Assembly: GCA_016234115.1 (NCBI GenBank)
Contig: JACRHD010000039.1
Coordinates: 1 to 64,000 of the forward strand
Source of the DNA: Nitrospirota bacterium
Lineage (GTDB): Bacteria > Nitrospirota > Thermodesulfovibrionia > UBA6902
DNA length: 64,000 nt
Reading direction: 5' to 3'
The translations under genes and the position numbers were made by a program. Positions 1 to 64,000 of the stretch are shown here, piece by piece; the stretch's first letter is position 1, and each line of letters opens with the position of its first letter. The notes beneath the pieces were generated by a model. That model was not told the origin of the DNA and made no database searches. It saw nothing but the letters and a program-made list of their open reading frames with translations.

Positions 1-113
1 ATACTTAAAGGACTGCCCGGCAGCAATGCATTAACGCCCAATGCAATTGTCACATATTCTGCAATCTTAAACAACCAGTTCGCCGTCTTTTCCTTCTTGT
101 TATAATGTTCCAT
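1..113 (-). CDS. Partial gene, N-terminus of a probable small membrane protein
   Basis: The reading frame starts at an ATG at 113 on the minus strand and runs off the left edge, so only the first 37 residues are visible. They begin MEHYNKKEKTANWLFKIAEY and continue with a hydrophobic stretch (VTIALGVNALLPG), which suggests a charged cytoplasmic N-terminus leading into a membrane segment. A G-rich stretch (GGGGGGA) lies about 6 nt upstream as ribosome binding site. No family can be recognised from this fragment. Confidence 0.55.
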   Translation of the reverse strand, partial: MEHYNKKEKTANWLFKIAEYVTIALGVNALLPGSPLS

Positions 114-441
114 TCCCTGTCCCCCCAAAAAGATTTCATGACTAAATATTAGCAGAAATAAGGGAAAACTTCAAAATGAAAATGGGGAGGAAGTATCCAT
201 TCAGTTACAAGTTATAACACACCCCTGCGCCCCTCTCAAGAGGGGACTAAAGACAAGGTCCCCTCCTGGGAGGGGTAGGGGGGTGGGTTTCTTTCCGGCA
301 CAAAGATACACCCTATAACTTAATGGCTACTGGAGGAATTTTGACAAAGGGGGATTTTGAAGACAAATAATTTATTGATAAAATCTCCCCTAACCCCTGC
401 TTAAGGCACCTACTGTTGGTCTTCGTCAAAGAGGGGGAAAG
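114..441. repeat. Gene-free stretch with G/C-rich palindromic repeats
   Basis: No gene is visible between the partial gene at the left edge and the porin terminator. The stretch holds two short hairpins of the CCCCTCTC/GAGAGGGG type near 231-280, and a pair of inverted motifs (GACAAAGGGGGATTT near 342 and AAATCTCCCC near 379). The word GGCACCTACTGTTGG near 405 recurs in a close variant near 62070. These look like dispersed repeats, not regulatory sites. Confidence 0.5.
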
Positions 442-477
442 AAAAAAAGGGGCGTCCCGATAATTCGGGACGCCCCT
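442..477 (-). terminator. Rho-independent terminator of the porin gene
   Basis: On the minus strand a perfect stem (GGGGCGTCCCGA paired with TCGGGACGCCCC, 4-nt loop) is followed by a run of seven T. It begins about 25 nt after the porin stop codon, and is a textbook intrinsic terminator. Confidence 0.9.
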
Positions 478-501
478 TTGGAACAGCGTGTTTACGAACA
501 G

Positions 502-1854
502 TTAGAACTTGAGGATAACGCCGTGTCTGACCCTGTACGGATTGTCGGACGCGGTGTTAGTGCCGGCAGTTGCTGTCCCGAGATCATATGCCTCACCGGC
601 AAACAGCATACCTGCCTCTACGAAATAGGCCAGGTTTGTGTCGATCTCATATTCTGCCTTGGCGTCAATTTCGAAGCCGAGGCTTTTTGAGGTTGCGTCG
701 GTCCCATCAGCATTTAGGGCGCTGTTCAAATTAACAGCCTTTACCGCTCTGAGAAGGTATGCGTCAGCGGAGACCTTCAGGGCGTCCATCGGCTTGGCAG
801 TCACGCCTACGTTGAAGAACATCGTGTTTTCCAAACCTGTATTCTTCGCTCTTGAGGCAGCCGGAACAGTGTACTCATAGATAAACGTGTAGTTCTGCTG
901 GTCGCTGAGGAAGGTGTTAAAGGATTTGTCTTTGGTATCGGAAGTTTCGTCACCGCTGCCATAAGCAGCCTTGGCCCTTGCGGTCACGGGACCGAGAGGG
1001 GCTTCTGCGCCGAGCATAAAGGCCGCGCCGGAGGATTTCTCTTCATCGCCGGCTGCATCTCTGCCTTTCTTACCGAACTGTTTTTCGACATCGACCTTTA
1101 CCTTAACGACTTTCAGGTCAGCATCAGCCCTGAGTCCGAGATTGTAGAAACGCTGGCCGTTGTCGTGAGTGTCTTTGTCACGAGTGCGAAGATTGGTCAG
1201 GTCCCCTCCCACGCTGATACCGGCAACCGGCATCTCGAAACCGAGTATATAAGCGTCGGTGTCATCGTTTTCCGGTGTGTCGTTCTCATCAAGTTTCAAA
1301 GTGGTAAGCGATACCTCGCCGTCACCCACTGCTGCCCAGAGTACGATTCCGTCATCGCCGAATTTGGAATGGTCAAAGAAGAGGTTATTGCCGAGGGCTG
1401 CAAGGAGATGTCCTGCCTTGATGCCTGTAAGCATGCCGAGGCCTTTGCCCTGGTGAGCAATGTATGCCTGGCGGATAGATAATGCTCCAGTCTTGGTGTT
1501 ACTGCTATTACCCCAAACGACGGTATCCTTTGAATTGCTGGTAGTAGACACATCCTCTCCGGATTCAAGCTCGATAAAGCCAAAGGTATTTGCCGATGTG
1601 TTTGCCTTCAGGCTTAATCTTGCCCTCTGATCATAATACTGGCTTGTTTCATTCGTATTGCTTGAATCGAAGTCAGCATCCTTGGTAACATTACCTCTTA
1701 CCCTTAATTCTCCGCCTAACTCAATTGAGGCCTTTTTGGCTTTTACGAGAGACGGGGTGTATTCAGTGGTCGGCGACTGGTGCAGCGCGAAGGATGTTAC
1801 GGCAAATGCCAGAACAACCAGTACGCTTAATAATGCTACTACATACTTTTTCAT
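502..1854 (-). CDS. Outer-membrane beta-barrel porin-like protein
   Basis: A 450-residue secreted protein. Residues 1-23 form a clear signal peptide (MKKYVVALLSVLVVLAFAVT, ending SFA). The mature part is rich in alternating polar and hydrophobic stretches with many Asp/Asn-rich loops and ends in Phe (HGVILKF), the usual C-terminal signature for BAM-dependent insertion. This pattern fits a 16- to 18-stranded porin; no substrate can be assigned. The start is supported by a strong AAGGAGGAG site 5 nt upstream. The gene is a single transcription unit, with a sigma-70-like promoter at 2061-2089 and an intrinsic terminator at 442-477. Confidence 0.8.
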   Translation of the reverse strand: MKKYVVALLSVLVVLAFAVTSFALHQSPTTEYTPSLVKAKKASIELGGELRVRGNVTKDADFDSSNTNETSQYYDQRARLSLKANTSANTFGFIELESGEDVSTTSNSKDTVVWGNSSNTKTGALSIRQAYIAHQGKGLGMLTGIKAGHLLAALGNNLFFDHSKFGDDGIVLWAAVGDGEVSLTTLKLDENDTPENDDTDAYILGFEMPVAGISVGGDLTNLRTRDKDTHDNGQRFYNLGLRADADLKVVKVKVDVEKQFGKKGRDAAGDEEKSSGAAFMLGAEAPLGPVTARAKAAYGSGDETSDTKDKSFNTFLSDQQNYTFIYEYTVPAASRAKNTGLENTMFFNVGVTAKPMDALKVSADAYLLRAVKAVNLNSALNADGTDATSKSLGFEIDAKAEYEIDTNLAYFVEAGMLFAGEAYDLGTATAGTNTASDNPYRVRHGVILKF

Positions 1855-1970
1855 TTACTCCTCCTTTTAGGGTTTTTGTTTTTAAGATGACTTTTATGCT
1901 AAAAATCCCATCCCGTTTCTTCAGGATGAAGGACAGTTATTTTCTCTCTTACTACCACCCCCCTTTTAAA

Positions 1971-2034
1971 CAAAATTCAACATTCAAGATTCAAAATTCG
2001 ACACAAAATACATTATAAAATCAAAATTCAAATC
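1971..2034. repeat. Heptad repeat tract, AAATTCA family
   Basis: A degenerate tandem array of 7-bp units (AAATTCA, ACATTCA, AGATTCA, AAATTCG, ACACAAA and so on) lies in the porin 5' leader. The same family recurs at 4139-4186 and 4535-4599, and inside ftsK, hemC and the waaF-gmhB fusion. Confidence 0.7.
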
Positions 2035-2060
2035 GCGCGTCCCGTTTCAGTCAAGGTAAA

Positions 2061-2089
2061 TTTATACCACTGTGACGAAAAATTGTCAA
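2061..2089 (-). promoter_or_regulatory. Sigma-70-type promoter of the porin gene
   Basis: Read on the minus strand, TTGACA (2089-2084) is separated by exactly 17 bp from TATAAA (2066-2061). Transcription would start near 2054 and leave a leader of about 200 nt that contains heptad repeats (1971-2034) before the porin start at 1854. Confidence 0.7.
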
Positions 2090-2163
2090 GATAATTTTCT
2101 TTATATTTAATTCAAAGAACAAAATGAAACACTATATATTTAGCAAATCCCATGCTAAGAATA

Positions 2164-2276
2164 GAGTCAAGAGTCAAGAGTCAAGAGTCAAGAAGGAAAA
2201 ATTAAAAAAATTAAAGGATTACAATTATTTTTTTTTTGATACTTGACTCATAGCTCATAACTCATAACTCTAAGCT
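2164..2276. repeat. Inverted pair of heptad repeats, GTCAAGA family
   Basis: The left arm (2164-2192) is four copies of GAGTCAA-type heptads. The right arm (2241-2276) is the complementary orientation (ACTTGACTCATAGCTCATAA type). They are separated by a spacer of about 48 bp that is rich in A and T. The region 1855-2365 otherwise holds only the porin promoter and no gene. Confidence 0.75.
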
Positions 2277-2320
2277 GTGGTGTTCATACAATTATGTTGA
2301 TGCAAAAAGGACACTCTTTT

Positions 2321-2783
2321 AGAGTCATGAGTCATAAGTCAAGAGGTAAGAGTCAAGTGAAAAGATCAAATCCTGCGCTTGATTGAATTAATTAGGCTGT
2401 TGAGCATTTTATTTATTGCCACCGATTCCAACTCTAATTCGTTATAAACATCGGCGTCTAAATACAGCAAATCTTTTGAGAGAAGCAGGAAATAACGGAC
2501 TTCTTCTAATGACCCTCTTGATTGATAGAGGAATTGCATGAATTCCTTCGGTGTCTTGCGAGCATGCCCTTCAACAATATTTGCCGGTACAGAATATGCG
2601 GCCCTTTTCAACTGATCTGACAGAGCATATCTTTCTTTAACTGGAAATTTGGCGACCACCTGATAAATACTAAGGACTAATTCGTGAGCCTTTTCCCATA
2701 CTTTCAACTTCTTCCAATACATAAACTGTCCCCTCTTTCTTTTTCATGATTCTTAACTCATAACTCTTAACTCTTGACTCTAA
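2321..2783. mobile_element. Candidate element: four-helix-bundle gene between inverted heptad arms
   Basis: The forward arm 2321-2357 (AGAGTCATGAGTCATAAGTC and onward) and reverse arm 2748-2783 (TTAACTCATAACTCTTAACT and onward) are complementary degenerate 7-bp repeats of one family. The four-helix-bundle gene lies between them. The whole unit is about 463 bp, close to the 461 bp of the second such unit at 4139-4599. The right arm is flanked by the direct repeat TGTCCCCTCTTTCT at 2727-2740 and 2787-2800. Calling it mobile is inference from structure. Confidence 0.45.
2366..2722 (-). CDS. Four-helix-bundle protein (S23/23S rRNA IVP family)
   Basis: A 118-residue protein predicted to be all-helical. 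Family features are visible in order: an N-terminal LKVWEKAHELVLSIYQ helix, SDQLKRAAYSVPANIVEGHA, EFMQFLYQSRGSLEEVRYFL and a final LESVAINKMLNSLINSI helix. This is the family first described as the protein of intervening sequences in 23S rRNA genes, and it is related to the Avd accessory protein of diversity-generating retroelements; nucleic-acid binding is the likely role. The gene sits alone, bracketed by GTCAAGA-family heptad arms in opposite orientation (2321-2357 and 2748-2783). A weak GAGGGG site precedes the ATG. Confidence 0.85.
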   Translation of the reverse strand: MYWKKLKVWEKAHELVLSIYQVVAKFPVKERYALSDQLKRAAYSVPANIVEGHARKTPKEFMQFLYQSRGSLEEVRYFLLLSKDLLYLDADVYNELELESVAINKMLNSLINSIKRRI

Positions 2784-2804
2784 TATTGTCCCCTCTTTCT
2801 AACC

Positions 2805-2830
2805 GGGCAGCCACAGAGGGCTGCCCCTAC
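2805..2830. repeat. Palindrome of the GTAGGGGC/GCCCCTAC-framed family
   Basis: GGGCAGCC (2805-2812) pairs with GGCTGCCC (2819-2826) around a 6-nt loop, followed by CTAC. The same framing with a different core occurs inside uvrA (33174-33200) and inside the waaF-gmhB gene (40356-40383). Confidence 0.65.
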
Positions 2831-2857
2831 ATAACTCTTAACTCTTGACTCTTAACT

Positions 2858-3379
2858 CTATATCTTCTCCACGTCTGCCGCATCTATCGTCAGCGCTACC
2901 CCCTGGCGCAGGACGTCGACGGAAAGGACGAGGATGTGCTTGTCCAGCTTTTCGACAAGTATCCCTTCGACCCCGCTTAACGGACCTTTGATGATCCGCA
3001 CTTTTTGTCCTTCATTCAGATATGGATAAGGATCGAGGGCGCCGCTGTTTTCCACCAGTTTTTTCAGGGATATGATCTGTTCCTCGGGGATAGGCGTGGG
3101 CTCTCCCGGTATCGCGCATATCAGCCTTACGACCCCCCTCACCTTTAAGACACTCAACAAGCTCTGCGAATCTCTTGCGATATGCACAAAAAGATAGCCC
3201 GGGAAGAGGGGGAAGGCAATCAGTTTCTTTCTGTCCTTCCATTTCCTGAGCCGCTCCACTGACGGAAGGAAGGCTTCCAGGCCCTTCTGTTTCAGCTTAT
3301 CATACACCTGAAACTCATGGCGCGACCGCGTATGGATGGCGTACCAGTTTGCCTGTAAGTTGTCGTTTGTTATATCCAT
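2858..3379 (-). CDS. NusG-family transcription antiterminator (UpxY/RfaH-like)
   Basis: A 173-residue NusG paralogue. The NGN domain spans about residues 10-110 (WYAIHTRSRHEFQVYDKLKQ, then LFPGYLFVHI, the PGY signature). A KOW motif lies at about 122-150 (GQKVRIIKGPLSGVEGIL). Specialised NusG paralogues of this size usually act on one long surface-polysaccharide operon by riding with RNA polymerase to suppress termination. No such operon is in the window, so the target is unknown. The stop codon abuts a heptad repeat tract (2831-2862). Confidence 0.85.
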   Translation of the reverse strand: MDITNDNLQANWYAIHTRSRHEFQVYDKLKQKGLEAFLPSVERLRKWKDRKKLIAFPLFPGYLFVHIARDSQSLLSVLKVRGVVRLICAIPGEPTPIPEEQIISLKKLVENSGALDPYPYLNEGQKVRIIKGPLSGVEGILVEKLDKHILVLSVDVLRQGVALTIDAADVEKI

Positions 3380-3388
3380 TTTTCATAT

Positions 3389-3544
3389 AACCACGGAGAC
3401 ACTGAGGCACAGAGCCAAGTGAGAAGTGAGAAGTTGGAAGTAAGAAGTTGGTTCGCAAAGAGATAAGAAAACTGACAAACTTCCTACTTCTTATTTCTCA
3501 CTTCCCACTTCTATTTTTCTCCGTGACTCTGTGTCTCTGTGGTT
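3389..3544. repeat. Composite palindromic element, ACCACAGAG family with AGTGAGA inner arms
   Basis: Outer arms (AACCACGGAGACACTGAGGC at left, CTCTGTGTCTCTGTGGTT at right, period 8 bp) enclose inner arms of AGTGAGA/AGTTGGA heptads and a spacer containing AAACTGACAAACTTCCTACT. The spacer is also present in the element at 10096-10227, so these two are true copies and not merely similar arms. Confidence 0.8.
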
Positions 3545-3794
3545 AGTCTGTAACCTTATAAACCAGATCGTTCTTCCTGACGAAATCCGTTATCTTGATC
3601 CCTACTATATACCCCTTCGCTGCTTTTTCCACCTTCTGATGCTTTAATTCCATAGAGTCAATGCGTTGTTCGAAATCCGTTGTGCGACCTATGATATGAA
3701 TGTTATCACCGAACTTAAGGTTGTCAACGACTTCAACAGATGCAACGCCGATTCTTCCATAATATTTAATTATCCTGCCGGCAAGGGTCTCCAC
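3543..3794 (-). CDS. Translation elongation factor-like protein (EF-Tu domain 2-like barrel)
   Basis: A small single-domain protein of 83 residues from the chosen start. The pattern AGRIIKYYGRIGVASVEV, then LKFGDNIHIIGRTTDFEQRI, then KGYIVGIKITDFVRKNDLVY matches the beta-barrel found as domain 2 of translational GTPases and as the stand-alone EF-like protein of many anaerobes, often linked to U32 peptidases; the function is unsettled. I chose the GTG at 3794, because a longer frame from an ATG at 3836 would translate the repeat element at 3807-3958, giving a meaningless N-terminus (MSPCLSASVVF). Confidence 0.75.
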   Translation of the reverse strand: METLAGRIIKYYGRIGVASVEVVDNLKFGDNIHIIGRTTDFEQRIDSMELKHQKVEKAAKGYIVGIKITDFVRKNDLVYKVTD

Positions 3795-3806
3795 ATTATT
3801 ACTGAA

Positions 3807-3958
3807 AACCACAGAGGCACTGAGACACGGAGACACGGAGAAAGAAGTTGAGAAGATATGATGTTATGAAGATGGGAAAAAACCAAAAAACACCCTGACT
3901 CAACCTCTCATCTTCTCAACTTCTTATTTTCTCTCCGTGCCTCCGTGTCTCTGTGGTT
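3807..3958. repeat. Composite palindromic element, ACCACAGAG family
   Basis: Outer arms are CACAGAGG, CACTGAGA, CACGGAGA, CACGGAGA (period 8) at left and the complementary CTCCGTGCCTCCGTGTCTCT at right. Inner arms are GAAGTTGAGAAGAT and ATCTTCTCAACTTC. The element separates the EF-like gene from the small gene at 3971-4117. Confidence 0.8.
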
Positions 3959-3970
3959 AAAGATCAGATG

Positions 3971-4117
3971 TTACGCGTTGCCCTGAGGCGCGGCTTCCTG
4001 ACCCTTTTCCTTATGAAGCTCCGTTATGCTGGTGACCTTTATCCCCGCCGCCTGAAGGGCTTTCTGTATATCCACGGCCTTCGCGTCCTGAACTTTCAAC
4101 ATATAGTTGATGTCCAT
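3971..4117 (-). CDS. 48-residue small protein of unknown function
   Basis: A short frame with the features of a real gene: ATG at 4117 preceded by AAAGGAGG with 5-nt spacing, and a TAA stop at 3971-3973. The protein starts MDINYMLKVQDAKAVDIQKA, continues LQAAGIKVTSITELHKEKGQ and ends EAAPQGNA. The first 36 residues have an alpha/beta pattern (a helix DAKAVDIQKALQAAG followed by a strand IKVTSI) like a tiny ferredoxin-fold fragment. It contains no Cys and no membrane segment. I do not recognise the family. It is bracketed by repeat elements on both sides and is not evidently co-transcribed with the EF-like gene. Confidence 0.65.
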   Translation of the reverse strand: MDINYMLKVQDAKAVDIQKALQAAGIKVTSITELHKEKGQEAAPQGNA

Positions 4118-4138
4118 ATGTCCTCCTTTAAAATTAGT

Positions 4139-4599
4139 AAATTCGAAATCCGAAGCACGAAATTCGAAACAAATTCAAAATTCAAATGACAGATTATTCA
4201 CTCTTGCGCAATATTGCGCCGAATATATTCATAAGCTCTGTAGCTTCAGATACTAACTTATTTCTTTCATTTTCCTTTTCCGGTTCGTCTTGAGTGTCAA
4301 CCAATTTCAGCCAGTATCTGCTCTCTTTAGCTTCCTTACGTGAAATCTTTACTCTCATAAGAAAATCTTTTTTACTTAATGCTTCATTCGCCTCTATGTA
4401 GTTCGCTCCAACAGATCCGGACGCTTTTACCAGTTGTTTACTATCCTCAATATTTCCAAGAGTCATTCTCAATTTTTTTACAAACTCTCTTATTCTCTTT
4501 GCAAACTCAAAGGTACGATTTTCCAAATCATACTGTTTTGAATTTTGTATTTCGGTCATTCGAATTTGTTTCGTATTTCGAGTTTCGTATTTCGGATTT
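4139..4599. mobile_element. Candidate element: second four-helix-bundle gene between inverted heptad arms
   Basis: The left arm (4139-4186) is AAATTCG, AAATCCG, AAGCACG, AAATTCG, AAACAAA, TTCAAAA heptads. The right arm (4535-4599) is the inverted counterpart (TTTTGAATTTTGTATTTCGG, then GAATTTGTTTCGTATTTCG, then AGTTTCGTATTTCGGATTT). The arms match each other better than they match the arms of the other four-helix element, as expected for ends of one unit. The unit spans 461 bp. Mobility is inferred, not shown. Confidence 0.5.
4194..4559 (-). CDS. Four-helix-bundle protein (S23/IVP-like), second copy
   Basis: A 121-residue all-helical protein from the chosen start. Diagnostic stretches are RTFEFAKRIREFVKKLRM, the family hallmark QLVKASGSVGANYIEANEAL, and DFLMRVKISRKEAKESRYWL. 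It is only distantly similar to the copy at 2366-2722, so this is not a recent local duplication. I chose the ATG at 4559; the frame is open to 4613, but those extra 18 codons are translated repeat (the right arm). Even at 4559 no ribosome binding site is obvious. The gene occupies the spacer of the inverted heptad repeat at 4139-4599. Confidence 0.8.
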   Translation of the reverse strand: MTEIQNSKQYDLENRTFEFAKRIREFVKKLRMTLGNIEDSKQLVKASGSVGANYIEANEALSKKDFLMRVKISRKEAKESRYWLKLVDTQDEPEKENERNKLVSEATELMNIFGAILRKSE

Positions 4600-4637
4600 A
4601 AGCATTGTATCAACCTGCTACACTCTAAATCAAGTGA

Positions 4638-5444
4638 TTACCTAAATAAATCTGAAAGCGGAATGACTGTAATCTCCTTATTATCCTTCAGCGTCTTTCG
4701 CAGAAACTCAATTGTATTTTTCCTCGGATGGGAGAGCAGGATCGCATGACCTTTTTCGTTTGCGAGCTGAAGAAGTTTCTTCCACTGTGCCTCTATTTCG
4801 GCGGGGGCGTCTTTGTCATCCAGAAACAGGTCCCGGCTCAGCGCCTTCACTCCCTGCGCTTTCGCAAGGTCATATCCCTTCGATTCCGGAGCGGTCCGGC
4901 TGTCAAGGAAAAAGAGCCTCCTTCTTTTCAGCTCGGCAATCACTACCTGCATGGCGCGCTCATCCTGTGTAAAAACGGAGCCCATGTGATTGCTCACTCC
5001 AAGCGCGTGCGGCACGGAACGGATGTCTTTATCGAGGGTCCCGGCAATCTCCCCATCGGTCATCCACGTATAAAGGCCTCCCTCCCCAAGTTTATGAGAA
5101 GGCGCCGCTTCCATGGGGATGTGGGCGATGACCTCATGTCCGAGTTTGTGACCTTCCATCGCAATCCATGAGGAATAAGGCTGTCGCGGCAGAATGGAAA
5201 GGGTCAGCGGGGCCTTTATTTCAAAAACCGCAGCAGCGGCGGTCTTGCCCGGCCCCAGGTCGTCTATTATAATTGCTACCCTCGGCCTTGAAACAGGGGC
5301 CCTGGGTTTTTCAACGGATTTTGTTGTCCGGGAGGGCGCTTTCGGCTTTTTTTCCCTTCCGAATTCTTCGTATAGGGAGAAGAGCGCGATGATGATAAAA
5401 AAAAGTATCAGCAGGTAGTGATGTTTTCCGGCCTTTGATCTCAT
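4638..5444 (-). CDS. Divergent polysaccharide deacetylase family protein (YibQ-like)
   Basis: A 268-residue protein with one N-terminal membrane anchor (about residues 8-25, HYLLILFFIIIALFSLY), a Lys/Pro-rich linker, and a catalytic-type domain from about residue 54 (VAIIIDDLGPG, then GHEVIAHIPMEA, SNHMGSVFTQD and FFLDSRT). It belongs to the divergent deacetylase family (COG2861); the true substrate is unproven, with cell-wall or envelope glycan suspected. It is the last gene of an ftsK-lolA operon: its ATG overlaps the lolA stop by 4 bp. Confidence 0.85.
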   Translation of the reverse strand: MRSKAGKHHYLLILFFIIIALFSLYEEFGREKKPKAPSRTTKSVEKPRAPVSRPRVAIIIDDLGPGKTAAAAVFEIKAPLTLSILPRQPYSSWIAMEGHKLGHEVIAHIPMEAAPSHKLGEGGLYTWMTDGEIAGTLDKDIRSVPHALGVSNHMGSVFTQDERAMQVVIAELKRRRLFFLDSRTAPESKGYDLAKAQGVKALSRDLFLDDKDAPAEIEAQWKKLLQLANEKGHAILLSHPRKNTIEFLRKTLKDNKEITVIPLSDLFR

Positions 5445-6115
5445 CGGTCCATGTCGAACACTTCAACTCCCTGAGGCACTGTAAACGTAAAAAGTGAATC
5501 TTCGGGCCCGGTGTTTGTTTTGATATCCGCCAACTCAATAGTAATTACGTTGCCGTACGTATCGATTACCTTCAGCGTCTTCAAGGGAAAATTCTTTGAG
5601 GCGGTCCTGATTATTACTTCCTGCATGGACCCCATTCGTCGCTTGGGCTTCAGATCGAGCGTGTCCCGGTCCGTCAGAGTTATGTCAAAATCAGACCTGA
5701 GATTTTCCAGCCCGCTTAGTAAAGTAATCGGCGCCTGGCTGTATGCCTCTTTGCTGAACCTGCTTTTTATTGCCTGTTTCTGCGACCTCTTGTAAATCCA
5801 CATGTCTTCGCCCTTTATAAAGACCTTCTCGTCCCGGGGACTTTTGTATTCCCACATAATGCCGGAGGGTTTTTTTATATAAAATGTCCCCGCATAAGTC
5901 TCTGTTTTCTCAAGGTCCTTAAGATAGCTTGTCTGCGTGAAAGAGCCCTTCAGGTCATGAATTGAGGACAGCCTTTTCTGAACGTCGTTGACAACGTCAT
6001 CGACAGCAGCCGCGTGAAGAGAGTTAAAGAGTGAAGAGTCAAGAGTTAAGACTATAAAAATAAAAAAAATGAAAAAACTTTGAACTCTTGACTCTTCTTT
6101 TATTGTTTCTTCCAC
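5441..6115 (-). CDS. lolA: Outer-membrane lipoprotein carrier protein LolA
   Basis: A 224-residue periplasmic chaperone that would ferry lipoproteins from LolCDE to the outer membrane. After the signal peptide come the LolA patterns VQKRLSSIHDLKGSFTQTS, GTFYIKKPSGIMWEYKSP, KVFIKGEDMWIYKRSQKQA and FPLKTLKVIDTYGNVITIEL. The gene overlaps the ftsK 3' end by 16 bp and the next gene by 4 bp, so it is translationally coupled. Residues 7-32, which make up the signal-peptide hydrophobic core (FFIFFIFIVLTLDSSLF), are encoded by an inverted GTCAAGA-family heptad element (6021-6097). Confidence 0.9.
   Translation of the reverse strand: MEETIKEESRVQSFFIFFIFIVLTLDSSLFNSLHAAAVDDVVNDVQKRLSSIHDLKGSFTQTSYLKDLEKTETYAGTFYIKKPSGIMWEYKSPRDEKVFIKGEDMWIYKRSQKQAIKSRFSKEAYSQAPITLLSGLENLRSDFDITLTDRDTLDLKPKRRMGSMQEVIIRTASKNFPLKTLKVIDTYGNVITIELADIKTNTGPEDSLFTFTVPQGVEVFDMDR
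6021..6097. repeat. Inverted heptad element inside the lolA signal-peptide region
   Basis: Arms GAGTTAAAGAGTGAAGAGTC plus AAGAGTTAAG (6021-6050) and CTTTGAACTCTTGACTCTTC (6079-6098) are complementary GTCAAGA-family heptads with an A/T-rich spacer. The element lies wholly inside the lolA reading frame. Confidence 0.75.
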
Positions 6116-8271
6116 AATATCTCCCTTGGTTTTCCAGCTTCCCCGGGGGGGCCGACCACGCCTTCTTCTTCAAGCATCTCCATTATCCTGGCGGCCCTGT
6201 TATAGCCGATCTTCATCCTGCGCTGGATGTACGAAATCGAGGCCTGTCCCGCAGACAGTACGATGTCGCGGGCCTGAAGGTAAAGCTCGTCCTTGTCGTC
6301 CTCGAGACGTGACACTTCCTGTGATCCTTCGGATATGGTTTCAAATAATGTATAATCCGGACCCGCCTGCGCTTTTATGAAATCCACGACGCCCCTGATT
6401 TCCTCCTCACTCACGTACGCGCCGTGGATCCTTTTCAGCTTCTTGCCGGGGCTGACAAAGAGCATATCGCCTTTGCCCAGGAGTTGGTCCGCGCCGTATG
6501 TATCGAGGATGATCCGGGAGTCCAGTTTTGAGGAGACCTGGAAAGATATCCTTGAAGGGAAGTTGGCCTTGATTATGCCCGTGATGACGTCCACGGACGG
6601 TCTCTGTGTAGCAAGGATAAGGTGTATGCCGGCAGCCCGCGCCATTTGCGCCAGACGGGCAATGGAGTCTTCGACTTCATGCCCTGAGGCAAACATCAGG
6701 TCCGCAAGCTCGTCAATGAATATGACGATATAGGGAAGAGGCTCTCTTTCTATTACAGTATTACCCTCCTCTTTAATTTTGAATTTTGAATCTTGAATTT
6801 TGAATTTATCGTTATATGCTTCGATGTTTCTGGCCCCGCTTTCGGCAAGCAGCCTGTACCTCCGTTCCATCTCGAACACCAGCATCTTCAGCGCGTTTGA
6901 CGCTTCTTTGGGAAGCGTGATGACCGGCATCAAAAGATGCGGTATCTCCGAATAGGCGGAAAGTTCGAGCATCTTCGGATCGATCATCAGCATCTTGACC
7001 TCTTTGGGCTTTGCCCTGTATAAAAGGCTCAGAACGATGCTGTTCATCCCTACGCTTTTTCCCGAGCCTGTGGCCCCCGCTATAAGGAGATGGGGCATTT
7101 TACTCAGGTCCGCCATGACAGGAGTGCCGAAGATGTCTTTTCCGAGGGCAAGGGTCAATTTGGAGTGACTTTTCCTGAACACGTCCGAGACTATCAGGTC
7201 CTTTAAAAAAACATCTTCCCGTTCCGGGTTCGGCACTTCGATGCCCAGCGTCGACCTTCCGTGAATCGGAGAAATACGGATGCTGTTTGCCTTCATCGCC
7301 ATCGCAAGGTCGTCCGAAAGGGACATGACTTTGTTGATCTTGATGCCCGGCGCGGGCTCGAACTCAAACATCGTTACTACCGGGCCGGGAGACACATAAG
7401 TTACTTTACCTTCAATGGAATAATCCTGGAGCTTTTTCTCCAGCAGCCCGGACTGCTGAAGCAGATCTTCTTTAGAGGGTCTCCATTTTGACGCAGAGGG
7501 GTCTTTCAAAAGATCTACGCCGGGGAGAACGTAATCGCCGGCCTGCTCCGCGCGCTTTGCGGGTGATTTATGCGGCCTTATCTTTACCTCAAGCGGCTCA
7601 AGCGGCAGAGGCTCCTGTATGGCAGGCGCATCCGGCCATTCCGCCGCTTCGGCTATTACAGTTTCTTTTTCAGGCGGTCCTTTTGCCGCTGTTTCTTCTT
7701 TAATCAGCGGCCCTTCTTTCTGTTCCTCTTTTACTTTCGCCCTGTCTTTTGCCATCAGTATCTTGCTTTTCGCATTTCTCGCCAGATCGGCCACCGAGAA
7801 CTGAATGATGTACATCAGGCAAACAAGCGTCAACGTGGCAAAGAGCAGAAGCGACCCGATAGATGAAATGATCCTGTAAGTGAACTCAGTGATTATTATC
7901 CCCGCGGCCCCTCCGGAATGACTGCCGAAAAGCATGGTAAAAAGGGAGGCCGTCGAGATTGTCAGAATGACCAGTGTGCCGGCAAATAAATAGGGCCTCT
8001 GCGGCAACGTCCTGCCCAGGACCTTTCTTATTCCGTAAAACAGAAGGACGGCCGGTATTATGTAAGATGAAAAACCGAGCCCCTGCAGAAAAATATCAGA
8101 GACATTTGCCCCAAAGCGGCCGAGCAGATTTTTTAATTCATAAGTGTTATGCGTGAAAACGGATTGGTCCCACGGATTGTGGCTGAAGAGACTGATGCTA
8201 ATAACAAGCCCCGCGAGTATCGCCAGGATGCCGATAATCTCATCCTTTATCCTGCTGCCTTTTTCTTCCAT
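6100..8271 (-). CDS. ftsK: DNA translocase FtsK
   Basis: A 723-residue FtsK/SpoIIIE protein that pumps chromosome-dimer DNA at the septum. The N-terminal part has about four membrane segments (residues 12-185), then a charged Pro/Glu-rich linker. The motor has Walker A GATGSGKS at about 399-406 and Walker B PYIVIFIDELADLM near 510-523, then LATQRPSVDVITGIIKANFP. The C-terminal gamma winged helix (ASISYIQRRMKIGYNRAARI) reads KOPS sites. Between YNDK and ERE (about residues 487-500) the usual short loop contains a heptad repeat translated as FKIQDSKFKI, in frame. First gene of the ftsK-lolA-deacetylase operon. Confidence 0.95.
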   Translation of the reverse strand: MEEKGSRIKDEIIGILAILAGLVISISLFSHNPWDQSVFTHNTYELKNLLGRFGANVSDIFLQGLGFSSYIIPAVLLFYGIRKVLGRTLPQRPYLFAGTLVILTISTASLFTMLFGSHSGGAAGIIITEFTYRIISSIGSLLLFATLTLVCLMYIIQFSVADLARNAKSKILMAKDRAKVKEEQKEGPLIKEETAAKGPPEKETVIAEAAEWPDAPAIQEPLPLEPLEVKIRPHKSPAKRAEQAGDYVLPGVDLLKDPSASKWRPSKEDLLQQSGLLEKKLQDYSIEGKVTYVSPGPVVTMFEFEPAPGIKINKVMSLSDDLAMAMKANSIRISPIHGRSTLGIEVPNPEREDVFLKDLIVSDVFRKSHSKLTLALGKDIFGTPVMADLSKMPHLLIAGATGSGKSVGMNSIVLSLLYRAKPKEVKMLMIDPKMLELSAYSEIPHLLMPVITLPKEASNALKMLVFEMERRYRLLAESGARNIEAYNDKFKIQDSKFKIKEEGNTVIEREPLPYIVIFIDELADLMFASGHEVEDSIARLAQMARAAGIHLILATQRPSVDVITGIIKANFPSRISFQVSSKLDSRIILDTYGADQLLGKGDMLFVSPGKKLKRIHGAYVSEEEIRGVVDFIKAQAGPDYTLFETISEGSQEVSRLEDDKDELYLQARDIVLSAGQASISYIQRRMKIGYNRAARIMEMLEEEGVVGPPGEAGKPREILWKKQ
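6775..6808. repeat. AATTTTG heptad repeat inserted in frame in ftsK
   Basis: Five degenerate copies of the heptad AATTTTG/AATCTTG lie inside the motor-domain coding sequence, before the Walker B strand. Confidence 0.8.
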
Positions 8272-8334
8272 CCTGGCATAGATTCTAACATTTTAGCCGC
8301 CTCAGTGGGTATATTTCCTGATAAAAAAATGAAT

Positions 8335-8490
8335 AACCACAGAGGACACGGAGACACGGAGAACAAATAAAAAGAATTTATCCACAGATTGCACAGATGA
8401 GCATAGATTTTTTTTGATATTATTTTTTTAATCCGTGTAATCTGTGAAATCTGTGGACAAAAGTTGTTTTTCTCTGCGTCCTCTGTGGTT
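8335..8490. repeat. Nested palindromic element: ACCACAGAG arms around CCACAGATT arms
   Basis: The outer arms are of the period-8 family (AACCACAGAGGACACGGAGA and TCTGCGTCCTCTGTGGTT). The inner arms (8380-8457) are of the period-9 family (TCCACAGATTGCACAGATGA and TGTAATCTGTGAAATCTGTG). It lies between ftsK and uppP. Confidence 0.8.
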
Positions 8491-8499
8491 AAGAGCCCT

Positions 8500-9291
8500 T
8501 TACATATAATAAAAAAGCACGGCAACCCCGAAGACGACCCTGTATACGGCGAAGGAATCAAAGGTATGTCTCGTGACAAATCCGATGAATGCCCTGATGA
8601 CAAACAGGGCCGAGAAAAAAGAGACAACGAAGCCGACGGCGAAGACAGGTAAATCCCCCGCAGTCAATCCGTGAAGGCTCTTTAACAGGTCGTAAGAGGT
8701 GGCGGCGAACATGGTGGGTATCGCAAGGAAAAAGGAAAATTCCGTAGCGGCCTTTCTCTCCAGGCCGAAGCACATGGCGCCCATAATTGTCGCGCCTGCC
8801 CTTGAGACCCCGGGGAAAAGCGAAAGGGTCTGCGCCATGCCTATGCCGAAGGCCTGCTTGAAGGAGACATCATCGACGTCCTTTACAACTGATTTTTTTA
8901 TGACCCTTTCAATAACGAATATGGCTATGCCGCCCCCGATGAGGGCAAAGGCGACGGTCACGGGATTAAATAAATGACGTTTTATAAAAGAATGCGTGAG
9001 GAGTCCGAAGAACACCGCGGGAAGGAATGCTATCAGGAGGTTCAGCAGGAAGCGGTTTGTCTTTTCCGTGCCGATGCCTCTGAAAGAGGACGACACCTTT
9101 TCACGATACATCCATACCACGGCAAGTATCGCGCCAAGCTGTATAAATACCTCAAAGGTCTTTGCTGTCTCACTGGTAAAGCCCAGCACGTCGCCCGCGA
9201 GGATGAGATGGCCTGTGGAAGATACGGGTAAAAACTCGGTAATGCCTTCAACCACACCGAGGATTATGGCCTTGCTTACGTCACTGAACAT
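8500..9291 (-). CDS. uppP: Undecaprenyl-diphosphatase UppP (BacA)
   Basis: A 263-residue polytopic membrane enzyme that dephosphorylates undecaprenyl diphosphate to recycle the lipid carrier for peptidoglycan and O-antigen synthesis. Both signature regions are intact: EGITEFLPVSSTGHL near the N-terminus with the catalytic Glu, and LFPGVSRAGATI near the middle with the catalytic Ser/Arg. About eight membrane helices are evident. Length is normal. It is a single gene isolated by palindromic repeat elements on both sides. Confidence 0.95.
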   Translation of the reverse strand: MFSDVSKAIILGVVEGITEFLPVSSTGHLILAGDVLGFTSETAKTFEVFIQLGAILAVVWMYREKVSSSFRGIGTEKTNRFLLNLLIAFLPAVFFGLLTHSFIKRHLFNPVTVAFALIGGGIAIFVIERVIKKSVVKDVDDVSFKQAFGIGMAQTLSLFPGVSRAGATIMGAMCFGLERKAATEFSFFLAIPTMFAATSYDLLKSLHGLTAGDLPVFAVGFVVSFFSALFVIRAFIGFVTRHTFDSFAVYRVVFGVAVLFYYM

Positions 9292-9336
9292 TCATGCATT
9301 GTAACAGTTTACGGTTTTCTGTTTCCAGTCAGTTTG

Positions 9337-9498
9337 AACCACAGAGGCACTGAGACACAGAGAAAAGCAACTTTCATCCACAGATTTCGCAGATTACACA
9401 GATTTAAAGAACAATCTCAATAGAAATCTGTGTTCATCTGTGTAATCTGTGGATGATTTTATTTTAATTCTTCTCCGTGCCTCTGTGTCTCTGCGGTT
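9337..9498. repeat. Nested palindromic element: ACCACAGAG arms around CCACAGATT arms
   Basis: Same nested plan as 8335-8490. The inner arms at 9376-9454 are CCACAGATT, TCGCAGATT, ACACAGATT and the reverse. The spacers of the two nested elements are not similar, so they appear to be independent assemblies of the same arm families. Confidence 0.8.
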
Positions 9499-9502
9499 TT
9501 TT

Positions 9503-10063
9503 TTACTCCTTCATCCCCGATTCTTTCATGATCCCGGAAAGCTCCTCGTCATCCGCGGACACATCGGGCAGGATCAGATGGCCGTCCGAGTCCTTTTTCA
9601 GACTTGTAATGCCGGGATGCAATTTTTCAAGCTGTTTCAGCTCCAGGACCTGGCTTCTTACCGTTGCAAGGAGCCGCCTGTTTTCTTCTTCAAGATTGAA
9701 TTTCTCCACGGCCGAGCGGATGGAGAGCTTCAATTCGATATCATCCCAGGGTTTTGTGAAAAACCTGTATATCTCCCCGCTGTTGACCGCGCTCATGGCC
9801 GCCTGAATGCTCGCATACCCCGTCAGCATAATCCTGACGGTTTCAGGCAGCATATTCTTTGCCGTCGCCAACAGTTCGGTCCCCGTCATTCCCGGCATCT
9901 TTTCATCCGATATGATGAGTTTGATCCTGTGCTCCTTCAGCACCTCGATCGCCGCCGCCCCGCTGTTCGCCGTAAATATAACATACGGCTCGTCCAGCAG
10001 AGACCTCCTGATGGCGGATATTACATCAGGATCGTCATCGACTATCAATATGGAATTTTCCAT
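9503..10063 (-). CDS. Response regulator, receiver domain with short C-terminal tail
   Basis: A 186-residue protein. The receiver domain fills residues 4-125, with acidic pocket DDD near the N-terminus, phospho-acceptor Asp in LIISDEKMPGMTG, Thr/Ser in MLTGYAS and Lys in FFTKPWDD. A coiled-coil-like stretch (VEKFNLEEENRRLLATVRSQ) and an acidic tail follow; there is no recognisable output domain. Its receiver is of the same LTGYA/KPW type as those in the neighbouring ATPase, HD-GYP and PAS proteins, which suggests origin by duplication. It probably acts by protein contact downstream of one of the local kinases. Confidence 0.85.
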   Translation of the reverse strand: MENSILIVDDDPDVISAIRRSLLDEPYVIFTANSGAAAIEVLKEHRIKLIISDEKMPGMTGTELLATAKNMLPETVRIMLTGYASIQAAMSAVNSGEIYRFFTKPWDDIELKLSIRSAVEKFNLEEENRRLLATVRSQVLELKQLEKLHPGITSLKKDSDGHLILPDVSADDEELSGIMKESGMKE

Positions 10064-10095
10064 TTTATCCTCCCGCTAACTTAAATATACTTAAT

Positions 10096-10227
10096 AACCA
10101 CGGAGACACTGAGACACAGAGTTAAGTGAGAAGTTGGACCGAGATAAAAAAACTGACAAACTTCCTACTTCCTATTTCTCACTTCCCACTTATTATTTTT
10201 TCTCCGTGCCTCCGTGTCTCTGTGGTA
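10096..10227. repeat. Composite palindromic element, second copy of the 3389-3544 type
   Basis: Outer ACCACGGAGACACTGAGACA arms, inner AGTGAGA heptads and a spacer AAACTGACAAACTTCCTACT shared with the element at 3389-3544. Confidence 0.8.
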
Positions 10228-10238
10228 AATCAAGCTTT

Positions 10239-12677
10239 TCATTCATCACGCTGCTCTATCGCCTTTGAAGAACCGCACAGGGGACAGATGTTCCATTCTT
10301 TTTCAAGAGGGATCATGCAGCGTCTGCAGAAGTCCTGTTTGAAGGACCCGCAGAAAGGACAAAAGGCAAATTTCGCGTCAATGGTCCTCCGGCATTTGTT
10401 GCACACCCGTTCATGTCTTGTCTGCGGCCCGATTACCCGCACAATCTCGTCGAGTGTCGTCGCGCCGATTTTTACCTTCTGCATCCCGTCTTCAATCAGC
10501 GTCCTCATGCCGCCTGCGCGGGCCATCCCCATCAGCTCCGATTCCTTGTAGCCGCCGCTGATGAGATGCCTGAAGTCGTCATTCATGGTAAATATCTCGA
10601 AAATGCCTGTCCTTCCGAGATATCCCGTATTATTACATTTCTCGCAGCCCTTGCCGTAGAAGACCTTTTCGAGCGTATCTTCGTTTACTTTCAGCAGTTG
10701 CAGGAGCTCTTTTTCAGGCCGTTTTTCGGTCTTGCAGTATTTACAGGCGGTCCTTACAAGCCTCTGCGCGAGGAGACCCTCGATAGCGGAGGCGATAAGA
10801 TAAGGCTTTACTCCCATATCGATAAGACGGGTTAAGGAAGCGATGGAATTATTTGTATGCAGGGTCGATAAGACCATGTGGCCGGTCAGGGCCGCCTTGA
10901 AGGCCACGTCCGCGGTCTCCATGTCTCTGATCTCGCCGACGAGGATGACGTCCGGGTCCTGGCGGAGAGTGGCGCGGAGGACGGACGCGAAAGAAAGGCC
11001 TATCTTTTCCAGGACGAACACCTGGTTGGCCTCTTCCAGAAAATATTCGACTGGGTCCTCGATGGTCTCGAAATTCTTCGTGCTCTCGCGCATGGCGTTC
11101 AATATCGAATAGAGCATGGTCGTCTTTCCGCTGCCTGTCGGGCCGGCTGAAATTATCATCCCCTGCGGTTTCTTCAAAACGGTGAAGACCTTCAGCAGGT
11201 CGTCCGGCAGCACGCCGAGCTCGTCTAATTTCCTGATCGCGGCGCTCTTGTCGAGTATCCTCATGACTACCTTTTCCCCGCTTATCGTGGGCATCGTGGA
11301 GACCCGGATATCGACGATCCTCGTGCCTGATTTGACCGTTATCCTGCCGTCCTGGGGCCTGCGACGTTCTGAAATGTCCATCCTGGCCAATATCTTTATC
11401 CTCGATATAGTGGCCAGGTGCAGGTCCGAAGGTATCCTGATCTTGGTGCGCAGCATGCCGTCTATACGGTATCTGATAATGGTGTACTTGGTCTTGGGTT
11501 CAATGTGGATATCGCTTGCCCTGTAACGGACCGCCTCGGAGATTATCGCGTTGACTATGCGTATTATGGGGGGGACTTCAGAGGTGCCTATCAGCTCCTG
11601 GAGATTGACGTCAGGGTCTTCCTCGTCGATGATGATATCGATTTCATCCAGCGGCTCGATCTCTGAGACGTCTTCCATATTTTCCGGCAGGTCCATGTCC
11701 CGTTCCCCGTAAGCGTTCTTCAGATGGGCCAGTATCCTTGAGCTTCCGGCTATGAGCGGCGCCACCTTCAGACCTGTCATAAAGGTGATGTTGTCGCACT
11801 TGAATATGTCCGAGGGGTCCGCCATCGCCACCCGGATCTGTTTATTGTCGACCAGGATAGGGATGAGCCGGTTTCTTTCACAGAAATCCCTCGGCAGGAA
11901 TTTCACCACGTTCGGCGACAGGTTCAACTCCCCGAGATCGACGCATTCTACGTTTAAATGGTTCTGCATGGCCTTGACTATCGCGGGTTCAGTCGCCAAA
12001 CCGAGCCTGACAATCGTTTCTGAGATGAACTCGTCTTTATTCTTCTCCCTCATCGTCCTGTCAAGGTCCTGCCTGCTTATAACGCCCGACTTTACGAGGA
12101 TGCTTCCCATGGCCCCGCGGCTTTCATTTACGATGGAGCAGTAATTTTTGATCTTCTGTTCCTGGTTTTTTGTTATTTCCTTCAGTCTTTTGTTTTCCTG
12201 CAGGAGCGTATACTGCTGAAGGGCCAGGCTGACTGTGAGCCTGAGGTCTTCGTCACCCCACGGCTTTGTGATGAATTTATAAACCGCCCCTTCGTTGACG
12301 GCGCCCATGATCGTCTGGATATCGGCATGTCCCGTAAGCATGATCCTGATGGTTGCGGGCCATTGCTGCTTGATCATCTTGAGCAGTTGAGAGCCCGTCA
12401 TTCCGGGCATTCTGTAGTCCGAAATGACGAGATGGATTTTGTCCCTCGCCATGACCGAGAGGGCCTCTTCCGCGTTTTTGGCCAGATGGATATTGTAATT
12501 CTCATCGAGGAACACCCTCTTGAGCGCGCGGAGCACCCCCTCTTCATCGTCGACAAACAGAAGGCTGAAGCTGTCCCTCGCAGTAAGGGTCTCGTCCGCC
12601 TTTTCATTCACAGGAGTAACAAGGGCGCTGTCCCGGGTCGCTTCAGAGGTTTTAAACAGTCCGGCGTATTTAGACAT
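10239..12677 (-). CDS. PilB/GspE-type secretion ATPase with N-terminal receiver domain and C-terminal zinc ribbons
   Basis: An 812-residue fusion. Residues about 38-155 are a complete receiver domain (LLFVDDEEG, phospho-Asp in LVISDYRMPGMTG, MLTGHAD, FITKPWGDED). About 185-340 is a MshEN-type c-di-GMP-binding-like domain. The assembly ATPase follows, with Walker A AGPTGSGKTTM near 511, Walker B DPDVILVGEIRD and the His box STLHTNNS. A CxxC pair (CKYCKTEK, CEKCNNTG) is typical of GspE/PilB. The last 65 residues add three more CxxC pairs (CNKC, CPFC, CRRC, CPLC), a double zinc-ribbon-like tail. It would power pilus extension, with assembly under two-component control. No pilin gene is nearby. 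Confidence 0.9.
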   Translation of the reverse strand: MSKYAGLFKTSEATRDSALVTPVNEKADETLTARDSFSLLFVDDEEGVLRALKRVFLDENYNIHLAKNAEEALSVMARDKIHLVISDYRMPGMTGSQLLKMIKQQWPATIRIMLTGHADIQTIMGAVNEGAVYKFITKPWGDEDLRLTVSLALQQYTLLQENKRLKEITKNQEQKIKNYCSIVNESRGAMGSILVKSGVISRQDLDRTMREKNKDEFISETIVRLGLATEPAIVKAMQNHLNVECVDLGELNLSPNVVKFLPRDFCERNRLIPILVDNKQIRVAMADPSDIFKCDNITFMTGLKVAPLIAGSSRILAHLKNAYGERDMDLPENMEDVSEIEPLDEIDIIIDEEDPDVNLQELIGTSEVPPIIRIVNAIISEAVRYRASDIHIEPKTKYTIIRYRIDGMLRTKIRIPSDLHLATISRIKILARMDISERRRPQDGRITVKSGTRIVDIRVSTMPTISGEKVVMRILDKSAAIRKLDELGVLPDDLLKVFTVLKKPQGMIISAGPTGSGKTTMLYSILNAMRESTKNFETIEDPVEYFLEEANQVFVLEKIGLSFASVLRATLRQDPDVILVGEIRDMETADVAFKAALTGHMVLSTLHTNNSIASLTRLIDMGVKPYLIASAIEGLLAQRLVRTACKYCKTEKRPEKELLQLLKVNEDTLEKVFYGKGCEKCNNTGYLGRTGIFEIFTMNDDFRHLISGGYKESELMGMARAGGMRTLIEDGMQKVKIGATTLDEIVRVIGPQTRHERVCNKCRRTIDAKFAFCPFCGSFKQDFCRRCMIPLEKEWNICPLCGSSKAIEQRDE

Positions 12678-12693
12678 GGATCACTTTCAATTC

Positions 12694-12782
12694 TCCACAG
12701 ATTCCGCAGAATTCACAGAAAAAAAAGGAAGACATAAATCCCTTCCTGAAAATAATCTGTGTCAATCTGTGTAATCTGTGGC
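12694..12782. repeat. Inverted CCACAGATT (period 9) repeat element
   Basis: Left arm TCCACAGATTCCGCAGAATT, right arm TCTGTGTCAATCTGTGTAAT. The same family forms the inner arms of the nested elements at 8335 and 9337. It separates the ATPase gene from the histidine kinase gene. Confidence 0.8.
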
Positions 12783-12791
12783 TCATACTCA

Positions 12792-14096
12792 TCATTCTTC
12801 TTTTTTGATCTGTGGTTTCTGTTTTGTATTCACCGGCAGTGTGATGATGAACGTCGCGCCCTCTCCGGCCCTGCTTTCAACGTTGACGGTCCCTCCGTAG
12901 GACGTGACGATTTCATGCGTGACGTTGAGTCCCATACCGGTCCCTTTGCCGACCTCCTTGGTCGTGAAAAACGGATCGAAAATGCGGTTTATTATTTTTT
13001 CCGGGATGCCGGGGCCGTTGTCTGAAAAAAGTATTATGATATGATCATCAACGCAACGTGTCTCGATGACCAGTTTAAGGCCCTCTTTCCCGGTCTGCAG
13101 TGAATTCAGGATGATATTGAAGAAGGCCTGGCATATGCCGGCCGGGTCGCAGGTAAACGGCGGCAGGGGCCGGTAGTCCCTTACGACCCCCGCGTCACCG
13201 GGTATCTCGTGGGCGAGGACGCTGAGGGTCCTGTCGATTTCAGCATTTATATCGGCGTCGGCTTTATGCGTTTCATCAATATGTGAGAACCCCCTGAGGT
13301 CGGACACGATCTTCTTTACCCTCTCCGCCCCGCCGATGCTCTCCCTGATAAGGTCGTCCACATCGGACAGCACATGATCGAGTTTATATTGCAGCCACTT
13401 CCGGTTTGCCGCTTCCCTGTCTGCGTCGGACACCTCGGTTTTTGAAAGGGTGTCCCGGAAGAAGGCCAGCATTTCTTTCATCTTTGCCGAGTACTGCTTC
13501 AAGGTATTTATATTGCTGAGTATGTAGCCGAGGGGATTGTTTATTTCATGCGCTATCCCGGCGGCAAGCTGTCCGATGGAGACGATCTTCTCCTGATGCA
13601 GGAGTTTGGCGTGGGCCTGTTTAAGCTCTTCATTGCGACGGCTGACCTGTCTTTCAAGGTTTTCCGCAAGGTCGCGGTATTTGATCTCCGACTCCTTCAG
13701 CATGTTGCATGTCTGAAGGAGCTCTTCATAGGAGCGGTTGATTACCGTCCTGTGAGTTTCCGTGGCAAGCAGCGACCGGTGATTGCTTTTTAAGACAATA
13801 TTGAGGGCATCATACGCCGCTTCACCGACGGCCTTCAGGACCGGTCCGTTCGCGCCGTCTCCCTTTATGACCACGTATCCGGCAATCTCGCCTTCAAGGT
13901 AGAAGGGTTTTTTTATATTGAATACGTGTCCGTCAGGGGAAGGTCCGAAATGACATAAAATCTCACCCTCCGCGTCTTCCACCGCGCCGTATGAAGCCCC
14001 CGCTTTTGCGGCGTTTTGCAGAAGCTGCATGGCGTCGGCCTCCCTGAGCACGTCCTTCAGCTTTACATCGGACCCTATGATATATTCATTGTCCAT
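12792..14096 (-). CDS. Sensor histidine kinase, soluble
   Basis: A 434-residue kinase without membrane segments. The N-terminal ~110 residues form a small sensory domain (DAMQLLQNAAKAGASYGAVE, possibly PocR-like). A coiled coil follows, then the phospho-acceptor helix GIAHEINNPLGYILSN near residue 180 and a full HATPase domain (N box IILNSLQTG, G1 DNGPGIPE, F box FDPFFTTK, G2 GKGTGMGLNV). A GGGAGGAC site precedes the ATG. It overlaps the upstream GTPase gene by 11 bp, so both are translated from one message. Confidence 0.9.
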   Translation of the reverse strand: MDNEYIIGSDVKLKDVLREADAMQLLQNAAKAGASYGAVEDAEGEILCHFGPSPDGHVFNIKKPFYLEGEIAGYVVIKGDGANGPVLKAVGEAAYDALNIVLKSNHRSLLATETHRTVINRSYEELLQTCNMLKESEIKYRDLAENLERQVSRRNEELKQAHAKLLHQEKIVSIGQLAAGIAHEINNPLGYILSNINTLKQYSAKMKEMLAFFRDTLSKTEVSDADREAANRKWLQYKLDHVLSDVDDLIRESIGGAERVKKIVSDLRGFSHIDETHKADADINAEIDRTLSVLAHEIPGDAGVVRDYRPLPPFTCDPAGICQAFFNIILNSLQTGKEGLKLVIETRCVDDHIIILFSDNGPGIPEKIINRIFDPFFTTKEVGKGTGMGLNVTHEIVTSYGGTVNVESRAGEGATFIITLPVNTKQKPQIKKEE

Positions 14097-14751
14097 GCAA
14101 CCGGGTCCTCCCTGTCAATGTCCGCACAAATGTATTCTCGTCCAGACCGTGTTTTTCGGAAAGGTGATATCTTTTATCTATACTGGAATAAGTCAGCCCG
14201 GCAAGTTTTTCGAAGGTCTCCACTATGCCCCCTCCTTCGACTGCCGAGGCCATGAATACAGGGACACCCGTAGGCCCCCATGTTTTCTTTATATCCGCCT
14301 CGGCAACGATATTATTCAGATCACGCTTGTTAAACTGGACCACAAGCGGGACCTTCTCTATATCAAGACCGACAAAGCGGAGGTTTTCCTCGAGGTTCCT
14401 GAAGCTCTCGAAATTATTTGTCTCCTCGGACAACTGCGAGTCCGCGATGAACACGACCCCGTCAGCCCTCTGCAGAACGGCCTTCCTCGTCGCATCGTGC
14501 TTTACCTGGCCCGGGACGGTAAATACCTTCAATTTGATTTTAAGTCCGCTCGGCGCGACGAGGAAGAACGGGAGCAGGTCGAAGAAGATCGTCCTGTCGT
14601 CCTTCGTATCAAGGACGGTAAGGTCTCCTTTGCCCTCACTGTCCAATAAATCATAGAGGCGCAGCAGGTTCGTGGTCTTGCCCGAAAGGGCCGGGCCGTA
14701 GTAAACCAGCTTGAGGACCATTTTATTCTCTAATTCGTCGTATTCAATCAT
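14086..14751 (-). CDS. MglA-like small GTPase
   Basis: A 221-residue Ras-like GTPase from the chosen start. G1 is YYGPALSGKTTNL, G3 is replaced by the MglA-type VPGQ (KVFTVPGQVKHDATRKA), and G4 is QFNKRDL. Relatives (MglA of Myxococcus) set cell polarity and switch type IV pili and motility machines between poles. Here it sits between a histidine kinase and an HD-GYP regulator and close to a pilus ATPase, which supports such a role. The frame is open to 14796, but those 15 codons are translated repeat (MTTWPLDPLDPLSKL), so I start at the ATG at 14751, giving the MglA-like N-terminus MIEYDELENKMVLKLVYYG. Confidence 0.85.
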   Translation of the reverse strand: MIEYDELENKMVLKLVYYGPALSGKTTNLLRLYDLLDSEGKGDLTVLDTKDDRTIFFDLLPFFLVAPSGLKIKLKVFTVPGQVKHDATRKAVLQRADGVVFIADSQLSEETNNFESFRNLEENLRFVGLDIEKVPLVVQFNKRDLNNIVAEADIKKTWGPTGVPVFMASAVEGGGIVETFEKLAGLTYSSIDKRYHLSEKHGLDENTFVRTLTGRTRLHGQ

Positions 14752-14762
14752 TAATTTACTTA

Positions 14763-14850
14763 AAGGGTCCAAGGGGTCGAGGGGCCAAGTGGTCAAGTAA
14801 AAATAAATCTTTAAACCTTGAACCCTCGGACCCTAAACCCTTGGACCCTG
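14763..14850. repeat. Inverted GGGTCCAA-type repeat element
   Basis: Left arm AAGGGTCCAAGGGGTCGAGG; right arm CTTGAACCCTCGGACCCTAA plus ACCCTTGGACCC; A/T-rich spacer. The period is about 8 bp. The same family occurs at 27571-27662 and 41144-41218. Confidence 0.75.
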
Positions 14851-14856
14851 TCTTTT

Positions 14857-16185
14857 TCATTTCTTCACCACCACAAAGATCCCCGACTTGGAAGGGTCGA
14901 GGTCATAATACCGCCTCAGGGACAGGATGCTTTTGAAATTCAGGACAGAGCCCCTTGTCAGCAGCACGAGACCTGTCCCGCTCTTTACGTCCCTCGAAAG
15001 GACCATCCCTTCCTTTAAATCGTTTACGCCTAACTCCGCTTCAAACAGGGCCCTGTGCTTTGTCAGCAGTTTTGCGTAAACGGACCTGACCTGCGCCTCG
15101 AGGTAGGGCAATATCTGAGAATCAAACCTCGTCCCGAGCCAGTTCCTCAATTTATCAATGGCCGCTTCAACGGTATTTTCCGGGTCCTTCTTTATTGTCT
15201 TGTCCATGAAATCGGCGACAGCGATAATCCTGGCCCCAAGCGGTATTTTGCCGGCGGAGAGCCCGTCCGGAAAGCCAAACCCGTTGAACCATTCGTGATG
15301 ATGCCGGATCAGAACGCCCGCGGCCCTCAGGTCTTCTATGGAGTCGATTGCGGCCTGGCCGCGCACGGGATGCTGCATATATTCATTCCTCTCCTCTTTG
15401 TCCATCTCGTCGATCTCTCTCGTGATCAGGGCGTCGGGAATGCCGATCTTCCCTATATCGTGTAGGAGCGCGGCGGCCGTGACGGTCTCTATTTCTTTGT
15501 CCGGGAGGTCCATGGCCCTCGCTATTTTTACGGAGAGCTCCGCGACGTTTTTTGAATGGTTCGCGGTCTTTCTGTCCCTGAGCTCTACAAGGCCCGAAAA
15601 GGCGATGATCGAATTTTTGAAATTGCTCTTCAGGCCCTCGTTCAGTTTTTCGAGCTCTTTGTTCTTGTCCTGGATCTCGATAGTCTGCTCCTGCACAAAA
15701 TGCTCGAGCTGCGAATTCCACTTCTTCAGCTCCTCATTCTGCCGGTTTACGATCTCCTGCAGCCTCCTGTTTTCTTTTATGAGAGAATATCTTTTTACGG
15801 CGTCGGCTATGACCTGCAAGAGGTCTTCGTCGTTCCAGGGTTTAGTAATGTACCGGTAAGCGCCGCCTTTGTTTATGGCGTCGGCAACGGCACTGATATC
15901 GGCGTATCCCGTAAGCAGAATCCTTATTGCGTCAGGCGCCAGCTCCTTTGCCTTTTCAAGGAATTCCGCGCCCTTCATGCCGGGCATCCTCTGGTCCGAT
16001 ACGATGAGACCGATACCCTGATTGTTCTTCAGTATCTCTACGGCCTCCTCTCCCGAATTCGCGGAGATCACTACATAGTCTTCGTCCATGAACAGCCGTC
16101 TGAGCGCCTGAAGCACGTTGGTTTCGTCATCGACGAAGAGGATCGCCACCGGGGAGCCGGACGTTATTTCATGGGCAATTTCCAT
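14857..16185 (-). CDS. Response regulator with HD-GYP-type output domain
   Basis: A 442-residue RpfG-like protein: receiver (residues 12-130, phospho-Asp in LIVSDQRMPGMKG, LLTGYADIS, YITKPWND), a long coiled coil (about 135-195) and an HD-GYP domain (AALLHDIGKIGIPD, then HPVRGQAAID, RHHHEWFNGFGFPDGL, IIAVADFMDK). The GYP triplet reads GFP, a common functional variant. The expected activity is phosphorylation-dependent hydrolysis of c-di-GMP. A C-terminal extension of about 90 residues (ELGVNDLKEGMVLSRDVKSG) is the usual HD-GYP-associated small beta domain. It overlaps the next upstream gene by 17 bp. Confidence 0.9.
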   Translation of the reverse strand: MEIAHEITSGSPVAILFVDDETNVLQALRRLFMDEDYVVISANSGEEAVEILKNNQGIGLIVSDQRMPGMKGAEFLEKAKELAPDAIRILLTGYADISAVADAINKGGAYRYITKPWNDEDLLQVIADAVKRYSLIKENRRLQEIVNRQNEELKKWNSQLEHFVQEQTIEIQDKNKELEKLNEGLKSNFKNSIIAFSGLVELRDRKTANHSKNVAELSVKIARAMDLPDKEIETVTAAALLHDIGKIGIPDALITREIDEMDKEERNEYMQHPVRGQAAIDSIEDLRAAGVLIRHHHEWFNGFGFPDGLSAGKIPLGARIIAVADFMDKTIKKDPENTVEAAIDKLRNWLGTRFDSQILPYLEAQVRSVYAKLLTKHRALFEAELGVNDLKEGMVLSRDVKSGTGLVLLTRGSVLNFKSILSLRRYYDLDPSKSGIFVVVKK

Positions 16186-17008
16186 TTCCTTCCTCCCTGT
16201 CGAAAACGAGGATGACCCCTTCCTGCCCGGAATTTTTCATATGCACTCCCTTTACGCGGAAGGTGTCTCCGTTTTCGGATATCCGCAAGCAGAGGGCCCC
16301 GTTTTCAGCGACGTATTCAATGCAGCAATTGATCTTTTCAGACAGCGAACCCCTCCTGTCCGTCCCCAGGACGCCGCCGTTTGCGCCGCTGAAAAGTTCC
16401 GCCCCCAGCCTGTTGCACTGCACGATCTGCCCATCCGGGTCTATGCCGATAACGGCAACGGGCAGCGAGTCGAGGATATTCTGTGAGCATGTGAGTATCC
16501 TGTTCTGCATCGACAGGTCAGAGGTCCTGCGGGCGACGAGTGTTTCGAGATTATCGTTGATCTTTTGAAGCTCCCTGTTCTTTTCCTCCAGCTCTCTTGT
16601 GAGTTGAATGTTCTTCTGCCTGATAAGATAGCGGTCCAGGGCGTTGGCTATGGCCACCTTCAGTTCGTCGTCATTCCACGGCTTGGGGATGAATTTGTAG
16701 ATATGCCCGAGGTTTATCGCCTCGATGATGGCGACCGTGTCCGCGTATCCGGACAGCACGATCCGTATCGTATCTGGCCGGCTCCTGTAGACCTTCCTGA
16801 GAAAATCCACGCCGTTCATCCCGGGCATCCTGTAATCCGATATGATGATATGGACGGGGTCAGCGCGCCCTAATATTTCGAGGCCCTCTTCCCCGGAGGT
16901 CGCCGTGAGGATGTCGTAATCGGCGTCGAGAAATATCCTCTTTAACGACCGGAGGACGTTCTCTTCATCGTCCACGCATAGAATCCTTATCTGCTCATCC
17001 ATAGTCAT
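16169..17008 (-). CDS. Response regulator with PAS domain
   Basis: A 279-residue protein: receiver at about residues 6-125 (ILCVDDEENVLRSLKRIFLD, phospho-Asp in IIISDYRMPGMNG, VLSGYAD, FIPKPWND), coiled coil at about 135-165, and a PAS domain at about 170-275 (ILDSLPVAVIGIDPDGQIVQ). The output is probably protein-protein contact or ligand sensing; there is no DNA-binding or enzymatic domain. The start codon overlaps the stop of the large kinase gene by 4 bp, so it is likely the direct partner of that kinase. Confidence 0.85.
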   Translation of the reverse strand: MTMDEQIRILCVDDEENVLRSLKRIFLDADYDILTATSGEEGLEILGRADPVHIIISDYRMPGMNGVDFLRKVYRSRPDTIRIVLSGYADTVAIIEAINLGHIYKFIPKPWNDDELKVAIANALDRYLIRQKNIQLTRELEEKNRELQKINDNLETLVARRTSDLSMQNRILTCSQNILDSLPVAVIGIDPDGQIVQCNRLGAELFSGANGGVLGTDRRGSLSEKINCCIEYVAENGALCLRISENGDTFRVKGVHMKNSGQEGVILVFDREEGNGNCP

Positions 17009-19389
17009 TTTTCTTCCACAACAGGGATCCTTACAGTAAAAGTAGTGCCCTTTCCGACCTCGCTTTCCACTGAAATATCCCCGTTGTGTTTTTTAACGAT
17101 GTCATATGTGATGCTGAGACCCAGCCCGGTGCCCTTGCCTACTTCCTTTGTCGTATAAAAGGGCTCGAAGATCCTGCCTATTTTGTCTTCAGCTATGCCG
17201 GCGCCCGTGTCCGAGATCGAGACCTTGATCGAGCCGTCGCCGTTGCAGGTCTTTATTTTGATCTCGCCCTGTTTTTCAATGGCCTGAGAGGCATTGATGA
17301 GGAGGTTCACAAAGACCTGGTTCAACTGCAGCGGATAGCATTTTGTATGCGGGAGGGCGCCGTATTCCTTTGTCACGGTCGCCTTGTATTTCAGCTCGTT
17401 CCAGACGATATTAAGCGTGCTCTCGATGCACTCGTTGATGTCCGCATATTTGTATTCGGCCTCATCCACGCGCGAGAAGCTCTTGAGGTTCTGGACAATC
17501 TTCTTTACCCTGTCCGCCCCGTCGAGGGACTCCTTTATCAATTGCTCCAGGTCCGAAAGGATGTAATCGATCTTGAGTCCCTTCCGCAGCTCCGCCAGTT
17601 TCCCGGAGGCCTCCGCCGAATGGAGGGACCCCATCATTTCGCTCTGGGCGCCTATGAATTCGGTAAGCCTGCTCATATACTTTCCGAGCGTCCCGAGATT
17701 GCTCGAGATGAAGCCCATGGGGTTGTTTATCTCGTGGGCCACGCCTGCCGCTAATTGGCCGATGGAGGCCATTTTTTCCCTTTGCAGCAACTGGGCCTGT
17801 GTGGCCTTGAGCTCCGCGTATGCCTTCTCCGTCTCCCTGTTTTTCACCTCAAGCACGTGCATCATATTGTTGAACTGCTCTCCTATCTGGTAAATGGGGT
17901 CCGACATCGCCCCCGTGAATACGCAGCACTTTGAGCAACTGCCGTACTTTTGCGCAAAGGCCCCCTGCACCTTGCCCCCGCAAAAGGTGCCGGCTATCTG
18001 CCAGCAGCGGGTCGCCCCTTTGCCGAAACAGGGACAATCTTTCTTTGTGCAGCCTTTGACCTCGTAGCATTTCCTGAGATTGGGATTGAAGGTCGCCGCT
18101 TTGTAGTCTTTCCGGAGCGTAACATTCTGGATCAGAGAGGATATCTGGTCCAGCGCTATCCGGAGGTCCTCCCTGTCCCTGTCGATCCTTTTGGTGGTCT
18201 CTTCCAGTTTTTCAGTAACGAGCTTTATCTCCGAGGTATCGTGAAGGGTTATTACCGCCCCTGAATAGCCGACGTCCTTGGACGTGAAAGGGTATGAGTT
18301 TATCACATACCATTTGCCGGTCGCCTTTTGAAAGATCTCAATCCCTCCGGTGTAAAATGTGTTGCTTTCCATCCCCTGTTCAAGCAATACGTCTTCCCAG
18401 CTCCTGCCTATGATGTCCTGATAGGGCATTTTAAAAGTTTCCGAGACTGTCCTGTTGACGCGCCTTATCTTTTCATCATCGCCCGTAATCATTATCATGT
18501 CCCCAAGGCAGTCCATGGTCTTCTCCCATTCCCTCTTGCCCTGTTCCACCTTATCGAAGAGCGCGTGCAGCTCCTCGTGTTCCTTGACGAGCATATGCTG
18601 GTTTTCAAGCAGCGTCCACTCTGCCGTCTTTCTCTCCGTTATGTCCTCACCCGAACTCAAGACGCCTGTTATATTCCCGTTGCCGTCTGTCGGGATGGTA
18701 TTTCGCCAGGCTATCATCCTTTCCTCTCCCGTCCCTGTCACAACAGGGTTCTCATAATTATCCATGAGAGGTATCTCCCCGCCCATCGCCTTCCTGAAAG
18801 CGGTCCTGATTTCGCCCCTGAGCCTCTCGGGTATGAAGTTGTCGAACCAGTTTTTGCCGACTATTTCACGCGCTTCAAGGCCCAGGATTTCACACCCCTT
18901 TTTATTTATCAGGGTGACTCTTCCATCCGTATCGAGCGCCAAAAGCATGACCCCCGCAACATTGAGGTAATGCTGCGCCATGTCCCTTTCCTCCCTCAGA
19001 CCTTCCAGCGCATTTCTGTAATCGGTATTGTCCCTGGCGACAACAAGTATATCGCCCGTCTCTCCGTTACCGACTTTCAGGGGGGAAGCGGCCAGGACCA
19101 CGGGGACCTCTTCTCCGTCTTTGGTCCGGTAGAAGGTCTCTATGTCCCATATACTTCCTTCTTCATAATGCATCTTTACATTTTCGCAGTGGCCTTCTTT
19201 GCCGGCGCATATCATATCGTATGGTTTGCCGATCAGAAATTCCCGGCCGTACCCGAGCAGCCGGGCAGCCGCCCTGCTGGCCATTTTAATATTCAGGTTA
19301 CGGTCAACAATAAAGACGGCATCGACCATTGAATCGATCATCGTGCTCAGATATTCGACAGATAACTCTGTTACTCCCGGATATTTCAT
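17005..19389 (-). CDS. Multi-PAS sensor histidine kinase with cysteine-rich two-CW-like domain
   Basis: A 794-residue soluble kinase. Three PAS domains fill about residues 10-410 (the first starts YLSTMIDSMVDAVFIVDRNL). At about 437-495 is a Cys-rich domain (CYEVKGCTKKDCPCF, then CWQIAGTFCGG, then CSKCCVF) with at least nine cysteines, resembling the two-CW domain that accompanies HAMP/PAS kinases in anaerobes; metal or redox sensing is likely. The phospho-acceptor helix is GVAHEINNPMGFISSN near 560, and the HATPase domain is intact (FVNLLINASQA, DTGAGIAED, FEPFYTTKEVGKGTGLGL). First gene of a tightly overlapping minus-strand operon running down to 12792. Confidence 0.9.
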   Translation of the reverse strand: MKYPGVTELSVEYLSTMIDSMVDAVFIVDRNLNIKMASRAAARLLGYGREFLIGKPYDMICAGKEGHCENVKMHYEEGSIWDIETFYRTKDGEEVPVVLAASPLKVGNGETGDILVVARDNTDYRNALEGLREERDMAQHYLNVAGVMLLALDTDGRVTLINKKGCEILGLEAREIVGKNWFDNFIPERLRGEIRTAFRKAMGGEIPLMDNYENPVVTGTGEERMIAWRNTIPTDGNGNITGVLSSGEDITERKTAEWTLLENQHMLVKEHEELHALFDKVEQGKREWEKTMDCLGDMIMITGDDEKIRRVNRTVSETFKMPYQDIIGRSWEDVLLEQGMESNTFYTGGIEIFQKATGKWYVINSYPFTSKDVGYSGAVITLHDTSEIKLVTEKLEETTKRIDRDREDLRIALDQISSLIQNVTLRKDYKAATFNPNLRKCYEVKGCTKKDCPCFGKGATRCWQIAGTFCGGKVQGAFAQKYGSCSKCCVFTGAMSDPIYQIGEQFNNMMHVLEVKNRETEKAYAELKATQAQLLQREKMASIGQLAAGVAHEINNPMGFISSNLGTLGKYMSRLTEFIGAQSEMMGSLHSAEASGKLAELRKGLKIDYILSDLEQLIKESLDGADRVKKIVQNLKSFSRVDEAEYKYADINECIESTLNIVWNELKYKATVTKEYGALPHTKCYPLQLNQVFVNLLINASQAIEKQGEIKIKTCNGDGSIKVSISDTGAGIAEDKIGRIFEPFYTTKEVGKGTGLGLSITYDIVKKHNGDISVESEVGKGTTFTVRIPVVEEK

Positions 19390-19601
19390 CTTTCTATTTT
19401 GTTTTCATGGCCGCAGCTTACCGCTCCTGAAGAATACAAACGCGCATTCACTTGAGCGGATAAGCCGCGAGATTTACCAATAACCTGTTTCTCATACGTA
19501 TCCTGGCAGCCAGTCAACCGCTTGCCATATTCACTTAGTTAATTCGGATTTATCAGGGTGAAGCTTAAGGTGATTATACAGGCAGAGGGCAAGGAGCCCG
19601 C

Positions 19602-20048
19602 TTATGACGGCAGCCTTACGATATTGAACCAGTAGTCGGTCAGGGTCTTCATCACTTCCACCAGTCCTTCAAAGGCCACCGGCTTTGTGATATATGAATT
19701 GACCCCGAGATTGTAGGTGCGGTATATGTCTTCTTCAGCAGACGACGTCGTCAGAACGACGACCGGTATCTGTCTCAGCTCCGTATCTTCCTTGATTTCC
19801 CTGAGGACCTCGCGACCATCTTTTTTGGGCATGTTCAGATCCAGAAGGATCAGACCGGGACGCGGGGCGTTGCCGTTGCCGGAGTATTCGCCGCGGAAAT
19901 ACAGATAATCCAGCAGCTCTTCCCCGTCCTTCACAAAGCGTATAGGGTTGAGAAGCCTGGCCTCTTTCAGGGCCTCTTCGGCCATCAAACGGTCATCCTC
20001 GTCGTCGTCGGCCATCAGAATGGTTATGGACCTTGGATCATTATGCAT
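19602..20048 (-). CDS. Single-domain response regulator (Rcp1-like)
   Basis: A 148-residue stand-alone receiver of the Rcp1/phytochrome-partner type: acidic triad ADDDEDDRLMAEEAL, long insert LLDYLYFRGEYSGNGNAPRP before the phospho-Asp strand GLILLDLNMPKKDG, VVLTTSSAEED, and Lys in YITKPVAF. Such proteins shuttle phosphate between kinases. The 212-bp gap before it (19390-19601) shows no gene or repeat. Confidence 0.9.
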   Translation of the reverse strand: MHNDPRSITILMADDDEDDRLMAEEALKEARLLNPIRFVKDGEELLDYLYFRGEYSGNGNAPRPGLILLDLNMPKKDGREVLREIKEDTELRQIPVVVLTTSSAEEDIYRTYNLGVNSYITKPVAFEGLVEVMKTLTDYWFNIVRLPS

Positions 20049-20105
20049 CTTCTGTTCTCTCCTCTATATATTACCTGGAATGTGCAAAAGCAAAGCGGCG
20101 CAGTT

Positions 20106-20136
20106 GTCATTCCCGCAGTCAGTAAGCGGGCATGAC
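20106..20136. repeat. GTCATTCCCGC hairpin repeat
   Basis: GTCATTCCCGC and GCGGGCATGAC form an 11-bp stem with one mismatch around AGTCAGTAA. The same motif frames the inner part of the larger element at 43874-43978. Confidence 0.65.
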
Positions 20137-20176
20137 GAATACCGTACTGCATATATATTTATTGATGAACTCATTA

Positions 20177-21967
20177 CTATGACTTTTGAGCGGTTTCCCA
20201 GACCCTGTTTAACACGGAAGACACCAGTCCGCGTCCCTTTTTTTCTCCCGTTAATAACTTCAATATCTCCTCAACCGGCACAGGGCGGCTGAACAGGAAG
20301 CCCTGGATCTCATCACAGCCCTGTTCGCTCAGGAAGACCAGTTGATGTCTTGTCTCCACTCCCTCGGCCACGACCTTCAATTTCAGGCTGTGGGCCATGG
20401 AGATGATGGCCTTTGAGATGGCAGCGTCATCGGGATTGGTGTTTACGTCCTTTATGAAGGAGCGGTCTATCTTTATGGCGTGCAGGGGAAACCGCTTGAG
20501 ATAGCTCAGGGAAGAATAGCCGGTGCCGAAATCATCTATGCTCAGCCGCAGTCCCAGCTTTGAGAGCTCATATAATGTCGTAAATACCGCGTCCGAGTTG
20601 TGCATGAGGGTGCTTTCTGTTATTTCGAGGATTATATCTTTGGGTCGGGTATCCGTGTCCTCCATGACCTTCTTTATCGTATTCGCAAAGTTTTTCTGCT
20701 GGAACTGCTGGCTCGAAATATTGATCGATACCGGTATATGCGGAAAACCGGCGGCATGCCATTCTTTTCTCTGTGTGCAGGCGGTATGCAATATCCAGTT
20801 GCTCATGGGAATGATCAGACCCGTCTCTTCCGCTATCGGGATGAATTCCCCCGGAGGTATCAGTTTATTGCCGGCCTGCCGCCATCGTATGAGCGCTTCG
20901 AGCCCGACTATTTCTCCCGTTTTCATGTCCAATTGCGGCTGATAATAAAGGACGAACTCCTCCCGTTCCAGGGCCTTGCGCAGGTGGTTCTCCATGGTAA
21001 GCCTCTCGAGTGCGGAGGCGTTCATGGACTGCCTGTAATACTGGTAGTTCTTTTTCCCTTCGGACTTTGCGTGATACATCGCGGCGTCGGCGTTTTTAAG
21101 AAGACTGTCCGCGTCAATTCCGTCATGCGGATATATGGCTATGCCTATACTTGCGCTGACATATAATTCATAGGCGCCTAAAGTAAACTGCGGCGACAGC
21201 GCGTCGAGGATCCGCTGGGCGACCCTGGCGGCGTCCTCGGGCCTGCTGATTTCACAAAGTATTATTGTAAATTCATCGCCGCCGAGTCTGGCGACGGTGT
21301 CCGAGGGATCGTCGGGCCCGTGTTTTGTAAGGGAGTCGCCTTTCCGCATGCAGCGTCTGAGGCGCTCCGCTACTTTTTTCAGGAGATCGTCGCCCATATG
21401 ATGACCGAAGGTATCATTGATGCGCTTGAAATTATCGAGATCGAGAAACAACATGGCCGCCAGCCTGTCGTGCCTTTCGGCAAGCGCTATCGCCTGGGTC
21501 AGGCGGTCATTGAACAAAAGGCGGTTCGGGAGAGTGGTCAGGATGTCATAGTACGCCATTCTGTAGATATCATCCTCGGACCTCTTTCTCTCAATGGAGT
21601 ACCTGATGGAGCGGTCAAGCAGCGGGGCGTTGATTTGTCCCTTTACCAGATAATCGGCGGCGCCCGATCTCATGGCCTGAACATCCAGGCCCTTGTCCGC
21701 CTGTCCCGTCAGAATGATAATCGGCGCCCGGCACCCTTTTTCAGACGCCTCGCGCAGCAGCTCCAGGCCCGAGCGCTCGCCGAGATGGAAATCAACCAGG
21801 TATATATCGTGGTTTTTCCCGTCGATTGCTTCGAGGGCCTTGTCGTAAGTCGTGACCCAGGTCAATTCGTAGCGCGTGCCCTCTATCTCGGAAATCAGGT
21901 CGCGGGTCATGATATAATCGTCTTCATCGTCGTCGACCAGCAATATTTTTACAACTTTGTTGTCCAT
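20177..21967 (-). CDS. Receiver-GGDEF-EAL protein, c-di-GMP turnover
   Basis: A 596-residue protein: receiver (residues 6-125, LLVDDDEDDYIMTRDL, phospho-Asp in IYLVDFHLGERSG), GGDEF domain (about 150-320) with an intact ARLGGDEFTII active site, and EAL domain (about 335-580) with GLEALIRW, the EITESTLM metal site and the DDFGTGYSSL loop. Both catalytic motifs are intact, so it could make or degrade c-di-GMP; which dominates cannot be read from sequence. It is adjacent to kinases on the same strand. Confidence 0.95.
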   Translation of the reverse strand: MDNKVVKILLVDDDEDDYIMTRDLISEIEGTRYELTWVTTYDKALEAIDGKNHDIYLVDFHLGERSGLELLREASEKGCRAPIIILTGQADKGLDVQAMRSGAADYLVKGQINAPLLDRSIRYSIERKRSEDDIYRMAYYDILTTLPNRLLFNDRLTQAIALAERHDRLAAMLFLDLDNFKRINDTFGHHMGDDLLKKVAERLRRCMRKGDSLTKHGPDDPSDTVARLGGDEFTIILCEISRPEDAARVAQRILDALSPQFTLGAYELYVSASIGIAIYPHDGIDADSLLKNADAAMYHAKSEGKKNYQYYRQSMNASALERLTMENHLRKALEREEFVLYYQPQLDMKTGEIVGLEALIRWRQAGNKLIPPGEFIPIAEETGLIIPMSNWILHTACTQRKEWHAAGFPHIPVSINISSQQFQQKNFANTIKKVMEDTDTRPKDIILEITESTLMHNSDAVFTTLYELSKLGLRLSIDDFGTGYSSLSYLKRFPLHAIKIDRSFIKDVNTNPDDAAISKAIISMAHSLKLKVVAEGVETRHQLVFLSEQGCDEIQGFLFSRPVPVEEILKLLTGEKKGRGLVSSVLNRVWETAQKS

Positions 21968-22056
21968 GCGGCCTTACCGTCTTTACCGGGATAGCGGCGA
22001 ATTCCTCAGCCGGCGTAGCTTTTTATCGGAAGAAAGCCTGTGCTTCTTTAATAAAG

Positions 22057-22129
22057 AAAGAGTTAAGAGTCACGAGGTAAGAAGGAAATGCTATAAGTTC
22101 CACCGCATACTCATAACTCATAACTCTTC
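22057..22129. repeat. Inverted GTCAAGA/GTTAAGA heptad element
   Basis: AAGAGTTAAGAGTCACGAGGT at left and ACTCATAACTCATAACTCTT at right, with a short spacer between the REC-GGDEF-EAL and PAS-kinase genes. Confidence 0.75.
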
Positions 22130-22132
22130 TCA

Positions 22133-23323
22133 TCAGATGGCCTCATTCGACTTTTTTACCGGCAGTGTCACGGTAAACGCGGCCCCCTCGCCGGGTATAC
22201 CCTTTGCGGTAATAGCCCCCCCGTGCCTCTCGACGATCTTTTTGCAGACAGAAAGACCGATGCCGGTCCCTTCATACTCCTGCCGGCCGTGAAGTCTCTG
22301 GAACACTCCGAAGATACGTTCTGAGTATTTGTCGTCAAAGCCTATGCCGTTGTCCTCTACGATTATCCTGCAGCGTTCGGCGTCCGTCACAAGGGCACTC
22401 GTTTCATCCTGATTATTCTGCACGCAGGTCCCGGAGACCCTGACCACGGGCGGCCGGCCTTTTTTGCCGAATTTGAGGGCGTTGCTGATCAGGTTCTGGA
22501 ACAACTGCCTCATCTGGACCGGATCGGCCTCAACGGCGGGCAGGTCTCCGACTTCAACGCTCCCTCCTGTTTGTTCAATGCGCACCTCGAGATCGGCCAT
22601 CACCTCCCTGACTACCCTCGACAGATCAACAGTTATAAACGGCTGGGCCTTTGTAATGACCCGTGAAAACGCCAATAATCCGTTAATGAGCTCCTGCATC
22701 CTCTTTGCGGCATTCATCATCCTCTCAAGGTAATCGCGTCCCTTCTCGTCAAAGGCCTCCGCATAATTGGCTTTCAGACGCCCTCCAAAGGCCGTTACTT
22801 TTCTCAACGGCTCCTGGAGGTCATGCGAGGCGATATAGACAAATTCACGCAAATCATTATTGCTTATCTTGAGCTTTTCCGCGAACATTATCATTTCCAT
22901 TTCGGCGCGCTTGCTTTCGTTGATGTCTATTGCATACTCGATTATCTCAGCTACATCGCCTTTCTCATCGAGGATCGGATGAGCGTGGATTCTGTAGTAC
23001 AGCGTATTATCATCCTTATCGTGATGCAGGCATTCCACGATCATCGGCGCCCTGGTTTCCTTTACCGCCTGGATGGCGCACTTGCCTTCATGCCCCAGGC
23101 AGGGTATGCCGGTTTTTTCAGCGATCTCGTAGCAGGGCCTGTTTTTATATACCTCCGACCCCGAGGCCGCCGAATTGGCCAGTTTCACGGAGAAGTCCGA
23201 GGCATTGATTACAAGCATGGGATAGGGAATGGAGTTGACGACGTGATTGAGAAATGCGATTTGATGCTCACACTCGCTCAGAGAGCCGGTATTCGGCTTT
23301 ATCGGTGTTTTGACGGCGGTCAT
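22133..23323 (-). CDS. PAS-domain sensor histidine kinase
   Basis: A 396-residue soluble kinase. A PAS domain (about residues 25-150, including CYEIAEKTGIPCLGHEGKC with several Cys) is followed by the bacteriophytochrome-type phospho-acceptor helix EFVYIASHDLQEPLRKVTAF and a complete HATPase domain (LFQNLISNALKFG, EDNGIGFDD, FGVFQRLHGRQEYEGTGIGL). Kinases of this type often pair with Rcp1-like receivers, such as the one at 19602-20048. Confidence 0.9.
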   Translation of the reverse strand: MTAVKTPIKPNTGSLSECEHQIAFLNHVVNSIPYPMLVINASDFSVKLANSAASGSEVYKNRPCYEIAEKTGIPCLGHEGKCAIQAVKETRAPMIVECLHHDKDDNTLYYRIHAHPILDEKGDVAEIIEYAIDINESKRAEMEMIMFAEKLKISNNDLREFVYIASHDLQEPLRKVTAFGGRLKANYAEAFDEKGRDYLERMMNAAKRMQELINGLLAFSRVITKAQPFITVDLSRVVREVMADLEVRIEQTGGSVEVGDLPAVEADPVQMRQLFQNLISNALKFGKKGRPPVVRVSGTCVQNNQDETSALVTDAERCRIIVEDNGIGFDDKYSERIFGVFQRLHGRQEYEGTGIGLSVCKKIVERHGGAITAKGIPGEGAAFTVTLPVKKSNEAI

Positions 23324-23372
23324 TGCTATACTAAAAATTCGGCATAATGAATTTAAACCTTAAGGGAAAAAG

Positions 23373-23454
23373 ACAGGGTCAAGGGGCATGGGGCAAGGGT
23401 AAAGAGCCAGGTCGTGGTTTTTCCTTGACCCTTGCCCCCTGACCCTTGACCCTT
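23373..23454. repeat. Inverted GGGGCAA heptad element
   Basis: AGGGTCAAGGGGCATGGGGC at left and CCTTGACCCTTGCCCCCTGA at right, with a short spacer. The same heptad occurs inside hemC (29721-29754) and at 55173-55206. Confidence 0.75.
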
Positions 23455-23457
23455 CAT

Positions 23458-25947
23458 TTATGGTTGTTGAAATGAAAACAGGAGCTTCAGGTTTCTGATT
23501 TCATCTTTGATGCCCTTTACTTCCCTGAAGACACTGTCCCAATATGTCCGCACCTGATAGGGCGCCTCTGCAGGGGCAGGTCTTAAAACTGTTCCTGCCG
23601 GAAGGCTTACCGTTACCGCGCCGTCGATATCCGTTCTGAAAAGTCTCACGCCCGCGTCCGTATACCGGTCAACGGTCTCCTTATGCGGATGGCCGTATAA
23701 ATTATTCTTTCCGACACTCATAACGGCAATCCGGGGACCGACCGCCTTCAAAAAGGCCGGGGAGCTCGACGTCCTGCCGCCGTGATGGGGGACCTTGATG
23801 ACATTGCTTTTCAGCCATTCCCCTAATGACGCCAGGTCCGTTTCCGCCTCGGCCTCGATGTCCCCGGTAAAAAGGAAGGCGGCCTTGCCCGACTCAATTT
23901 TCAAAACCAGTGACGCGCTGTTTTCATCGGAGAACACGCCGTGGTCGGAACCTGAAAAGAAATCATCATATGGATGGAGCGCGTAAATCCCATAGCTTTC
24001 AGATATAAGGGCGTCCCCACGCCTGATGACCCTGCCGGGTATCTTCATTGCCTCCATCTTGCTGAAAAATTCCAGGGACTCACCGGTCTTTCTGCCGTTG
24101 AGCCAGATCTGCCCGACCCTGAAATTATCCATGAGGTAGATAAGGCCCCCGTAATGATCGGGGTGCGGGTGCGTTGATACGATATAGTCGATGCCTTTTA
24201 TCCCCCGGGACCACAAATACGGCGCAATGACGTCTCTCCCCATATCCGGCTGCCGCGTCCCCCCGTCGATCAACATTGTTTTGTTGTCGGGCAGGCGTAT
24301 AAATGCCGCGTCTCCCTGTCCGACATCCAGGAAGGTAACGCTTAAACCACCGCGGGAAAAATAAGGGGTCAGCAGGTAAACGGATACGACAAGGACAAAG
24401 GGAATGAATCGCGCTGCCTGCCGGCCCCCGGACTCCGGCCCCCGGACTCTAATATGTTTTAAGGCAAATATCAGTGAAAGATAATACAGCGTTATCATAA
24501 TAAACGACGGATTGGGGACGTGGGAATTCGCGAAGGGGATTTTCGAAAGGGACTTTATCAACCATAAGGTGAAAAGTGTGAGCGCGTCCGTTATCCTGCC
24601 TAACGGCATGGCGGGCATGTCGAATAACAGCGCGATGAAAGACGAGAAGAAACCGAGGGGGAGGATTATAAAGCAGACAAGAGGCGTCACCATCAGATTG
24701 GCAACAGGAGAGATCAGGGGAAATTGCTTGAATGAAAGGGCGACAAGGGGCGCAACACCAAGCACGGCGGCAACAGTCATCCGCGTCCCGCTTATTGCCT
24801 TCTGAAATATCGACGCCGGCAGCCCGCCCTGTCTGTGCCCTGTGCCCTGCGCCCTGCGCTCCTTTTCCCGCTGCGCGGCATATCCGATGGAAATTACCGC
24901 TATAAACGACAACTGAAATGAAAGATCAAAGAGCGCCCCCGGCTGCCACAGGAGAATAATGAAGGCGGCGATTGCAAGGGAATTCAGCCACCGGTCTCTT
25001 CTCCCTGAAAAAAGCGCAAGCATATAAATGGAGATCATGATCAGGGAACGTACGGCAGGCGTGCTCATGCCGGATATGAAAGCGTAAAGGACCAATACGG
25101 GCAAAGAGGTCAAAACGGCAATTTGAGAAGGGGTCACATACTGGGTCATGCGGGTGAGCATTTCTTCCGGCAGGGCCTTCACGACGGCCTTGACGGCAGT
25201 GAAAATAATAAACGCGAGCAGCCCGAAGTGGGCGCCTGATATGCTGAGGAGATGCGCGAGGCCCGTCACGCTGAAGGCGTCCCTGATTTCCCGGCTTATT
25301 CCGGCAGTGAGTCCGGGAATCATCGCTTTGTGCAGCGCCGCGCTGTCAGGTGAAAGGGTGTTGTCCATGACATTGCCGAGTCGCCGGCGCGTGTCCATCA
25401 GCAGGGCCGTCAAACTGTATTTCCCCGTCATAATTTGAAGCCTGTCGGCATGTCCGAGCGCGACAATTCCGTCCTTCATCAGGTCGTATGAATAAACGCC
25501 GGGATTATGAAGGACGCGGGGGCCGTGTAATTTCACTTCAGCGCGGACCCTGTCGCCGCCGGCGGGAAAAAGGTCTTTACCGGCAATGTCTTTCAGCGGC
25601 AGGTAAAGCCTGATCCTGCCGGGGACATGTTTCCCGTCTATCGAGACACTGTCAAGAGTGAACCGGAGGTTGCCGTCCGACGCCTCCGGGACGTCGATGA
25701 TATCGCCTTCCACAACCGGCTTCGTATTGCGCAATTCCACCCCGGGGAGTGTCACATGACGGGTGAAGCCGTAAAAGATACCGGCCGCAGCGATACAGAT
25801 AAAAAGAGCGGTCTTCTTTATGTCCCTGCTCCGGATAAAAATACCGAAGCCTGCCGATATAAAGCCGGCAATGATCGAAAGCGGGAAAAAGCGGTAGAAG
25901 TGAAATCCGAGAATCCCCGCTATGAAAGCAATTGCAGTCAAGATCAT
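23458..25947 (-). CDS. comEC: DNA internalization competence protein ComEC/Rec2
   Basis: An 829-residue membrane channel for uptake of single-stranded DNA. The N-terminal soluble domain is followed by the multi-pass Competence domain (about 190-550, including HLLSISGAHFGLLAF and SGMSTPAVRSLIMI) and a C-terminal metallo-beta-lactamase-like domain (DVGQGDAAFIR, STHPHPDHYGG, VPHHGGRTSSS). With the pilus ATPase in the preceding cluster it suggests natural transformation. Two repeat tracts are translated in frame: around residues 363-373 (RRAQGTGHRQGG) and 500-510 (RVRGPESGGR), both in hydrophilic loops between membrane segments. Confidence 0.95.
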   Translation of the reverse strand: MILTAIAFIAGILGFHFYRFFPLSIIAGFISAGFGIFIRSRDIKKTALFICIAAAGIFYGFTRHVTLPGVELRNTKPVVEGDIIDVPEASDGNLRFTLDSVSIDGKHVPGRIRLYLPLKDIAGKDLFPAGGDRVRAEVKLHGPRVLHNPGVYSYDLMKDGIVALGHADRLQIMTGKYSLTALLMDTRRRLGNVMDNTLSPDSAALHKAMIPGLTAGISREIRDAFSVTGLAHLLSISGAHFGLLAFIIFTAVKAVVKALPEEMLTRMTQYVTPSQIAVLTSLPVLVLYAFISGMSTPAVRSLIMISIYMLALFSGRRDRWLNSLAIAAFIILLWQPGALFDLSFQLSFIAVISIGYAAQREKERRAQGTGHRQGGLPASIFQKAISGTRMTVAAVLGVAPLVALSFKQFPLISPVANLMVTPLVCFIILPLGFFSSFIALLFDMPAMPLGRITDALTLFTLWLIKSLSKIPFANSHVPNPSFIMITLYYLSLIFALKHIRVRGPESGGRQAARFIPFVLVVSVYLLTPYFSRGGLSVTFLDVGQGDAAFIRLPDNKTMLIDGGTRQPDMGRDVIAPYLWSRGIKGIDYIVSTHPHPDHYGGLIYLMDNFRVGQIWLNGRKTGESLEFFSKMEAMKIPGRVIRRGDALISESYGIYALHPYDDFFSGSDHGVFSDENSASLVLKIESGKAAFLFTGDIEAEAETDLASLGEWLKSNVIKVPHHGGRTSSSPAFLKAVGPRIAVMSVGKNNLYGHPHKETVDRYTDAGVRLFRTDIDGAVTVSLPAGTVLRPAPAEAPYQVRTYWDSVFREVKGIKDEIRNLKLLFSFQQP
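24421..24450. repeat. Heptad tract GGCCCCC/GGACTCC inside comEC
   Basis: Units GGCCCCC, GGACTCC, GGCCCCC, GGACTCT in tandem give a 14-bp super-period. It is in frame within comEC. Confidence 0.7.
24831..24860. repeat. Heptad tract CCCTGTG/CCCTGCG inside comEC
   Basis: Four degenerate heptads (CTGTGCC CTGTGCC CTGCGCC CTGCGCT phase) are translated as a basic, Gln-rich loop of ComEC. Confidence 0.75.
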
Positions 25948-26031
25948 GATGTTTTGATTACGCGTTACGAGCCTGAATAACTCCTTAAGCCGTCACCCCA
26001 GGAACCTTTGTTCTATATTATACACACGTCT

Positions 26032-26069
26032 GTATCTTGTATCTTGCGACCCGCATCCTGTATTCTGTT
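26032..26069. repeat. Heptad tract GTATCTT/GCATCCT
   Basis: Units GTATCTT, GTATCTT, GCGACCC, GCATCCT, GTATTCT in tandem, a single arm just upstream of the NTPase start. Confidence 0.7.
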
Positions 26070-26076
26070 AGTAATA

Positions 26077-26658
26077 ATGACGGCAGAAGGACCCCTTAAA
26101 ATCATCTCCGTAGCAGGAGCGCACAGCGGAGTCGGGAAGACTTCTCTGTGTTCAATACTGCTTAAGGACCTGAAGGGGTACGGGGCGATCAAGTTCACAA
26201 AGACGGCCCTTTATACTTCTGTTGTGGACGATGAGAGGGTTCTCTGCGAGCCGGGCAAGGACACACAGGTCTACCTTGAATCCGGGGCCGAAAGGGTCGT
26301 CTGGGTGCAGAGCCCTGGTGGGGATGAGCTTGAAGAGGCCCTGGATATAGCGTTGACGCGAATGGCCGGTCTTAAGGGTGTTGTAATTGAAGGCAACAGC
26401 CCGCTCAGGTTTTTGAGACCCGATCTGGCGATATTTCTCGTTCAGGAAGAAGGCCGGACCAAACCTTCGGCTGAGGCCGCAGGCGGAAGGGCCGATATCA
26501 TAATAATTAATTCTGAAAAAGAGATTAAGGATACGATGCTTTCAGCCGAAATATTACAGAAAGGCGCAAAAGTTTTCAGGATTAACGCGGTCGGTAAAAA
26601 AGGGGAAATTGACAAATTCCTCGCCTATGTCAGAGAATATATAAAATTCGCAGAGTAG
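26077..26658 (+). CDS. P-loop NTPase, MobB-like
   Basis: A 193-residue soluble protein. Walker A AGAHSGVGKTSLCS lies near the N-terminus and VVIEGNSPLRFLRPDLAIFL corresponds to the Walker B strand and following loop. The family resembles MobB (molybdopterin-guanine dinucleotide synthesis adaptor) and related SIMIBI NTPases; since no molybdenum-cofactor gene is adjacent, the role is open. I start at the ATG at 26077, because the open frame to 26008 would add 23 residues of translated heptad repeat (HTSVSCILRPASCILL). Confidence 0.7.
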   Translation: MTAEGPLKIISVAGAHSGVGKTSLCSILLKDLKGYGAIKFTKTALYTSVVDDERVLCEPGKDTQVYLESGAERVVWVQSPGGDELEEALDIALTRMAGLKGVVIEGNSPLRFLRPDLAIFLVQEEGRTKPSAEAAGGRADIIIINSEKEIKDTMLSAEILQKGAKVFRINAVGKKGEIDKFLAYVREYIKFAE

Positions 26659-26662
26659 GGCA

Positions 26663-26705
26663 ACCCTTCAGGGTCGCTTTTGCAAGGCTGAAGCCTCGCC
26701 CTGCG
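26663..26705. repeat. Short GTAGGGC-framed repeat
   Basis: GGGCAACCCTTCAGGGTCGC followed by GCAAGGCTGAAGCCTCGCCC: two small stem-forming words in the GTAGGGGC-framed style, between the NTPase and ccsA. Confidence 0.45.
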
Positions 26706-26744
26706 TTTTCTGTGTTATACCAATTATTGTAAGGAGCCGGAACA

Positions 26745-27572
26745 TTGCAGATTGAGACAAATGTCCTTCTTTTTGAATTTGCGCTGACCTTTTACCTGCT
26801 TGCCACAATCTCCGGCGTAATCGAGATTTTCAGGGGAAAGAAAGACACATCCAGGGCGGCCCTGTATCTGGCGATAACCGGTTTTGTCTTTCATACCGCG
26901 AATATCATAGTGAGGTATATTGAGGGCGGGCACATTCCCGTAACCAACATGCATGAGGCGACCTCTTTCCTGTCGTGGAGCGTGCTCGTGCTTTTTTTCT
27001 TTCATGAATTCAAATATAAACTCAAGCTCCTCAGCTCTTTCATCATGCCGATTGTCTTTCTCATCATGTTCTCTTCCTCTGTTTTCCCGAGGGAGATAAA
27101 GGCGTTAAGCCCGGCCCTTCAGAGCTACTGGTTCGGGATACACGTAATTCTCGCATTTCTGGGAGACGCCGCCTTTGCGATGGCATGCGGTATCGGCGTG
27201 ATGTATCTTGTTCAGGAGAGAAATGTTAAATCAAAACACCTCAGCAGGCTCTTCCAGAAGCTGCCGAGTCTTCAGACCCTCGATGAGATAAATTACCATC
27301 TGATAACGCTGGGTTTTCCGCTGTTGACCCTCGCAATGATATCGGGGGTGGTATGGGCGAATTCTGCGTGGGGGTCTTACTGGAGATGGGACCCCAAGGA
27401 AGTATGGTCTTTGATAACCTGGCTTATTTATGCCCTGGTGCTTCACCTGAGGCTGACTGTAGGATGGAGCGGCAAAAAGGCGGCCATCCTCTCAATCGCC
27501 GGGTTTTTAGTAGTTATATTCGCGTTCTTCGGTGTAACGCTTATTTTGAAAGGAAGCCATGTCTTTCCCTAA
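26745..27572 (+). CDS. ccsA: Cytochrome c assembly protein CcsA (HemX-like)
   Basis: A 275-residue membrane protein with about eight helices. The tryptophan-rich haem-handling motif is WGSYWRWDPKEVWSLITWL, with conserved His residues in flanking helices (FHTANIIVR, HVILAF, HLRL). In system II cytochrome c biogenesis it passes haem to apocytochromes; next to hemA it is often called HemX. Start is a TTG at 26745 with AAGGAG 8 nt upstream; no ATG lies nearby in frame. It is the first gene of a ccsA-hemA-hemC set. Confidence 0.9.
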   Translation: MQIETNVLLFEFALTFYLLATISGVIEIFRGKKDTSRAALYLAITGFVFHTANIIVRYIEGGHIPVTNMHEATSFLSWSVLVLFFFHEFKYKLKLLSSFIMPIVFLIMFSSSVFPREIKALSPALQSYWFGIHVILAFLGDAAFAMACGIGVMYLVQERNVKSKHLSRLFQKLPSLQTLDEINYHLITLGFPLLTLAMISGVVWANSAWGSYWRWDPKEVWSLITWLIYALVLHLRLTVGWSGKKAAILSIAGFLVVIFAFFGVTLILKGSHVFP

Positions 27573-27662
27573 GGGTTCAAGGGTCCAAGGGTGCAAGGGT
27601 TCAAGGGGAAAGACTTTTGCCGTTACCCTCGAACCCTCGAACCCTCGAACCCTCGGACCCTT
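27571..27662. repeat. Inverted AAGGGTTC-type (period 8) repeat element
   Basis: Left arm AAGGGTTC, AAGGGTCC, AAGGGTGC, AAGGGTTC; right arm ACCCTCGAACCCTCGAACCC and onward. It lies in the short gap between ccsA and hemA. Confidence 0.8.
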
Positions 27663-27671
27663 GTATTTGTT

Positions 27672-28955
27672 ATGAACATCCTGGTAATCGGACTGAACCA
27701 CAAGACAGCGCCAATAGAAGTGAGAGAAAAGGTCGCTTTTGCCGGGCCTAAACTTCAGGAGGCGATCCATATGCTGAAGGGTTCCGGGGCCGTGAAAGAG
27801 AGCATCATCCTTTCCACATGCAACAGGGTCGAGATATACGCGGGCGTAAGCGACGTCGATTCAGGCGTTGAAAACGTAAAAGGCTTCATCTCCGAGTTTC
27901 ATAAGGTAAAGAGAGACTTGCTGGACAAATCGCTTTACATCCATAAAGGCACCGACGCGATAAGGCATATGTACCGCGTGGCGTCAAGCCTCGACTCAAT
28001 GGTGGTGGGCGAACCGCAGATACTGGGCCAGTTGAAAGACGCCTTTGACGCGGCATTGAAGAACAGGTCCACAGGCGTCATTCTCAATAAACTGATGAGG
28101 AAGTCCGTCTCGGTTGCAAAGCGCATCCGGACGGAAACGAGGATCGCGGAAAGCGCGGTGAGCATCAGCTTTGCCGCCGTAGAGCTCGCAAAAAAGATAT
28201 TTGACGACCTGTCCACAAAGTCTTTTATGCTTATCGGCGCGGGAGAGATGGCGGAGCTGGCTGCCCGGCATCTGATAAACAGCGGGGTGAAAGGCGTTTA
28301 TATTACCAACCGCACAATCGCAAGGGCGGAGGAGCTTGCCCTGGAGTTCCACGGCACGGTCGTGCCTTTCGAGAATTTTGTCCGGGAGCTGATACATACC
28401 GACATCGTAATCTGCTCGACGGGCGCGCCCAACTATATACTGCTCAGAGAACAGGTGCAGAAGTTAATGAAGGAGCGGAAGCAGAGGCAGGTGTTTATCA
28501 TCGATATCTCGGTGCCGCGCAATATCGATCCGCAGATTAACGAGATCGACAACGTTTACCTGTACGATGTGGACAGCCTTCAGGGGATTGTGGACACGAA
28601 TATTCAGGAAAGGGCCAGGGAGGCCGAAAAGGCGGAACAGATTGTGGATGAAGAGATCGGCTCGTTCCTGAAATGGCAGGACTCCCTGACTGCCACCTCG
28701 ACCATCGTGGCCTTGCGCAACAAGGCGGAGGAGATAAGAAAGTCGGAGCTGGAAAAGGTCCTCAAAAAACTCGGCCCGATGGAAGAGGAAAAGATAAAAG
28801 CAATTGAGTACCTGACCGCATCCATCGTCAACAAGCTCATACATCCTCCCACTGTCGCGCTTAAGGCGGCCAATGACGACAAGGAAGAGATGCTGGACGT
28901 CGTGCAAAAATTATTTCAACTGGACATAGAGAAAGGGAAAAATGAAGAAACATAA
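27672..28955 (+). CDS. hemA: Glutamyl-tRNA reductase HemA
   Basis: A 427-residue enzyme reducing glutamyl-tRNA to glutamate-1-semialdehyde, the first committed step of C5 tetrapyrrole synthesis. The N-terminal domain carries the catalytic Cys in [13 protein letters not shown] and [13 protein letters not shown]. The NADPH domain has [15 protein letters not shown], and a C-terminal dimerisation helix bundle follows. I use the ATG at 27672 ([20 protein letters not shown]), the usual HemA N-terminus; the open frame to 27591 is translated repeat. It overlaps hemC by 14 bp. Confidence 0.95.
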
Positions 28956-29958
28956 AATAATCATCGCGACACGGGGGAGCAAGCTCGCCCTCTGGCAGGC
29001 GGAATGGGTAAAGGCGCAGCTTGAAAAAAACAATGAGGACATCGAGGTCGAGCTGAAAAAAATCAAGACGACCGGAGACAAGATACTTGACGTGCCGCTT
29101 GCCAAGGTCGGCGGCAAGGGACTATTCGTGAAGGAAATCGAAGACACCCTTCTTAACAAAAAGGCGGACCTCGCGGTGCACAGTATGAAAGATGTTCCGA
29201 CAGAATTGCCCGAAGGCCTTCATCTGTCGGCCATCTGCAAAAGGGAAGACCCGAGGGACGCGTTTATAACGGCAATTTCAAATTTCAAATTTCAAATTTC
29301 AAATTTTAAAAGTCTGCCGAAGGGCGCTCATGTCGGCACCAGCAGTTTAAGAAGGATTTGTCAGCTCTTGAATAAAAGGCCCGACCTCAGGATTACCCAG
29401 CTCCGGGGGAATCTCGATACCCGCCTGAGGAAGCTCGATGAAGGACAGTTCGATGCGATCATCCTGGCGGCGGCAGGGGTAAAGAGACTCGGCCTTGAAA
29501 AAAGAATTACTGAAATCTTCCCGTCCTCAATGAGTCTTCCGGCCATAGGACAGGGCGCTGTAGGCATTGAATGCAGAGTCAATGATGAGTTGATAAACAA
29601 ACTTCTGAAGAAGCTGAACCACAAACCGACCTCCGTTTGCGTCAGGGCTGAGCGCGCCTTCCTGAAGAAGCTGGAAGGCGGCTGCCAGGTCCCGATCGGG
29701 GCTTATGCGAGAATAGAAAAGACAGGGGCAAGGGGCAAGGGGCAAGGGGCAGGGAAAACCTCGTCGCTGATAATCAATGGGCTTGTGGGGAGCCTGGACG
29801 GAAAGACACTGATTAAAGGTTCCAGAAGGGGAAAACCCGAAGACGCGGAGCTTCTCGGGACAAAACTAGCCGAGGCGCTGCTTTCAAAAGGCGCGGGTGA
29901 AATACTTGCCGAGGTCTACGGCAAAGGACACGCGACTTATTCAGGGATCCAGCCGTAA
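28942..29958 (+). CDS. hemC: Porphobilinogen deaminase HemC
   Basis: A 338-residue hydroxymethylbilane synthase, longer than the usual 305-315. Visible landmarks are [60 protein letters not shown], and the dipyrromethane-cofactor Cys in [15 protein letters not shown]. The extra length is explained by two in-frame repeat tracts: FKFQISNFK (about residues 111-123) before the GTSSLRR loop, and [11 protein letters not shown] (about 261-271) after the cofactor Cys. Both sit in surface positions where other HemC proteins have short loops. It is translationally coupled to hemA. Confidence 0.95.
29274..29308. repeat. AATTTCA heptad repeat inserted in frame in hemC
   Basis: Four to five copies of AATTTCA/AATTTTA (TTTCAAA phase) inside the hemC coding sequence. 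Confidence 0.85.
29721..29754. repeat. GGGGCAA heptad repeat inserted in frame in hemC
   Basis: Four perfect copies of GGGGCAA in tandem inside hemC, the same unit as the intergenic inverted element at 23373-23454. Confidence 0.85.
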
Positions 29959-29966
29959 TTAAGCGG

Positions 29967-30046
29967 CAAGTAGTCAGTAGTAAGTGGTTAAGGGGAAATG
30001 TGTTAAAGCATATCCCTTAACTGCTTACTACTCGCGACTAACTACA
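29967..30046. repeat. Inverted AAGTAGT heptad element
   Basis: Left arm CAAGTAGTCAGTAGTAAGTG plus GTTAAGGGG; right arm CCCTTAACTGCTTACTACTC plus GCGACTAACTAC. It recurs at 45258-45347. It lies in the 325-bp gap between hemC and the cupredoxin gene, which otherwise holds only the hairpin at 30137-30157. Confidence 0.8.
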
Positions 30047-30136
30047 TATTTGCTCTTTCCTGTATTTTGGAAGCTTCCCCGAAATCAATCCCTTATTTAA
30101 CATGGTAGCGCCCTCATTTACCGGGGGCGGCCTTTT

Positions 30137-30157
30137 CGTCGGGGATAAACCCCGACG
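30137..30157. repeat. CGTCGGGG hairpin repeat
   Basis: CGTCGGGG pairs perfectly with CCCCGACG around ATAAA and is followed by CTAC, again in the GTAGSGGC-framed palindrome style. A second small stem (CGCCC/GGGCG) lies just upstream. Confidence 0.6.
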
Positions 30158-30283
30158 CTACAGTAAGTTGCGAAGATCTGCGGTTTAATACAATTGCAAT
30201 CTTCTTCCCCTGTGATTTGCAGCCGGCTCCCTCGGGTGATATTATTTTATTAAACAATCACTCTGTTGAAAGGAGAAAAGAAG

Positions 30284-30697
30284 ATGAAAATGATTCACCT
30301 GATGATAATATTAATGATTTTTCCCTTACATGTATTTGCGCTCGAGGAAGCCGGGACTCAGGAGGCATATACGGCTGCTGTCGGCGCTGACGGTGTGCAG
30401 CGGGCTGAAATAACGGGAGGAGAATATTTCTTCAGGCCTTCCCATATCATCGTGAAAAAGGATGTCCCGGTTGAAGTGAGCGTGAAGAAAGAATCCGGCA
30501 TAGTTCCTCATAATCTTGTAATCAGCGCTCCTGAAGCGGGAATGGATATAAAGGAGTCGATGAGCTCAGAGACGAAGGCCGTCAGGTTTACTCCCACAAA
30601 GGCCGGTAAGTATCCCTTTTACTGTGACAAGAAACTTCCGTTTGCCAAAAGCCACAGGGAAAAGGGCATGGAAGGCATCTTAGAAGTGACGGAATAA
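30284..30697 (+). CDS. Secreted cupredoxin-like copper protein
   Basis: A 137-residue periplasmic protein. A signal peptide (MKMIHLMIILMIFPLHVFA) is followed by a single cupredoxin fold with FFRPSHIIVKKDVPVEVSV, ligand His in GIVPHNLVI and the C-terminal copper loop YPFYCDKKLPFAKSHREKGM giving Cys, His and Met. A type I (blue) copper site is expected, suggesting electron transfer or copper binding. I start at the ATG at 30284, 8 nt after AGGAG; the frame opens earlier at a TTG within the ribosome binding region. Confidence 0.85.
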   Translation: MKMIHLMIILMIFPLHVFALEEAGTQEAYTAAVGADGVQRAEITGGEYFFRPSHIIVKKDVPVEVSVKKESGIVPHNLVISAPEAGMDIKESMSSETKAVRFTPTKAGKYPFYCDKKLPFAKSHREKGMEGILEVTE

Positions 30698-30809
30698 AGT
30701 GTCATAATAGCTTACAGTTTGCGGCTATAATGCGTAAAAATTCAGGTAATTTTACACTTTTGGCGGATAATAAAAAATACAAACTGCAATTAATCAACAA
30801 GTTACACTT

Positions 30810-30824
30810 TGGCACGAGGTTTGC
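30810..30824 (+). promoter_or_regulatory. Sigma-54 (-24/-12) promoter
   Basis: TTGGCACG-N4-TTGC matches the RpoN consensus exactly (TGGCAC at 30810-30815, TTGC at 30821-30824). Transcription would start near 30836, about 40 nt before the DUF5658 gene. A related word, TTACACTTTTGGC, occurs about 50 bp upstream. Confidence 0.75.
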
Positions 30825-30875
30825 GTCTAAAATAAAAGATAAGACTTGCGTATACTATATGTAAGCGCTGATGCC

Positions 30876-31319
30876 ATGAACGAAGCCGATAACAGCCAGA
30901 GGACCCTTAAGGACAGGAGAAAGTGTCCCACTCCTGTCATAAGCAGGTATACTTTTTGGGGCGGCAGAAGAAAGACCATACGCAGGGAATCCGAAAAAAA
31001 AACGAGCTACTTTGTGGATATCTACAGCACGAGGCTGCTGGTCGCCGTGCTGGTCCTTTTGTCGCTGAGCTGCGTGGATGCGTTTTTGACCCTTTCCCTG
31101 ATAGAAAAAGGCCGCGTTGTGGAAGCCAATCCGATCATGGCTTTTTTCCTTGATCTCGGGGTCTTCCACTTTTCCATGGTGAAATTTGTCATCACTGCGA
31201 TTGCCCTGATTGTGCTCTGTCTTTTCAAAAACGTAAATATCACGCGGATAGCCCTGCCGGTTGCAATAAAGATATATCTTGCTGTTATCATATACGAAAT
31301 ATATCTTTACATGATTTGA
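30876..31319 (+). CDS. DUF5658 family membrane protein
   Basis: A 147-residue protein. The cytoplasmic N-terminal half is basic and polar (RRKCPTPVISRYTFWGGRRK); three membrane segments follow (LLVAVLVLLSLSCVDAFLTL, FSMVKFVITAIALIVLCL, IALPVAIKIYLAVIIYEIYL). The stretch CVDAFLTLSLIEKGRVVEAN with NPIMAFFL is the DUF5658 signature. Function is unknown. I place the start at the ATG at 30876 (MNEADNSQRTLKDRRK); an in-frame TTG at 30846 would also be downstream of the predicted transcription start. Confidence 0.75.
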   Translation: MNEADNSQRTLKDRRKCPTPVISRYTFWGGRRKTIRRESEKKTSYFVDIYSTRLLVAVLVLLSLSCVDAFLTLSLIEKGRVVEANPIMAFFLDLGVFHFSMVKFVITAIALIVLCLFKNVNITRIALPVAIKIYLAVIIYEIYLYMI

Positions 31320-31362
31320 TTTCAGCAACTTCCGACCTTCTGATGATAATCCGGAGAGAGAC

Positions 31363-32505
31363 ATGAGAATGTTCCTGGTTTATTTCTTTTCTGTTTATGG
31401 GCTTGTCCATCTCTATGCCTTCTTCAGAATAAAGACCGCCCTGTCAGCGGGCTTGCAGGGCAGCATTCTATTGGCCGCTTTCATGGCCCTTATGATCTTT
31501 GCCCCGTTCATCGTCAATTTTTCTGAAAGGCATGGTTACGAATTCTTCGCCAGGTTTATGTCTTATGCCGGTTATCTGTGGATGGGGTGGCTGTTCCTGT
31601 TTTTTTCCTCCTCGCTCGCGATAGACGTTTGCCGGTTTGTCTTATACGCCGCCGGCCTCGTTCTGCAGAGAGACCTGTCGGCATTGACGCCTTCGGCAAG
31701 GCTGTCATTCATCGTCCCTGTATTGTTTTCGGTTGCGGCAAGCGTATATGGATATTTTGAGGCGAACAATATCCGCACTGAACACATAACGATCAGGACC
31801 TCTAAACTCCCTGACAATATCGGCAGATTGAAGATCGTCCAGATTTCTGATGTGCACCTGGGGCTGATTGTCAGGGAAGAGAAACTGAAGAAGATCATAG
31901 ACCGGATTAAAGGGGCGGACCCCGATATCCTGGTATCGACCGGCGACCTCGTGGACGGTCTTATTAACGGGCTTGAGGGACTCTCTGAACCGTTGAATGC
32001 ACTTGCTCCGAAATACGGGAAATTCGCAATAACGGGAAATCATGAATTCTACGCGGGGATGAACCAGGCGCTGAGTTTTACGAGGAAAGCCGGGTTTCAG
32101 GTCCTGCGCGGAGAAGGGATTACCGTGGAGGGAATAATTAATATCGCCGGTGTGGACGACCCTGCAGGGGACATCTACGGCCGTTCAAAAAAAGTCTCCG
32201 AAAAGGCATTGCTCTCGGGGTTCGACAATGGAAAATTTGTCCTCCTGCTTAAGCACAGACCGCTTCCGGATAAAGAGTCCTTCGGTCTCTTTGACCTTCA
32301 GCTTTCCGGCCATACCCACAAGGGCCAGATATTTCCTTTCAGCCTTGTCACTAAATTGTATTATCCGGCCCACGCGGGGTTGTTAGGCCTTCCCGGCAAA
32401 TCGGTCCTTTACGTAAGCCGCGGCACAGGCACATGGGGCCCGCCGGTCCGCTTCCTGTCGCCGCCCGAGGTGACGGTGATCGAATTGATTAATGAGCGGG
32501 AGTGA
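31363..32505 (+). CDS. Membrane-anchored metallophosphoesterase
   Basis: A 380-residue protein: four or so N-terminal membrane segments (residues 1-135), then a calcineurin-like phosphoesterase domain with the full metal-binding set (VQISDVHLG, VSTGDLVDG, ITGNHEFYAG, LLKHRP, LSGHTHKGQ). It resembles YkuE-type enzymes; the substrate, possibly a lipid such as UDP-diacylglucosamine or a phospholipid head group, is not determined by sequence. It follows DUF5658 by 43 bp and may share the sigma-54 promoter. Confidence 0.85.
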   Translation: MRMFLVYFFSVYGLVHLYAFFRIKTALSAGLQGSILLAAFMALMIFAPFIVNFSERHGYEFFARFMSYAGYLWMGWLFLFFSSSLAIDVCRFVLYAAGLVLQRDLSALTPSARLSFIVPVLFSVAASVYGYFEANNIRTEHITIRTSKLPDNIGRLKIVQISDVHLGLIVREEKLKKIIDRIKGADPDILVSTGDLVDGLINGLEGLSEPLNALAPKYGKFAITGNHEFYAGMNQALSFTRKAGFQVLRGEGITVEGIINIAGVDDPAGDIYGRSKKVSEKALLSGFDNGKFVLLLKHRPLPDKESFGLFDLQLSGHTHKGQIFPFSLVTKLYYPAHAGLLGLPGKSVLYVSRGTGTWGPPVRFLSPPEVTVIELINERE

Positions 32506-32530
32506 TACAATTAACCCGGATAATTCAATC

Positions 32531-32586
32531 GGGGGGTCAGGCCTACACATTTTACTAAATTGTAAATTGTGTAGGCCTGACCCCCC
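32531..32586. repeat. Perfect 19-bp inverted repeat (GGGGGGTCAGGCCTACACA)
   Basis: Arms at 32531-32549 and 32568-32586 match perfectly; after one mismatch, 5 further base pairs extend the stem, leaving a 6-nt loop. It stands between the metallophosphoesterase and uvrA and could serve as a bidirectional terminator, but lacks a T-run. It resembles REP-type palindromes. Confidence 0.8.
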
Positions 32587-32605
32587 CTCGTGTTAAAATA
32601 TCTGA

Positions 32606-35359
32606 ATGTCCAGACATGAGCTCATAATTGAAGGGGCCAGACAGAACAACCTCGGCAATATAAGCCTCAGGCTGCCCCACAATAAATTTATTACTATAAC
32701 GGGCGTGTCAGGCTCGGGGAAGTCATCTCTTGCCTTCGACACTATCTTTGCGGAAGGCCAGTGGAGGTTTATAGAATCCCTTTCCACATACGCCCGTCTG
32801 TTTCTTGAAAAGCTCGACCGTCCCGATGTCGATTCCATAAGGAACATCAGGCCCGCGATAGCGCTTGAACAGAAGAATCCCGTCAAGACCTCCCGCTCGA
32901 CGGTCGGCACCTCCACCGAAATTTACGATTACCTCAGACTCCTTTACGCTAAGATCGCCCAGCCGCACTGTCCGAAATGCGGAAAGATGCTAAAGGCATG
33001 GTCGCCTTCTTCGGCGGCAAAAGCGCTTATAGAGAAACATGCCGGAGAAAAGGCGTTGATACTTTTTGATTCCGAAGAATCCCCTGAGGGTCTGAGGCAG
33101 AAGGGGTTTCACCGGATATGGGTAAATGGAGAGGTAAAGGCTATTGCACCGGCCGGCGATTTCTCGAAATTCCGTACGGGCGAGGTCACCTCGCCCCTAC
33201 TTTCTGTTGTCCTTGACAGGCTTGTCATCAAGGATGAACCCCGGCTGGCGGATTCAGTCGAGACCGCATGGGAACATGGAAACCGGACCATGAAAGTACA
33301 GATCATCCGCCAAACCCCGGGGAAAAATGAACTCCTCAGGTTCAGCGCCGAATTGAAATGCCCGGACTGCAATATCGAAGTCACGAAGCCGCAGCCGCTG
33401 CTTTTTTCCTTCAACCATCCCCTTGGCGCGTGTCCGGTGTGCAAGGGATTCGGAAACATGCTTGAATACTCCGAGGACTGCCTTGTCCCGGACAAGGACC
33501 TGACCCTTGAACAGGGGGCGATAGAGCCGTGGAGCAAACCGTCGAACAGATGGTGGTACAGGCAGTTCGCCAAGGCCGCAAAGAAGCACGGTGTCAAACT
33601 TAATGTCCCGTACAGGGAGCTTCCCGACAAGGCGAAGGAGCTGATATTCAAGGGGGGCGAGGGTTTCTACGGCATGAACGAGTTCTTTGAATATCTTGAG
33701 AGCAGGCGGTACAAGCTTCATGTCCGCGTGTTTTTAAGCCGGTACAGAAAGGCCGCGACCTGCGGTCACTGCAAGGGAATGAGGCTCAGTCCCGAGGCCC
33801 TCGCGTTTACCATCGGCGGCCTGAATATCGCACAGCTCACGGACATGTCGATCACGCAGATGAACGGATATTTCTCAGGGCTTGCCCTGACGGATTACGA
33901 GCGGGAGATTACGGTGGAGATACTCAGACAGGTCAACCTCAAACTGGGGTTCCTGCTGCGAGTGGGGATAGGCTATCTCACGCTCAACAGAGAGGTAAAG
34001 ACACTTTCCGGCGGTGAATCTCAGAGGATAAACCTTGCCAATCAGCTCTCGTCAAGGCTTACAGGGACGCTCTATGTCCTGGACGAGCCGACGGTGGGGC
34101 TTCACCCGAGAGATGTAAGCCGGATCGCTGAAATCCTCAAAGAACTTGCCGAAGCCGGCAATACGGTCATTGTCGTGGAGCATGACAGGGCCATCATAGA
34201 TTCTTCCGACTGGATAGTGGAGCTGGGTCCCGGCGGGGGAAGCAGCGGGGGAAAGGTGCTTTTTTCAGGCTGGAAGAAAGACTTTCTGAATACAGACACT
34301 CTCACCGCGGAGTATCTCAAAGACATCAGGTCGATACCGGTCCCCCCGGTCAGGAGAAGAGTTACGGGGAAGAAGATTACCGTCCGCGACGCTCACGGCA
34401 ACAACCTCAAGCGCCTAAACGTCTCCATACCCCTTAAGACCCTTACGTGCATGACCGGCGTCTCCGGCTCCGGCAAGAGCACCATTGTGGAAGACACAAT
34501 TTACAGGGCGCTGGCGCGCTTTTTCAAAACGGATTTTGAATCCCCACTGCCTTTCGGGTCCATTGAAGGGACCGGGTATATAAAGGGAGTCAGGATAATC
34601 GACCAGCATCCCATCGGCAAGAGCCCGAGGTCCAATCCCATTACATACATAAAGGCCTTTGACCATATCAGGAAGATATTTGCGGAACAGCCCCGGTCCA
34701 AAACCCTCGGTTACACCCCAGGGCATTTTTCGTTCAATACCGAGGGGGGCCGCTGCGGGGCCTGTGAGGGGGCCGGGTTTCAGAAGCTCGAGATGTACTT
34801 TTTCGAAGACCTCTACATCACCTGTGAAGAATGCGGCGGCAGCAGGTATAAGCCCGACATTCTCACTGTGACGTATAACGGAAAGAACATCTACGAGGTC
34901 CTCGATATGACCGTGGATGAGGCGTCGCATTTCTTCAGGATGGTCCCTGCCCTGACAAATAAATTAAAATTGATGTCTTCAGTGGGACTCGGGTACCTGA
35001 GGCTCGGCCAGGCCGCAACCACGCTTTCCGGGGGCGAGGCGCAGCGCCTGAAGGTCTGCGAGGAATTAGGGGTCCTCAACAGGAGGGATTATCTGTATAT
35101 ACTCGATGAGCCGACAGTCGGGCTGCACTCCCATGATATCAGAAAATTGCTCGAGGTCCTCAATGAGCTTGTGGACGCGGGAAACACCGTCCTTCTGGTC
35201 GAGCACAACCTCGATGTAATTAAATGCGCCGACTGGATCATAGACATCGGGCCGGAAGGGGGCGACGGAGGCGGATACCTTGTGGCAGAAGGGACGCCGG
35301 AGGATGTCGCAGCGGTGGAGGGGTCTCATACGGGGAGATTCTTGAGGGAGTATCTTTAG
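32606..35359 (+). CDS. uvrA: Excinuclease ABC subunit A (UvrA)
   Basis: A 917-residue twin ABC ATPase that scans DNA for damage and loads UvrB. First half: Walker A GVSGSGKSSLAFDTIFAEGQ, zinc pairs CPDC and CPVC, signature LSGGESQRINLANQLSS, Walker B LYVLDEPTVGLHPRD. Second half: GVSGSGKSTIVEDTI, zinc pairs CGAC and CEEC, LSGGEAQRLKVCEELG, LYILDEPTVGLHSHD. It is somewhat divergent from housekeeping UvrA, so a second paralogue elsewhere is possible. A palindromic repeat is translated in frame as RTGEVTSPLL at about residues 190-199. No clear ribosome binding site precedes the ATG. Confidence 0.92.
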   Translation: MSRHELIIEGARQNNLGNISLRLPHNKFITITGVSGSGKSSLAFDTIFAEGQWRFIESLSTYARLFLEKLDRPDVDSIRNIRPAIALEQKNPVKTSRSTVGTSTEIYDYLRLLYAKIAQPHCPKCGKMLKAWSPSSAAKALIEKHAGEKALILFDSEESPEGLRQKGFHRIWVNGEVKAIAPAGDFSKFRTGEVTSPLLSVVLDRLVIKDEPRLADSVETAWEHGNRTMKVQIIRQTPGKNELLRFSAELKCPDCNIEVTKPQPLLFSFNHPLGACPVCKGFGNMLEYSEDCLVPDKDLTLEQGAIEPWSKPSNRWWYRQFAKAAKKHGVKLNVPYRELPDKAKELIFKGGEGFYGMNEFFEYLESRRYKLHVRVFLSRYRKAATCGHCKGMRLSPEALAFTIGGLNIAQLTDMSITQMNGYFSGLALTDYEREITVEILRQVNLKLGFLLRVGIGYLTLNREVKTLSGGESQRINLANQLSSRLTGTLYVLDEPTVGLHPRDVSRIAEILKELAEAGNTVIVVEHDRAIIDSSDWIVELGPGGGSSGGKVLFSGWKKDFLNTDTLTAEYLKDIRSIPVPPVRRRVTGKKITVRDAHGNNLKRLNVSIPLKTLTCMTGVSGSGKSTIVEDTIYRALARFFKTDFESPLPFGSIEGTGYIKGVRIIDQHPIGKSPRSNPITYIKAFDHIRKIFAEQPRSKTLGYTPGHFSFNTEGGRCGACEGAGFQKLEMYFFEDLYITCEECGGSRYKPDILTVTYNGKNIYEVLDMTVDEASHFFRMVPALTNKLKLMSSVGLGYLRLGQAATTLSGGEAQRLKVCEELGVLNRRDYLYILDEPTVGLHSHDIRKLLEVLNELVDAGNTVLLVEHNLDVIKCADWIIDIGPEGGDGGGYLVAEGTPEDVAAVEGSHTGRFLREYL
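33174..33200. repeat. GTAGGGGC-framed palindrome inserted in frame in uvrA
   Basis: GGGCGAGGT and ACCTCGCCC flank a central C and are framed by GTAC at left and CTAC at right. It lies within the uvrA coding region, between the insertion-domain strands. Confidence 0.8.
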
Positions 35360-35410
35360 AATTCCCTATCCAACTTGTCCTTCCCATTTTGTTCTGTTCC
35401 CATTTTGTTC

Positions 35411-35439
35411 TTGAAAACCCGCAACTTGATACTTATAAT
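35411..35439 (+). promoter_or_regulatory. Sigma-70-type promoter of the lipoprotein gene
   Basis: TTGAAA (35411-35416), a 17-bp spacer, and a perfect TATAAT (35434-35439). Transcription would start near 35446, leaving a leader of about 110 nt. Confidence 0.65.
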
Positions 35440-35556
35440 AACGGCAATACATGGGATGTGGCTTAACTGCTGGTCCCCATTTATTGACGCGCCCGGCATA
35501 ATTGAAATTTTTCAGGAACGATTTTTGAGATTGCCCAAATTCAGAAAGGGGGAGAT

Positions 35557-36561
35557 ATGAAGCCTTTAAGAATGATTTCTTTGCTGGCGGTCATTTCATC
35601 TCTGGTTATCGCATGCGGCGGCGGAGGCGGTGAAAAGGGCCAGGGCCTCGATGCCGGAGAGGAAGCCGGCATTTCATATTCAGGAATAACTGCGCAGGCC
35701 GTAATAACATCGTCCAATGCCGAGGAAATTTCGATGACGGCATTTGAAGGGAGCGAAACGGCGATCGGCGACAGGAATACCGTACAGAAGAGTTCGTCCG
35801 GTCTTCAGGCACAGGCGCAAAAAGATATCGACCCCTCGCGTCCCCGCGCGCTGATCATATCCCAGACTCTTGAAAGATCATTTCAGGATGCAGATATACT
35901 CCCGAAATCCGGCGCGGCCGCATCAGGCGCGATGGAACACGACAGCATAACTATCAACGGTGACTGCGGCGGCAGTATGGAACAGTCAATTAATTATGAT
36001 CCGGAAACAGGCGAAATAAACGGCACGACAAATTTCAGCGCATACTGCAGTAACGGCGTAACTGTTACCGGCAACACGAATATGTCAGGCAGGTACGATA
36101 TCAATGATCCGGCCGGCTACCAGGTGGTAACAGTCAATTTTAATGACCTGAACACGTCCTATGAAGGGGAGACTTCCGTCAGCAGAGGGAGTATTACTTA
36201 TGATTACACGGCGTCTCCGGATGCCGCAGAGATGAATATGCTGATAAGCTGCTCCTGTTCGGGAAAGGTGTACAACTATGAAAACTTCGGTATGACTTTT
36301 TCTGCAGGAGAGGACTCTACCGGACAATATCTGGAATTTACCTTGTCCGGACGTTTCTATGACCCGGCATACGGCTACGTGGATGCGTCAACTGTCAGGC
36401 CTTTCCGCATTTATGCCGGCGCGGGTTGGCCGTTTACGGGTCTCCTTGTGGTTTCAGGCTCCGGCAACAGCAAGGCCAAATTGGAAATGGTTTCCAGAGC
36501 GTCATATCGCATTTACTCCGACGAAGACGGCGACGGGTCGTTTGATACGGTCCGGGATTAG
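35557..36561 (+). CDS. Secreted lipoprotein of unknown function
   Basis: A 334-residue protein with a lipoprotein signal peptide (lipobox VIAC at about residues 18-21, followed by a Gly-rich GGGGG linker). The mature part is Ser/Thr/Asn/Asp-rich, with beta-strand character and a pair of Cys in INGDCGGSMEQS and AYCSNGVT that could form a disulfide, plus CSCSG near residue 230. It ends with an EF-hand-like acidic loop DEDGDGSFDTVRD. No family is recognised. The ATG follows GGGGGAGAT. Confidence 0.75.
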   Translation: MKPLRMISLLAVISSLVIACGGGGGEKGQGLDAGEEAGISYSGITAQAVITSSNAEEISMTAFEGSETAIGDRNTVQKSSSGLQAQAQKDIDPSRPRALIISQTLERSFQDADILPKSGAAASGAMEHDSITINGDCGGSMEQSINYDPETGEINGTTNFSAYCSNGVTVTGNTNMSGRYDINDPAGYQVVTVNFNDLNTSYEGETSVSRGSITYDYTASPDAAEMNMLISCSCSGKVYNYENFGMTFSAGEDSTGQYLEFTLSGRFYDPAYGYVDASTVRPFRIYAGAGWPFTGLLVVSGSGNSKAKLEMVSRASYRIYSDEDGDGSFDTVRD

Positions 36562-36709
36562 CCCCGGCAGGGCGTCCCGGTTTCCCGGGTTTTTCTCCCA
36601 GGCGTTTATATCCTCCGCATACAGAAGGTCCCGGACAGAAAATTCCCTGCCCAGGTCCTTCAATACCCCTCGTAATCCCTGAGTGAAATCAGCACGGGCG
36701 ACCTCCCGG

Positions 36710-37093
36710 TCACTTGACGATGACCTTATGTCCCGTAAGATGAAGTATCAATACGATCAGCAATATTATTATGAGAACGGCTATTACGGCCCCGAGGCCG
36801 TCGTCTCCTCCTGCCCTCAGGTCATCCAACTGCTGAGCATAAGCGTGAAGCTGCTGGTCGCTCATGATTGCCAGCCTTTCCTTTACCTCATCGGCGCTGA
36901 ACCCCAGGTCTTGAAGTCTCTGGCTTACAAGCTTTGACTCAAGAAAGGCCCGTATCTTTCCAAGATCGGATTGCCTCTGTACGTCAGACAGGACTATCGC
37001 CTGGGAAGGGCTGAAGGCCCCCTCCGCTCGAGGGACGACGGAGATAACGAACAGCGCGAACACAAGGTACCATGCTAAAGATTTTCTAATCAT
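36710..37093 (-). CDS. PA2779 family protein
   Basis: A 127-residue membrane or periplasmic protein: signal-like segment (SLAWYLVFALFVISVVPRAEG), a helical middle with SPSQAIVLSDVQRQSDLGKI, RLQDLGFSADEVKERLAIMS and DQQLHAYAQQLDDLRAGGDD, then one C-terminal membrane helix (AVIAVLIIILLIVLILHLTG). This matches the PA2779 family, normally paired with a C39-peptidase-like PA2778 gene, which is absent here. The role is unknown. AGGAG lies 7-8 nt before the ATG. Confidence 0.8.
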   Translation of the reverse strand: MIRKSLAWYLVFALFVISVVPRAEGAFSPSQAIVLSDVQRQSDLGKIRAFLESKLVSQRLQDLGFSADEVKERLAIMSDQQLHAYAQQLDDLRAGGDDGLGAVIAVLIIILLIVLILHLTGHKVIVK

Positions 37094-37247
37094 ATTCTGC
37101 TCCTTTCCTTTTGTTTATAAAAAATTATAGTCCAAAAAAATAAAAAGTAAAGGGAGCGGAACCGCGCCGGTCAAATCCTTCGTGATTATTTTGTGACTGA
37201 GACTTGCCATAGGGGGCTCGATTTGAGGTATTAAGAAATTGCTCCGG

Positions 37248-37267
37248 TTGTCCGAAAAGTTAGGACA
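37248..37267. promoter_or_regulatory. Inverted repeat TGTCC-N10-GGACA, possible operator
   Basis: A short dyad immediately upstream of the PEP-CTERM gene's ribosome binding site. Position suggests an operator; no promoter of known class is evident beside it, so the reading is tentative. Confidence 0.35.
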
Positions 37268-37281
37268 GAGGAGATTAAGTA

Positions 37282-38079
37282 ATAAAGCGATATACCCACA
37301 GCAGGCGTTCGACAGCGGCTTTGACTGTGGCCGTTTTTGCGGTCATACTCGCTTTTGCAGCGCTTATTGCGGCTTTGAAGGCGCTTAAACAGAAAGATGA
37401 AGAGAAATATGCAAATATGGCTGTCCCTTACGTGGAAATATTTCAGGATGCTTCGTTTGAGTCTAACGGGAAGTGGTACGGGCTTTGCGGGAAAAATTCA
37501 GTCCATTCTGTTGAGGATTTCCGGCGAATCGTTTCAGAAGATCCCCTTCTGACGAGGCATTTTGCAGATTTCAGATGGGAAAATGTACGGACCGGCAAAT
37601 TGGATAATGCCGTGCCTGCATACGTGAATTTCAGAAAAGACGGTTTGATATTCCGTAAAGAAAGGCCAATCAGACTCCCGGCAGGGGACGGATATATTAC
37701 TGACGGTAACATAACGTTGCGCACCCATTGTTGTAATGATTACGTAGCGGCGCCTCCCATACAGGAATCATCAGGCCCGCCCATCGAAATATCGTCAGCG
37801 CCGCCTGCTCAATCAGCGGCAGGCCCCCCGGTTCAAATGTCCGTGAGCCCTCCGGCACAGATGTCTTCGCCGCCTCCTGCCAGACTACAGCGCGTGGAGG
37901 CGCCTCCGATTAAATCCTCGAAACCCGTCTTTTTTACAGGAATAGTCAAGCCATTTCAGAAACGTTCCCGGAACCTCGTGCCTACGCCTGTTCCTGAGCC
38001 GGGAACAGTCCTGCTGCTTGGAATGGGGATTTCAGCGGCGGCGGCAGCGAATTATTTTATAAGCAGGGGCAAAAAGTAA
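37282..38079 (+). CDS. PEP-CTERM sorting domain protein, Pro-rich
   Basis: An exported protein of about 265 residues ending in a PEP-CTERM tripartite signal (PVPEPGTVLLLGMGISAAAA, then NYFISRGKK), recognised by an exosortase for surface display. An N-terminal hydrophobic segment (ALTVAVFAVILAFAALIAAL) is followed by a folded region and a proline-rich stretch (about 150-210, repeated PP motifs). The start is uncertain: GAGGAG at 37268-37273 is ideally placed for an ATA at 37282, giving IKRYTHSRRSTAAL as a basic n-region, whereas the first conventional codon is a TTG at 37321, 48 nt past the binding site. It overlaps the next gene by 1 bp. Confidence 0.75.
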   Translation: MKRYTHSRRSTAALTVAVFAVILAFAALIAALKALKQKDEEKYANMAVPYVEIFQDASFESNGKWYGLCGKNSVHSVEDFRRIVSEDPLLTRHFADFRWENVRTGKLDNAVPAYVNFRKDGLIFRKERPIRLPAGDGYITDGNITLRTHCCNDYVAAPPIQESSGPPIEISSAPPAQSAAGPPVQMSVSPPAQMSSPPPARLQRVEAPPIKSSKPVFFTGIVKPFQKRSRNLVPTPVPEPGTVLLLGMGISAAAAANYFISRGKK

Positions 38080-38735
38080 TGATTAAGGCCGCGTCGACAT
38101 TCTTTTTTTTTATTCTGTACGGCGTGTCTCATGCCGGACCGGCCAAGACCCCGGCCGGCTCAATAGGTTTCGAAAATACCGGGGCGTATTATTCAAACTG
38201 TTTATCTTCCAAAGAGATGGAACTTTTTAAACTGATAAATGAATATCGGATTAAAAACGGGCTGCCGCCAGTTCGGGTCTCAAGATCGTTGTCAACCGTT
38301 GCGCGTATACATGCTGCGGATTTAAGTGTTAATAAACCTCATGAACTCGTAGATTTTGACGGTTCAGCCTGCACCCTGCACAGTTGGTCTGATAAAGGAA
38401 ACTGGTCTTCGGGTTGTTATACTGACGACAACCGTCACGCGGAGATAATGTGGAACAAGCCGAGGGAAATTACCTGTAATTTATACACAGGCAACGGCTA
38501 TGAAAATGCATACCTTACTACGTTGAAAGAGGTCTCGGCCGCAAGGGTTTTCGAAAGCTGGAAAAACAGCCCTTCTCATAATTCACTTATCCTTGAACTC
38601 GGCGTCTGGAAAAATATCAATTGGCCTGCAATGGGGATTGGGGTATATGAAAATACTGCGACCGTATGGTTCGGTGACATAGAAGACCCAATCGGAGATG
38701 TTGAGCCGTGCGGGAATCAGTCGCCGGGGGGCTGA
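38079..38735 (+). CDS. Secreted CAP-domain protein (first of a tandem pair)
   Basis: A 218-residue protein with a signal peptide (MIKAASTFFFFILYGVSHAG) and a CAP/SCP (YkwD-like) domain: ELFKLINEYRIKNGLPPVRV, STVARIHAADLS, SWSDKGNWSSGCYT, GYENAYLTT, FESWKNSPSHNSLIL and WPAMGIGVYENTATVWFGD. Five to six Cys suggest disulfides outside the cytoplasm. CAP proteins bind lipids or act at the cell surface; the exact role is unknown. It is co-transcribed with the PEP-CTERM gene (ATG overlaps its TAA). Confidence 0.85.
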   Translation: MIKAASTFFFFILYGVSHAGPAKTPAGSIGFENTGAYYSNCLSSKEMELFKLINEYRIKNGLPPVRVSRSLSTVARIHAADLSVNKPHELVDFDGSACTLHSWSDKGNWSSGCYTDDNRHAEIMWNKPREITCNLYTGNGYENAYLTTLKEVSAARVFESWKNSPSHNSLILELGVWKNINWPAMGIGVYENTATVWFGDIEDPIGDVEPCGNQSPGG

Positions 38736-38749
38736 CGTCGGAGGGATGT

Positions 38750-39442
38750 ATGATAAAGCAAATACAACTATGTAAAAAGTTTTTCTTGATTGTGTCGACA
38801 CTGTCCATAGCGACCTGCTTCACGTTGGACGGGGATGCGATTTCCGCAGGAGGTGAAATATCCGCTGAAACCCTTGCCCTGCAAAAGGAAGAACCTAAAC
38901 CGGGCAAATGCCTTAGTGATGCGGAGGCTGATCTTGCGCGGCTTATTAACGAATACAGGAAGCAGCATAACCTTTCCGAAGTCCCTGTAATGGAGACGCT
39001 CTACCTGACGGCGAAGTGGCATGTCATAGACCTGTCGCTCCATGAGCCTCACAAAGGCAAAAAAGATCCGCTCGGAAAGAAATGCGACCTCCGTAGCTGG
39101 TCGGATAAAGGCGCGGGCAGGGGCAACTGGAAGCCGGTTTGTTATACATCCGACCATGCGCATGCGCTGGATATTCTTGAAAAACCGGCGGAGATAGCAG
39201 GTTACAAAGGCAACGCTTATGAAAACGTGTACTGGACGTCCGCTCCTTTAACGCCCGAAATGGTGCTCAGGGCCTGGCAGAACAGGCCGGGCGAAAGAGG
39301 ACTGATCATAGAAGAGGAGAACTGGCAGGACAGTAATTGGGCCGCAATGGGAGTCGCCATCTTTGAAAACTCCGCCTCCGTATGGTTCGGCAGCGAGAAA
39401 GATAATTCGGGATTAATGCAGCGCTGCAAAGAATCCCCCTGA
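38750..39442 (+). CDS. Secreted CAP-domain protein (second of a tandem pair)
   Basis: A 230-residue paralogue of the preceding protein. It has a signal segment (MIKQIQLCKKFFLIVSTLSI, ATC) and the same domain landmarks: DLARLINEYRKQHNLSEVPV, SWSDKGAGRGNWKPVCYTSD, AYENVYWTS, WQNRPGERGLII and WAAMGVAIFENSASVWFG. I use the ATG at 38750, 4 nt after GGAGGG; the frame is open 14 codons further but lacks a binding site. With the two preceding genes it forms an operon for surface proteins. Confidence 0.85.
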   Translation: MIKQIQLCKKFFLIVSTLSIATCFTLDGDAISAGGEISAETLALQKEEPKPGKCLSDAEADLARLINEYRKQHNLSEVPVMETLYLTAKWHVIDLSLHEPHKGKKDPLGKKCDLRSWSDKGAGRGNWKPVCYTSDHAHALDILEKPAEIAGYKGNAYENVYWTSAPLTPEMVLRAWQNRPGERGLIIEEENWQDSNWAAMGVAIFENSASVWFGSEKDNSGLMQRCKESP

Positions 39443-39504
39443 TCGGGGTAATTCCAGGCACGCCACAACTATCAGGATAGAGTTATAATGCAAGAAACTC
39501 CAAA

Positions 39505-41091
39505 CTACGGGGTCTCTTCCCTCTCCACTATCCACCTTACCGCGTCGGTCAAATCCTTCGCGACATAAGAGGCGCATGTATCTTCCGGAGGTGTGGCCGA
39601 CAGCAGGACGCCTGTCGCTCCTATTTTCCACGCGAGCTTCACGTCCAGTTCCTTGTCGCCCATCATATACGAGGCCTTCATATTTATTTTGTGCCTGAGC
39701 CTTGCCGTCAGCGGCATAAGGGGCTCGGGCTTTCTGCAGGGGCAGCGTTCGTCGGGATGGTGGGGACAGTAGTAAAAGGCATCTATGCCCAGCTCCTTTT
39801 GAAGGTGCGCGTTTAACTCGATGACGAATTTCTCTTCGATGATCCCCCTCGCTATCCCCGACTGGTTTGTGATGCCGATGAGTTTAAAGCCCGTGTCTTT
39901 GAGCTTTAACATGCTTTCTCTGGAATCAGAGAAGATAACGAGATTGTCGAAGGTGTTCAGGTAATTTTTGTCTTCAATTACAGTCCCGTCCCTGTCAAGA
40001 AAGACGGCCTTCTCACGAGGGAGGATTGCCTTCAGGGCGTCAAATACATCCTCAACGGTTATTTCCGTCATACACCGCAGATCTCCGTCCGGGCACTCCC
40101 TTTTCATGCATGGAGAGCAGGGGAGGTCTTTAGTGATGATTTTGTGCCCCTCTCCAAAGGGGCCCGTCGAGGTCTTATCAGTAGAGCCGAATATGGCGAC
40201 AACAGGCACAAGAAGCGCTGAGGCAATATGCATCGGACCCGAATCATTGGTTACGAAGGCGTCGCACTCGGCAATCAAGGCGGCAAGCTGCCTGAGGTTT
40301 GTCTTGCCGGCCATGTTTAAGACACGCGTTTCGCGTTTCGCGTTTCGCGTTTGGTGCAGGGGCAATTCATGAATTGCCCCTACGGAAGCTACAATCTCAT
40401 TCGCGATCCCGGCCTCGGCTTCGCTGCCGACAATTATGACGCTGCCGTCAAGTTCATTTATTATCCCGGCGATCAATGCAGCAAATCTTTCCGGAGGCCA
40501 TCTTTTTGCGGAACCATAAGTCGCGCCTGGATTAATCCCGATCAGTAATTTTGAATTTTGAATTTTGAATTTTGAATTAATAACGTCTCTTGCCCACTGT
40601 CTTTCTTCATCCGTGAGCCATATGAACGGCCGGACTTCTTTTGTCTCGATGCCGGCCGCCTTCAGAAGATTCAGATAATAATAAACCTGATGCATCGGGA
40701 GGATATCTTTACTTAAAGGTATTGCCTTTGTTAAAAGAAGACCCCTGCCGTCCCTGCTGTATCCGATCCTTTCGGGGACCCCGGCAAGCCGCGCAATGAG
40801 CGCCGCGTCAAAGGCGTTTTGAAAAAGGATGGCGGCATCGAATTTCTTTTTCCGCAACTCTCCCGCGAGTTTCAGCTTCCCGCCGATGCCTTTATGAGTG
40901 TCCTCATAGAGGATAATTTCATCGATATCCGGGTTGTTCAGAAAAATTTCCGAGACCCACGGTTTGACGAGCAGGCTTATGCGGGCCTCCGGAAAAGCCT
41001 TACGCACCGCCCTGATCGAGGGAAGGGTAAGGACCGCGTCGCCGATCCAGTTCACCCCCCGGATGAGAATATTTTTAACGTCATGTGACAT
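39505..41091 (-). CDS. Fusion of ADP-heptose:LPS heptosyltransferase (WaaF-like) and HAD-type heptose bisphosphate phosphatase (GmhB-like)
   Basis: A 528-residue fusion from the chosen start. Residues about 5-355 form a GT9 heptosyltransferase (ILIRGVNWIGDAVLTLPSIR, INPGATYGSAKRWPPERFA, VTNDSGPMHIASAL, DLPCSPCMKRECPDGDLRCM). About 365-520 is a HAD-IIIA phosphatase (AVFLDRDGTVIEDKNYL, GITNQSGIARG, zinc site CPHHPDERCPCRKPEP, MMGDKELDVKLA). It would supply and use ADP-heptose for LPS inner core. Repeats are translated at about residues 172-182 (NSKFKIQNSKL) and 246-265 (GAIHELPLHQTRNAKRETRV). The frame opens at 41121; I take the second Met at 41091. Confidence 0.9.
   Translation of the reverse strand: MSHDVKNILIRGVNWIGDAVLTLPSIRAVRKAFPEARISLLVKPWVSEIFLNNPDIDEIILYEDTHKGIGGKLKLAGELRKKKFDAAILFQNAFDAALIARLAGVPERIGYSRDGRGLLLTKAIPLSKDILPMHQVYYYLNLLKAAGIETKEVRPFIWLTDEERQWARDVINSKFKIQNSKLLIGINPGATYGSAKRWPPERFAALIAGIINELDGSVIIVGSEAEAGIANEIVASVGAIHELPLHQTRNAKRETRVLNMAGKTNLRQLAALIAECDAFVTNDSGPMHIASALLVPVVAIFGSTDKTSTGPFGEGHKIITKDLPCSPCMKRECPDGDLRCMTEITVEDVFDALKAILPREKAVFLDRDGTVIEDKNYLNTFDNLVIFSDSRESMLKLKDTGFKLIGITNQSGIARGIIEEKFVIELNAHLQKELGIDAFYYCPHHPDERCPCRKPEPLMPLTARLRHKINMKASYMMGDKELDVKLAWKIGATGVLLSATPPEDTCASYVAKDLTDAVRWIVEREETP
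40325..40383. repeat. CGCGTTT heptads plus GTAGGGGC-framed palindrome inside the waaF-gmhB gene
   Basis: Four copies of CGCGTTT (40325-40352) are followed directly by a palindrome whose core is a perfect 22-bp inverted repeat (40359-40380, CAATTCATGAATTG within GGGG/CCCC). Two different repeat types are inserted side by side and translated in frame. Confidence 0.85.
40547..40579. repeat. AATTTTG heptad repeat inserted in frame in the waaF-gmhB gene
   Basis: Four nearly perfect copies of AATTTTG just before the conserved nucleotide-sugar-binding strand IGINPGATYG. Confidence 0.85.
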
Positions 41092-41143
41092 CGAGTAATA
41101 GTTTACCCGGATTTGCGGCATTAATCCAAGAGGAGGGAGAATA

Positions 41144-41218
41144 AAGGGTCCAGGGTTCGGGGTCCAGGGTCCAAGGGCCTGATGACTTGGCCCCTGGCTA
41201 CCGGCCCCTGGACCCTGT
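41144..41218. repeat. Inverted GGGTCCA-type repeat element
   Basis: Left arm AAAGGGTCCAGGGTTCGGGG and onward; right arm TTGGCCCCTGGCTACCGGCC and onward, between the waaF-gmhB fusion and the first multicopper oxidase. Confidence 0.75.
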
Positions 41219-41220
41219 CT

Positions 41221-42309
41221 TTATATCACATTGATGACCGTGCGGGCGAACGCGAGCCTCCTGCGGGTTATATCATGCTGGAATTCAACCACAACAGGAA
41301 ATACTCCCGGCTTTGTCGGCCTGATTATCAGCTCGATGCGTCTGGCCACGGTGAGAATAAAGGGCTCCCCGGCGGCAATGATGAAGGGCCGCGAATACTT
41401 CCCGAAGGGAGGCACTCCGAAGGGCCTGCCGTCAAAGGCAATGGCTTCAGCATCGATGCCGATTGTATACCGCTGTATGGTATATCCCGAATGGAGGAGC
41501 CGGAGGAGTATAGTCTGGCCGACCTTTGCGTTGATGGCGACCCCCGGGTCCATGATCGGGGTATCGTCGTCCACCCTCGCCACCCCGTTGATTACGAAGA
41601 TGTCCGGCCTGAAATCGTTCAGGAAACCATTCTGGGTAAAGTGCGCCGGGTTTACCGGATCCTCGGGATCGCATTTCTGCATGAAGGCATCGTGATTGTT
41701 CTCAAGCTCGAAATGCCACCGCGAGTCTATCTCATCGACGACGAGGATTCCTTCCACATCGTAAGGGATGATATGGTCCGGCGGATTGAATCCCGCGACG
41801 AACCCCTTCCCCTGGGGAGGGTCTATCAGGAGCAGGCCGTAAAGTCCCATCTCAAAATGCAGGGTCGTATTTTTGTGACAATGGTAAAAATAGGTGCCGG
41901 ACTGAGCGGCCAGCCACTGATAGGTAAAGTTGCCCGTCACTTCAAAAGAGTGCTTTCCAACTCCGTCGTTCATCGGTGTGGGCTCGATGCCGTGCCAGTG
42001 GATAGTATGAGTGTTGACCCTGGAGCCTACCCGTACGTGGACAACATCGCCTTCGCGCACCCGTATTGTCGGGGACGGAAAGACCTGACCTCCCACCGGA
42101 TCATCAGGGTCTTCAATTACCCACATCGGCACAGTGCTCCCGTCCGGCAGCGGATGCTTGATGGTTACCAGCAGATTCCTGGCTAATGTAACTGTCGGGG
42201 CCACCGGGTCGGGCGGAGGGCCCCCGTGCGTGGGCGGACATACATGTTTATGGAAAGCGGCTTTTTCATCCTCTTCTATTTGTCTTCTGCGTACTTCGCG
42301 AATTGTCAT
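41221..42309 (-). CDS. Multicopper oxidase-like protein retaining N-terminal copper motifs
   Basis: A 362-residue protein without a visible signal peptide (MTIREVRRRQIEEDEKAAFH). The first cupredoxin domain has copper-ligand motifs HTIHWHG and TYFYHCHKNTTLHFEMGL. The second domain (about 200-362) has no HxxHxH motif (GYTIQRYTIGIDAEAIAFDG instead). This is shorter than a classical three-domain oxidase and lacks the C-terminal ligand block. It lies directly downstream of a second oxidase-like gene with the complementary pattern. Possible roles are copper or iron oxidation or a nitrite-reductase-like protein; not decidable here. Confidence 0.8.
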   Translation of the reverse strand: MTIREVRRRQIEEDEKAAFHKHVCPPTHGGPPPDPVAPTVTLARNLLVTIKHPLPDGSTVPMWVIEDPDDPVGGQVFPSPTIRVREGDVVHVRVGSRVNTHTIHWHGIEPTPMNDGVGKHSFEVTGNFTYQWLAAQSGTYFYHCHKNTTLHFEMGLYGLLLIDPPQGKGFVAGFNPPDHIIPYDVEGILVVDEIDSRWHFELENNHDAFMQKCDPEDPVNPAHFTQNGFLNDFRPDIFVINGVARVDDDTPIMDPGVAINAKVGQTILLRLLHSGYTIQRYTIGIDAEAIAFDGRPFGVPPFGKYSRPFIIAAGEPFILTVARRIELIIRPTKPGVFPVVVEFQHDITRRRLAFARTVINVI

Positions 42310-42338
42310 TTTGCCTCCTTTATATCGGCATCATTCTA

Positions 42339-42461
42339 AAACCACAGAGACACGGAGGCACGGAGGATTCAAGGATAAAAACATGAAAATTGTAAATTTC
42401 AAATTATAACTTTCCAATCTTCAATGTAATATTTTCTCTGTGTCTCCGTGTCTCTGTGGTT
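42339..42461. repeat. Inverted ACCACAGAG (period 8) element
   Basis: Arms AACCACAGAGACACGGAGGC and GTGTCTCCGTGTCTCTGTGG enclose an A/T-rich spacer containing AATTTCAAATT. It lies between the two oxidase genes. Confidence 0.8.
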
Positions 42462-42491
42462 AAAAGCAAATATTTATTCCTTCTAATTCCT

Positions 42492-43640
42492 TTAATGCCC
42501 GGACGGAAAGTCGACTCCGTCCAGATCACCCGTGATTTCCCAATGGGTCACCATTCCCTGCGGATAGTTGCCGCCTGCCGCGGTCTGAGACAGCTCATCA
42601 TGGCCGTGCATCGGGTACGCCAGCGGCGCTTGCGGGACCCCTCCCAGCACCATCCCCATCTCATTTCTGATCAGTTCACGCAGAGGCACGTTCGGATCTC
42701 CGGGTATGTCGGGCGGCCTCATAAAAGGCAGGAGCCAGTCCACCCGGTCCATCGGGAACACGGAATAGGTATCGACCATGTGAGCGTCTTCCCTTGACTG
42801 TCCATTAATTGCCGTAACATATACGTGATTGCCGTGGATGTGCGGAGAGTGGACGTTGACGTCCGCGTTAACAATGCGGATCAGGTGCGGTTGTCCTATC
42901 CTGCCCGAGGGCACGGTTTTGTGATTATGAGAAGCGAAGGCCCCGGACTCGCCGTTGATCGTAAAATAGCGGGGCAGATACCCGTTTATAAACTTTTCGG
43001 GATCGATGGCATTGCCTACCATCGCCATCTGGTTGAATTTCGGGTCCACAGAGCTGAACAGCCATACCGTGGAGCGCTCAGGTATCCATGGCTCGCCCGG
43101 AAAATGCGCTGAGTTCCCGAGATCGTTGAAGAGGTCCCTGACTGCCGGGGTCGGATCAGTGTAAGGATTTGTGCTCAGATCGTGCGGTAAAATAACCATT
43201 GCCCCATGAAGGCCCAAATTCCGGTTTACCGGGGCGTTCAGTGAGTCGAAATAAAGGTACGTTCCTGCGGCCGGGGCTGTAAATGTGAGCATTTTACTTT
43301 CACCCGGCGTAAGAGGCCCGCTGTCTACAACTCCAGGAATGATGAAGGAGTGGTCCTCGTCAAGGGTGTTAGTAACAGACAGGGTGACCGTGTCCCGCTC
43401 CTGAGCGCTGATAGTCGGCCCCGGGAACCTCGGTCCTTTTGCGGGGTTTTCAAAAAGCCACATGTAAACCGCTGTACCGTCCACCATCTCCACCAGCGCC
43501 TCGCTTATATTAAGAGTCAATGTTGAAAGCCGGTGAGAATGATGCGTAGGTTGCTGACGCATCGATTGCGGTATGCAGCCATCGATAGTGATAGCCGCAG
43601 CGCCCACTGCCGCGTATTTGAGAAAATCCCTTCTATTCAT
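42492..43640 (-). CDS. Tat-exported multicopper oxidase-like protein retaining C-terminal HxxHxH motif
   Basis: A 382-residue protein with a twin-arginine signal (MNRRDFLKYAAVGAAAITID followed by GC, a possible lipidation site). The cupredoxin domain 1 region aligns with multicopper oxidases (FPGPTISAQERDTVTLSVTN), but its ligand sites read DEDHSFII and TYLYFDSLNA, so the trinuclear-cluster histidines of domain 1 are missing. A later block NVHSPHIHGNHVYV keeps HxxHxH, and the terminal HCH motif reads MHGHDELS, with Gly where the type 1 copper Cys should be. AAGGAGGG precedes the ATG. Confidence 0.8.
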   Translation of the reverse strand: MNRRDFLKYAAVGAAAITIDGCIPQSMRQQPTHHSHRLSTLTLNISEALVEMVDGTAVYMWLFENPAKGPRFPGPTISAQERDTVTLSVTNTLDEDHSFIIPGVVDSGPLTPGESKMLTFTAPAAGTYLYFDSLNAPVNRNLGLHGAMVILPHDLSTNPYTDPTPAVRDLFNDLGNSAHFPGEPWIPERSTVWLFSSVDPKFNQMAMVGNAIDPEKFINGYLPRYFTINGESGAFASHNHKTVPSGRIGQPHLIRIVNADVNVHSPHIHGNHVYVTAINGQSREDAHMVDTYSVFPMDRVDWLLPFMRPPDIPGDPNVPLRELIRNEMGMVLGGVPQAPLAYPMHGHDELSQTAAGGNYPQGMVTHWEITGDLDGVDFPSGH

Positions 43641-43822
43641 TTTCCCTCCTTCAAATTGGCCATGGATTAGCGAAGATTTTTATGACACGAATAAGTCACA
43701 AGTAGAAAGCCTTCCAGACGGACTTTTTTCGAATCCGCCCCTTCCCGCTCAAATCCGAGGACGAATTCCATGGAGCATATTGTCATAGCTCAATTTCATC
43801 ACAAAAAAGAATATTGTCAATA

Positions 43823-44024
43823 GGGTACCCCTCAGTTATGTGGATAACGCTGTCTGAGCGAACTCATAGAACTGTCATGCCCGAGGTCCCCCCGACTAAG
43901 GCCTTCGAGGGCAGGCTTAATCGGGCATCCATGGATCCGTGCAAGGGTGGATTCCCGCTTACTGACTGCGGGAATGACAGCTTGGGTAGTTATTATTTGT
44001 ATCCGCATAAGTGAGGGGTTGCCC
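43823..44024. repeat. Large nested palindromic element upstream of dnaJ
   Basis: Outer arms 43823-43846 and 44000-44024 (GGGTACCCCTCAGTTATGTG versus the reverse of TATCCGCATAAGTGAGGGGT) match at about 21 of 24 positions. Inner ends GTCATGCCCG (from 43874) and CGGGAATGAC (to 43978) form a second inverted pair. The 542-bp gap 43641-44182 otherwise holds the dnaJ promoter region; I see no gene in it. Confidence 0.75.
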
Positions 44025-44106
44025 AATTGCAGGTTTTCTTCTTGCTTTGCGCACCAGCATGTGGTATATGAACAAAAAGCATATATGCTTTGTCATGTAA
44101 TTTGGC

Positions 44107-44135
44107 TTGACACGTTTCATATCAATTGATATTAT
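44107..44135 (+). promoter_or_regulatory. Sigma-70 promoter of dnaJ with overlapping palindromic operator
   Basis: TTGACA (44107-44112), a 17-bp spacer and TATTAT (44130-44135). A perfect 14-bp palindrome, ATATCAATTGATAT (44119-44132), overlaps the spacer and -10. A second, 16-bp palindrome, AAAGCATATATGCTTT (44076-44091), lies just upstream. The HspR-like regulator encoded in this operon is the obvious candidate to bind one of them. Confidence 0.7.
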
Positions 44136-44182
44136 AGGATTCATAGAAGGTAGAATTTTTATCTCCGAAAGAAGGAAGACAC

Positions 44183-45238
44183 ATGACTGCGACAACGCAA
44201 GATTATTACGACGTACTCGGCGTGAAAAAGGACGCCTCACAGGAAGACATCAAGAAGACTTATCGCAAGCTCGCGCGAAAGTTTCATCCTGACCTGAACC
44301 CGGGAGATAAAGGCGCTGAAAAGAAGTTCAAGGAGATAAATGAGGCATACGAGATCCTGAGCGACGCGAAAAAAAGGGCTGAGTATGACCAGTTCGGGAA
44401 GGCCGCCGCGGAAGGCGGCCCCCATGGCTTTGAGGGGTTCAGGTCGCCGGGCTTTGATTTCGGTTATGGAGGCGCTGAAGACATATTCGCGGATTTGTTC
44501 CGGGGTTTCAGGCATGAAGACATCCCGGAAAACGGCCCGGACCTCGTTACGTCGCTCGATATATCTCTTGAAGACGCGTATAAAGGCCTGTCAAGACCGG
44601 TGACCCTGACAAGGGATGCCGCATGCAAGACCTGTTCGGGGACAGGGGCGGAAGATTTCAAGACGTGTTCACAATGTAAGGGCGCGGGAACTTTAAAGCA
44701 GAGCAGGGGCGCCTTCAGAGTCAGCCAGGCATGTCCGACGTGCAACGGCAGCGGACGCACTGCGACCCGTGTCTGCGGGGCCTGCGGCGGCAAGGGCAGT
44801 CGCAAGGTCACAGAAACCATAAAAATAAAGATACCGCCCGGCGCTGAAACCGGCAGCAGAATAAAATTGAAGGGCATGGGAGGCGCAGGCGCAAGAGGCA
44901 GGCGGCCGGGCGATTTATACATCGAATTAACAGTAGAGCCGCACCCGTTATTTAAAAGAGAAGGCAATGATTTATACACGGAGGTCCCTGTCACCTTTCC
45001 CGACGCCGTGCTCGGAGGCAAGATACAGGTGCCGACGCTTGAGGGCGCCGTTACCATGACCCTCCCCCCGGGGACCGACAGCGGCAAGAAATTCAGGCTG
45101 AAAGGCAAGGGCATCCCGGACAGGAAAACGGGGACAAAGGGAGATGAGTATGCCGTAATCAAGATAGTCGTTCCCAAGACCCTGAGCGCAAAGGCAAGGG
45201 AGGCGTTGCATGAGCTTGAGAAGGCGTACAGGAATTAA
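44183..45238 (+). CDS. dnaJ: Chaperone DnaJ
   Basis: A 351-residue type I J-protein. The J domain (about residues 7-72) includes the [11 protein letters not shown] loop that stimulates DnaK. A Gly/Phe-rich segment follows ([16 protein letters not shown]), then four zinc-binding repeats ([32 protein letters not shown]) and the C-terminal substrate-binding domains ([20 protein letters not shown]). First gene of dnaJ-hspR-clpB; no dnaK or grpE is in the window, so its partner must be encoded elsewhere. Confidence 0.93.
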
Positions 45239-45257
45239 TAAGGTGCAATGAGAAATG

Positions 45258-45347
45258 AGTAGTAGTTTGTAGCAAGTAGTTGGTAGTTAAGGGATACGCT
45301 TTTTGAAATTTTTCCCTTAACTACTTACTACTAACTACTTGCTACCT
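45258..45347. repeat. Inverted AAGTAGT heptad element
   Basis: Left arm GTAGTAGTTTGTAGCAAGTA plus GTTGGTAGTTAAGGG; right arm CCCTTAACTACTTACTACTA plus ACTACTTGCTACC. It lies between dnaJ and hspR; second copy of the family at 29967-30046. Confidence 0.85.
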
Positions 45348-45363
45348 ATTTTTAGAGATCATT

Positions 45364-45711
45364 ATGGAAGATAAAAAACGTCCTTTATTCATGATCGGCG
45401 TCGTCTGTGAGATGTTCCATATACATCCTCAGACGCTGCGCCTTTATGAAAGAGAAGGTTTCCTGCATCCGACGAGGGTCGGGGGGGCAAGATTGTATTC
45501 GCAGGAAGACCTGGAACGGATAAGGACCATACTGAGCCTGACAAAGAATTTAGGAGTAAACAGGGCAGGGGTGGACATTATTCTCAGAATGAAACGGAGA
45601 ATGGACGCCCTCCACAGGGAGATGGAAGGAATGATGGATTATCTTGAAAACGATATGCGAAAGGAATTTCAGAAGAGAATAAAAGAGGCGTTGAGGGAAA
45701 TGGAGGATTAG
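45364..45711 (+). CDS. hspR: HspR-like MerR-family heat-shock regulator
   Basis: A 115-residue DNA-binding protein. The MerR winged helix is clear ([40 protein letters not shown]), followed by a short coiled-coil helix ([20 protein letters not shown]). HspR proteins repress dnaK/clpB operons and respond to heat through chaperone association. It ends 2 bp before clpB, so they are co-transcribed; autorepression through the dnaJ promoter palindromes is likely. Confidence 0.88.
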
Positions 45712-45713
45712 AA

Positions 45714-48320
45714 ATGAGAACAGACAAATTTACCATAAAAAGCCGGGAAGCGATCCAGAAGGCCCAGGAGCTTGCCCAGCAAAAGGGCAACCAGCAGGTA
45801 GATACGGCTCATCTGCTTCATGTCCTGCTTGAAGAGGGTATCGCGCTTGAAATCATAAAGTCCCTCGGGGGCGACACGGTCAGAATCATAAGAGAGGTTG
45901 AGGCGGAAATAGGGAAGGCGCCGAAGGTGCTGGGGCCTTCTGCCGTAGGACAGCTTTTTATAACCCAGGAGTTGAAGAATGTTTTTGAGAGCGCGTCACA
46001 GGAAGCGGAACATCTCCAGGATGAGTACGTGAGCGTGGAGCATCTGCTGCTGGGCATAATGAAGACCAAAAACCCCTCCGAGAGAATTCTAAAAAAGCAT
46101 GGCGTCACCGACGATAAGGTCCTCGCCGCGATGCGTGAGATAAGGGGGACGCAGAGGGTCACGGACGAGTCGCCTGAAGACAAATACCAGGCGCTGAAGA
46201 AATACGCGCGCGATTTAACGGACCTTGCTAAAAAGGGAAAGCTGGACCCTGTAATCGGCAGGGACGAGGAGATCAGAAGGATAATCCAGGTCCTTTCGAG
46301 AAGGACCAAAAACAACCCCGTTGTAATCGGGGAACCGGGGGTAGGCAAAACAGCCATTGCCGAGGGCCTTGCCCTGAGGATTACATCCGGAGACGTCCCC
46401 CAGGGCCTCAAAGACAAGCGAGTTGTCGCGCTCGATATGGGGTCGCTCGTGGCCGGGGCGAAATTCAGGGGGGAATTTGAAGAACGGCTCAAGGCCGTCC
46501 TCAAGGAAGTTGAAGCCGCCCAGGGCAATGTAATACTTTTTATCGACGAGCTTCACACGGTTGTAGGGGCCGGCGCGGCGGAAGGGGCCATAGATGCGTC
46601 AAACATGCTCAAGCCCGCGCTTGCAAGGGGAGAACTCAGATGCATCGGCGCTACCACGCTTTCCGAATACAGGAAATACATTGAAAAAGACCCTGCCCTT
46701 GAAAGGAGGTTCCAGCCCGTATTCATCAAAGAGCCCTCGGTGGAGGACACCATATCCATACTGAGGGGACTGAAAGAGCGCTACGAGGTACATCACGGGG
46801 TAAAGATAAAGGACTCCGCGCTCGTGGCCGCGGCGGTATTGAGCAACAGGTATATAGCGGACAGGTTCCTTCCCGACAAGGCGATTGATCTTATCGATGA
46901 GTCGGCGTCGCGGCTTAAGATGGAAATTGACAGCATGCCTACGGAGCTCGACGAGCTTGAGCGTAAATTGCGTCAGTATGAGATCGAAAGGCAGGCCGTG
47001 ATGAAAGAAAAAGATGAGGCTTCGAAGGAAAGGCTCCACAACCTTAATGAAGAGATTGCCGGACTTTCCGGGAAACGTGACGTCCTGACGGCGCAGTGGA
47101 GAAGGGAAAAAGAGGCGATAGGGAGGATAAGCTCCGTCAAGGAGGAACTCGAACGGGCCCGCATCGACGCTGAAAAGGCGGAAAGGGAAGGCGACCTCAA
47201 CAGGGCCGCTGAACTGAAATACGGCACACTCCTTGCCCTGCAGAAGAGGCTGGAGGAGGAAAATAAACGACTCCTCGAACAAAGCAAAAACAGGATGCTG
47301 AAGGAGGAGGTTGACGAAGAAGACGTGGCGGAGATCGTCTCCAAATGGACGGGGATACCGGTCAGCAGGATGCTTGAAGGAGAGATCGAAAAACTGCTGA
47401 AGATGGAGCAGAGGCTTAAGCTCCGGGTGGTAGGCCAGGATGAGGCGATAAAGGCGGTCTCCGACGCGGTACGGAGGTCCCGCGCGGGCATACAGGACCC
47501 GAACAGGCCGATCGGCTCTTTTATCTTCCTCGGCCCCACCGGCGTCGGAAAGACCGAACTGGCCCGCGCCCTTGCGGAATTCCTCTTTGACGCCGAAGAA
47601 GCGATGGTAAGGATAGACATGTCCGAATATCAGGAGCGTCATACTGTATCGAGGCTTATCGGGGCGCCTCCGGGTTATGTAGGGTATGAAGAGGGGGGAC
47701 AATTGACAGAGGCGATAAAGAGAAGGCCTTACGCGGTAATCCTTTTTGATGAGGTGGAAAAGGCCCACCCCGAGGTATTCAACGTGCTGTTGCAGTTGCT
47801 TGATGACGGAAGGCTTACGGACGGCCACGGCAGGACCGTCGATTTCAGAAACACCGTAGTCATCCTGACTTCAAACATAGGGGGCCGGCACATACAGGAT
47901 ATGCTGACGGAATGGACGAATGAATCCCAGATACGGAAAGGCGTAATGGAGGACCTGAAGAAATATTTCAGGCCCGAATTCCTCAACAGGGTGGATGAGA
48001 TAATAATATTCCACGCGCTGACAAGAGAGCTGCTCATGAATATCGTCGATATCCAGATCAGGAGGATGAAGCGGTACCTTAAGGAAAAGAATATAAACAT
48101 CGTCCTGACCGACAGGGCAAAGGCGTATCTCGCTGAAATCGGCTTCGACCAGGTCTACGGGGCCCGCCCGCTCAAAAGGGCCATCCAAAAGGAGGTCCTG
48201 ACTCCGCTTGCAACAAAGCTTCTTGACGGCACCTTCAGGGCCGGGGACGTCGTGGAAGTGGACATGGAAGGCAACGAGATGGTTTTCATGCGCAGGGTCG
48301 AGGCGGAGATGGAAGCGTAG
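45714..48320 (+). CDS. clpB: ATP-dependent disaggregase ClpB
   Basis: An 868-residue Hsp100 protein of normal length. N domain (about 1-145), first AAA+ module with Walker [14 protein letters not shown] and Walker [15 protein letters not shown], the ClpB-specific coiled-coil middle domain (about 405-525, Lys/Glu-rich), and second AAA+ module with [17 protein letters not shown] and [14 protein letters not shown]. It dissolves protein aggregates with DnaK/DnaJ. It terminates the heat-shock operon. Confidence 0.96.
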
Positions 48321-48354
48321 CTGACAATTTCAGGTGCAGGCGGTTACAAGATTA

Positions 48355-50064
48355 TCACATCTCCATTAAAGCCGACGCCTTAGCTTGTACTGCTTGAGCG
48401 ATTTTTGTCTTCCATTCAGGAGCATGTAAGTCTTGGCGAAGTGTGCTGCACGTATCAAGTAAGTCCCTGATAGCCGCAACACGCACATTGCGAGACGTGA
48501 ACATAGCTTCAAAGAATGCCTTAAATTGTGCGAGGGTGAAAGGAATTATGTCCAAGCGCATTCGAGTGTCGTCGCGAGTATACCAGACACCTATGCGAAA
48601 GGTTTCGGCTGTGTTACTATCAATCCGGTTGGCAAGGAACATCCCGTAAACAGGTTTATCATATTGAATCGCCAGTTCTGCCACATGCCGTCTAACAGGC
48701 TCCCCTTCTGCAGCCTCCTGACGGGAACTTTCTGTCAAGGTTACTTCTACCACAACCACAAAGTCCTCGAATTCGAAGATAAGGTCTGGGCCATTGCCCG
48801 GAGCTGTGCCCACCGGTAGAAACTCGTGATCAATCTTAAAACGTCTCGCAGTATAGGGCTTATTCACAAGGCTGTCTATAGCGAGAAACGCCCGCCACAA
48901 GATCCATTCGAAATACGCCGGTGCTTCTGTTTGCGGAATTGTTATGGAGTCGTCATTACCACGTACAGGCCTACAGCGTGGATTTATAAGCAAGTCCATA
49001 TATTGTAAAATCTCGATCCACTCCTGTGCCTGTCGTTCAGCATATTCGTCTTCATTTAGTTCTGCCAAAGTATGCTCTATCTCGTGACGGAGCACGGCAA
49101 TATCCGCCGGCGTATGCACAGGTCTATCAGCAATTGTGTAGGAAATGCCACGTCGGTTAATTTGCGACACCAAGTCATTAAGCACTACTATAGCGGCATC
49201 CCTGTTGTCAGTAGGTAAGGCTGCACCCTTACAGATGGTAATCAGAATCGACCGGTCACTATCTGGTATGCTGGTATCCGCTAATAGTTGCTCTACGAAG
49301 ACCTTCTTCTCAGCAACAACAGAAATGCCCCGCCCCTTGCTTTGCACAAGACCTGTGGCTTTCAAGTAGCGAAGGTTTGTGTCTGCGTAATCCTTGAAAG
49401 TGCCAGCCACGTATTTATGTTCGCCTGCGGCGGCGTTAAGGGCGGTTTGGTCAAATCGTCGTTTATTCGTAGAGTGCATCCGATCAGACCTGAACGCCAA
49501 TATGCTACTTACCACCTCGTTAAGCGGATTGTCCGATGACGTCATCTGGACATACAAGCCCATCTCAAGGAAGTTTAACGTAGTATCGCCAGTATGTCGC
49601 TCAAGATCCATCATAAGTGCCAATGTATGCCGCAAAGGGGAAAAGACTCTGAATGTGTAACCTCGTTCCAGGGCCGACGGTATGTAATAGGCGGCAAGCG
49701 ACCGGAGAAAGCATTCCTGCATGCCGGGCACATTATCGGCATCAATTAATCTACGTCCGTTAGGTGTAATGGTGAACGGCTCCCCAATCTCATTTTGCGG
49801 TATGCCTTCACGAGCCGGAACTTCGGGGTAAATAAACCCCAACTGGCTTAATGCCGCGCGCCATTTCCGCCCGAGGTCTGACACATTAGCATCAGGACGA
49901 ACGATATTCACTACGCCACTATTGTGCAATACCCAAGCAAATGCTATTTCATTTTCTCTGCCCTTGATGCGCCCGCCAAGAGGGGAATTCGCCAGCGCAA
50001 TTAGTCCATCACGAAGCCGGAACGGACTGCGAACGGTCGTGTTCCCAAGGTACCATGGTCTCAT
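48355..50064 (-). CDS. AlwI-family type IIS restriction endonuclease
   Basis: A 569-residue protein matching the AlwI restriction endonuclease family: N-terminal WYLGNTTVRSPFRLRDGLIA and LGRKWRAALSQLGFIYPEV, the stretch RHTGDTTLNFLEMGLYVQ, and the catalytic core GPDLIFEFEDFVVVVEVTLT (a PD-(D/E)xK-like arrangement, near residue 430). Relatives cut outside the asymmetric site GGATC; whether this one shares that specificity is inferred from the family. It follows its methyltransferase by 35 bp. Codon usage and base composition are visibly more A/T-rich than the flanking chaperone genes, a sign of acquisition. Confidence 0.85.
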   Translation of the reverse strand: MRPWYLGNTTVRSPFRLRDGLIALANSPLGGRIKGRENEIAFAWVLHNSGVVNIVRPDANVSDLGRKWRAALSQLGFIYPEVPAREGIPQNEIGEPFTITPNGRRLIDADNVPGMQECFLRSLAAYYIPSALERGYTFRVFSPLRHTLALMMDLERHTGDTTLNFLEMGLYVQMTSSDNPLNEVVSSILAFRSDRMHSTNKRRFDQTALNAAAGEHKYVAGTFKDYADTNLRYLKATGLVQSKGRGISVVAEKKVFVEQLLADTSIPDSDRSILITICKGAALPTDNRDAAIVVLNDLVSQINRRGISYTIADRPVHTPADIAVLRHEIEHTLAELNEDEYAERQAQEWIEILQYMDLLINPRCRPVRGNDDSITIPQTEAPAYFEWILWRAFLAIDSLVNKPYTARRFKIDHEFLPVGTAPGNGPDLIFEFEDFVVVVEVTLTESSRQEAAEGEPVRRHVAELAIQYDKPVYGMFLANRIDSNTAETFRIGVWYTRDDTRMRLDIIPFTLAQFKAFFEAMFTSRNVRVAAIRDLLDTCSTLRQDLHAPEWKTKIAQAVQAKASALMEM

Positions 50065-50099
50065 TACGTAACTACCACCGCTCGTTTAGATGCAGCATA

Positions 50100-52007
50100 T
50101 TAGTATCCAACAAAAAGGTATTCTTTAACTTTATTATTGTTATCTCCTACCTTGTGCCCATGTGTACCAAATGAGTACTTGTAGTCCACTGGAACCACCT
50201 CAACAGTGTCCTTGTATTTGCTCATAATCGAGATTATTTCATCCTGCGTGGGCTGGCTGTTTGATGAATATGACACAAGGAGCACGTTATTCCGGAATCT
50301 TCTGAATAGGTGATCAAAGGCATTAGACGCTCCCTTGCGTGTAGAAAACGGGGTCGGATAACTCTTAAACTTCTTAGTGGTTGTGTGCTGTTGGATGTCC
50401 AACCCTTCCCAGTCTCTCGCAAGCCCTTCAACAAAGTGATAACGTCTTACATACTCGTTGTCTGACAATGGACTGTAATATGGCGGGTCAATGTAGACAA
50501 GACACCCTTCCAGCGTTTGAATATCTAAAGCATCGCCGTGCCGTGCCTTGTTTTCTTGTCCGTTGTCGAAGATAGCGCTGTTAATAACTTCCACAGCTTC
50601 AAGAAATTGATCCCTTAGTGATATGCGAATGTCGCGTCTGCCATCGTCGTAACGGTGACCTGTGTAGGTGAAAATTCCACGTGGTCTCTTCTTGGTGCAG
50701 GCACGGATAATTGCAGTCAAGGCAATTGCACGCTTGTACGGGTTGCGCAGTGCCCAAATATTCATACGTAGGGTATCAATTAATTGATTATCTTCGTCGC
50801 TAAAATATAGCCCTCTAAAGGTGGTGTCTACAAAACGGTCAGAATGCCGTCGTGGTTCCAGTAACCTCAAGGCGTCAGCATGAGATAACGTGACATTGTT
50901 GTTCTCAATCATGGCTTTGGCAAATATCGCCGACATCGCCATATAATCATTTGAAATGACCGCCTTCCCCTTCGCCTTGAACATATAGCCGACTACGCCA
51001 GAGCCCGAGAACAAATCAATAGCGGTACGATACTTGAAGTGAGATGCTACACTCCAGATTTCTTTTAACAATTTGTTTTTTGAACCCATGAAACGGGTTG
51101 AGGGATATCTCAAAGCTTGTTCCGGTAAAGGGTCCGGAACTATTTTCAGGTTTAACCGAACCTTTGGCTTTATGTCCACAATTACATCTTCACCAACTCG
51201 ACCATTACCATTACAGCTTATATGACGCTTTGTATTAACTATGTCCCTTTTAAAGTGACCATAGAGATCATGAACGAGCTGATGATTTGAATTTGTCAGG
51301 ATGACGTAGCACCCTAAGTTATGCAGTCTATTAATTTCAACGGCAAGATCTCTGTGGTCTTCTTCATAAAACTGCTCTCTCGTGTAGCGCTTGAAGTCTG
51401 AATATTCCGAAATAGGCAAATACGGGGGATCGAGAAATACGAAATCACCTGGCAGGGCATGGTCTCTTAATACATTTTTATAATCGCCGCATACAATATT
51501 GGCTGTCTGCAACAGAGCAGATGCAGCAATTAGATGATCCTCATCAATAATGAGGGGGTTTTTATAACGTCCATATGGTGTATTGAACTGACCTTGACGA
51601 TTCACGCGGTAAAGACCATTGAAACAAGTGCGATTCAAATAGATTGTCCTCGCAGCAGCCTCTTCTGGAGAAAGCTTTGTCCAGTCCTGTGATCTAATCT
51701 TGTAATATGATTCCTCAGTGTTTTTGTGTTTTTTCAGACCGGCGATAACGCCTTTTACGTTCATGGCCACAGTTTTATAAAGACTAATAAGTTCAGGATT
51801 GCTGTCGGCTACAATTGCATTAGCTGGACGCACGGCAAAAAAAAGAGCGCCACCACCTAAAAAAGGTTCAATGAAGCGACCGTAGTGTTTAGGTATTTTA
51901 GGCAACAGCTCTTTTAACAACTGGGACTTGCCGCCAGCCCATTTCAATACGGGTTTTATGCTTGATTTGGATGCAATTGCAATTTGTTCTTTAGGTAAAG
52001 TATTCAT
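50100..52007 (-). CDS. Double Dam-like adenine-N6 DNA methyltransferase of a type IIS system
   Basis: A 635-residue protein with two D12-class methyltransferase domains fused head to tail. Domain 1 (about 15-285): VLKWAGGKSQLLKELLPKI, EPFLGGGALFFAV, catalytic DPPYLPISEYSD. Domain 2 (about 300-630): RFMGSKNKLLKEIW, DLFSGSGVVGYMF, catalytic IDPPYYSPLSD. One domain per strand is what protection of an asymmetric recognition site requires, which fits the AlwI-type nuclease that follows. I start at the ATG at 52007; the frame extends to a TTG at 52025. Confidence 0.88.
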   Translation of the reverse strand: MNTLPKEQIAIASKSSIKPVLKWAGGKSQLLKELLPKIPKHYGRFIEPFLGGGALFFAVRPANAIVADSNPELISLYKTVAMNVKGVIAGLKKHKNTEESYYKIRSQDWTKLSPEEAAARTIYLNRTCFNGLYRVNRQGQFNTPYGRYKNPLIIDEDHLIAASALLQTANIVCGDYKNVLRDHALPGDFVFLDPPYLPISEYSDFKRYTREQFYEEDHRDLAVEINRLHNLGCYVILTNSNHQLVHDLYGHFKRDIVNTKRHISCNGNGRVGEDVIVDIKPKVRLNLKIVPDPLPEQALRYPSTRFMGSKNKLLKEIWSVASHFKYRTAIDLFSGSGVVGYMFKAKGKAVISNDYMAMSAIFAKAMIENNNVTLSHADALRLLEPRRHSDRFVDTTFRGLYFSDEDNQLIDTLRMNIWALRNPYKRAIALTAIIRACTKKRPRGIFTYTGHRYDDGRRDIRISLRDQFLEAVEVINSAIFDNGQENKARHGDALDIQTLEGCLVYIDPPYYSPLSDNEYVRRYHFVEGLARDWEGLDIQQHTTTKKFKSYPTPFSTRKGASNAFDHLFRRFRNNVLLVSYSSNSQPTQDEIISIMSKYKDTVEVVPVDYKYSFGTHGHKVGDNNNKVKEYLFVGY

Positions 52008-52025
52008 TTTAAGTTCTTGTCTCAA

Positions 52026-52160
52026 TCAATGATACTGATGTGAATTAGGGATGTTATCATATAAATCGTTCGGAAAGCCGTATTCATTAATAAATTGGAT
52101 GATGTAAGGGAGAGTCTTCTCTTCTTGTTCAGTTAAAGAAAATTGTATAACAAGAGCCAT
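52026..52160 (-). CDS. 44-residue small protein, possible truncated wHTH controller
   Basis: A short frame from an ATG at 52160 to a TGA ending just before the methyltransferase gene. The protein starts MALVIQFSLTEQEEKTLPYI and continues IQFINEYGFPNDLYDNIP. The segment LTEQEEKTLPYIIQFINEYG resembles the first helices of LexA-type winged helices, but the recognition helix would be missing. Its position, first in a restriction-modification operon, is that of a controller gene. It has no ribosome binding site; a TTGACA-N18-TAAATT promoter (52214-52185) lies upstream. It could equally be a decayed remnant. Confidence 0.4.
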   Translation of the reverse strand: MALVIQFSLTEQEEKTLPYIIQFINEYGFPNDLYDNIPNSHQYH

Positions 52161-52164
52161 TAAT

Positions 52165-52214
52165 TTTACCCAAAATTTACCCTAAATTTATCATCTATAT
52201 GGAAGACCTGTCAA
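52165..52214 (-). promoter_or_regulatory. Promoter and tandem 11-bp direct repeats of the restriction-modification operon
   Basis: On the minus strand TTGACA (52214-52209), 18 bp, TAAATT (52190-52185). Two tandem 11-bp copies of TTTACCCWAAA (52165-52175 and 52176-52186, plus-strand reading) lie between the -10 and the small ORF start, as an operator would. Confidence 0.45.
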
Positions 52215-52343
52215 TAAGAAAATTCTATTCTGCAATGGCAACCATCGCATATTAACTACTATGTAATTGTAATCTTCATCCCCAAACTCATGCTTCCTCA
52301 AATGGCGCAATACGTACTATTCAGTTTTATTTTATTTAAGTGC

Positions 52344-52349
52344 TATAAT
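52344..52349 (+). promoter_or_regulatory. Extended -10 element of the divergent methyltransferase
   Basis: TGCTATAAT (TG extended -10, TATAAT at 52344-52349). The -35 region (around 52321) is poor. Transcription would start near 52356. Confidence 0.4.
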
Positions 52350-52411
52350 AACGCCGGGACTGGTTGAAGCGACAATCAAATCGCTCAAATACATCAAATA
52401 TAATTAATTTC

Positions 52412-53161
52412 ATGACAACTCTTGAACCAGAACGGTTTAGATTAGAGGATACCACTGTTTGGTCTTTTCCTGATAGAGGCGTATGGGTATCTCATAATCC
52501 TTCCTATCGTGGAAACTGGGCTCCTCAAGTTCCCCGTAATTTAATCTTACGATATTCAAAACCTGGTGATTTAGTTCTGGATCAAATGTGTGGCAGCGGT
52601 ACAACCCTTATTGAATGTAAACTCACTGGAAGAAACGCCATAGGGTATGACATTAATCCACGATCAATTGAATTATGTAAAAAAAATCTAAACTTTACAT
52701 CAGATGTAAAAGAAACCTCAATTCAAATTCATAACGGCGATGCCAGAGATTTATATAACCTATCAAATAATACAGTTGATTTAATTGCTACTCACCCTCC
52801 TTATATAGACATCATTAAATACAGCAATGGGGAAATTTATGGGGATTTATCGAATATCAATAACATTGATAATTTTTGTAAAGAAATTAATGCGGTGGCA
52901 TCAGAATGCTTTAGAGTCTTGAAACCAAGTAAATATTGCGGAATTCTCATTGGCGATACAAGGAGAAGAAAATACTACATTCCGCTGGCATATAAGGTTA
53001 TGCAGGAATTCCTTAATGCAGGCTTCAAATTAAAAGAGGATATTATTAAATGCCAATGGAATTGTAAATCAACACCATATTGGAGAACTAAAATAACTCA
53101 ATATAACTTCCTGCTTATTATGCACGAGCATTTATTTGTCTTTGAAAAGCCTGACGGGTAG
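52412..53161 (+). CDS. DNA methyltransferase (N4/N6 type), orphan in the restriction island
   Basis: A 249-residue class I methyltransferase of beta-group order: target or dimer region first, then the SAM-binding motif DQMCGSGTTLIECKLTGRNA and catalytic THPPYIDIIKYS. It resembles small DNA-methylase N-4/N-6 domain proteins; specificity is unknown. It is A/T-rich with rare-codon character unlike the flanking nadB, and is divergent from the AlwI operon, so it is either a second modification enzyme of the same island or an orphan. I take the ATG at 52412; a TTG at 52364 is also downstream of the predicted transcription start. Confidence 0.75.
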   Translation: MTTLEPERFRLEDTTVWSFPDRGVWVSHNPSYRGNWAPQVPRNLILRYSKPGDLVLDQMCGSGTTLIECKLTGRNAIGYDINPRSIELCKKNLNFTSDVKETSIQIHNGDARDLYNLSNNTVDLIATHPPYIDIIKYSNGEIYGDLSNINNIDNFCKEINAVASECFRVLKPSKYCGILIGDTRRRKYYIPLAYKVMQEFLNAGFKLKEDIIKCQWNCKSTPYWRTKITQYNFLLIMHEHLFVFEKPDG

Positions 53162-53352
53162 TCACGGCAGGTTTTCGTCTATCTTGAATTGCATCTTACC
53201 TTACGCCGGTATGGAAATCAGTTTTTCGCGGGATAATTCGGCAGCATGAGAAATGGTTTTTGCATGTAATGAGAGAGAATCTTAAAACTCTTTTACCGGT
53301 TCACGGCCTCAACAGCATAAGGGACAACCACCATGTTTTCCTTCCCGTTAAA

Positions 53353-53381
53353 TTGACTTAGAATTGTAAATGCCTTATTAT
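53353..53381 (+). promoter_or_regulatory. Promoter giving a leaderless nadB message
   Basis: TTGACT (53353-53358), a 17-bp spacer and TATTAT (53376-53381). The ATG of nadB is at 53392, only 10 nt past the -10, and no Shine-Dalgarno sequence exists in between. The gap 53162-53352 holds no other feature I can support. Confidence 0.65.
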
Positions 53382-53391
53382 TCTTTCCATC

Positions 53392-54969
53392 ATGGCCCCT
53401 TCCGTAATAACTGTGGATTTCCTCGTAATAGGAGGTGGAGTCGCCGGGCTGAGAGCGGCTATTGAACTTGCCACGAGAGGCAGCGTGCTGGTCCTTACAA
53501 AGGACAAACAGACTGAAAGCAGCACGGAATACGCCCAGGGCGGGGTCGCGGTCGCGTTAAGCGATGAAGATGAAGTCGGCATTCATTATGAAGATACGAT
53601 AAAGGCCGGCGATGGTCTTTGCAGGGAGAATGCCGTAAAAATTCTCGTTGAAGAGGGACCTGAACTTATTCTTGAGCTGATATCGTGGGGGGCGGAATTC
53701 GACAAAGAGGGGAGCAAACTCTCCTTTACAAGAGAAGCGGCCCATTCCCGCAAAAGGATCCTCCATTCCCGCGGCGATGCGACCGGAAAAGAAATTGAGC
53801 GCGCCCTGATCCAGAAGGCGCGGACATATCCTTCCATATCAAGATACGACTTCGCATTTACTCTTGATCTGATCACGGACGGCAACAGATGCATCGGCGC
53901 TACCGTGCTCAGGGGAAATTCAATCATCAATATCTTTGCAAAGGCCGTGGTCCTGGCAACCGGGGGGGCGGGCCAGGTTTATTCAAGGACCACGAACCCT
54001 ATGATAGCGACCGGCGACGGACTGGCGATTGCGTACAGGGCCGGCGCGTTGATTACCGATATGGAATTTGTCCAGTTTCACCCTACGACCCTGTATTCTC
54101 CCGGCGCTCCGCCTTTCCTTCTCAGCGAGGCCATGAGAGGGGAAGGGGCTTTATTAGCGAATATCTCCGGCGAGAGATTCATGCCTCAGTATCATGAGAT
54201 GGCTGAGCTTGCGCCGCGGGACGCTGTGACAAGGGCAATGGTCTCGGAAATGGTTAAGACAAATTCCAGGCATGTGTATCTGGTTCTTACCCACCTCGAC
54301 AAGGATTTTATTAAAAAGCGGTTCCCCCTTATTTATGCCACGTGCCTGCAATATGACATCGATATTACCGAAGACGCCGTCCCGGTTTCACCGGCGGCCC
54401 ATTATTTCATGGGGGGCGTTTATACGAACGTCGACGGTGAGACCGGCATCAAAGGGCTGTTCGCGGCAGGCGAGGTGGCCTGCACCGGGGTGCACGGCGC
54501 CAACCGTCTTGCGTCAAACAGCCTGCTTGAAGGGCTCGTATACGGCGCGCGGGCGGGGAGAAGGGCGGCAAGTTATATTGAGGAAGGAAATGTAAATACG
54601 ACTTCTGCCGTTCACGCTCAAAATTCTGCTGCAGATTCTCCGGCCCCGGCTTTTGACCTTGCAAAAACTCGGAGCAAGATGAGGCAGTTAATGTGGAACA
54701 AGACGGGGATCATACGATGCGGCGAATCCCTCTCCATAGCCAAAAAATGGCTCGACAGGAAACAGTTCATCATGGAAATGTCCTGTCAGAACAGAAGGGA
54801 ATTTGAATTGAAAAATATGCTGACCGTTGCGCACCTGATCACAGAGGCCGCCCTGTTCAGGAAAGGGAGCGTGGGTGCGCACTTTCGAACTGATTTCAGG
54901 GAAAGGGGCGAGGGCTGGAAGAAGCATACCATTTGCCGGAAAGGGAAGGAAGTTGCGTGGAGTGATTAA
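53392..54969 (+). CDS. nadB: L-aspartate oxidase NadB
   Basis: A 525-residue flavoprotein oxidising L-aspartate to iminoaspartate, the first step of de novo NAD synthesis; fumarate can replace oxygen as acceptor in anaerobes. FAD site FLVIGGGVAGLRAAIELA; SSTEYAQGGVAVAL; HSRGDATGKEIERAL; ATGGAGQVYSRTTNP; EFVQFHPTTLY; HGANRLASNSLLEGLVYGAR. Length is normal. The predicted promoter would make the message essentially leaderless. nadA and nadC are not in the window. Confidence 0.95.
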   Translation: MAPSVITVDFLVIGGGVAGLRAAIELATRGSVLVLTKDKQTESSTEYAQGGVAVALSDEDEVGIHYEDTIKAGDGLCRENAVKILVEEGPELILELISWGAEFDKEGSKLSFTREAAHSRKRILHSRGDATGKEIERALIQKARTYPSISRYDFAFTLDLITDGNRCIGATVLRGNSIINIFAKAVVLATGGAGQVYSRTTNPMIATGDGLAIAYRAGALITDMEFVQFHPTTLYSPGAPPFLLSEAMRGEGALLANISGERFMPQYHEMAELAPRDAVTRAMVSEMVKTNSRHVYLVLTHLDKDFIKKRFPLIYATCLQYDIDITEDAVPVSPAAHYFMGGVYTNVDGETGIKGLFAAGEVACTGVHGANRLASNSLLEGLVYGARAGRRAASYIEEGNVNTTSAVHAQNSAADSPAPAFDLAKTRSKMRQLMWNKTGIIRCGESLSIAKKWLDRKQFIMEMSCQNRREFELKNMLTVAHLITEAALFRKGSVGAHFRTDFRERGEGWKKHTICRKGKEVAWSD

Positions 54970-55078
54970 ATTGCGGTTAAGATATTTATATGCGCAAAGG
55001 GGAGCCTGCTGCGGAATTTCTATAATCGACAAACACCATTTTACATTTTTGCTTCTGCGCAATTCTTGTCTTTTTCCT

Positions 55079-55206
55079 GTTCTTAACTCTTTACTCTTAA
55101 CTCTTGACTCTTTTTTAAAGGTGTCGTATAGAAATTCCTCCGCAGCCTCCCCTTTGCGCTTTTGCATGCTATCCCTTGACCCTTGCCCCCTGACCCTTGA
55201 CCCTCC
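55079..55206. repeat. Single-arm heptad tracts between nadB and pyk
   Basis: A GTCAAGA-family tract (55079-55111, TCTTAACTCTTTACTCTTAA and onward) and a GGGGCAA-family tract (55173-55206, CCCTTGACCCTTGCCCCCTG and onward), both without an inverted partner nearby. Nothing else is evident in 54970-55220. Confidence 0.65.
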
Positions 55207-55220
55207 CCATAAGGTAATAT

Positions 55221-56630
55221 ATGCGCAAGGCTAAAATAGTCTGTACCATAGGACCGGCAAGCAGCTCAAAGGCAATTATCAACCGGATGATAGCGGCGGG
55301 CATGGACGTCGCGAGGCTTAATTTTTCGCACGGGACGCATGAGTCGCACAAGAAGGCCTTCGATACCATCCGTTCAGGCGCGCGCAGGCATAACTCTCCC
55401 GTCGCCGTCCTGCAGGACATCAAAGGTCTGAAAATAAGAACAGGGATGATCGGCGGCGGCCCGGTATACATCAAAGAGGGGGCCTCGCTGACGCTGACCT
55501 CAAAGAATATTTCAGGCGACGGCAAACAGATACAGGTGCAGTATCCCCGCCTCGTTAAAGACCTGGATATCGGCAATATCGTCCTTATAGACGACGGACT
55601 GATCCGGTTGAAAGTGACCGGCAAAGAAAAAGACGGGCTGATCACGAGGGTCATTGAGGGAGGACTTCTGAAGGAGAAGAAAGGCGTTAATTTCCCCGGT
55701 GTCAGGATTTCAGCTCCCGCCTTTACAAAGAAGGACGCGGCGGACATTGCCTTCGGGGTCCGTCTGGGAATCGATTATATCGCCCTTTCTTTTGTCCGCT
55801 CGCGGGAAGATATTCTGAAGGTAAAGGACAGGCTGAAAAGGGAAAAGGCGGCCGTCCCGGTAATTGCAAAGATTGAAAACAGGCAGGCCGTTGAAAACAT
55901 AGATGATATCATCGACGTCGCAGACGGTATTATGGTTGCCCGCGGCGACCTCGGGGTTGAATTCCCCCCTGAAGAAGTCCCCATGATTCAGAAGGTCCTT
56001 ATACAAAAGTGCAACCTGGCGATGAAGCCCGTAATAACCGCCACCCAGATGCTGGAGTCCATGACCGAGCATTCACGCCCCACGCGCGCTGAGGCCGCGG
56101 ATGTGGCCAACGCGGTGCTTGACGGGACAGACGCCCTCATGCTTTCCGGAGAGACCGCGGCCGGGAAATACCCGGTCGAGGCGGTTGAAATGATGGATCG
56201 GATAATCAGGTTTACAGAGAGTAACGTGGGGGCCGGCCCTGCCGCTGATATCGTGTCTGAAAATTTTGCCCAGGCCATAGCCGAGGCCGCATGCTCCACT
56301 GCGATGGATATCCGGGCAAAGACGATAGTCGCTTTCAGCAGGAGCGGCTTTACCGCCCTTCTCGTGTCAAAGTTCAGGCCGTCCGTTCCGGTCACCGGAT
56401 TTACCGAAACAGAGGATGTGCGCAGGAGGATGAACCTTTACCGCGGGGTAACGCCGCACGTCATGAAATTCCCCGGCAATACCGATGAAATGATATCCGC
56501 ATCGGAGAAGGCGCTGCTTCAAAAAGGCCTCGTGAAAAAAGGGGACACCATCGCGATAATCGCGACATCCCCATTCGCCCTGGGCGGCAAGAGCAATATC
56601 ATGAAGCTGCACAGGGTGGGGATAACATAA
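55221..56630 (+). CDS. pyk: Pyruvate kinase
   Basis: A 469-residue glycolytic enzyme converting phosphoenolpyruvate and ADP to pyruvate and ATP. KIVCTIGPASSSKAII and ARLNFSHGTHE at the N-terminus; the signature PVIAKIENRQAVENIDDIID with the catalytic Lys; MVARGDLGVEFPPEEVP; TATQMLESMTEHSRPTRAEA; C-terminal allosteric domain AIAEAACSTAMDIRAKTIVA. Length is typical. AAGG precedes the ATG by 6 nt. Confidence 0.95.
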   Translation: MRKAKIVCTIGPASSSKAIINRMIAAGMDVARLNFSHGTHESHKKAFDTIRSGARRHNSPVAVLQDIKGLKIRTGMIGGGPVYIKEGASLTLTSKNISGDGKQIQVQYPRLVKDLDIGNIVLIDDGLIRLKVTGKEKDGLITRVIEGGLLKEKKGVNFPGVRISAPAFTKKDAADIAFGVRLGIDYIALSFVRSREDILKVKDRLKREKAAVPVIAKIENRQAVENIDDIIDVADGIMVARGDLGVEFPPEEVPMIQKVLIQKCNLAMKPVITATQMLESMTEHSRPTRAEAADVANAVLDGTDALMLSGETAAGKYPVEAVEMMDRIIRFTESNVGAGPAADIVSENFAQAIAEAACSTAMDIRAKTIVAFSRSGFTALLVSKFRPSVPVTGFTETEDVRRRMNLYRGVTPHVMKFPGNTDEMISASEKALLQKGLVKKGDTIAIIATSPFALGGKSNIMKLHRVGIT

Positions 56631-56646
56631 AATCCTTCTCCCCGGC

Positions 56647-56934
56647 CTATTTCTTCTCTATTGTCTCCGGCGCGTAAAAAGACTTCATCCGGTACGCCTT
56701 GTCGAAATACTCCTTTGCGAGGTCCAACTTTTTCATCTTGTAATACGCGTAGCCGATGAAATAGTAGGTCTGGGGATCGGGGTTTTTCTCAACTTCCTCT
56801 TTCATGATCCTGACCGCTTCGTCCATGTCCCCCCGGAAATAATGTGAATACGCCTTTTCCATCGGCGTCTTCTGCGCCCAGCAGAGTGAAACCGACAGCA
56901 ACAGGATTACTAAAACCATAGCAACAAGTCTCAT
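56647..56934 (-). CDS. Small periplasmic TPR protein
   Basis: A 95-residue protein with a signal peptide (MRLVAMVLVILLLSVSLCWA) and about two tetratricopeptide repeats (AYSHYFRGDMDEAVRIMKEE, YFIGYAYYKMKKLDLAKEYF). It would act as a protein-protein contact module in the periplasm. GGAGGA lies close upstream of the ATG. It is convergent with pyk. Confidence 0.8.
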   Translation of the reverse strand: MRLVAMVLVILLLSVSLCWAQKTPMEKAYSHYFRGDMDEAVRIMKEEVEKNPDPQTYYFIGYAYYKMKKLDLAKEYFDKAYRMKSFYAPETIEKK

Positions 56935-56966
56935 ATCATCCTCCTTTTAAGTCAGAAACTGTAATT

Positions 56967-57069
56967 AACCACAGAGGCACTGAGACACAGAGATTGAGCA
57001 GGGTATTTCCCCTAACCTCCTGACTCTTAACCCTATACTTTATTTGTCTTCCTCCGTGTCTCTGTGGTT
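56967..57069. repeat. Inverted ACCACAGAG (period 8) element
   Basis: Arms AACCACAGAGGCACTGAGAC and CTCCGTGTCTCTGTGGTT flank a spacer that itself contains a CTGACTCTTAACCC heptad-like word. Located between the TPR gene and the PBP gene. Confidence 0.8.
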
Positions 57070-57074
57070 TAAAT

Positions 57075-59453
57075 TCAATCGACCTCATGATCGTCGCTCT
57101 CCGTATCCGCGTACTCCGGTTTTTTCTTTTTCACGGCCTCCCTGTGTGCCCTTGTCGAATATCCTCTCGGGACGGTCCCTTCCCTGAAAAATTCGATCAT
57201 TTTTTCAGAATCACCGGTTGCGAGGAGCCCCGTCAGGGGGTCGATTACGGCAGTGACTATACCTTCGGGCACCGGAAATGTGTCGTGCGTGTCATGGTCA
57301 ACAGTCGCCTCTTTCATAAATTCAATCCATACAGGAAGGGCGGCTCTTGCCCCCGTCTCCTTGGCCCCCAGCGGGCGCATATTATCAAACCCCACCCATA
57401 CACCCGCTGCAAGATCAGGAGTATAACCGACGAACCAGGCGTCCCTGTAATCGTTTGTCGTGCCCGTCTTCCCCGCAACAGGTCGTTGCAGCGCCCTTGC
57501 GCGTTTGGCAGTGCCGTATTTCACGACGTCCTCAAGCATGGACGTTGCAAGAAACGCCGTCTGGGGGCTTATGGCCATGACCCCGTTGGGTTCGTTATTT
57601 TCAACGACGTTTCCATCGGAGTCGACAACATACTTGACGGCTATGGGGTCCATTCTCATGCCCCCCTGGGCAAAGACACAGAACGCCGACGTCAGCTCAA
57701 GGGGCGTGACGCTTAAACTCCCTAACGCGAGAGACAGGTTGTAAGGCAGTTCGCCGTGTATGCCGAGCGTGTTGGCAAAGTTGATGGCCTTCCGGACGCC
57801 GACCTCTTCAAGGAGTTTGATCGTGACAATATTCCTTGAGAACGCCAGCGCCTCTCTCAGCCTCGTCGGGCCGTGATATTTCCTGTCATAATTTTCCGGC
57901 CTCCATTCCCCGAACTGTTCGGTCGAGTAGCTTATGGGTTCGTCTTCGATAACGCTTGCCGGGGTATAGCCGTTATCCATCGCAGCGGCATAAATTATCG
58001 GTTTAAAGGCGGAACCCGCCTGCCTCTTTGCGAAGACGGCCCTGTTGAATTCGCTCTTGCCGAAATCAAAACCGCCGACTATCGCCCTGATATAGCCGGT
58101 TGAAGGCTCGACGGCGATGACTGCGCCCTGCACCAAAGGGTCTTGCTCAAGCGTAAATACAGGCTCACTGCCGTATATGCTTTTGACCTTCACCCTTACT
58201 GTATCGCCTGATTTCAGGATATCGGAAAGTCCGAAATTTCTGTATTCCCCGATCACCTTCCCGTTTGCGTCGATCACTTTTTTCGCCCACAGCGTGTCCT
58301 GCAGGAATATCCTCCCTGTGTATCCCCTTGCCTTGACCGCTGCAAAGGTATCGGAAGAAGTAAGGACCACGGCGGTCATAAAATCGCCCTCTCTCATAAC
58401 CACTTTCCCCGCGGGTTTTTCATCACCCGAATCCGCTTTCAGGTCCACATCCTTATGCCCTACAGGCCCCCTGTACCCCTGCCTCTTGTCCACTTCCCTC
58501 AGCCCGTTTTGAAGCGCGGAGACCGCAAGTGCCTGCATTTTTCTGTTCATAGCCGTATACACCTTCAGCCCGCCCCTGTAGACCGTTTCCACTCCGTATT
58601 TGTCCTCGAGATACTGTCTGACATATTCAAGGAAGTAATTTTGCGTGTACATCTCTGAACGCATGCTGGAGAGGTGGAGCGGCTGTTTGTAAGCTTTATC
58701 CTCTTCCTCCTTTGATATATAACCTTCCTCCTGCATCCTCTTCAGGACGACACGCTGCCTCTCCTTTGCTTTATCGAGATCGTTATACGGGGAATACTTG
58801 TTTGGGGCCTTGACAAGACCGCTCAGGAGCGCGGCCTCCGCAAGCGACACATCGGAAACTGATTTGCCGAAATAAGCGCGCGCCGCCATCTCAATGCCGT
58901 ATGCGCCGTGCCCGAAATAGACCCTGTTGAAATAGAGCTCGAGTATTTCTTCCTTACTGAGATTTTTTTCAAGCCTGAAGGCGAGTATGGCTTCTTTCAG
59001 CTTTCTTGAGACGGTCTTTTCCGGAGACAGGAAGATGACCTTTGCGAGCTGCTGCGTTATGGTGCTCGCGCCTTCTTTTATCCTGCCGGCAAGCGCATCC
59101 TTGAACACCGCCCTTACAATGGCTATATAATCCACTCCCTTATGCTGCCAGAACCTTGAATCCTCAACGGCTATGATGGCCCTTATCAGGTCCTCGGGGA
59201 TCTTGCCGACGGGGACATATATGCCCTTTTCGACCTTGAACTCTCCCACAAGGGTATCGTCGTCGGCGTAGACCTTCGTCCCGTTTGCAGGGACGTAACC
59301 CTTGATCTCCTCTATGTTCGGCACGCCCTTAACGAGGGCGAAGTATCCGCCTGTTGCCGCGCCGAGGACCAGGACGAGCAGGAACATTAATAATTTTACG
59401 ATAAACCCTTTCATGTCAAATTGATTATAGATAGCGTTCAGCCGGGCTGTCAA
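57075..59453 (-). CDS. Penicillin-binding protein 1A
   Basis: A 792-residue bifunctional peptidoglycan synthase. One N-terminal membrane anchor (IVKLLMFLLVLVLGAATGGY); GT51 glycosyltransferase domain (EDSRFWQHKGVDYIAIVRA, GASTITQQLAKVIFL, FNRVYFGHGAYGIEMAA); OB-like insert; transpeptidase domain with the SxxK motif in RQAGSAFKPIIYAAAMD, SxN in FSRNIVT and KTGTTNDYRDAWFVGYTPD. The insert between GT and TP domains places it in the PBP1A class. It is preceded by about 80 bp of repeat sequence. Confidence 0.93.
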   Translation of the reverse strand: MTARLNAIYNQFDMKGFIVKLLMFLLVLVLGAATGGYFALVKGVPNIEEIKGYVPANGTKVYADDDTLVGEFKVEKGIYVPVGKIPEDLIRAIIAVEDSRFWQHKGVDYIAIVRAVFKDALAGRIKEGASTITQQLAKVIFLSPEKTVSRKLKEAILAFRLEKNLSKEEILELYFNRVYFGHGAYGIEMAARAYFGKSVSDVSLAEAALLSGLVKAPNKYSPYNDLDKAKERQRVVLKRMQEEGYISKEEEDKAYKQPLHLSSMRSEMYTQNYFLEYVRQYLEDKYGVETVYRGGLKVYTAMNRKMQALAVSALQNGLREVDKRQGYRGPVGHKDVDLKADSGDEKPAGKVVMREGDFMTAVVLTSSDTFAAVKARGYTGRIFLQDTLWAKKVIDANGKVIGEYRNFGLSDILKSGDTVRVKVKSIYGSEPVFTLEQDPLVQGAVIAVEPSTGYIRAIVGGFDFGKSEFNRAVFAKRQAGSAFKPIIYAAAMDNGYTPASVIEDEPISYSTEQFGEWRPENYDRKYHGPTRLREALAFSRNIVTIKLLEEVGVRKAINFANTLGIHGELPYNLSLALGSLSVTPLELTSAFCVFAQGGMRMDPIAVKYVVDSDGNVVENNEPNGVMAISPQTAFLATSMLEDVVKYGTAKRARALQRPVAGKTGTTNDYRDAWFVGYTPDLAAGVWVGFDNMRPLGAKETGARAALPVWIEFMKEATVDHDTHDTFPVPEGIVTAVIDPLTGLLATGDSEKMIEFFREGTVPRGYSTRAHREAVKKKKPEYADTESDDHEVD

Positions 59454-59467
59454 TCAATTGAATCACA

Positions 59468-59550
59468 GAGTTTAGAGTCTGGAGTTTGGAGTTTAGAAAA
59501 AAATCTTCCATGCTTTTCACTAAACTCCGGACTCTATGCTCTAAACTCTA
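59468..59550. repeat. Inverted GAGTTTA heptad element overlapping the protease 3' end
   Basis: Left arm GAGTTTA, GAGTCTG, GAGTTTG, GAGTTTA; right arm CTAAACTCCGGACTCTATGC plus TCTAAACTCTA. The right arm encodes the last residues (LEFRA) and stop codon of the protease gene at 59534. Confidence 0.8.
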
Positions 59551-60796
59551 ATTCCCGTATCCTTCTTATCCTTTCCAGCACAGGCGGGTGGGAATAGTGG
59601 AACAAGGCATAAAGCGGATGGGGGTGAAGGTTTGAGAGGTTGTCCTTTGAAAGCTTGACGAGGGCGCTGATCATGCTTGAGGCCCTGCCGGTCAGCTCAT
59701 AGGAATACCTGTCGGCCTCGTCCTCATGCCTTCTGGAAAAGTAATTGAATACCGGGCTGAACGGGAAGGACACGATAGAGCCGATAAAGCCCAGTAGGAG
59801 CGCCTTTGCAAAGAATGAACTTTTTTCAATGTGAAACAGGTCTATAAGAAAATCACCCTGCATAAGCCGGAAGGCAATATAAATTGTGATCAGGGCGACC
59901 GTTTCGGAAACAACTATCATTTTCAGCAGGTGCTTTTTTTCCCAGTGCCCCGCCTCGTGGGCGAGGATTGAGAGTATCTCGTCACGGTCCATTTTTTCAA
60001 GGAGGGTATCATAAAGTACAATCCTTTTCACCTTCCCTATGCCGGTGAAATATGCATTGGTATGTTTTGTGCGCCTGGAGGCGTCAACCTTGAAGACCCT
60101 GCTTACCTTTATCCCCGCCTTGCCCATGAGCGCCCGAATGCCCCCCACGAGTTCTTCATCGTCGATCGGGGCAAACTTGTGAAAAAGCGGTTCTATCACA
60201 TACGGAGAAATGTACATCATGAAAATACTGAAGACGAGAAAGAAACACCATACCCATAGCCACCAGAGGTCCGGGCTTTTAAGGACGATAAACAGTCCCG
60301 CCGCTATCAGCAGACTCGTGAGGACCGTGGAGACGATCAGGGACTTTGCCGTGTCCGCCAGCCATAACCTGAAGGTCATGGTGTTGAAGCCGTATCTGTT
60401 CTCTATTTTGAATGTGCCGTAAAGATTGAAGGGTATGTGTATGACGGTCTCCGCGTAAGTCAGCAGCAGGAAAAATACAAGGCCCGTGAGGATAAAAGGA
60501 AGCTCGAGCGAGACGACCCAGGAATTATAGAAGTTCAGCAGCGCGAATATGAAAACAAGAAAAACCGCATTGTTGAATACGGAAGAGACAAAATCAAACT
60601 TTGTATGTTCAACATTATAACTCAGCGACCTGTTCAATAATTCCCGGTCAATGTGCCCTTCAAATTCCGCAGGGACGTCGGAGCCGTGTTTTTTTATATG
60701 AGAAAGGTTCAGGTAGTCGAGCCAGTAGCCGAAGGCGACTACTGAAAGATACGCGATGAGAATGACGGAAGGACTTAAACTGTCGCAAAATAACAC
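59534..60796 (-). CDS. Ste24/HtpX-like M48 metalloprotease
   Basis: A 420-residue integral membrane zinc protease related to CAAX prenyl protease 1: several membrane helices, the zinc motif SILAHEAGHWEKKHLLKM (HExxH), the third ligand in RRHEDEADRYSYELTGRA, and the extended N-terminal CAAX-type domain (YNVEHTKFDFVSSVFNNAVF). It likely degrades or trims membrane proteins. The start overlaps the end of the rRNA methyltransferase gene by 22 bp. Its last five residues derive from a heptad repeat arm. Confidence 0.9.
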   Translation of the reverse strand: MLFCDSLSPSVILIAYLSVVAFGYWLDYLNLSHIKKHGSDVPAEFEGHIDRELLNRSLSYNVEHTKFDFVSSVFNNAVFLVFIFALLNFYNSWVVSLELPFILTGLVFFLLLTYAETVIHIPFNLYGTFKIENRYGFNTMTFRLWLADTAKSLIVSTVLTSLLIAAGLFIVLKSPDLWWLWVWCFFLVFSIFMMYISPYVIEPLFHKFAPIDDEELVGGIRALMGKAGIKVSRVFKVDASRRTKHTNAYFTGIGKVKRIVLYDTLLEKMDRDEILSILAHEAGHWEKKHLLKMIVVSETVALITIYIAFRLMQGDFLIDLFHIEKSSFFAKALLLGFIGSIVSFPFSPVFNYFSRRHEDEADRYSYELTGRASSMISALVKLSKDNLSNLHPHPLYALFHYSHPPVLERIRRIRELEFRA

Positions 60797-61950
60797 TTGA
60801 GATATTCTCCTTCGGTAAAGGGGGCCAGCACGACGTGGTCTATGCCGTGGGTATATGTTTCCAGAAACCTGAGAGACTTTCTTGTCCTTCCTCCCGCTTC
60901 GGTAAGGAGGTAGCGAAAATCCTGCAGGGACAGATGGGCCGAACAGGAGCAGGTAGCCAGTGTCCCGTCTGCAGGCAATATCCTGAGCGCCGCTTCATTG
61001 ATCCCCCTGTACCCCGTCAGGCCTTCCTTTTTCTTCCTCCGGTCCTTGATAAAGGCAGGGGGGTCGAGGACGATCACGCTGAATTGCCCTGCCGGCGCGT
61101 TCTTCAGGTAATTCTTCGCATCGTCGCAGATAAATTCGCACTTGCCCGAATCAAGCTTGTTCAGCTCGATATTCTCCCTTGCGAGCTCCAGGGCGGATGA
61201 GGACGCATCGACGCTCGTGACCGTTTGCGCCCCTGCTGCAAGGGCATAGACCGAGAACCCGCCCGTATAACAAAAACAGTTCAGGACCGCTTTGTCCTTT
61301 GTATATTTGCCGAGGGCCCGCCGTTTGTCGCGCTGGTCCAGATAGAAACCCGTCTTTTGCCCCTGCCTGATGTCCACAAGAAAGTTGAAACCATTCTCTC
61401 TTATGGTCGCCAGGTCGGGCACGGTCCCGTACAGAAGCCCCGACCTGGATGCCATCCCCTCGGTCTTACGGTAGGCCGCCTCCGATTTCTCGTATATGCC
61501 GGCGGGTCTTATTACCTCTATCAATGCATTGATAATGGCGTCCTTCCACAATTCAATTCCGCGCGTATGGCACTGGATGACCAGATAATCTCCATACTTG
61601 TCCGCGATGAATCCGGGCAGGAAATCATTTTCTCCGTTGATCAAACGGTACGCGTCTGTTGACGGACTTTCTACGTAGTTCTTCCTGATTTCATAAGCCC
61701 TCCTGATACGCCGGGCGAAGAAATCCCCGTCGATTTTTTCATCTTCCTCATACCCCCATATCCTCACCGCGATCTGTGAATAAGAATTAAAATAGCCGCT
61801 TGCAAGGTAGCCGGCGCCTGTACTTTCCAATTTCACCGGAGCGCCGGGCTCCAGGCTGTCGGGGACGGTTTCAAGCGCCTGTGAAAAGACCCAGGGATGG
61901 CGGTTTATGACAGGGCCCGTCTTCTGTTTCCTGACTTTAAGGACAAGCAT
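60775..61950 (-). CDS. Class I SAM-dependent rRNA methyltransferase (RlmI-like)
   Basis: A 391-residue enzyme: PUA domain (residues 1-75, NRHPWVFSQALETVPDSLEP), RlmI-specific middle (NGENDFLPGFIADKYGDYLV, DIRQGQKTGFYLDQRDKRRA) and Rossmann methyltransferase with VLNCFCYTGGFSVYALAAGA, TSVDASSSALE and the catalytic-type DPPAFIKDRRKK. Probable 23S rRNA m5C methylation (position 1962 in E. coli numbering); close relatives vary. It overlaps the protease gene and is the first of that two-gene unit. Confidence 0.9.
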   Translation of the reverse strand: MLVLKVRKQKTGPVINRHPWVFSQALETVPDSLEPGAPVKLESTGAGYLASGYFNSYSQIAVRIWGYEEDEKIDGDFFARRIRRAYEIRKNYVESPSTDAYRLINGENDFLPGFIADKYGDYLVIQCHTRGIELWKDAIINALIEVIRPAGIYEKSEAAYRKTEGMASRSGLLYGTVPDLATIRENGFNFLVDIRQGQKTGFYLDQRDKRRALGKYTKDKAVLNCFCYTGGFSVYALAAGAQTVTSVDASSSALELARENIELNKLDSGKCEFICDDAKNYLKNAPAGQFSVIVLDPPAFIKDRRKKKEGLTGYRGINEAALRILPADGTLATCSCSAHLSLQDFRYLLTEAGGRTRKSLRFLETYTHGIDHVVLAPFTEGEYLKCYFATV

Positions 61951-62026
61951 GATTGATTTAATTTACTCCAAGAAGGATTTAAAAAACCACCATCCATAGT
62001 TGCGGTATAATTATTGTAGGCGCTAT

Positions 62027-62488
62027 TTACAGGCACTTTAACCTAAAAAAGGCAATCAGCCACAGAGGCTTAAAGCGCCTACTGTTGGCTGTGGCCCAAC
62101 TGCTTTTTTCAGGATGAACGGTCCTGCTCTGCCCGGCGGCAAGCGTTATCGTCACCGGTCCGAATAATTCACCTGTGGCGGGATAACGGTTTCCATTTGG
62201 AAATTCAACGTATGTCCAGTATTTGAAGGTCTGTGAAGAAGAGGAGCTGTTTGTAACTCTTACCTTGTACCCGAGTGTGCCGCCCCGAGGGACTGTGGCT
62301 GAATCAGGGAGGAGGGCCACAGTTACATCCGGGGCCTGACAGTCGGCGTCAACTGCATCGGTGGAGCCGTCACAGTCATTGTCCCATGTGTCACTGCACG
62401 TTGCATTGCCGTATGGACCCTCAGTCCCGGGCGGTCCGGCGTTGCAGGTATCAACGGGGGAGCCGAATTTATATTGGATAAATCCCGG
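62027..62488 (-). pseudogene. Remnant of a MopE/TSP3-like surface protein
   Basis: An open frame of about 153 codons without a plausible start: an in-frame TGA lies just upstream and no ATG, GTG or TTG precedes the conserved part. The translation includes DTCNAGPPGTEGPYG, then CSDTWDNDCDGSTDAVDADC (an Asp/Cys-rich calcium-type repeat), then a beta-rich VTVALLPDSATVPRGGTLGY and YVEFPNGNRYPATGELFGPV. The end (SSWATANSRRFKPLWLIAFF) is translated repeat. It therefore looks like the broken C-terminal fragment of a secreted repeat protein, truncated at both ends. Confidence 0.6.
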
Positions 62489-62594
62489 TCAGAGCTGCTT
62501 TTACCCTATCATCCGGCGCCCTCAGCCTTTTGCCCCGCCAAAGCGTCAGGACAACCCCTGCGCCTTTTACACATGAATGCGAATGGATGATTTA

Positions 62595-62654
62595 ATCATA
62601 ACGCGCTTTACATGGTTTTTGTCAAGAAAATTCGTTAGTTGCGCAGTTGCGCAA
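62595..62654 (-). promoter_or_regulatory. Possible promoter with 19-bp spacer and upstream dyad
   Basis: Minus strand: TTGACA (62625-62620), 19 bp, TATGAT (62600-62595). Immediately upstream is the dyad TTGCGCA-N2-TGCGCAA (62639-62654). It points at the broken gene and may be a leftover of its regulation. Otherwise nothing is evident in 62489-62751. Confidence 0.35.
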
Positions 62655-62751
62655 GTATGCGGATCCGTCGCTGGTGCAATAAAAATATCGGGGCAGCTTA
62701 CAGTATTTTCGGGCCCCTTTGAGATAAGGCCCAAAACAAAGGAAGGGGCCA

Positions 62752-64000
62752 TTACTTATTCATCAGCTTCTTCACGTTGGGAAACGAGTCGATATTGGTA
62801 TGCGGGATAAAAAGCCCGGAGATATATTCATTCATGAATATGTGTGAGACTGAAAGTTCGAGGTAGGTCATTTTCCTGGCGACCTCTTCCGCCTCTTCGC
62901 GGAGCTTCCGGGAAAGCAGGCATAGATAAGCCCCTGTGACGGAGGTGTTGCCGAGGTATTCAAACCTCTCCTTCGGCAGATCCGGGAGCATGCCGATCAT
63001 TATCGCCTTTTCTATGTCGAGAAACCTGCCGAAGCCGCCTGCGATATAAACTTTCTGCACATCATTGAATGTAAAGCCTACTTCCTTCAGGATCGTGGAG
63101 AAGCCGGCGTATATAGCGGCCTTGGCCCTGACAATGTTTTCTATGTCCGGCTCGGCAAGCACGATGTCGCCGCCGATGCCGGGATAAACGACAAACTCCG
63201 GCCCGTTTTCTCCTTCCCTGACCCTGTTTGAAATTTCCCTTTGGAGTTTCCCCTTCTGGTCGATGATCCCGGTGAGAAACATCTCCGCAATCGCGTCGAT
63301 CATCCCCGAACCGCATATGCCCACGGGCACGGTGCCGTCATCGCCTATCACTTTTATTTCAACCTCAAGGGTTTCACGGTTGATCTTCACGCCCTCAATG
63401 GCCCCGTCGGTGGCCCGCATGCCGCATTTAATCCCGCTCCCCTCAAAACACGGACCGGCGGAGCACGCCGCCGATGCGAGCCATTCGGAATTCCCGATCA
63501 CTATCTCTCCGTTCGTCCCTATATCGATGAAGATGCTCAACTCATGCTTCCTGTAAATCTGCGCGGCCAGCACTCCTGAGACAATATCTCCGCCCACGTA
63601 ACTTGCAACGCACGGGAAGACGTATACAGGGATGTTCGGGTCCGCCTTGATGCCGAGTTCCCCGGCATATGACAGAGGGAATGTATTGGCCGTGGGGATA
63701 TACGGCTCCTCCCTTATCGCTGAAGGGTCCAGACCTAAAAACAGGTGCGTCATAGTCGTATTGCCCGCGACGACAAAACAATCAATGGAGTCCATGTCCA
63801 CATGATGGTTCCTCCTGATTATCGTGAGCAGGTTGTTGATGTCCGAAAGTACCGCGGCATTCAGTTCTCTCAATTTATTATGCTCGGTGGCATGAACGAT
63901 CCTCGTGATGACGTCGTCGCCGAAGCGTATCTGGGAATTGTAGGTGGAGGCGACGTCGATGAGGTTGCCGTTTGTCAGATCGATCAGGAATACGACAACG
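62752..64000 (-). CDS. RACo-type ASKHA ATPase (reductive activator of corrinoid proteins), partial
   Basis: The frame continues past the right edge, so the N-terminal part (including any 2Fe-2S ferredoxin domain) is not visible. The visible ~415 residues start in the actin-like ATPase fold: VVVFLIDLTNGNLIDVAS, VVAGNTTMTHLFLGLDPSAI, VASYVGGDIVSGVLA, SIFIDIGTNGEIVIGN, AGPCFEGSGIKCGMRATDGA, GICGSGMIDAIAEM and VYIAGGFGRFLDIEKAIMIG. Such proteins use ATP to reduce inactive cob(II)alamin in methyltransferases or the corrinoid iron-sulfur protein of the Wood-Ljungdahl pathway. An ATG-less apparent start at 63873 (TTG) is internal. Confidence 0.9.
   Translation of the reverse strand, partial: VVVFLIDLTNGNLIDVASTYNSQIRFGDDVITRIVHATEHNKLRELNAAVLSDINNLLTIIRRNHHVDMDSIDCFVVAGNTTMTHLFLGLDPSAIREEPYIPTANTFPLSYAGELGIKADPNIPVYVFPCVASYVGGDIVSGVLAAQIYRKHELSIFIDIGTNGEIVIGNSEWLASAACSAGPCFEGSGIKCGMRATDGAIEGVKINRETLEVEIKVIGDDGTVPVGICGSGMIDAIAEMFLTGIIDQKGKLQREISNRVREGENGPEFVVYPGIGGDIVLAEPDIENIVRAKAAIYAGFSTILKEVGFTFNDVQKVYIAGGFGRFLDIEKAIMIGMLPDLPKERFEYLGNTSVTGAYLCLLSRKLREEAEEVARKMTYLELSVSHIFMNEYISGLFIPHTNIDSFPNVKKLMNK

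Follow-up and report, generated by a model that had tools for sequence, protein, structure and literature searches.

A small gene between inverted heptad arrays in a Nitrospirota genome: a probable copy of a widespread mobile S23 cassette

Introduction

The described system closest to the locus reported here is the intervening sequence (IVS) of 23S rRNA genes, an insertion with complementary ends which, like this locus, harbors an S23-type (PF05635) open reading frame. The IVS of Coxiella is 428-444 nt in length, is bounded by 28-bp inverted ends and contains tandem GACAGAT heptads in front of the S23 ORF, which lies in sense orientation (PMC4990558). Copy number of the heptad unit varies between Coxiella strains, IVS transcripts are cut by RNase III in the stem, and a pentamer was described for the S23 protein (PMC4990558). 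S23 and Avd have a common fold (PMC10053308). Tandem heptads also occur between genes in Beggiatoaceae, where the TAACTGA repeats consist of one fixed word and are arranged as direct repeats before start codons (PMC4679880).

Here, a 64,000-nucleotide stretch of a Nitrospirota genome, referred to as the window, was analyzed together with related genomes and a wider set of S23 loci. An earlier note on this DNA had proposed that a four-helix-bundle gene and two matched inverted heptad arms form one unit.

Results

The window harbors at 4194..4559 (minus strand) a gene for an S23-type four-helix-bundle protein of 121 aa, which matched the profiles TIGR02436 (72 bits) and PF05635 (50 bits), both above cut-off. 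Past its stop codon lies an arm of AAATTCG-type heptads (4139..4186), and an inverted match of this arm is found at the gene start (4535..4599); together, arms and gene span 461 bp. When 4139-4186 was aligned with the reverse complement of 4535-4599, a score of 26 was obtained, compared with a mean of 7.9 and a maximum of 16 for shuffled window arms (n=5000). The core of the alignment (4139-4179 and 4559-4599) comprises 41 bp without gaps, of which 33 are identical. The earlier note had placed the gene exactly in the spacer of the arms; it does lie between them, but the right arm enters its first codons, with the start codon (4557-4559) inside this arm and the same start kept in the orthologue of another genus (G015). 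At a score at which other periods gave 0-3 tracts and shuffles 0, 17 tracts of period 7 were counted in the window.

Upstream, the cassette is neighbored by a divergent polysaccharide deacetylase gene (PF04748; 4638..5444, minus strand), which served as marker for the orthologous junction in relatives. Between this gene and the cassette, a promoter-like sequence was read (4604..4633, minus strand; TTGATT, 18 bp, TACAAT), which is conserved in G015, G001, G031 and G033 and which in relatives lies in front of the downstream 48-aa ORF (MDINYML...; 3971..4117, minus strand; ribosome-binding site GGAGG). The cassette begins about 4 bp after the -10 box and is carried in the 5' leader of the 48-aa ORF, between promoter-like sequence and ribosome-binding site. 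At the same junction, G015 contains an orthologous S23 cassette with AATTTCG arms, the copy number of the heptad unit differing between this genome (G000) and G015. The congener G001 has a short gene-free hairpin with the word of the window cassette, a remnant which looks like a deletion derivative, and no cassette was found there in G031 and G033. Depending on the congener, the leader (4118-4637) and its orthologues (L188-L191, L194) harbor S23 cassettes or heptad, CACAGAG or CACAGATT hairpins. The leader of the MDINYML ORF is a hot spot at which hairpins of several unrelated families are found.

A second S23-type gene (PF05635, 128 bits) was detected by profile match at 2366..2722 on the minus strand. 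Repeat analysis revealed its arms at 2320..2356 (AGAGTCA/AGAGGTA heptads) and, as inverted partner, at 2751..2782 (AACTCTT/GACTCTT), the word type being AGAGTTA/AGAGTCA; extra arrays of this word are located at 2163-2193, 2247-2270 and 2832-2859. In addition, the window contains at least 8 inverted heptad pairs without a gene, among them 3417..3511 (AAGTGAG, nested in a CACAGAG-type hairpin), 23375..23454 (AAGGGTC/AAGGGGC), 45261..45339 (AGTAGTT, the word of an S23 cassette on contig C27) and 59467..59549 (AGAGTTT). In 460 kb of this genome, 163 heptad tracts were counted. This abundance, and the gene-free hairpin of G001 at the very same site, support the proposal of the earlier note that the unit is a gene-bearing form of gene-free heptad elements. 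Gene-free hairpins of the CACAGAG/CACGGAG type, with heptad hairpins nested inside, were also observed at 3390-3545 and 3790-3960; they bracket a 97-aa ORF (3543-3836) without a Pfam match.

The words of gene-free arrays were compared with those of S23 cassettes. In G000, 25% of the arrays resembled the genome's own S23 words (foreign words ≤8%) and in G028 13% (foreign ≤6%), whereas arrays in G004 were not closer to own words (4% own vs 19% foreign). With an excess of own words in G000 and G028 and not in G004, mobilization of gene-free arrays by S23 proteins of the same word is no more than possible. Taken as a reading of mobilization in trans, the comparison gave a positive result for G000 and G028 alone out of three genomes.

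Matched arms flank five of the seven PF05635 matches of this genome, and each of the five has a word type of its own (AGAGTTA, AGTAGTT, AAATTTC, AAAACTC and AAATTCG), while arms were not detectable at L005 and L007. The earlier note had proposed to look for matched inverted repeats beside four-helix genes of relatives. Among 63 S23 genes of 41 related genomes, such arms were detected at 75%, in comparison to 2% for mispaired flanks, and 46% of the loci have a period-7 tract in both flanks. In a wide set of 99 S23 loci from Bacteroidota, Proteobacteria, Cloacimonadota, Clostridia, Planctomycetes, Omnitrophota, others and viral contigs, collected by a scan with a profile from 7 sequences, 74% had matched arms (3% mispaired). 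As controls, hisF (0/29) and true DGR Avd genes, which belong to the S23 superfamily and have the same fold (0/14), were used; neither had matched arms. Among 256 ORFs of 90-180 aa (1.26 Mb, taken for the most part from regions other than known S23 loci), four matches were found, two of which were the S23 genes of the window, so that ORFs of similar size other than S23 have matched arms in less than 1% of cases. The unit of S23 gene and matched inverted arms is a property of about 75% of the family against some 1-3% in controls. The earlier note had regarded orthologues lacking arms as evidence against the unit. Such genes make up about 25% of the family, so that arms are usual in it but not universal. 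Up to 14 S23 genes were counted per genome examined, and a crude motif test revealed no rRNA context among the collected S23 loci. Taken together, the matched arms round S23 genes across many phyla suggest that these genes belong to a widespread mobile element, the rRNA insertions being one case of it.

S23 cassettes were co-directional with their neighbors in 54/59 and 57/67 cases (both neighbors), unlike Y1 transposase genes and the few viral loci. In 68/120 cases the stop codon of the upstream gene lies within the first arm, and the downstream gene starts about 9 bp past the second arm. Values of dN/dS of about 0.05-0.16 were obtained for 8 of the measurable S23 pairs (L003/L150: 0.07); the S23 protein is under strong purifying selection. 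Several further observations were made on gene neighborhoods. At L015 and L016, from two congeners and with one word, an S23 cassette lies directly upstream of an apparent cas1 gene, and at L149 (G005:C330) a cassette with very long arms lies directly downstream of an apparent group II intron-type reverse transcriptase. The Y1 transposase loci L103-L105, L108, L110, L117, L123 and L126 have fixed inverted ends, e.g. GGGACACATCCCAT and GGGGTCAAACCT. In the 41 relatives, GxxExxY (PDDEXK_3, PF13366) genes also had matched inverted flanks (59% of 22 vs 4% mispaired), as seen at L071, L074, L077, L079, L090 and other PF13366 loci. Their flanks have a period of 9-10 bp (CACxGATxxx, TGATTnnnn) and not of 7, and the genes are likewise co-directional. 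GxxExxY genes may represent a second class with an architecture like that of S23 cassettes and a 9-10-bp period.

The repeat period of the arms was 7 bp, in some of them 8: the autocorrelation of 264 arms was +0.20 at lag 7, +0.16 at lag 14 and +0.04 at lag 8, and negative elsewhere. The heptad word differs from element to element and matches between the two arms of one element. S23 pairs from different sites with at least 70% protein identity had the word in common in 8/9 cases (89%), compared with a background of 4% in unrelated pairs. In five same-site pairs the word had changed and the arms of each cassette were still matched, which demonstrates that the two arms change together. Since the word can differ with S23 proteins still 64% identical, the link between word and protein sequence is a loose one. 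Arm length shows a peak at 28-41 bp (4-5 heptads), a median of 40 bp and a wide spread. Two candidate explanations of the heptads were rejected: stop codons as the cause of period 7 (61% of units vs 52% in shuffles, within the null range), and a common heptad motif, of which only a weak GT[GTC]ARNN was found (information content 2.55, null maximum 2.39). Inside the S23 gene of L003, a third heptad palindrome with the cassette's own word was observed in frame (L003:753-800).

An alternative which we regard as unlikely is that the arms serve the RNA, forming a double-stranded mRNA stem which is cut by RNase III as in rRNA IVSs and kept by selection. Indeed, pairing of the arms is found in the fold of the window unit (-116 kcal/mol, z -4.8), the cassettes are co-directional, and the cuts in IVS transcripts fall in the stem (PMC4990558); any inverted repeat, however, forms a stem anyway. 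No sign of G.U tolerance was found: 130 transitions between arms were wobble-compatible and 173 were not, so that wobble-compatible changes were not in excess, and the arms seem to be conserved as DNA repeats and not as an RNA stem. Moreover, the arms have a common word but not a common unit order (44/72, combined p 0.6). The same count, not being significant, led us to reject the idea that one arm is copied from its partner.

That the cassettes may be mobile is suggested by the comparison of L003 of this genome with L150 of a congener. The two are 86.6% identical over 544 bp, are located at unrelated sites, and their similarity extends no further than the arms. As the arms accompany the gene and mark the limits of the homology, they are part of the element. 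The earlier note had also proposed to search relatives for empty sites, and these were found at the hisA-hisF junction, which measures 0-2 bp in most relatives and harbors cassettes in G008, G014, G030, G032 and G026, that of G026 being from a different S23 lineage. Here, hisA is not cleanly split; array sequence stands in place of its end. Target duplications were seen neither at hisA-hisF nor for L003/L150, where the edges of the element are blurred by the arms. In G040, the S23 copies L167 and L168 are 95% identical and are followed by repeat arrays with a unit of about 70 bp; a fresh transposition from this pair was considered and rejected, with the ends obscured by the repeat block.

Heptad arrays might also originate from replication slippage and be homogenized between arms by template switching, with the S23 gene as a bystander. 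We consider this quite improbable. It would agree with the joint change of the arms, with the variable unit copy number in Coxiella strains (PMC4990558) and between G000 and G015, and with the great number of gene-free arrays, but it does not account for the presence of arms at S23 genes as opposed to like-sized genes, hisF or true Avd, nor for the occurrence of one unit together with its arms at unrelated sites.

Movement in trans by a REP-associated Y1 transposase or by a reverse transcriptase, Avd being a relative of S23, is very improbable: although Y1 genes, with inverted ends of their own, occur commonly in these genomes, S23 and Avd have a fold in common (PMC10053308) and the sense orientation would fit an RNA intermediate, searches found no reverse transcriptase in 25/41 genomes, this one included, and no Y1 gene in several S23 genomes, e.g. 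G010 (100% complete), G014 and G016, so that neither enzyme seems required (some assemblies being incomplete), and Y1 genes are bounded by fixed words (GGGACACATCCCAT) instead of heptad arrays.

Discussion

The reading we prefer, and which we consider probable, is that the 461-bp unit represents one copy of a widespread type of small mobile cassette, an S23 gene between inverted heptad arrays. Two inverted arrays of about 4-6 heptads bound the S23-type gene. In the proposed mechanism, the cassettes take up positions between genes, oriented with transcription, and are probably co-transcribed with their neighbors. In the transcript the arms could pair, looping the gene out as in the 23S rRNA IVS. 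We infer that a ring of five S23 subunits binds the arrays with one heptad per subunit; by this, it would pair the two ends of its own cassette as well as those of gene-free copies with the same word. Cutting and joining would be supplied by the host or by trans-acting enzymes. The solved S23 relatives 2gsc and 2rld were deposited with five chains, and the peak of arm length at 4-5 heptads would suit a five-fold ring in which each subunit takes one heptad, an idea which is weakly supported given the wide spread of lengths.

More tentatively, S23 might be the pentameric specificity factor of elements without a recombinase, one that reads private 7-bp inverted arrays, keeps them in step and mobilizes gene-free hairpins of the same word; this is possible, though we would not call it likely. 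For PF05635/TIGR02436, which are common and unexplained small proteins of environmental bacteria, the arms define a physical unit and its end sequence and offer a ligand that can be tested. The word of each copy is a prediction, namely that its S23 protein should prefer its heptad. Many intergenic heptad hairpins would be explained as gene-free relatives of S23 cassettes, and the rRNA IVS, the origin of which was called unclear (PMC4990558), would fall within a much larger class of elements. In the literature searched, with preprints and most subscription journals outside the search, we found no description of heptad arms round S23 genes outside rRNA, nor of a larger class uniting S23 cassettes and rRNA IVSs.

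Intergenic tandem heptads are also represented by the STRR heptanucleotide repeats of cyanobacteria. Unlike the cassette arms, the TAACTGA repeats are direct and not inverted round a gene. MITEs and REPINs, the latter with REP-associated Y1 transposase, resemble the cassettes as small intergenic inverted-repeat units with many gene-free copies. They differ in that the cassettes end in variable tandem arrays, carry a gene other than that of a transposase and showed no target duplications. A MITE or insertion sequence is defined by a transposase, its own or one acting in trans on matching ends; the window unit carries an S23 gene only. Avd of DGRs belongs to the same protein superfamily as S23 and is, according to the literature, a nucleic-acid-binding ring, but true Avd genes lack heptad arms. 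With the Avd profile NF033474 the window genes scored below cut-off, and no reverse transcriptase was found in the genome.

The closest parallel remains the 23S rRNA IVS, to which the earlier note had already likened the unit, and the comparison holds in size (428-444 nt in Coxiella vs 461 bp), S23 ORF, sense orientation, inverted ends, the 28-bp ends corresponding to 4 heptads, and tandem heptads, which for IVSs are reported in Coxiella only. The location is different: the IVS lies in a 16S or 23S rRNA gene, the window cassette at the junction of two protein genes, and an Rfam scan of the window gave no match. Given this location, the unit is no rRNA IVS, although it would function in the manner of one. 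Furthermore, every S23 cassette has its own word, unlike rRNA IVSs, and the protein of the cassettes is under clear purifying selection, whereas that of Coxiella is reported to decay. We take S23 cassettes and rRNA IVSs to be members of one larger class.
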